Positions 1 to 23,971 of a DNA stretch of 23,971 bases are shown piece by piece. Made by a program: the position numbers and the translations under genes. The notes under the pieces are model-generated. The model worked only from the letters and a program-made list of their open reading frames with translations. It was not told where the DNA came from and made no database searches. Every line of letters begins with the position of its first letter. The first letter of the stretch is position 1. The DNA is from a virus: IMG/VR virus record IMGVR_UViG_3300008952_000302, positions 1 through 23,971 of that record; one strand, 5' to 3'.

Positions 1-685
1 CAAACTCCTGGTCCTCTTCTACGGCTTTCATGAAATCATCCGAAATTCGAACCGAAACGTTGGCGCCTGTCACCTTGGAGAGGTCTGCTTTCATAGCAAC
101 AAATTGTTCAACATCAGGATGACGTATGTCCATCGAAATCATAAGGGCGCCGCGGCGACCATTTTGCCCAATCATTCTACACACATAGGAATAAAAATCC
201 GCGAAGCTCCAGGCGCCTGTCGTAGTACCAGCCGAATTGTTAACGGGGGCATCCTGGGGTCGTAAATGGCTGATGTCTAGGCCCACACCACAACGACGCT
301 TAAACAAATTAGCTAGCTCTTTGCCTCGATCAATTATCGATGAAATGTTATCCGAAGGAGACTCAACGACAACACAATTAGATAAGGAAATATTGACATG
401 ATCATTCCCTATCCCCATCATAGGAGATCCTTGAGGAACAATGTATTTAAAATCTTTCAACAAAGAATAAATAGTTTCATAGTCGAGAGATGAAAGTGGG
501 TCCAATGTTGTTTCTACCCGAGCAAATTCTGCCGCGAGGCGCCTATGCATATCATCCGGAGTTTCCTCCAAAAATTCCCCATCCCTATTTTTCAAGGCGT
601 ACTTCGTCATCCACACATTCGTGGCCAACTCATCCTCATTAAAATATTCTAAGGTTTTTTCCTTCACAGTGTCGCTTGAGTACAT
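1..685 (-). CDS. nrdJ: Ribonucleotide reductase large chain, probably class II (partial, N-terminal 228 residues)
   Basis: This gene reduces ribonucleotides to deoxyribonucleotides for phage DNA synthesis. Only the first 228 residues are in the window; the 3' end runs off the left edge. The start is ATG at 685, with GGAGG ten bases upstream inside the end of the helicase gene. Visible hallmarks are PQGSPMMGIGN at about 84-94, LSNC with the conserved redox cysteine at 104, KRRCGVGLDISHLRP at 129-143, GQNGRRGALM at 173-182, and a VTGANVSVRISDDFM segment at 205-219. The RRCGVGLDIS and GRRGALM pattern resembles adenosylcobalamin-dependent class II enzymes more than class I NrdA. No small-subunit gene is seen, but the window is too short to exclude one. 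Family membership is very secure and the class assignment is likely. It sits four bases downstream of the helicase gene and fits with the deaminase and pyrophosphohydrolase further upstream. Confidence 0.9.
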   Translation of the reverse strand, partial: MYSSDTVKEKTLEYFNEDELATNVWMTKYALKNRDGEFLEETPDDMHRRLAAEFARVETTLDPLSSLDYETIYSLLKDFKYIVPQGSPMMGIGNDHVNISLSNCVVVESPSDNISSIIDRGKELANLFKRRCGVGLDISHLRPQDAPVNNSAGTTTGAWSFADFYSYVCRMIGQNGRRGALMISMDIRHPDVEQFVAMKADLSKVTGANVSVRISDDFMKAVEEDQEF

Positions 686-688
686 TTT

Positions 689-2062
689 CTAGACGCCTCC
701 ATTTTTTCTAAATTCTTTGTACTTATCTTTGAGCCTTTGGGCTTGTTCTTTAGCACTCAAGGCCTTTATTTCTCCAATAGTTTCATTACTTTGTTCAAGA
801 ACCCGAATCTTTACTGAAGCGGTGTCCATGTACACAGGAAAGATGACACCATCCGGGCCGTTCCGGTTCTTCGCAACGAAGAGGCGGCCGCCTTTGGTCG
901 CTTTGTCTTCCACTGTGCGCGATACTGAGAAAATGAGATCAGCCACGAAACATTTGTTAAATGCTTCCGAAATAGATTCCATCGTAATGACCTCCGCGTT
1001 CAAGCCAGAGCGGTTAGTCTGCGAGGCCGTCCATACGGGACAATCAAATTCATGGGCTAACCCTCGCAGATCCTCATAAATAGTCTCTAACTCATGTCTC
1101 TTCTCTTTACGAATCGTTTTAGGGCGCAATAAGTCTCCATAATCTACGATTAACATATCCACATCGATTCCGCGCTGACGCAGGGAGTCCAAATGTGCCC
1201 GAAGCGTTTGTGTTGAGGCGCTCTTGGTGGCATACTCTTTCACAATAAGAGCGCCCGGGATATCTTGAACCTTTTCGTAGATTTGTTCCTTAAAGGTACC
1301 CAAATCCCCGAGCGGTACGCCCGTGATACAGCTATCATAGCGGGAAGCAATAGTGGTGTCGGCCAACTCCAAAGTATAGTGGACCACACTCTTTCCAGCT
1401 TTCAACGCCTCTGCGCCCAGGTGAACAAGGACCATCGATTTGCCGGCGCCCGTCGGAGCGATGACCACCCCCAATTCCCCTTTCCCCAAACCATCCTTAC
1501 AAATCGTGTCAATACTAGCCCACCCTGTACTCACAGGATCCCGAGCTTTGTGAGAAAAGCGGGCCTCAAAGTCCACTTTATAATCATATCCAAAATTGTT
1601 ATCGGCCCCAAGCTTGAGAGCCTCATTGATGATCTCACTTATCTCGTCAAAAGATGACGTCTTGAGGAGGGTCACTGATTTAAGCATGGCCTCTTTGAGT
1701 TTTTGTTTGCGGCAAAAATCTAGAGCCACTTCCTTAATATATTCTGCCCCCTCTACCGCTACCGCCATATTACAAATACGTGCAAAATAACTGCGCACTT
1801 GTACCTGGGTAGCTTCGTTTTCGTCTTCCAACTCTGCGCGGAAGACCGTGGTAAGAATTTTACAGGTGGGGTGGACCCCGTAGTCGTTCCTATACTTGGC
1901 GACCTTCTCTACAAAGACACGCAAGTACTTTAGTTCCAGAAAAGAGGGGTTAAGGACCTCCAAAATCTGATCAGCGAACGGCCGATCACTCAGAATCAGG
2001 TGGCACAGATCTTCCTGAAATGTTTTTCCAAACTTCGAAAATGTGGGAGCTTCATGATTCAT
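689..2062 (-). CDS. DnaB-family replicative helicase (T4 gp41-like)
   Basis: A 457-residue hexameric replicative helicase that would unwind DNA ahead of the phage polymerase using ATP. An N-terminal region of about 170 residues, matching the DnaB N-terminal and linker part, precedes a RecA-like core. The core has Walker A PTGAGKS at 203-209, a conserved Glu in LELAD near 231, Walker B LIVDYGD at 304-310, ASQTNR at 346-351, and KNRNG at 398-402, which fits the basic-finger region of DnaB proteins. The length is close to that of T4 gp41 and DnaB. The ATG start has no good Shine-Dalgarno sequence; the nearest GGAG is more than 20 bases upstream. It is also in the same frame as the upstream nuclease, separated by TAG and four codons. 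No primase or helicase loader is visible nearby. Confidence 0.9.
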   Translation of the reverse strand: MNHEAPTFSKFGKTFQEDLCHLILSDRPFADQILEVLNPSFLELKYLRVFVEKVAKYRNDYGVHPTCKILTTVFRAELEDENEATQVQVRSYFARICNMAVAVEGAEYIKEVALDFCRKQKLKEAMLKSVTLLKTSSFDEISEIINEALKLGADNNFGYDYKVDFEARFSHKARDPVSTGWASIDTICKDGLGKGELGVVIAPTGAGKSMVLVHLGAEALKAGKSVVHYTLELADTTIASRYDSCITGVPLGDLGTFKEQIYEKVQDIPGALIVKEYATKSASTQTLRAHLDSLRQRGIDVDMLIVDYGDLLRPKTIRKEKRHELETIYEDLRGLAHEFDCPVWTASQTNRSGLNAEVITMESISEAFNKCFVADLIFSVSRTVEDKATKGGRLFVAKNRNGPDGVIFPVYMDTASVKIRVLEQSNETIGEIKALSAKEQAQRLKDKYKEFRKNGGV

Positions 2063-2074
2063 ATTAATACTATA

Positions 2075-3076
2075 CTACAAAGTCTCCATATCGTTTACTT
2101 TCGTCTTGGGTTTTTTACTGTCAAAAATCATTTTATTAAAAGTGATAAACAAATCCGTAAGGTTTATATCGGCCATGCCATCCTCTACGCATTTTTTTCG
2201 AATGGCTGTCTTGTTCACTTCGGGAACGTGGGCAGCAAAGGTTTCGCGCACTACTTCCTTGGCCTGATAGGAAAGTGATGGCGCATAAAGTTGCATCAAC
2301 TTATAGTTCTCCTTGATAAGATCCTCGGCCTCAACAATGCTCGTATAACATCGAAGCTTCCCCTCAGTGAGGGCTTCTTCGCAAAACTCTATCAGTTCAG
2401 GAATAGTGCACTCCTTCGAGTTAGCGAAAAAGGGGAAGCGCTTTGCGATAGTACCGAGTCCCACTCCACGTACTCCTGGCAGATTGTCACTCTTATCCCC
2501 CACGACGGCCCGGGCGAGCGCAAAATTGTTAGGGTGAATTCCGTGAGTCTCTAGAACCCTTTTCTTGTTCAAGACCTGTTTCTGCACAGGGCGGAATAAA
2601 ATTGTTTCGTCGTCCAATAGTTGGTAAAAATCCTTGTCCGAACTCACGATCATCTTTTGTTTACCTCGTAAGCAAGGTAAGGAACACACATATGATATCA
2701 CGTCATCAGCTTCGACATGCTCAAACATAAATTGAAGAATAGGCATCTCATTGAGGTATTCAAAAAGACGCGTTTGTTGCCACACTTTGTTGGCTATCTC
2801 CTCTTCGGGTGTGAGATTGCGAATATCTCGATTCAAGCGGATGGGGGAGCGTCCCTCCTTGTATCCCTTGTTCGTACTCTTCCTACGCTGGGAGCCCCCG
2901 GCACCGTCCCAACAAATCACTATCTGCGTTGGGCTCGTCTCCCGCACCAGTTTATTTAATATTTTAAGAAATCCCTTGAGCCCGCCGATGGGGGACCCGC
3001 TTGTTGAAAGGGATGGGTCTACTATGTAGGCCCGGAAATACATATTCAGGGCGTCAATTACAAGGACACGGTCCAC
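2075..3076 (-). CDS. 5'-3' exonuclease / flap endonuclease, FEN family (T4 RNase H-like)
   Basis: A 333-residue metal-dependent nuclease expected to remove RNA primers and 5' flaps from lagging-strand fragments. It replaces the nuclease domain that bacterial DNA polymerase I carries and that the short phage polymerase here lacks. Acidic metal-site motifs are seen in the usual order: D8 in VIDALN, D57 in CWDG, EADD at 122-125, SSDKD at 145-149 and GDKSDN at 193-198, followed by LPGVRGVG at 199-206, the helix-hairpin-helix DNA-binding element. The start is GTG at 3076, supported by AGGAGG four bases upstream, just after the stop of the deaminase gene. It lies in a run with helicase and RNR. Confidence 0.9.
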   Translation of the reverse strand: MDRVLVIDALNMYFRAYIVDPSLSTSGSPIGGLKGFLKILNKLVRETSPTQIVICWDGAGGSQRRKSTNKGYKEGRSPIRLNRDIRNLTPEEEIANKVWQQTRLFEYLNEMPILQFMFEHVEADDVISYVCSLPCLRGKQKMIVSSDKDFYQLLDDETILFRPVQKQVLNKKRVLETHGIHPNNFALARAVVGDKSDNLPGVRGVGLGTIAKRFPFFANSKECTIPELIEFCEEALTEGKLRCYTSIVEAEDLIKENYKLMQLYAPSLSYQAKEVVRETFAAHVPEVNKTAIRKKCVEDGMADINLTDLFITFNKMIFDSKKPKTKVNDMETL

Positions 3077-3084
3077 TCTTCCTC

Positions 3085-3483
3085 CTATAGTTTTTGTTGA
3101 GCCGTCCTAACGAGATCTCCCGTAGTATACACGACTTTTTTAACTCCGCAATATCTCAAAGCGCTCTCACACATGTCACAAGGCTTGGACATCCGAAAAG
3201 AGCCGGCGCGATTGGTGCGCACCACATACATTGTACTCCCCTCTGTCACCGAACGGCTGAGACCTAGAATACAACCCAGTTCTGCATGCAGCGTGGCGTG
3301 ACCATAATTATGAGTGTCCCGAAAACGGTTACCAAACTTTTTGTACTGATCTTTGTTGCATGAAGCGTTTAACACAGCTCCCCCCTTCACAAGAACAGCA
3401 CCATGACGAAAATGATCATGTTGGCTTTGCTGTGAAATTCGCTTAGCCAGTCTCAAATAGCGTTCCTTACCTTTTGAAATCAT
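3085..3483 (-). CDS. Cytidine/deoxycytidylate deaminase-family protein
   Basis: A zinc-dependent deaminase that probably converts dCMP to dUMP for dTTP synthesis. With ATG at 3483 it has 132 residues. The zinc-site signatures are HAELG (catalytic Glu) and PCDMC (two Cys), preceded by GAVLVKGG, which is typical of this superfamily. An upstream in-frame extension to 3579 exists but would run into the lipoprotein gene and through a promoter, so I reject it. ATG at 3483 has no clear Shine-Dalgarno sequence and falls at the predicted transcription start. A TTG at 3456 with TAAGGA seven bases upstream is a serious alternative; it would give a leader of about 27 bases and a protein beginning just before the first conserved helix. 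Whether it acts on dCMP or on free cytidine cannot be read from sequence. The neighbours (RNR, FEN) favour dCMP. Confidence 0.85.
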   Translation of the reverse strand: MISKGKERYLRLAKRISQQSQHDHFRHGAVLVKGGAVLNASCNKDQYKKFGNRFRDTHNYGHATLHAELGCILGLSRSVTEGSTMYVVRTNRAGSFRMSKPCDMCESALRYCGVKKVVYTTGDLVRTAQQKL

Positions 3484-3489
3484 AATACC

Positions 3490-3518
3490 ATTATGACAGA
3501 AAAAGATCCCATTGTCAA
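3490..3518 (-). promoter_or_regulatory. Sigma70-type promoter for deaminase-nuclease-helicase-RNR run
   Basis: On the minus strand TTGACA (3513-3518) is followed by a 17-base spacer and CATAAT (3490-3495), five of six matches to the consensus -10. It starts five bases past the stop of the lipoprotein gene. Transcription would start near 3483, at the first plausible deaminase start codon. Confidence 0.75.
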
Positions 3519-3523
3519 GACTT

Positions 3524-3775
3524 TTATCGGAAACAACGATATTTGTAGCCACGAATGTAGCGTCGCTTTGCGGGGACACAACAATCGCGGCGAGGGCGCC
3601 TGCACACTCGCACAGCTACGCGGCCAGGGCGGTATACCCCCGGGGCCACTTCACGCCACTCTCCCCCATGAGTGCTTCGCACTTCTACACGCGTTACTTT
3701 GTAGTGGCCCGCGGGGATATAACACCCGCTTAGCATTAACACTACCACACTCAACCCTAGTATTTTTTTAATCAT
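3524..3775 (-). CDS. Small basic lipoprotein, unknown function
   Basis: An 83-residue protein with a lysine-start signal peptide, a hydrophobic core and a lipobox (LMLSGC, lipidated Cys at 18). It should be exported and anchored to a membrane through lipid. The mature part of about 65 residues is strongly basic (many Arg) and has four further cysteines, three of them as CRRPRRDCC and one near the C-terminus. ATG at 3775 is chosen because TAGGAG lies five bases upstream; a GTG two codons earlier has poorer spacing. It follows DnaK by 15 bases. Small phage lipoproteins can be outer-membrane spanin subunits or superinfection-exclusion or surface proteins, but no inner-membrane spanin partner is visible, so I assign no function. 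The lipoprotein call is good; the role is unknown. Confidence 0.75.
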   Translation of the reverse strand: MIKKILGLSVVVLMLSGCYIPAGHYKVTRVEVRSTHGGEWREVAPGVYRPGRVAVRVCRRPRRDCCVPAKRRYIRGYKYRCFR

Positions 3776-3790
3776 GGACACTCCTAATTC

Positions 3791-5644
3791 TTAGAGAGGT
3801 TCAGCCTCTACTACTTCTGGCTCATTATCCGGGTCATCAGGGCCATCCGATGGTGGACCTGCATCACGATGAAGGCGCCCCCCCACCTGCATCAACCCAT
3901 TTGTGAGGGTGTTGACCGCTTCCCTAATTTCATCCACTTCTTGTGTCTCAAGGTTTTCTATATTTTGAATCAACTCTTCAAGCATTTCCTTTTCTTCGTC
4001 CAAAACCTCGTTTTCATTCAAAAACTTGCGGGCCGCATACACAGATCCCTCGGCCTGGTTGGTGACGTCAATTAGTTCCTTTCTTTTTTCATCTTCATCC
4101 CGGTGGGCTTCCGCGTCGCGACGCATCCGCTCAATATCCTCGTCAGTAAGGCCGCTGGAAGACTCAATGCGAATAGTCTGTTCCTTGGATGTGGCCTTAT
4201 CGATGGCCGAAACGCTCAGGATCCCGTTCACATCCAAGTCAAATGTTACTTCGATCTGAGGGATGCCCCGGGGCGCGGGCGGAATACCCTCCAGGTGGAA
4301 ACGACCTAAAGATTTGTTGTCTCCGGCCATCTGCCTCTCTCCCTGCAGAACATGGATCTCAACACTATGCTGTGCATCTTCAGCAGTGGAAAACGTTTCC
4401 GATTTTTGAGTAGGAATAGTAGTATTAGCATCAATAATGCGTGTGAAGACGCCTCCAAGAGTTTCAATGCCCAAAGAGAGAGGAGTCACGTCCAACAATA
4501 AAACATCGGTCACGTCTCCCGCAAGCACGCCGCCCTGAATAGCGGCGCCTAGGGCGACCACCTCATCCGGGTTAACACTCCGACTTGGCTCCCGCCCAAA
4601 GACCTCTTCCACCAGAGTCTGCACAGCAGGAATTCGCGTTGACCCCCCTACGAGCAGGACCTCATCAATCTCATCCCGCGTAAACCCTGAATCATGCAAC
4701 GCCTTCGTGCAGGGCCCCACAATCCGCTGCAGCTTTTCCTCAATTAATTGCTCAAACTTAGAGCGCGTCAACTTCAAATTTAGATGTCGGGGGCCCGAGG
4801 AATCTGCGGTAATATAAGGCAAATTGATAGATGCCTGAGTGGTGGTGGAAAGTTCACACTTAGTTTTTTCCACAGTTTCTTTCAAGCGCTGCAGAGCTAG
4901 AGGGTCTTTGCTCAGATCAATGCCGTCGCTTCGAAGAAATTCAGAAATCACCCACTCCACGAGAATCTGATCGAAGTCGTCCCCGCCTAGGGTAGTGTCC
5001 CCATTGGTCGCTTTTACTTCAAAAACACTGTCGGCAATTTCGAGAATGGAAATGTCAAACGTGCCCCCTCCTAAATCAAAAACAGCTATCTTTAGCTCTT
5101 CTTTTTTGTCAAGCCCATAGGCTAGAGCGGCGGCAGTGGGTTCGTTGATAATACGTTTCACTTCTAAGCCGGCGATGGTGCCGGCATCTTTGGTAGCCTG
5201 ACGTTGGTCATCATTAAAGTAAGCTGGCACGGTAATAACCGCCTCAGTAACGTCGGTACCTAGAAAATCTTCTGCTACCTGCTTCAAGTTTTGTAAAACA
5301 AACGCAGAAATTTCAGCTGGAGAGAACACCGCATCGCCAGCTCGGATGCCCACTTTTCCCCCGTCGTCTTCCACGTCGTAGGGGAGCCGCTCGGCTTCAC
5401 TCTTAGCTTCGGCCACAGAACGTCCAATAAAACGTTTTGCAGAAAAGATAGTGTTGGCAGGATTTGTAGCAGCCTGGCGCTTGGCAGTGACTCCCACAAC
5501 GCGGTCACCACCCTCCTCGAACCCCACCACCGAGGGCGTCGTACGCCCTCCCTCTCGATTCTGAATGATCCTGGGGGTCTTTCCCTCCATCACGGCTACC
5601 ACCGAATTGGTGGTGCCCAAATCAATTCCGATTATTTTGCTCAT
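3791..5644 (-). CDS. dnaK: Molecular chaperone DnaK (Hsp70), full length
   Basis: A complete 617-residue Hsp70 that would fold or remodel proteins through ATP-driven cycles. The ATP-binding domain has IDLGTT at 6-11, the catalytic Lys in SAKRFIG at exactly residue 70 as in bacterial Dna[12 protein letters not shown] near 167-177, DLGGGTFD at 190-197 and a later GGSTRIP. The [11 protein letters not shown] linker joins the substrate-binding beta domain and a charged helical lid. The tail is acidic and ends [10 protein letters not shown], echoing the bacterial EEVD-type tails. ATG at 5644 ([12 protein letters not shown]) is preferred over an in-frame ATG at 5701 because the family begins here and GGAG lies nine bases upstream. 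It overlaps the end of uvsX by 23 bases. No DnaJ or GrpE gene is in the window, so it would need host partners or genes elsewhere. All key residues seem intact. A dnaK in a phage is unusual. Confidence 0.96.
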
Positions 5645-6758
5645 CAGTTTCTTCTCCATCAATAGTGTAATAGTCGGCGGCATTTCCAGTCTTATTTTCA
5701 AATTTCAAAATAACCTCCTCTTCAATTAAATCCAAGACGCGTTGTCGGAATTTATCTTCTTGAAGCTTAGGTAGCCAGCCTGTCTTTTGAAACTTGTCTA
5801 CAGTGCCATCAGTGTGGTGCAACGAAAACCATGCTCCAGCATTAGTAAGGTGCTCCGAGGATTTAATTGCCTCGAACCAACTCTCTTCGTCACAAATCCT
5901 GACGTCGTCGCCGCCCCACACAATCTTAAAGGTGCATACGCGGCCCTGTGTGCCGAACCTAGATTTTTCAATTTTGGCCTTTACCTCGGATCCGATTCTA
6001 AACCCCTTTTCATCCGTGATAAAACTTGCCTTAGCTTTGCGGGCAGTGAGCCAAATGCGTAATGAATAGGAATAGTTAAGAGCTTTGCCACCCGGAGTAA
6101 AATACGGAGTCGTCATAGCTTCAGCCACATTGCTAGTAATGTTTGTTTTAAGTTGATTAAGCACTAGTAAAGTTGACGAACTATTAGCAATTGGCTGAAC
6201 TAGCTTTGACAGCCCTTTCGAAAGGATTCTAGGCTTCACAGCCATGGAAGACAAAGGGTTGTAGTCACCCTCAATATCTGACTTGCTGGGAGTGAAGGCT
6301 AAACTATCCCAGATAAACAAAAATTGATTACCGGTACCAAGAAGCTCCTCAATATATTCCAACACAGACTCAACGCTCGTAGCCTGTACGTAAATCACAT
6401 CTTCCACTGTGCAACCAGCGCGGGCCAGAAAACCCGAGTCTAGCGCAGATTCCGAATCGAAATACACCACACTAATGTCATCCGCCTGAGCGTTAGCCGC
6501 TATTTGTGCTGCCATATAAGATTTGCCAGTAGATTCAAGGCCAGCTATTTCTACTATCTTTCCCATGGGAATGCCAGCGCTCTTGCCGCGACATATAACA
6601 GAATCAAGCCACCGAGAACCTGTAGGGATCCACTTTTGTACATCTGTGGGGTTGCTTGTTGTCAAGTCGAAAGCAACGCTAGCCCCCGCCCTCTTATTAA
6701 GCATCTTACGCATCGCTGCAGTGCTAATCTTACCCACTTTGTTGCCGTTTTTTGCCAC
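5622..6758 (-). CDS. uvsX: UvsX/RecA-family recombinase
   Basis: A 378-residue strand-exchange ATPase for recombination, repair and recombination-dependent replication. From a GTG start at 6758, Walker A GLESTGKS lies at 73-80, a Glu/Ser-rich strand YFDSESALD near 99-107, Walker [10 protein letters not shown] near 146-154, and the DNA-binding loop region follows [10 protein letters not shown] near 199-208 with FTPGGKAL after it. [10 protein letters not shown] segment near 265-273 matches the C-terminal part of the core. The C-terminus is acidic. GTG at 6758 is chosen because AAGGAG lies six bases upstream; an ATG nine codons earlier (6785) has no convincing site. It follows the SSB gene by 65 bases, as expected for proteins that load on the same ssDNA, and its end overlaps dnaK. 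Confidence 0.92.
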
Positions 6759-6823
6759 TCTGTTCTCCTTAAAAAGATGAGACATCTGTATACCCCCATG
6801 CCTCCCTGCGGGTGGGACATCAA

Positions 6824-7579
6824 TTAGCCAAGAAGCTCTTGGAAGGCTTCGTCAACCGAGACGGCGGTGTCGGAAGAGGTCGTCGTAGCACCAAACTTTG
6901 TGGTCTCCGACGACGTTTCCTCGGCATCGCTCTCATCCAAGAGATACGCGTCCAGCATAGCTCCCACCTCTTCAGCGCTCTTACGCTCGAAAAGAGCTTC
7001 GAACTCCGGGACACTCTCCAGCCACGTTGCAGCTACCGTGTCGTCTTCCGTCAAGAGGGTGGATCGACGGCGGGGCGTAAGCTTGGTTTGCGGGAACTGT
7101 GCTCCCGCAGGCTTGCCGTAGTGAAGAACCAAATCGGTTCCAGTCTCTGGGTCAGTGATATCGCCATACTCGGGATTGAGCACCAAATTAAGAAGCTGCT
7201 CGTAGACCATTTTCCCGAAACCCCAGACGCGTACGCCGGAATCTTCCTCGCCACGAACGACGACAGGGGCAAAGAAGCGCTGGCGCGCCATTAGGTTTTT
7301 AGCCATCTTAATGCTGTCCTCGGTACCCTCGTTGAAGAGCTTACGCACAAAGTTGTCAAGAGGATCGTCCTCCCCGAAGTTCTTCTTAGGTGAAAGGAAC
7401 CCCGCATTCTCCCCTAGATTGTAATGAAACCAAAAATCCTTAAAAGGATCACCGTCGGTCGTGGGCACGATACGAATGGTCTGCTCACCATCCTCCGGGC
7501 GCCAAAAATTACTACGTGAAGAGCCGCGGTTTTCCAAGGCCTCCTTTCTTTCTCTAATCTTATCTAAATTGATAGCCAT
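6824..7579 (-). CDS. 32: Single-stranded DNA-binding protein, T4 gp32-like
   Basis: A 251-residue ssDNA-binding protein that would coat replication intermediates and work with UvsX and the helicase. The N-terminus (MAINLDKIRERKEAL) is basic like the gp32 cooperativity region. An OB-fold core follows (FWRPEDGEQTIRIVP, FHYNLG, LVLNPEYGDITDPETGTDL). The C-terminus, from about 205, is acidic and Ser/Thr-rich and ends DEAFQELLG, as in the protein-interaction tail of gp32. The protein has no cysteine at all. In relatives that bind zinc the segment reads roughly CPK..FGE.CPIC; here it is SPKKNFGEDDPLD at 63-75, so the three Cys ligands are Ser, Asp and Asp. The start at 7579 has a perfect AGGAGG four bases upstream. 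It has its own promoter and a leader hairpin. Confidence 0.88.
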   Translation of the reverse strand: MAINLDKIRERKEALENRGSSRSNFWRPEDGEQTIRIVPTTDGDPFKDFWFHYNLGENAGFLSPKKNFGEDDPLDNFVRKLFNEGTEDSIKMAKNLMARQRFFAPVVVRGEEDSGVRVWGFGKMVYEQLLNLVLNPEYGDITDPETGTDLVLHYGKPAGAQFPQTKLTPRRRSTLLTEDDTVAATWLESVPEFEALFERKSAEEVGAMLDAYLLDESDAEETSSETTKFGATTTSSDTAVSVDEAFQELLG

Positions 7580-7608
7580 TTTTCCTCCTGTTGCACTAGG
7601 CTAAAGTA

Positions 7609-7630
7609 TGTTCGGCCAATTTCCCGAACA
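7609..7630 (-). promoter_or_regulatory. Leader hairpin or operator upstream of the SSB gene
   Basis: A perfect inverted repeat, TGTTCGG and CCGAACA, with an eight-base loop, sits in the 61-base predicted leader of the SSB mRNA, about 10 bases after the predicted transcription start and about 20 bases before AGGAGG. T4 gene 32 controls its own translation through a structure in its leader, so autoregulation is plausible here. A DNA operator for a repressor is equally possible. I could not find a clear pseudoknot partner for the loop. Confidence 0.6.
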
Positions 7631-7646
7631 CCTGATGTGTACATAT

Positions 7647-7675
7647 AATATAACACAGCATATCTATCTTGTCAA
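7647..7675 (-). promoter_or_regulatory. Sigma70-type promoter for SSB-UvsX-DnaK
   Basis: TTGACA (7670-7675, minus strand), a 17-base spacer and TATATT (7647-7652, five of six matches). The TGA stop of the upstream FtsZ/tubulin-like gene lies inside the TTGACA. Predicted transcription start is near 7640. Confidence 0.8.
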
Positions 7676-8502
7676 GGGATCGTTTGTATTTTTGATGTGT
7701 GAGAAACAAAATAAACATAGTGATCTTCATAAGCGGTTGAAAAAATTGAATAATTAATTTTCATATCCTCCTCATGAGCAGTAATATATTTCTTTATCTC
7801 TTGAAGAAGGCCTTCCCGTTGCATACCTTCTTCGCTTATAGCAAAATAGTAATCCTTTTCTTCCACATTGTTAAGAGTATAAAAGCTTTTTTCTGCATTT
7901 TCAAACGTAGCCACCCCTATGGTGGAAATGCGAGAAATATCTCTCAGTGGGGAAAACTCATCAAACTCCGCATCTGAATTCTGGAACACGTTTAGCATGT
8001 GAAGCGTGTTAGCGATCGTCTCATTGATCTTTTTGTAGTAATTTTTGACCGTGAGGTCGGCCTTTAAAGCGTTCTCTACCGCAACGTTGTCAATGAGATA
8101 AATGCGTTCAAACGCCCCTGATCGGGCGTATTCCTGTAAGACGTGGAACACAGTACGCTCGTTAAGGCGCTCTTCTTCGTTCAAAAATTTGCGATCCGGA
8201 ATGATGTACACCACTGTAATGTAGGCCTCGCGCATGGCCTGTAGCAGGCGCAAACTGGCCGCTGATTCGAGTGTTCCTCCACATACGACAAAAATTATTT
8301 CCTTGGGCAACTCCTTAAAGAGTGCTGACATGTCGACACCATTAGCATCATACTCTTCTGCACTCGTAGCGGGGGGCAAATGTAAAGAACGGGCCCCGTC
8401 TTGAGCAAGCTTGGAAATCTTATAAACCGTGTATTGGGAGTATTCCTCAAACGCACTCGCCACCCGGGCAGCTGGGGCACCTAGGGCCACAACTGTTTTC
8501 AT
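7672..8502 (-). CDS. Divergent FtsZ/tubulin-superfamily-like protein
   Basis: A 276-residue protein not annotatable by simple motif, but its whole layout follows the FtsZ/tubulin fold. A first beta strand and glycine turn (VVALGAP, 4-10) open it. IIFVVCGGTLESAASLRLL at 69-87 aligns with the FtsZ GGGTGTGAAP nucleotide loop. ITVVYIIPDRKFLNEEER at 95-112 and FERIYLIDN at 131-139 align with the strand-helix-strand that in FtsZ reads TV.VVT.PF.FEG..R and ends at IPN. A helix at 153-173 comes before DAEFDEF at 177-183, the position of the catalytic T7 loop. The last 60 residues (DYYFAISEEGMQREGLLQEI to VYFVSHTS) match the C-terminal activation domain. The glycines of both nucleotide loops are partly lost, so GTP binding is uncertain. 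The start overlaps the MazG-like stop (ATGA) with AAGGA upstream. The assignment is by eye. Confidence 0.55.
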   Translation of the reverse strand: MKTVVALGAPAARVASAFEEYSQYTVYKISKLAQDGARSLHLPPATSAEEYDANGVDMSALFKELPKEIIFVVCGGTLESAASLRLLQAMREAYITVVYIIPDRKFLNEEERLNERTVFHVLQEYARSGAFERIYLIDNVAVENALKADLTVKNYYKKINETIANTLHMLNVFQNSDAEFDEFSPLRDISRISTIGVATFENAEKSFYTLNNVEEKDYYFAISEEGMQREGLLQEIKKYITAHEEDMKINYSIFSTAYEDHYVYFVSHTSKIQTIP

Positions 8503-8819
8503 ACTTCTTCCTTATCTTGTATCTCTTCAAGAAAAATACGGTCGCGAAACGAGCCGCGGCGGGCGGCCTTGACCTCCTTAGCGGTCTCCATATCGTAAAG
8601 ATCAATAGAATAAAATTCTGCGAGGCACTCCAGCACCTCCATAATGTCAGCCATCTCTTCTTGGCACGGGTCCTCCAAAAACTCTTCCACCTCCTCACGC
8701 AACTTATCTTGCAGAGCTACCTCATATTCATTCCATGCTAAAACACGGTGAACGCATCGGCGCCCCTCGGCACCAATCAACTCAACAATTTTGTCTCTCA
8801 CTAACTTTCCAATCTTCAT
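8499..8819 (-). CDS. MazG/HisE-like nucleotide pyrophosphohydrolase
   Basis: A 106-residue all-alpha NTP pyrophosphohydrolase-like protein. The N-terminal KLVRDKIVELI and the metal-binding helix pattern KLREEVEEFLE followed by EEMADIMEVLECL (EExxE ... ExxAD) are typical of the small MazG/phosphoribosyl-ATP pyrophosphohydrolase-like group. Members cleave noncanonical or excess (d)NTPs, which in a phage could clean the nucleotide pool or lower alarmone-type signals; the substrate cannot be read here. The start ATG at 8819 forms an ATGA overlap with the polymerase stop and has GGGAG upstream. Its stop overlaps the next start in the same manner, so polymerase, this gene and the FtsZ-like gene are translationally coupled. 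Confidence 0.8.
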   Translation of the reverse strand: MKIGKLVRDKIVELIGAEGRRCVHRVLAWNEYEVALQDKLREEVEEFLEDPCQEEMADIMEVLECLAEFYSIDLYDMETAKEVKAARRGSFRDRIFLEEIQDKEEV

Positions 8820-10000
8820 AGCGATAACTCCCGCATCTCTCCATATTTTTGCCCATAACTCGCATTAGTGCGAAACTTTCCAAGATCTGTGCAGGCAAAA
8901 ATCTCCTGTATTTCTTTTAGAGCATACAGATCTTCCCTACAAACGTCCAAAACTATACTATCATGAACCAAGAAAGATATAAATGTTTTTTCTAATTGTT
9001 TCTCTACGTATTGCTCAACCTTCAGCGCTTGTCGCAAAAACAAATCACTGGTGGTACTCTGAATGATGTAATTCAAAGCGTGGTGGCTGTCACACGAAAT
9101 GGTCCTATCAAAAAACGTGGTCACCTCTTCACCAGTGAAATACTTTTTCACCACCGAGGCACGATCATACACCCGGTCAAGAAGATAATCCTTAGCGCTT
9201 GGATTATACAGCCATGCAAAAACCCTTCTTTTAGCCTCCTCTCTCGTACCTAAACCTCGAAAAACGTTCTCTATGTTCCATCCGTGTAAGTCTTCGGTCG
9301 GTTGTTCCAGCCCCGATAAAGCTAAGAGGGTACGAAGTTCAGCAGCATTATAGTCTATCTCGACAAAGCAATCATTTACTGGAGATAGCACGTTCCGATA
9401 CTCCTTTGCTAAGGTTAAAATGGGGAAAGAATCGGGGTCTGTTGTGAGGCGTCCCGTCTTGCCCTTAAACATGTTGTACTTGATGTGGGGTGAGATTTTA
9501 CTCAGGCGTTTTGAGAGATGGCGAGCGCTCGTCTTATGCAGGTGGTGCGTCAGTTGGGACGCGTCAACCCTCAAGGTCTGGGAGCGAATGCGACTTAACA
9601 ACAGCGACAAAGAATATAAAAAATCATAATTGGGAGGCTTTGTGTATGTCTCCAAGACGTGACGACAAATCTCGCTTTTAGTGTCTAAGAAAACACGGAT
9701 GTCCTTCTCGGGAACGACCCCCAGGAGCCCTCTATCCTCCCACCTCACCTGCGCGGTGCGGAGAGCTTTCAAATAAGCGCTAAGACGAGTTCGGGCGCCG
9801 ATCCACTTGTTGCGGATATGTGCTGGGCACACTTCATCTAGTCCCTGACCTTCTACATATAAAGAGGCGTAGTCCACATTAGGCGCCTCCGCCGTGGGGG
9901 CCCAGGATCCACAAAAGTCGGGTTGTAACTCTGCAAAAAATTCCCCTTCGGCATAATACCTGCCGGGGGCCCCCATACTATCCACACCCTGAAAGATCAT
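8816..10000 (-). CDS. Family A DNA polymerase, polymerase domain only
   Basis: A 394-residue family A DNA polymerase that probably copies the phage genome. Core motifs: TGRLTT at 182-187; motif A DYNAAELR at 216-223 with the metal Asp; motif B with R253, K257, F261 and Y265 spaced exactly as R...K...F...Y in the O-helix, but Asn instead of Gly after the Tyr; a Q-helix with QSTTSD; motif C VHDSIVLDV with H346, D347 and Ser in place of the usual Glu. The roughly 180 residues before the palm are too few for a thumb plus a 3'-5' exonuclease domain, and no exonuclease motif is visible, so proofreading must come from another gene or be absent. ATG at 10000 (or 10003) is chosen for AAGGAG upstream; an ATG at 10063 exists but lacks such a site. 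It overlaps the preceding gene by 23 bases. Confidence 0.88.
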   Translation of the reverse strand: MIFQGVDSMGAPGRYYAEGEFFAELQPDFCGSWAPTAEAPNVDYASLYVEGQGLDEVCPAHIRNKWIGARTRLSAYLKALRTAQVRWEDRGLLGVVPEKDIRVFLDTKSEICRHVLETYTKPPNYDFLYSLSLLLSRIRSQTLRVDASQLTHHLHKTSARHLSKRLSKISPHIKYNMFKGKTGRLTTDPDSFPILTLAKEYRNVLSPVNDCFVEIDYNAAELRTLLALSGLEQPTEDLHGWNIENVFRGLGTREEAKRRVFAWLYNPSAKDYLLDRVYDRASVVKKYFTGEEVTTFFDRTISCDSHHALNYIIQSTTSDLFLRQALKVEQYVEKQLEKTFISFLVHDSIVLDVCREDLYALKEIQEIFACTDLGKFRTNASYGQKYGEMRELSL

Positions 10001-11210
10001 CATCGACTCCTTCGGGAGGAGGTTCTCCCCACCCGTCTCGAAATGTTGTTTTCGTCTCTTCATTAATATACAACATTGCTTCCGCTAAGTCAATATAATT
10101 TTTCAATTTGATTACTTTTTTTGTTTCTCTCTGAATTTTGTATTTATCAGGATGTTGGCCAGCCTCGATTGCTCGCAATGTATAGTACTGCGGTAGCCAA
10201 TAATCGTCTGTAAGGTAGAAATACCTACCCAGCATCCAACTACTCTCAAGACGACTACTAAATATGGCGTCATATCTCAATACCTGACGCCTCACTTGTT
10301 TTGTCTTGATGACAGGGCGTCCCCCACATACGACCGACTCACTTTTAATGCTCACCGGAGATTCTGTAGCAAAAGTGTTATAATAATATATCATATAACG
10401 GCGCAATGTCTCCATGTCATAAGGATAGGCCTGAACATAGCATCGTTCGAAAATATTTTCACGGGTAAGCCCGTAGGGTCGCATATACCTCTGCATTTGG
10501 GGAGATCCAAAGTTTGCTACGAGGCGCCATGGCGCGTTTTTGTCAACCAGAAACCCAAACCGGCGCGCCGTGGTCACATAATAAGAAAAATAACGATTAC
10601 TAAAAAACTCCTCAACCTTGGGGCCATCCTCCGAGTGGTTGAGCGTAGCAATCTCAAGACAGAGACCGCTTACATTGGGTGACACGAGGTTAGTTAAGAT
10701 AAAATTGGTTCGAGTGATGGGTAATGCCCCTCCGGATAACTTGTAGAACTCCATAAAGTAGCGAATGTAATCGTTCACGTTTGCAATTTTTTTGTCTAAA
10801 CCATGGCGCGTCACATACTGCTCCAGGAACACAAAATTTTGATTCTTCAGAGCTTCTGCATACTCTTTGTTAAGATCCACCCAACCACGCCTCACTTGCA
10901 TATCTTGAAGAAAGTCCGTACTCTCCAGCTGTAGAATTCCGCGCGCTTGGCACAACGAAATATACCTCTTCATAGCTGCGAACGCGTCGACCACAAACCG
11001 CAGGGCGGAGGCCTCAACTTTCTGATCAAAAGTCTCCAATTCCGACTCCTTCACCATGACAGCATTGAACTCACAATCTACCTTCCCGAAGAAAAGCCTC
11101 TTGCCTCGGAAATCCAAATATTCAGGATTCTCCGAATCATACAATTCAGCATAAATAGAGCGTGCTTCAAACAGCTCATCCGCATTTAGGTCGTTATTCC
11201 CGTATGGCAT
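9978..11210 (-). CDS. Conserved phage protein of unknown function, possibly virion-associated
   Basis: A 410-residue protein, rich in Tyr, Phe and Arg, with no signal peptide or membrane segment. The segment GFLVDKNAPWRLVANFGSP at about 227-245 looks like one I associate with large marine T4-like phages, where the protein is usually an unnamed hypothetical. The C-terminal tail is acidic and Pro-rich. ATG at 11210 directly abuts the TAA of the hub-like gene, with GGAGG seven bases upstream, so the two are co-translated. The polymerase gene starts inside its 3' end. Position at the tail/replication junction leaves the role open: virion component, or polymerase accessory factor. I looked for exonuclease DEDD-type motifs and saw none. 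Confidence 0.6.
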   Translation of the reverse strand: MPYGNNDLNADELFEARSIYAELYDSENPEYLDFRGKRLFFGKVDCEFNAVMVKESELETFDQKVEASALRFVVDAFAAMKRYISLCQARGILQLESTDFLQDMQVRRGWVDLNKEYAEALKNQNFVFLEQYVTRHGLDKKIANVNDYIRYFMEFYKLSGGALPITRTNFILTNLVSPNVSGLCLEIATLNHSEDGPKVEEFFSNRYFSYYVTTARRFGFLVDKNAPWRLVANFGSPQMQRYMRPYGLTRENIFERCYVQAYPYDMETLRRYMIYYYNTFATESPVSIKSESVVCGGRPVIKTKQVRRQVLRYDAIFSSRLESSWMLGRYFYLTDDYWLPQYYTLRAIEAGQHPDKYKIQRETKKVIKLKNYIDLAEAMLYINEETKTTFRDGWGEPPPEGVDDDLSGCG

Positions 11211-13946
11211 TTAGGCACCTCCGCGTCGGCGCGTAGAAGTCGCAGCTATAGGAAGGGCCCCTTCTTTGTCGCCAGATGAAATCCACTTGCATATTAAGGT
11301 AGTATGGAACTCTCGTGAGGTGATCCTCACATTTACTTTGTTGGCTCGATAGTATCCCCCAATACCAAAACGCCGAAAGACCGAGTTTGGGGATGCGGGG
11401 CCGCTGACATTAGACATAAAAGATGGGTTAATGTAGACCGCACTACCGGGAACAAACAAAAAATTCCCGTACATCTCTACGGTTGCATCGTAAGTACGGA
11501 ACAATTGTTTAATCGAGCGCTCCTGGTTAACAAAATTTGCCTCTGCCAAATATGGAGTCTGTGTTTTTGAGAAAGATACTTTTTCTACCAGGCCCCCATC
11601 CTGCCCCACTTGAAGATGGTAAACCCCATTTTCAAAATCTTCATTGTAGTTACCCGAGCGAGAATTCATCTCACTAGTATAGGGGTAAAACACCACATAA
11701 TCGGTGGACCCTTGATCGCCCAAGTCCTTGTCGAGCAGCATCCGGGAATCCCATAGCGCCCTTTCCAAGTCTCCCAAATCCAACAAGCTCCCCGGGGCCG
11801 ACTGTTGACTGGCGCGTTTGGTGGGCTGTAGGGGGGCTTTTCCATTCACCTTCGGTAACGAAAAAATCTTAAACCCTATTTGAGTTTTGTAATTCTTGCG
11901 TCGGTCGGGGGAGTCTGAGGCCGACAAGAAATTAAGAGACCGAATCACCACTTTATGTAGAAAATCCTTAATAAAGCGCAACAAATAGTAGCTTTGCTTG
12001 CGACGTCCTACTACATTGACTGCCATCCAATCGTTGAAATAAGATAAAGCAATAGGAATATTAGCAAGTGGCACTAGCATCGTATCTGCCGAGACAAAGG
12101 GGTTTTTATACTCAAAGGTAGTCATCAAAAACTCTACATCCGCCATGGTGGGGTTGTCCCGTTTCACAGTCTCAATGACAATGTCCAACAAATCTCCTAA
12201 GAAAAAGTAATGGAGTCGGTAATGACCCTTCTGGATAGTGGGAGCGTTATTAAAAAGATTGTCATTCAAATCACGCATGGACTCAGGGCTAGCCCCTTCC
12301 GAAAACATTGTGCGTAACTGCTTGATAGAGGAAGCCTGGGCGTCGCTGCTGGTAGATGCTGCAGTGAAGTTTTTCATACGACGCAGGTTGGCAAAATCTT
12401 CATAGCGGGGGTTGATGGCTCGCAAAGATTCGCGATCTATGACACCATTAATAATAGAGTTCAAGCGCTCCTTTTTGGTGGCATCAAGAAGTGTACGCTC
12501 CTGCTTCTTGAGTTCGGACACTTTCTTTCTGGCCTCCTCTTTCTTTGCGGGAGGAGTATCTTTGTTCCCGAGTGTCTCCCGAGTCTTTTTTAAATCTTTA
12601 CGTAATGCCTTACGCTGTTTTTTATATTCAATAGACTGAAATATGTCTGCTGCGGCCGAGTCCATCAACTCTTCAGTACGCGCTCGGTACTCAATGCTGA
12701 GGCTGATAGAACCATCTTGGTTGAACTCTAGAGTATGATCAATCTGGTTCAAATATACCACCAAGGTATGTTGACGTATCGCCACCATCAAGTCATCGGG
12801 GATTAGGCCTTCAGAGTCGGCGGGGATCGCCCAACCCAACACCATTTTAATTTGATAATAGTTAGGGTTCTCCTCGCGCTCGCCGGTTTCGGGGTTTTTT
12901 TGAAAACTACTGACCCGCCAAATTAGATCAATGAAGCTGGCTTCGTCGGGACCATCGGGCGTGGTAATACTTTTACCGCTAACTGCAGCCTCCTCGGCCT
13001 CACGAATCTTTTCAGCAGTAAATAAGTCGGCAAAGCTCTCGAAATACAAACGCATCTTAACTTTGAGAAGACGACTCGCCTCCCAAGGGTTTTCACCTGT
13101 GTATTCCAAATCAATCGAGGTGATACCCACACCATCCCCTCGACCTGCACCCGTAGATAAAATCCTATCTATGGTGGATTCCTCTAGATAGTCTTTGAAA
13201 ACCAATTCCACCTCACGCCGGCGGGCAGGCTCCTCCACAGGGTTGGGATACATCACCTTGAAGAGGCGTATCTTGGGAACCAAAAGAGCTTGTTGAGCAG
13301 GGAGGATCCGAAAGAGAGGTTCACTTACCCTGTTACCATTGATGCGAGCCATAACCGCACTAGGGTCACCTAAGACCGTGGTGAAATTAGTGTAGCCGGC
13401 GGGGTTGAGTAGCCTAGGCATGTTCCGGCGTGACAATATATCTAAATTGTTGATAAGGAATTTCTGCTCTAGGTCCGCGCAGGTGACAGGAACGTTACTA
13501 GCGGGCGGGGGCGCTGGGGCTGTGTCACCGGCACGTATCTCTTCAGCCTCCTGCTCGGAAATATTATATTTTGTTTTATAGCTCCGGTTTAAATCCTGGA
13601 CGATAGGCAATTCAATGCCGGCGGCCTTCAACTCCCCCTCAATCGTTTGTGCGTAATTAAACACAACATGGATTACAAGCTTTTGGTAGTCTTCCAGAGG
13701 AATTTTCTTTCCGACGGTCCCCACATCCTTAGCTGCATCAATCTTTGTAAGAGAGTTTATAAAGTTCTTGACGGTCGGTTCGTTAACTTGGCGGACGGCG
13801 GCTTCGTAATCATTCCGGCTGACAGTGTAGGTGCCCTTCTGGATTCCCTCCGTATGCTCTTTGAGATAGTTCCTAACACCCACAACGCGGCGCGCCAAGC
13901 TACCAGCATCCTTAAGGCCCTTTTTTAAGGTCAATTCACCGGACAT
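11211..13946 (-). CDS. Large baseplate/hub-like structural protein
   Basis: A 911-residue protein from ATG at 13946, which shares one base with the stop of the LysM gene (TGATG) and has GGGAG upstream. An N-terminal helical part of about 140 residues is followed by a Pro/Ala linker (APAPPPA), a mixed region to about 435, a long Lys/Glu helix probably forming a coiled coil at about 440-497, and a C-terminal part. The last 150 residues contain FLFVPGSAVYINPSF and GIGGYYRANKVNVRITSREF, a pattern seen at the end of phage baseplate hub (gp27/gpD-like) proteins, which suggests a hub or spike-bearing baseplate component. Location directly after tape measure, tube initiator and LysM protein supports a baseplate role. 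The exact counterpart is not established. Confidence 0.6.
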   Translation of the reverse strand: MSGELTLKKGLKDAGSLARRVVGVRNYLKEHTEGIQKGTYTVSRNDYEAAVRQVNEPTVKNFINSLTKIDAAKDVGTVGKKIPLEDYQKLVIHVVFNYAQTIEGELKAAGIELPIVQDLNRSYKTKYNISEQEAEEIRAGDTAPAPPPASNVPVTCADLEQKFLINNLDILSRRNMPRLLNPAGYTNFTTVLGDPSAVMARINGNRVSEPLFRILPAQQALLVPKIRLFKVMYPNPVEEPARRREVELVFKDYLEESTIDRILSTGAGRGDGVGITSIDLEYTGENPWEASRLLKVKMRLYFESFADLFTAEKIREAEEAAVSGKSITTPDGPDEASFIDLIWRVSSFQKNPETGEREENPNYYQIKMVLGWAIPADSEGLIPDDLMVAIRQHTLVVYLNQIDHTLEFNQDGSISLSIEYRARTEELMDSAAADIFQSIEYKKQRKALRKDLKKTRETLGNKDTPPAKKEEARKKVSELKKQERTLLDATKKERLNSIINGVIDRESLRAINPRYEDFANLRRMKNFTAASTSSDAQASSIKQLRTMFSEGASPESMRDLNDNLFNNAPTIQKGHYRLHYFFLGDLLDIVIETVKRDNPTMADVEFLMTTFEYKNPFVSADTMLVPLANIPIALSYFNDWMAVNVVGRRKQSYYLLRFIKDFLHKVVIRSLNFLSASDSPDRRKNYKTQIGFKIFSLPKVNGKAPLQPTKRASQQSAPGSLLDLGDLERALWDSRMLLDKDLGDQGSTDYVVFYPYTSEMNSRSGNYNEDFENGVYHLQVGQDGGLVEKVSFSKTQTPYLAEANFVNQERSIKQLFRTYDATVEMYGNFLFVPGSAVYINPSFMSNVSGPASPNSVFRRFGIGGYYRANKVNVRITSREFHTTLICKWISSGDKEGALPIAATSTRRRGGA

Positions 13947-14287
13947 CAAACTCCCTCAAAATATGCCAAAACCTTTTCTAAAGGAAAGGGGATATCCAGG
14001 ACGTCCCCAAATTTAAAATGAGCGTCTGTAGGCTTTCGATTGAACCATGCAATCACCCACCATGCATGTACATCCCCATAATAGGTGTTAGCCAATTTAT
14101 AAAGGCGATCGCCGCGGACCCATGTATGGGAAATCATCTTTAACGATGAAAGTTGAGGTAACGTCGGAAACGTGAAAGCGGCAGTGTTAAACTGCCGGAT
14201 GAGGCGAATACCCCGATCCCTCATCAGAACCCTATAAGCTTCGTCATCATTAATAATAATTTCGCGATTGGAGTAACGATATGACAT
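13946..14287 (-). CDS. LysM-domain baseplate protein (gp53/gpX-like)
   Basis: A 113-residue protein whose second half is a LysM-like fold: HTWVRGDRLYKLANTYYGD, then WWVIAWFNRKPTDAHFKFGDVLDIPFP. This is the form found in short baseplate proteins of myoviruses (T4 gp53 in the wedge, P2 gpX-type elsewhere), where LysM mediates protein contact and not necessarily peptidoglycan binding. The start ATG at 14287 has a weak GAGAGGGA site about ten bases upstream and lies 14 bases after the stop of the tube-like gene. Its stop overlaps the next start. Confidence 0.75.
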   Translation of the reverse strand: MSYRYSNREIIINDDEAYRVLMRDRGIRLIRQFNTAAFTFPTLPQLSSLKMISHTWVRGDRLYKLANTYYGDVHAWWVIAWFNRKPTDAHFKFGDVLDIPFPLEKVLAYFEGV

Positions 14288-14301
14288 TTAATACATCCCT
14301 C

Positions 14302-15171
14302 TCATAAAAACTTTTTACCCTGTTGGGCGTCGTGTGCAGCTAATATTTCCGCTTCCGAGACCTGTTGGCGTGACGTGTCAGGCCCCTCAGTAGCCAGTGA
14401 ATTGGTGTTCTGGGGGGCGCCGGATTGGGGGGCGCCGTCGCCCAGCGTGTTTGCAATGGCATAGGGAAAATTTGTTCCCTCATGGCCAGCGGCGAACTTG
14501 AGATCTCCCATTGAAGTGTTCTCAAATACCTCTGCTTCGCTGTAACCTAAACGATGGGTGTGCAAGACATTGAACTTACACTGTACCTTAAAACTGCGTG
14601 GATAAAGACTCGGATTTTTGAAGGCGGCATCGAGCAGTTCACGGCCACCCTTTTGAAAAATGGTGCCGTCATCTCCATCGTAGAAACCCTCGGCCACATC
14701 GGGAGTGTAGGAGAACCCCTGCAGAGTACCAACCAAACCCTGCTCAGGATTTGCAGCATCCTGTATCAGGTTCATAAACTTTATTCTCATAAGAGGTGCC
14801 GCTTTCAGGGTGCGGTTCCCCGTCTCCCCCGTGCGATAAACCGGATATTGCATCCGTAATAACTTAGAGAGCATTTGTAGGTTTTTATAAGATTCATAAG
14901 AACTAGCTGCAGGGGTTGCCCAAGTTAGGGAGATTTCTCGATAGGTCCCCTGATAGGTTTTTATCGGATCCATGCGGCCGTAGGGAGTTTCCTCGTTCCA
15001 TCTCATATTATAATTATCTCGGAACTCTGTAATAAAAGCTTTAAACGCAGCGACCTCACCGGTGGGGATGTGCGTAAAAGTAATGACAGCGCCTCGCTTG
15101 GCAATGGCATCACTAGCATCGCCGGCGTATACGGGGTGCCCATCACCCAGAAAAATATTGTTTTTGGACAT
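14302..15171 (-). CDS. Tail tube-like / baseplate tube-initiator protein (gp54/gp48-like)
   Basis: A 289-residue protein. The first 200 residues (AVITFTHIPTGEVAAFKAFI, WNEETPYGRMDPIKTYQGT, ISLTWATPAAS) follow the tube-protein pattern of marine T4-like phages: a beta-rich body with a long loop containing YGRMDPI. It lies after the tape measure, where T4 has genes 48 and 54, whose products begin tube assembly on the baseplate. I therefore infer a tube initiator rather than the main tube subunit, which is the separate 200-residue gene at 18541. The C-terminus is a Gly/Ser/Gln-rich, probably flexible tail with a short SGAPQ duplication. ATG at 15171 has AGGAG seven bases upstream. Confidence 0.6.
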   Translation of the reverse strand: MSKNNIFLGDGHPVYAGDASDAIAKRGAVITFTHIPTGEVAAFKAFITEFRDNYNMRWNEETPYGRMDPIKTYQGTYREISLTWATPAASSYESYKNLQMLSKLLRMQYPVYRTGETGNRTLKAAPLMRIKFMNLIQDAANPEQGLVGTLQGFSYTPDVAEGFYDGDDGTIFQKGGRELLDAAFKNPSLYPRSFKVQCKFNVLHTHRLGYSEAEVFENTSMGDLKFAAGHEGTNFPYAIANTLGDGAPQSGAPQNTNSLATEGPDTSRQQVSEAEILAAHDAQQGKKFL

Positions 15172-15219
15172 CAGCTGTCTCCTCTCTCTTTACTACTTAG
15201 TCTTTCGATCCAAATAATC

Positions 15220-17373
15220 TTACGGCCTCCAACCCACTGTATCTCCTAGCCACGCTCGGAGGCCACGTAACACACCAGTCACGGTGTTGCCATCCAGTTC
15301 AAGCACCACAGGCACTCGATCGGGCATGGGTTCGCCCTCACCGCCGGCGCCGCCAGCACCTCCGGGTCCTGGGGAAGCCTGAGGACCAGCACCAGGGCCG
15401 GCTGCAGCCCCTGCGCCAGGAGGTATTACACCTGCAGCAGCAGCGGCAGCTTTTTCTCGCAAGCGTCGGGCGGCTTCCTCGGCCTCCGGAGGTGCCGCAA
15501 GAGCCTCAGTAACACGCTTCGTCAGGCCTGGGAATGTTCCCATATCGATCCCGGTGGGGGCGGCCGCGGCAACTGTTTTCTCAACCTCCTTACGTACGGC
15601 AAGTACTTTGCTGAGCCCAGGGTCGGCAGCTTTTATAAGGTTTTGTCCGACCGACTGTGCCGCATCATTTATCTGTTTTCCCATTCCTCGCACTTGGGTG
15701 CTCATCTCATTCAGTTTTGCAGGTTTAAGCTCGTCCGCCGCGGCGGCGGCCATTTCGGCGCTAATGTCACCACGAGCTAATCGTGCTAGGGTACCCGTGT
15801 CAATATTCATTGACTTGGCCAGAGCTGCCCGCTGTGCACCGGACATATCCTCGAAAGCTACCTGTGAGTTCTCCAGGCCTTCCTGGAACAACTCCATGAC
15901 GCGGACGCTGTCCCCCTCAATGCTAGCATTTAAAAGCTCCGTATCGTCAATGGTGACTCCAGTAATAGCATTGAAGGACGCTACCGCGTTTGTGGCTTTA
16001 TCAAAAGTATCGTACTGGCCAGCTATTTCAGACAGTTTCGCCAGAGGCACGTTAAGAGCTTTCGATGCTACCATCATACGCCTGAACTCACCAGCACCTC
16101 GCTCGCCAAATTGGGCGAGCTTAGGGGACGCCGCCACGAAGGCGTTGACCGATTCGTTAACGTTGACTCCCAGCTGTTTAGCGGTTGCGGCAATCTCCTT
16201 TTGGTATTTCAACGCCTCTTGACTCGTCAGGCCCAAAGCATTTCGCGCAGCTTCGACAGACTTAGCGGTCGTTTCGGCCGGGACTCCCAATGCTTTCAGT
16301 TGAGCAGCAGTCCGAGCCATAGCTTCTTGTTGTGGCGCACTTAATTGGTTGAAGCGCCTAAACTGATTGTTCAGTGATATCCACACATTAGCTTGGTCTT
16401 CAAGAGAAAGACCCAGGGTAGAAAAAGACGGAGCTAATTTTACAATATTATTCCGTAAATTGAGGCCGGCCTGGCCGCCATCCTTCGCACTGCTTGTGAA
16501 GTCTCTCATGACAGTGGTACCCATGCGAACTCGGGCCACCAAATCATCTAGCCCCTTGGCTCCCCCCACCAATTTCCCGGCGCCGGTACCCAGAAGCGCG
16601 CCGAGGCCGCCTCCGGCTGCAAACCCAAGACCGCCGGTTGCGGCTTTGGCCGCGGTTTTCCCAGTCCGGGCGGCGCCTTTCCCCACAAGCTTGAGCAGGC
16701 CGCGGCCCTGAGGAGTGGCTAGTCCCACTAGGCCGAGGGCGGCGCCAATTTCCTTCCACGGAACTCCAGATATCTGGTTTGCGGCATTTTGTAGCGCTTC
16801 GGCGGCCGATTCCATGGCGGAGGCTTCACCTTCACCTGCCGCACCTTTGAAAGCTGCGCCTTGAGCCGCGGCGCGATCAGCACGGCTTACTACGGGAGGG
16901 GGCGGGGCAGCCACACCAACCACACGTGGAGGCGGGGGAGTAGCCTTGGCCAAATTCTGAGCCACCCCCACAGTCTTCTGTAGTACCGTCGCCTCTTCTT
17001 TGATCCTCGCAAGGCGCTTATTCTGCTTCCCCAGGGTCTCGTCCATCAGGGTCGATTGTTGTTGAAGTTGACCAACCTCGGGGTCAGTGGTATGGAGATT
17101 TATCTTCTGTTGTAGCTGTTGGTTTATCTGACTATATTGGTTAATGCGGCGCTGGAGGGCTGCCACGCGGGCTGGGTCATCCGGAGGGACGGCATTAAAT
17201 TGAGTTATAGCAGCTTGTGTTTTTTGTACTTGGGCTTCGAGCTTCGCATACTCCTCCCTAAGAGCGGCAATCCGGGCCTTTTCGGGGTCATCACCAGGGG
17301 CGAATGCAATGGCCGGGAGCGTGACCGCGGCCAGCATCACAATCGTGAGCGCAGCTAAAGCATAAATAATCAT
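15220..17373 (-). CDS. Tail tape measure protein
   Basis: A 717-residue protein with tape-measure composition: Ala/Gln-rich, mostly helical, no enzyme motif. Order: a hydrophobic N-terminal segment ending AIAFA (1-25) that looks like a signal peptide or membrane anchor but has no basic residues before it; a coiled coil at about 31-135; Pro-rich linkers at 146-149 and 157-160; a Gly/Ala-rich hydrophobic stretch at about 242-275 that could cross a membrane; long Ala/Gln helices; then a Pro/Gly/Ala tail and a C-terminal basic-aromatic end. Such proteins set tail length and are ejected with DNA. With the usual 1.5 angstrom per residue, the tail would be about 100 nm, close to T4. The gp26/gp51-like genes just upstream are in the T4 order. 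ATG at 17373 has only a weak ribosome site. Confidence 0.8.
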   Translation of the reverse strand: MIIYALAALTIVMLAAVTLPAIAFAPGDDPEKARIAALREEYAKLEAQVQKTQAAITQFNAVPPDDPARVAALQRRINQYSQINQQLQQKINLHTTDPEVGQLQQQSTLMDETLGKQNKRLARIKEEATVLQKTVGVAQNLAKATPPPPRVVGVAAPPPPVVSRADRAAAQGAAFKGAAGEGEASAMESAAEALQNAANQISGVPWKEIGAALGLVGLATPQGRGLLKLVGKGAARTGKTAAKAATGGLGFAAGGGLGALLGTGAGKLVGGAKGLDDLVARVRMGTTVMRDFTSSAKDGGQAGLNLRNNIVKLAPSFSTLGLSLEDQANVWISLNNQFRRFNQLSAPQQEAMARTAAQLKALGVPAETTAKSVEAARNALGLTSQEALKYQKEIAATAKQLGVNVNESVNAFVAASPKLAQFGERGAGEFRRMMVASKALNVPLAKLSEIAGQYDTFDKATNAVASFNAITGVTIDDTELLNASIEGDSVRVMELFQEGLENSQVAFEDMSGAQRAALAKSMNIDTGTLARLARGDISAEMAAAAADELKPAKLNEMSTQVRGMGKQINDAAQSVGQNLIKAADPGLSKVLAVRKEVEKTVAAAAPTGIDMGTFPGLTKRVTEALAAPPEAEEAARRLREKAAAAAAGVIPPGAGAAAGPGAGPQASPGPGGAGGAGGEGEPMPDRVPVVLELDGNTVTGVLRGLRAWLGDTVGWRP

Positions 17374-17420
17374 CTTCTAATAAGGTTTCCTCGCCACAGT
17401 ATACGCATAAATAAGTAGTT

Positions 17421-17454
17421 TTAAAAAACAAAAGATAAGGGCGAGAACTTATCT
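17421..17454 (-). terminator. Weak rho-independent terminator after the gp51-like gene
   Basis: AGATAAG and CTTATCT (17448-17454 and 17433-17439) form a 7-bp stem with an 8-base loop, followed on the minus strand by TTTGTTTTTT. The stem is AT-rich and begins on the TAA stop codon of the gp51-like gene. It would reduce read-through into the tape measure gene. Confidence 0.45.
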
Positions 17455-17643
17455 CGTAGCGTTTCTGCGTTGGTCGGCCTCTTCCTCAAACTGCCGGGTT
17501 AGGCGCCTTAAAAACCAACGACGTATGGTAATGGGAAGGTTATAGGCTTCTGTAAAACTCCAGTTGCCGTGGTGCTTTAAAAGAAAAAACTCTTCATATA
17601 CGTTTTTAATATATTCATCATCCAGGCCAAAAAAAGTCCGCAT
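17449..17643 (-). CDS. gp51-like tail/baseplate assembly protein
   Basis: A 64-residue protein with LKHHGNWSFTEAYNLPITIR and WFLRRL, a pattern I recognise from small T4-type proteins that sit next to gp26 and act in hub or tape-measure assembly. ATG at 17643 is chosen because GGAGG lies nine bases upstream inside the gp26-like gene; an earlier in-frame ATG (17685) lacks a site. It overlaps the gp26-like gene by 26 bases in the +1 frame. The overlap contains seven consecutive T residues (17629-17635), where a +1 slip would fuse the two proteins. Its stop begins a terminator stem and the tape measure gene follows, the usual place of a tape-measure chaperone. Confidence 0.6.
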   Translation of the reverse strand: MRTFFGLDDEYIKNVYEEFFLLKHHGNWSFTEAYNLPITIRRWFLRRLTRQFEEEADQRRNATR

Positions 17644-18493
17644 TAAGCGGAACCTCCATGGCGGTGACGTGACCGCAGTCAACACAATTATAGTACTGTT
17701 CTAAAGTGATATTAGGTACAAGCTTCGTATAGGTGGTGCGCAAGTGACGCGCGTCCAAAGCAGGAAGATTCTCAAGAAATGATCCTATAAACTGAGGATT
17801 TGAATTCTGATTAACAGCGCAAATGAAGGAGCGCATATGCTCAATTAGATGTGATAAGCCCAGATTGCGCTTCCGACTCGCTTCCAACTGCTGACTGAGC
17901 ACCTTTTCGTCACGGCCGGTAAGAAGGCGCACCTCCACCGATGCATCAGTTTTGGGCAGCTTCTCAATCAGGAAGCGACCGTGGGGGAGAGCCGTAACGT
18001 CGGGGGGTATTTCACCGCTTCCGACGGTCGCGCTACTTTCTAAGTCAAAAGTGAACTTCCCCAGGGCTGTGCAGGCGGGACAAGTTACGTTAGTATTGTA
18101 CTCACTCCCATAGCCCGTGATTCTTGTCCCTATCAGTAGAGCATTTTTATCTCCCAGCAATAAGGAATCAATATCCACATTCTTATTGATCAGAACACTC
18201 GATAGAAGCCTATCTAAAGCAACCCCCTGAGTAAGTAAGGCCCGGGAAGTGAGAATGTCTTCTTCCTTCGCGGTCATATACTTAATCTCTGCCGTCGATT
18301 GCTGGTAAAAAGGGTGGTCAGCTGAATAGAATTGCCCCTTGGAGGGCAATTCCACAAAATCAGTGGGGACTGCAAAGTGGAAAACGTTAGGGTCCGGAGC
18401 GGGTGGGGTGGTAACTGCAGTGTCCTCAGGTGGAGGAGAGGGAGTGGTAGGTTGTTCCGAAGTCCCGACCCGGGACTGATTATTTCGTGGCAT
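17618..18493 (-). CDS. gp26-like baseplate hub/tail assembly protein with zinc-finger cysteines
   Basis: A 291-residue protein. The Pro/Thr-rich N-terminus (1-35) is probably disordered. The core begins at VELPSKGQFYSADHPF, followed by MTAKEEDILTSRALLTQG, which matches the T4 baseplate protein family containing gp26. CPAC (in TCPACTALGKF) and CVDC (in YYNCVDCGH) form two CxxC pairs likely to bind one zinc ion. In T4 the order is 26, 51 and then 27, 28, 29; here 26-like, 51-like and tape measure follow directly. ATG at 18493 has AGAGGA upstream. It has its own promoter just before it. Confidence 0.7.
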   Translation of the reverse strand: MPRNNQSRVGTSEQPTTPSPPPEDTAVTTPPAPDPNVFHFAVPTDFVELPSKGQFYSADHPFYQQSTAEIKYMTAKEEDILTSRALLTQGVALDRLLSSVLINKNVDIDSLLLGDKNALLIGTRITGYGSEYNTNVTCPACTALGKFTFDLESSATVGSGEIPPDVTALPHGRFLIEKLPKTDASVEVRLLTGRDEKVLSQQLEASRKRNLGLSHLIEHMRSFICAVNQNSNPQFIGSFLENLPALDARHLRTTYTKLVPNITLEQYYNCVDCGHVTAMEVPLNADFFWPG

Positions 18494-18515
18494 ATAATCC
18501 TCTTATCTTTTTTTT

Positions 18516-18544
18516 ATTATAACCCTTTTTGGGAAACCTGTTAA
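18516..18544 (-). promoter_or_regulatory. Sigma70-type promoter upstream of the gp26-like gene
   Basis: TTAACA (18539-18544), a 17-base spacer and a perfect TATAAT (18516-18521) on the minus strand. The TAA stop of the tail tube gene lies inside the -35 box. Predicted start is near 18509, giving a leader of about 16 bases with AGAGGA. Confidence 0.7.
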
Positions 18545-19143
18545 GAGGATAACACTACCGGAATAGGAATCTCAGGGACGGCGGCGCCCAGAGAGTCGAA
18601 AGCCTCCTGGGTTGCCCAATCGTACTGGAACTCCATTTCGATGTTCACCAAGTCTTCGGAGCCATAGTCCAAATCACCAAACTTCACGCTTTTGATCCAT
18701 GCGTTGTGCAGGGTCCATACCTCACGCTTCGTGCCATTAGCGTCGATCTGCTTAATATAAACTTCACCGATCGCACCCATTGCGCGCGCTTTGGAGATAG
18801 TCGATAGCTGTCCCGGCACTCCCCCGATAGAGAGAGGAACGTTCCGCGTCAAGTCGCCCGGAGGCACGTATCCGCAAGCCTTAAGTACTTCTTCCAAGGC
18901 GCTAGCTGCATCATTGTCAAGAGGGTCCACGATTGTGAGGCTAACGGACTCCCATGTAACGGAACCAGGATAATAAAAAGTGTGGTTTAAAAACTTATGA
19001 TCCTTCTCTTTGATGGTGAACCCCGGCTTCTTTACCTTTTGACACAGATAAGACGGGATCCTATCATTCACATTGCCAAAAGACACCAGCCATCTAAACT
19101 GCCTCTTAGGTTCTAGGGTCGGGTCACTCCAAATTTTAGCCAT
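18541..19143 (-). CDS. 19: Tail tube protein (T4 gp19-like)
   Basis: A 200-residue protein forming the inner tube through which DNA passes. RQFRWLVSFGNV at the N-terminus, the PGFTIKEKDHKFLNHTFYYP segment and the late SVKFGDLDYGSEDLVNIEMEFQYDWA segment are the conserved features of the gp19 family. Length is typical (T4 gp19 is 163; larger relatives reach about 200). ATG at 19143 has AGGAG ten bases upstream. It follows the sheath gene by 40 bases, the standard sheath-tube order, and its stop lies in the next promoter. Confidence 0.88.
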   Translation of the reverse strand: MAKIWSDPTLEPKRQFRWLVSFGNVNDRIPSYLCQKVKKPGFTIKEKDHKFLNHTFYYPGSVTWESVSLTIVDPLDNDAASALEEVLKACGYVPPGDLTRNVPLSIGGVPGQLSTISKARAMGAIGEVYIKQIDANGTKREVWTLHNAWIKSVKFGDLDYGSEDLVNIEMEFQYDWATQEAFDSLGAAVPEIPIPVVLSS

Positions 19144-19168
19144 CGTTAAAAGTCTCCTATAGGTTCAT

Positions 19169-19182
19169 CCTTAGTAACTAGT
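19169..19182 (-). promoter_or_regulatory. Shared 14-base leader motif, copy 1 (tube gene)
   Basis: ACTAGTTACTAAGG on the minus strand, 25 bases before the tube start codon. It matches 13 of 14 bases of the motif before the sheath gene. It may be a late-promoter element; see the findings. Confidence 0.3.
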
Positions 19183-19183
19183 G

Positions 19184-22156
19184 TTAATCCTCAAAAGATG
19201 CTCCGCTATCTGTAATGACGAAGTCAAGAGCAATAAATTCAATTGCCTTCGCTGGCTTAAGTAGAATCTTAGCATACATAATGTTCCGGTCAATTAAGTC
19301 TGGAGTCGTGGTGGCACTATCCAAAATGACCTTGTAATCCATCAGTCCAAGCCGGGACTTGACACTTGCCAAGAAGGGGCGTACTTGTGCCAGGAACCGA
19401 TCCCACGTTGCTTGCACATTTTGGTCAAACAATAGGTTAGCTGAGATACGAGAAATTTCTTTCTTGAGATAGATCAGCAGTCGTCGTACGTTGATCCGGT
19501 CCAGTGCGGAAGGCGTTACCTGCAAGGTCTTCTGTCCAAAGATTACAATACCCTCAGCAGGGAACGAAGCAATTGGGTTGATGTTTGCATCATAAAGTTT
19601 GTCTCGGTCCTTTGAAGTAAGTTTCTGGACAACATCTAAGACCGGTACTCCGGCAGAACCCTCAGTAAGACCTCCTCGGTTAAACCCGGCGGGCGCAAAC
19701 CACACCTCACTCTTTGCAGCGCTGGAACCTAGGGTACCAAGCGCAATGACCGAGGGGGGTACAAACAACAGTTGGTTGTTGATACTGTCGCGAATCTGTA
19801 CCCAGGGGTAGAACGCGCATGCATAGCTGCTGTTCAAGCCCCGGTTCTTCAGAGTAGTGATGGTGGTAGCAACAGACCCAATACGATCTGACATTGCACT
19901 ATTGTTTTCAGCACTTTGGGTAAAACCACCTTCTAGGTCAATGATCGCTAAGCAATCGGCTCGATCCTCACACGTGCTTATAAGGTGACTGGTGAGCGCC
20001 GGCGCTGTAATTCCCGGTACCGTAGCCACATTCATCTCCACAACTTCAGGATCAGCAACCGTATCGATAGCACGCTTAATGCTGTAGTAAACCGAGTTAG
20101 TGGTCGCAGTCGCGGCGGCGGCGATGCGCCCATTGCGGAAAGGATCTTTTTCAGTGACATCGTTGCCATTGAAACCCCCATAGAGAGGCATCGTAAACCG
20201 GTCATAGCCCATATCAAGCACCTCTTGAAAAGTACCTGATACAGCCGTCATTGAGGTGGTTGCAGCGCGAGAGCCCGACAAGTAATAAGCTGAATTATTG
20301 GCTGTGTCGAAGACTAGGTTGTCCAAGGTAAACGCCTGGTACTGCAGTGTGGCGTCCGATCCCACATCGAAAGAGTCAACATTGAGACACTTAGCGCGGA
20401 CCAGATCTGCGTATGAGCGGCTAAACCTCTTACCGGAGCCACTAGTCGAAGTATCCAGACCCCAGTAAGCATCACGATCGTCACTCAAGCCACCAGCAAT
20501 CGAAGTCACCCGCAACGGTAACTCGGGACTCTTTGCGCATAAGGTGATAGCCACCGGAGCGTTGCCGGCGCCCATGGGCTTCTTGTCAATGAACACCGTA
20601 CCTGCATACGCAGAGGAATCTCCGCGCTGTGGTCCTGGGGCAGAGCTACTTACGATGGTATTCCCGGCCAGGAAAAGAACACTACTAGCGATGTCTGTAG
20701 CATCGGTTTTGCCACCGTCAGCCGCTGTCGTGATGACGGCGGAACCCGAAATAAGGACCATGTCCTTAAGTTTGGGAGGCCCCCAGAATCCGAAGGGGAG
20801 GTGGGCAGCGTCTCCACCGCCGGTGTCGATAGACTCTTCCACCTGCACACGGATGAATTTAGATTGGTTATGGAACTTTCCAAACTCCTGATAGGTGCTG
20901 GTACCGTCATCCCACGTAACATACTTATCACCGATTTTGCGTCCAACATAATCCATTGAATTAGGGTTAAGGTTACAATTAGAGAACCGCTCCACGACCC
21001 GAACAGCATTGTCAGAGTCCTGAGCCTTTCGAATCACCACCGAAAAGGACCCGTAAGGATTATCTAAGTTAGTAGAAGATTTGATGTCCTGAATTGAAAT
21101 CTTTAGGTTCTTCTGATCCCATACACCGGTTCCCACACCTAGGCCATGAAACCTAAAAAGCTTCTTAATGCGAGCGGTTGAAATAGGAGTAAAGTTAGAA
21201 TCTGCAGCCGCAGTATCCTGAGAGATTACCCAGCCTGAGCGCGACGCCTGCAACCCAAATTCATAACTGGCGTTAAGTGGGTCGCCGTCGGCCTGCGTCA
21301 GAGGGGCCACGAAAGCCCACTGCAATCCAGCTGCGGTGCCAGTGACGAAAGTTTCCACTTGGCGTTCGAACGACTCCCCAAGCCAGTATGTTTTCACAGC
21401 TTCCGCAGGGGTAACCGTGGTGTTAGTAAGCGTAGGGTTAGTGTTAAAAACCTTCCGGATGTATTTTGATGATGCCTCATTGAAGTTAAAGGCCGTCTTC
21501 TCTACCTGAGTTCCATCTTTGTCTAGAATTACCGCTGTGAACTCGCGGGTGGCCCCCGTTGAGTTTACAAGAGTACAAGTTCCACTGAGTGCAGGTTCAT
21601 TGGCAGCTTGGTCGCCGGCGGCATTACCGCTCAACATGACCACACCCTCGTTAAGGTACCACACAGCGGCGAGGGTACCAGTCACTGAGATCTCGGCGCC
21701 GACGGCGGAACCAGAATCAAACACGTACATCCCATAAGAACCGCCGGTGGCGATGGTGCTCTCATTGTTTCCATACGTGGGAAGATTACCGTCACCCACT
21801 TCCCAACCGGCGCGGCCTGCGACAGTGCATGCAGCGGCTTGGTCTTCCAAAAGGCGAACCATGGTCACGGGGCGATTGTTCCTCAGATATGCTTGAGCAG
21901 CATATGCCGCATAGGTAGCTGAAGTCTTATTACCGTCCCTCCAGACGTCCCCACCTGCTCCACCCGGAATTGGGTTCCCAAAAACATTGACGAACTCCGA
22001 GAAGGAATCAACCCTTACAGGACGAAGGGCCGGCCCTCTCTCTGTTCGGCCAATGATAACGGGCCCCATACGGGGCGCTTCTTCGGGTAGTTGAGAGTTA
22101 TCAATCTCATTAATAAAAACCCCGGGTGAAACAAATTTGAAATTCTTTACGGACAT
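19184..22156 (-). CDS. 18: Tail sheath protein (T4 gp18-like), enlarged
   Basis: A 990-residue contractile sheath subunit. The N-terminus (VSPGVFINEID, PVIIGRTERGPALRPVRVDS, FVNVFGNPIPGG) and the C-terminal region (FAPAGFNRGGL, NINPIASFPAEGIVIFGQKT, INVRRLLIYLKKEI, FEDQNVQ-like LLFDQNVQATWDRF) are the conserved sheath core and arm regions. T4 gp18 has 659 residues, so about 330 residues are inserted, mainly in the middle between roughly 110 and 600, as expected for outward-facing domains. ATG at 22156 has AAAGGAG upstream with a ten-base spacing. The upstream terminator separates it from the fibre-like gene, so it should have its own start signal. Confidence 0.92.
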   Translation of the reverse strand: MSVKNFKFVSPGVFINEIDNSQLPEEAPRMGPVIIGRTERGPALRPVRVDSFSEFVNVFGNPIPGGAGGDVWRDGNKTSATYAAYAAQAYLRNNRPVTMVRLLEDQAAACTVAGRAGWEVGDGNLPTYGNNESTIATGGSYGMYVFDSGSAVGAEISVTGTLAAVWYLNEGVVMLSGNAAGDQAANEPALSGTCTLVNSTGATREFTAVILDKDGTQVEKTAFNFNEASSKYIRKVFNTNPTLTNTTVTPAEAVKTYWLGESFERQVETFVTGTAAGLQWAFVAPLTQADGDPLNASYEFGLQASRSGWVISQDTAAADSNFTPISTARIKKLFRFHGLGVGTGVWDQKNLKISIQDIKSSTNLDNPYGSFSVVIRKAQDSDNAVRVVERFSNCNLNPNSMDYVGRKIGDKYVTWDDGTSTYQEFGKFHNQSKFIRVQVEESIDTGGGDAAHLPFGFWGPPKLKDMVLISGSAVITTAADGGKTDATDIASSVLFLAGNTIVSSSAPGPQRGDSSAYAGTVFIDKKPMGAGNAPVAITLCAKSPELPLRVTSIAGGLSDDRDAYWGLDTSTSGSGKRFSRSYADLVRAKCLNVDSFDVGSDATLQYQAFTLDNLVFDTANNSAYYLSGSRAATTSMTAVSGTFQEVLDMGYDRFTMPLYGGFNGNDVTEKDPFRNGRIAAAATATTNSVYYSIKRAIDTVADPEVVEMNVATVPGITAPALTSHLISTCEDRADCLAIIDLEGGFTQSAENNSAMSDRIGSVATTITTLKNRGLNSSYACAFYPWVQIRDSINNQLLFVPPSVIALGTLGSSAAKSEVWFAPAGFNRGGLTEGSAGVPVLDVVQKLTSKDRDKLYDANINPIASFPAEGIVIFGQKTLQVTPSALDRINVRRLLIYLKKEISRISANLLFDQNVQATWDRFLAQVRPFLASVKSRLGLMDYKVILDSATTTPDLIDRNIMYAKILLKPAKAIEFIALDFVITDSGASFED

Positions 22157-22192
22157 TATATGGTGTCTCCTTTAACTAGATACAGGTCTTTG

Positions 22193-22206
22193 CCTTAGTA
22201 AATAGT
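22193..22206 (-). promoter_or_regulatory. Shared 14-base leader motif, copy 2 (sheath gene)
   Basis: ACTATTTACTAAGG on the minus strand, 36 bases before the sheath start codon, one mismatch from the copy before the tube gene. The rest of the 22157-22252 leader is AT-rich, with only weak sigma70-like boxes. Confidence 0.3.
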
Positions 22207-22252
22207 TCCCTAAGCACCTAACAACCAAAAAATCAAAGTTTATTAAAGATAT

Positions 22253-22282
22253 AAAAAACCCCCCGGGACAATGCCCGGGGGG
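22253..22282 (-). terminator. Strong rho-independent terminator after the fibre-like gene
   Basis: A 9-bp GC-only stem (CCCCCCGGG with CCCGGGGGG) and six-base loop (CATTGT) is followed on the minus strand by TTTTTTATA. It lies 30 bases past the fibre stop and about 96 bases before the sheath start. There is no T-tract on the opposite side, so it acts on minus-strand transcripts only. Confidence 0.92.
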
Positions 22283-22312
22283 GAAAGTACTCTTACTTAT
22301 ATTTTATACGCC

Positions 22313-23971
22313 CTATCCTTGGTCAATGTAATCAAGCGTAACTACATCGTCAGCGTCCAAATTGTAGAGGAAGTTTACAACCAGGTTGCTTCCACTAGCA
22401 TACAAGAGATAGTCAGCAGACGAATCACTGAAGCCACCACTGCTGCTAGCCTTGCGTTGACGCAGACCATTAACAAACACCTGCACTGCCCAAGCTGAAC
22501 TGTCACCGGGATCTAACGGAAGATCCCACGATGCAGAAATTGAGCACGAGACCGGTCCACTGCCGCCACCGACGCCGGATGTGGAGCCACTGATCACGTA
22601 CTGGGGAGTACCGGAACGGTTAATGCCCTCAGCAGAAAACAGCTCGGTGCTCCACCTGATGTAAAGCTGCCCACCGGACGTTTGGATACCACCACTGGTC
22701 ATGATGGCCCCAGAAGCCACTTTGGCTGCACCATTACTATCCACGACCGTAGTACCGTTGACGGAAAATGCCTTGCCAGAAGCGACGTTGACACTTCCGG
22801 CGAAGTCACCACGGCCCTCCGATGAAAGGTGGACTTTCCCATTGTTAACGTTCAAAGCGGAACCCGACAAGCCCAAGTTGCCAGACAGGTAACCGTTCTG
22901 ATGAAGTACCATAAGTTCAGTTGCAGAGTTACTAGTGTACCACTTGAACTGCTTATTGCCCACCGATGGCTGACTAAAGAGGAAGCGCCCCGGAGAGCTA
23001 GACCCACTGTGGGAATCCCCACCAAACTGGAGGCCAGAGCCAGCAGAGCCAATTTGAACAGCACTCGAACTCACGGCCGCAATGATGAAAGCGTCCTTAA
23101 TCTCCAAATAATCCTCGGTACGGTGTGAAGTATTGATCGTCACAGCGTTCAGTGTCTCACAAAAGACTGAGGATGCCGAAAGCTCATTGATATTGTTAAT
23201 ATCGCGTGAACCATCGAGTACCAAAGCCTTTGAGGCCTGGGCGGCCCCAGCAGCCGTGATATCAAGGTAGTTGAGTTCAGCAGCCGTAGCCGTAACCAGA
23301 GTACCACCTAACTTGAGACCATTGGAGCTATCATGCGCAGCAATATCAAAGTCATAGGCACCATCTTTAATGGTAATATCACCAGCACCCGCAAGCGTAA
23401 TTAAATCGGTAACACTGTCGGGACCAATTGTAGAGCCGTCATCGACAGCCAAGCTCTTGAGAGCCGTGTCACCGTCAGCATCAACCGAAAAACCAGTCAT
23501 CGTGATGGTGCCCATGGTCAGATCGCCAGAGCCATCAATGCTGGTTGCACCAGCGATTGAGCCAGCATTGGTGATTCCGCCGGAGCTGTTATTCAAGCTC
23601 GCGGCGACAACTGCGCCAGCGTTGGAAACGGTAAACTCGCTACCGTAACCAGCAGCGAGGCCTCCGCCGTGTGAGCCGAGACCGGAGCCAGACACCGTCG
23701 ATGCACCACCGATGGCGCCGCCGACAGTAAGGCTACTGTTGGAGCGCACAGCACCACTCAAGTTAATCGCGGTTCCTGCAAGGAGGTCGAGATAACCGTC
23801 AGTCGAGCGGCTGATCTTTTCGCCAGAGTCAGCAAACTGCAGTGCGGCGTTGCTTGCCACGGTAATTGCAGCCGACCCAAGAGTCAGAAGATCTGTATCA
23901 GAATCACAACCAATGGTTGAGCCATCATCAACAGCCAAGCTCTTGAGAGCCGTGTCACCGTCAGCATCAAC
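22313..23971 (-). CDS. Repeat-rich fibre-like virion protein (partial, N-terminus outside window)
   Basis: The last 552 residues of a long protein; the frame stays open to the right edge, so the real start lies beyond the window. It is rich in Gly, Ser, Ala, Thr and Asp with very few aromatics, made of short beta-forming units. TATAAELNYLDITAAGAA near two thirds from the C-terminus is the ELNYLD motif found in many phage fibre and surface proteins. VDADGDTALKSLAVDDG occurs twice, 162 residues apart, showing long repeats that continue outside the window. The C-terminal 100 residues (from about QLYIRWSTE) look like a separate globular domain, ending VVTLDYIDQG, possibly a receptor-binding or trimer-forming tip. 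The strong terminator follows. Fibre versus other surface protein cannot be decided here. Confidence 0.7.
   Translation of the reverse strand, partial: VDADGDTALKSLAVDDGSTIGCDSDTDLLTLGSAAITVASNAALQFADSGEKISRSTDGYLDLLAGTAINLSGAVRSNSSLTVGGAIGGASTVSGSGLGSHGGGLAAGYGSEFTVSNAGAVVAASLNNSSGGITNAGSIAGATSIDGSGDLTMGTITMTGFSVDADGDTALKSLAVDDGSTIGPDSVTDLITLAGAGDITIKDGAYDFDIAAHDSSNGLKLGGTLVTATAAELNYLDITAAGAAQASKALVLDGSRDINNINELSASSVFCETLNAVTINTSHRTEDYLEIKDAFIIAAVSSSAVQIGSAGSGLQFGGDSHSGSSSPGRFLFSQPSVGNKQFKWYTSNSATELMVLHQNGYLSGNLGLSGSALNVNNGKVHLSSEGRGDFAGSVNVASGKAFSVNGTTVVDSNGAAKVASGAIMTSGGIQTSGGQLYIRWSTELFSAEGINRSGTPQYVISGSTSGVGGGSGPVSCSISASWDLPLDPGDSSAWAVQVFVNGLRQRKASSSGGFSDSSADYLLYASGSNLVVNFLYNLDADDVVTLDYIDQG
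23445..23485 (-). repeat. 41-bp direct repeat, internal copy
   Basis: Identical over 41 bases to 23931-23971. The copies are 486 bases (162 codons) apart, in frame, in the fibre-like gene. Confidence 0.9.
23931..23971 (-). repeat. 41-bp direct repeat, copy at the window edge
   Basis: Matches 23445-23485 exactly. Identity may continue past the window edge; on the inner side the copies diverge quickly at synonymous positions while the protein (VDDGSTIG) stays the same. Confidence 0.9.

Follow-up and report, generated by a model that had tools for sequence, protein, structure and literature searches.

A compact tubulin-fold protein family encoded in the replication operon of uncultured marine phages

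We identified a family of compact phage proteins that almost certainly adopt the FtsZ/tubulin fold and whose gene belongs to the core of the replication module in a large set of uncultured marine myophages. According to structural modelling the family is a new one within the known FtsZ/tubulin superfamily; it is marine and viral, and has no entry in Pfam, PHROGs or the cultured-phage collection. The superfamily thereby gains an abundant family not listed before, and the replication genes of common ocean phages gain a core member. As the best explanation of its role we tentatively propose that it serves the phage replication machinery as a non-hydrolysing, largely static tubulin-fold scaffold or coupling factor. 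The member that prompted this analysis lies in the window, the stretch of DNA analysed here, which is an entire virus record of 23,971 bases. Tail tube and baseplate genes on the window point to a myovirus.

The case for the fold rests primarily on structure. An AlphaFold2 model computed without nucleotide, using 96 homologues from marine viral contigs, had a mean pLDDT of 95.1 and a pTM of 0.92 (a model from the single sequence, pLDDT 52.0, was set aside), and it shows the two-domain arrangement with a central H7. The original prediction, made from the window sequence, had called an FtsZ/tubulin fold over both domains and proposed structure prediction with a Foldseek search as a check. Foldseek placed FtsZ first in the PDB (E 7.8e-13, TM 0.71), and the best 50 matches listed were all FtsZ, TubZ, CetZ or tubulin. 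VIA-align matched essentially the whole model to CetZ (3zid_B, Z 24.7, 255 residues, 3.0 A), TubZ (Z 23.1), FtsZ (Z 22.6) and tubulin (Z ~22), with models of phage FtsZ- and PhuZ-like proteins also among the structural matches. The CetZ match extends over residues 1-276, bearing out the predicted fold.

Profile comparisons point the same way. Against PhuZ, the family profile scored 38.9 in hhalign, compared with 14.9 +/- 2.2 (maximum 21.4) for 60 column shuffles; PhuZ was the best profile match of those tried (probability 54%, E 1.3e-4), with the alignment confined to the N-terminal 98 columns. In the profile-profile alignment to FtsZ, the T1, T4 and T6 loops and the start of H7 are in register, which agrees with the originally proposed motif order, including LIDN at the IPN position. 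The FtsZ hhalign score of 24.4 exceeded its shuffle null (14.7 +/- 2.4, maximum 23.4). Against Pfam Tubulin (PF00091), the window protein had no match and 31 members yielded one weak match under the cut-off (E 0.043). We also considered a non-tubulin Rossmann fold, as 8 of the 31 members weakly matched TrkA_N (best 6e-5), and rejected it because the structural matches listed were all to the tubulin superfamily.

Searches with the window protein alone returned no convincing match in Pfam, PHROGs, PDB sequences, cultured phages, or viral or genome contigs, and profile searches against PDB sequences returned no match. Since single-sequence searches gave no relatives, the family was discovered only through neighbouring helicase loci: using the window DnaB as a query we obtained 80 viral loci, 49 of which encode a tubulin-like protein 30-50% identical to that of the window. 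A 31-member profile then matched at least 600 stretches in IMG/VR, at least 598 of which were confirmed as relatives. The family appears distinct from PhuZ, and the original description of a separate, derived member of the superfamily is supported.

Fourteen long records (72 to 190 kb) each carry one copy of the tubulin-like gene. It was found in all 39 of the dnaB-selected loci that include an SSB gene and more than 1.5 kb upstream, and in 34 of these 39 it lies upstream of the SSB gene at a distance of no more than 600 nt, a set that is partly dependent because some contigs are near-copies. It usually follows a family A polymerase gene, in some loci with a MazG-like gene in between, and precedes the gene for a gp32-type SSB. 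The operon in the window is organized as follows.

9978..11210, minus strand: 410-aa ORF 5' of the polymerase, at the same position in relatives, without a family match
8816..10063, minus strand: family A DNA polymerase, catalytic part (PF00476, E 1.8e-11)
8499..8819, minus strand: MazG/PRA-PH-like protein, 106 aa, assigned by motif without a supporting Pfam match, with an ATGA overlap at either side
7672..8502, minus strand: tubulin-fold protein, 276 aa (ORF from an ATG at 8502 down to 7672; Foldseek and VIA matches over 1-276)
6824..7579, minus strand: gp32-type ssDNA-binding protein (SSB)
5622..6785, minus strand: UvsX/RecA recombinase
2075..3076, minus strand: 5'-3' exonuclease
689..2062, minus strand: DnaB-type replicative helicase

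The genes 3' of the tubulin-like gene run in the same direction, in the order SSB, UvsX, DnaK, an 85-aa ORF, dCMP deaminase, 5'-3' exonuclease and DnaB. Four-nucleotide ATGA overlaps join the polymerase to the MazG-like gene (8816-8819) and the MazG-like to the tubulin-like gene (8499-8502), confirming the coupling to polymerase and pyrophosphohydrolase genes that had been read from the window. The synteny is conserved, and 61 of 81 loci show a polymerase or MazG-like stop codon overlapping the start of the tubulin-like gene. Such a neighbourhood suggests co-expression, not physical contact.

Other features of this operon were also observed. The polymerase and 410-aa ORFs (8816-11210) overlap by 86 nt, form a pair conserved among relatives, and may represent a split polymerase. 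A full-length DnaK (HSP70, E 1.9e-245) at 3791-5701 forms an insertion that separates uvsX from the dCMP deaminase gene; it shares ~60% identity with DnaK from huge uncultured phages and from bacteria, and had no match among 159 loci fetched from relatives. The 85-aa ORF between dnaK and the dCMP deaminase gene (3524-3781) starts with MSMIKKILGLSVVVLMLSGC, a lipoprotein-like signal.

To describe the nucleotide pocket, we list its elements in the window protein alongside the family state.

8455..8487, minus strand: T1 loop and start of H1, residues 6-16; ALGAPAARVAS in the window, with Ala at G6 and G11 of the family consensus GLGxAGCNIAD
8413..8415, minus strand: T3-type Asp position, residue 30; Ser in the window, Asp in 95% of 91 other members
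8263..8280, minus strand: T4 loop, residues 75-80; GGTLES in the window, with Thr at G77 of the family consensus GSGxIS
8086..8088, minus strand: T6 Asn139 (LIDN), aligned with FtsZ IPN and kept in the window
8023..8040, minus strand: start of H7, residues 155-160 (YYKKIN); Y155 and N160 kept in the window

The superfamily T4 signature GGGTG(T/S)G is found neither in the window nor in the family consensus. Of the T1 glycines, G6 and G11 are Ala in the window protein (GAPA), whereas most members outside its clade keep them: among 91 such members, G6, G8 and G11 are conserved at 97, 100 and 98%, D30 at 95%, G77 at 85%, and N139 and N160 at 96% each. N139, Y155 and N160, which by analogy with tubulin and FtsZ we take to contact guanine, are all present in the window protein, and the 5-residue spacing of Y155 and N160 equals that of FtsZ F182 and D187. 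In a set of 123 non-redundant members, 113 have Asn at both positions 139 and 160 and 10 have another residue at both; neither asparagine is ever replaced singly. Members without this pair also tend to have lost D30 and G77. On a tree built without these columns, the pair was lost in at least 3 changes, the tree being unrooted and the direction of change taken from rarity. This strict coupling supports a real guanine pocket in most members that was abandoned several times; most family members probably bind guanine nucleotide.

The window belongs to a five-sequence clade (window, L003-L005 and L198; support 99) in which D30 and G77 are replaced throughout. G6 and G11 are Ala in four of the five; L198 instead lacks N139 and N160. 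The originally predicted degenerate nucleotide loop therefore describes the window protein and its lineage, but not the family, most of which retains the glycines and both asparagines. Between L004 and L005 of this degenerate clade, dN is 0.055 and dS 1.42, giving a dN/dS of 0.039 that is approximate, as dS is near saturation; the low ratio implies purifying selection on a gene that is not decaying.

A rebuilt pocket could also mean that the tubulin fold has turned into a ligand sensor or an enzyme of nucleotide metabolism. The Rossmann core, the replacement of N139, N160 and G77 by V, Y, E and the like in several lineages, the dCMP deaminase gene among the neighbours and the MazG-like homologues in 28 of the 159 fetched loci would suit such a role. 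We consider it improbable, however, since the pocket residues vary, the conserved patch lies elsewhere, and no catalytic or metal-binding motif was noticed.

That patch comprises residues in the H1-S2 loop (Y24, also at least 99% conserved among the 123 non-redundant members), at the end of H5 and in the second half of H7.

8119..8136, minus strand: end of H5, residues 123-128 (QEYARS); Q123, Y125, R127 and S128 at least 99% conserved
7996..8001, minus strand: H7 residues H168-M169, 98% conserved (120 of 123 each)

From strand and helix topology, these near-invariant residues should be on the face opposite the T loops. Q123, Y125, R127 and S128 remain at least 99% conserved although the pocket was lost at least 3 times.

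The patch also bears on the earlier suggestion that the protein caps or poisons host FtsZ. A decoy that binds host FtsZ filaments and arrests division during phage replication has some logic, as an FtsZ-like fold without the T7 side might, in principle, join a filament at just one of its ends. Yet the most conserved residues are family-specific and not FtsZ-like, identity to FtsZ in structural alignments is ~10%, and the gene sits inside the replication operon at all informative loci, not among host-takeover genes. The phage FtsZ inhibitors known to us (Kil, KilR, Icd and Gp0.4) are, moreover, small and unrelated proteins. The suggestion thus appears very improbable.

The T7 region of the family departs from that of FtsZ.

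7933..7980, minus strand: residues 175-190, an H7-S7 linker that replaces T7-H8; modelled without an H8 helix and lacking a conserved acidic residue

The T7 aspartate is catalytic in phage TubZ/PhuZ (PMC3678025). NxDFxD is present in 6 of 7 FtsZ sequences that we fetched, and the seventh keeps both aspartates. In the new family, acidic residues occupy no column between 162 and 198 in more than 67% of members, so the acidic run DAEFDEF previously assigned to T7 is not a family feature. Without conserved T7 acids, a classical assembly-driven GTPase is unlikely, and we infer from the alignment that hydrolysis has probably been lost. As the pocket of the window lineage has decayed while selection preserves the protein, it probably works without burning GTP.

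Comparison with characterized relatives sets the family apart from each. Archaeal CetZ (3zid and 4b45) is the best structural match, with Z 24.7 and 24.0 and the same element order; it shares 14-16% identity with the phage family, which differs in its length of about 276 aa, in lacking the conserved T7 acid and H8, and in its place in a phage replication operon. PhuZ, or phiKZ TubZ, of nucleus-forming jumbo phages is likewise phage-encoded and of the same fold, but the new family lacks its conserved T7 aspartate and C-terminal tail and belongs to another phage group with other gene neighbours. TubZ of Bacillus plasmids matches structurally (Z 22.9-23.1) and resides in a TubR/tubC partition locus, in contrast to the polymerase, MazG-like, SSB and UvsX neighbours here. 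Relative to FtsZ, NxDFxD and the C-terminal peptide are missing and the T3-T4 region is shortened. The divergent FtsZl1 and FtsZl2 families offer a parallel in that their polymerisation elements are altered; FtsZl1 has no recognisable T6-H7 and lies in a vWA operon, whereas the new family has T6, H7 and a replication operon, and FtsZl2 retains T7 and carries about 300 aa of C-terminal region (PMC2875224). We found no description of the family in the literature on PhuZ, TubZ, CetZ, FtsZl1 and FtsZl2, a survey with subscription journals and preprints largely outside its scope.

The main and serious rival to a scaffold is a filament like those of PhuZ or TubZ, which would centre or segregate phage DNA, with nucleotide-driven assembly in most members and decayed lineages that are static or dependent on a partner. 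The superfamily fold over the full length, the profile match to PhuZ, the conservation of pocket residues in about 90% of the family and the gene's location in the replication operon all fit a filament. All superfamily proteins characterized at the time of PMC2875224 formed filaments (PMC2875224), which makes a filament the default expectation and counts against a scaffold. Nonetheless, the T7 acid is not conserved, and the gene was retained where the pocket was lost. The protein also ends just after S10, without the C-terminal tail that stabilises the phiKZ protofilament (PMC3678025), and chimallin was not matched in 10 long records, in a search run without a positive control. We regard the filament as less likely than a scaffold.

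A scaffold fits better than a dynamic filament with the universal presence of the gene in the operon, the coupling to polymerase and SSB genes, the repeated loss of the pocket and the invariant face. In such a scaffold, most members would hold guanine nucleotide without classical assembly-driven hydrolysis, and in the window lineage the phosphate-binding part of the pocket would have decayed too. The invariant face (Y24, Q123, Y125, R127, S128, H168 and M169) would dock onto a replication protein, DNA or the protein's own kind. A stable, GTPase-independent replisome part – a non-cytoskeletal tubulin fold from which several lineages dropped the pocket while keeping a new interaction face – is conceivable, if doubtful. 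Lineages with intact and with decayed pockets both exist in nature and so offer an experiment, already set up, on the ability of a tubulin fold to function without GTP. The family also bears on whether tubulin-like proteins occur in phages beyond nucleus-forming jumbo phages and plasmid-like partition systems.

Several observations concern the family's distribution. Microcystis phage Mel-JY01, which has the nearest helicase among cultured phages, yielded no family member. The sole match in genome contigs, a candidate cellular homologue, is a roughly 5-kb piece of the phage operon in a WOR-3 MAG chromosome (CP070664.1), beside masked bases and surrounded by bacterial genes. It is probably a chimeric assembly, so the host cannot be read from this match. 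Lastly, one record (G006, 103389-104480; L163:1027-2121) carries a second, different FtsZ/tubulin-like gene. A second tubulin was rejected as a general feature, being seen in 1 of 30 records, with the gp55-like gene elsewhere lacking such a neighbour. The second protein in G006 has 364 aa, a GGGGGTGS loop and a PF00091 match (E 3e-6), and its gene adjoins a gp55-like sigma gene; the G006 phage thus encodes two tubulin-superfamily proteins.
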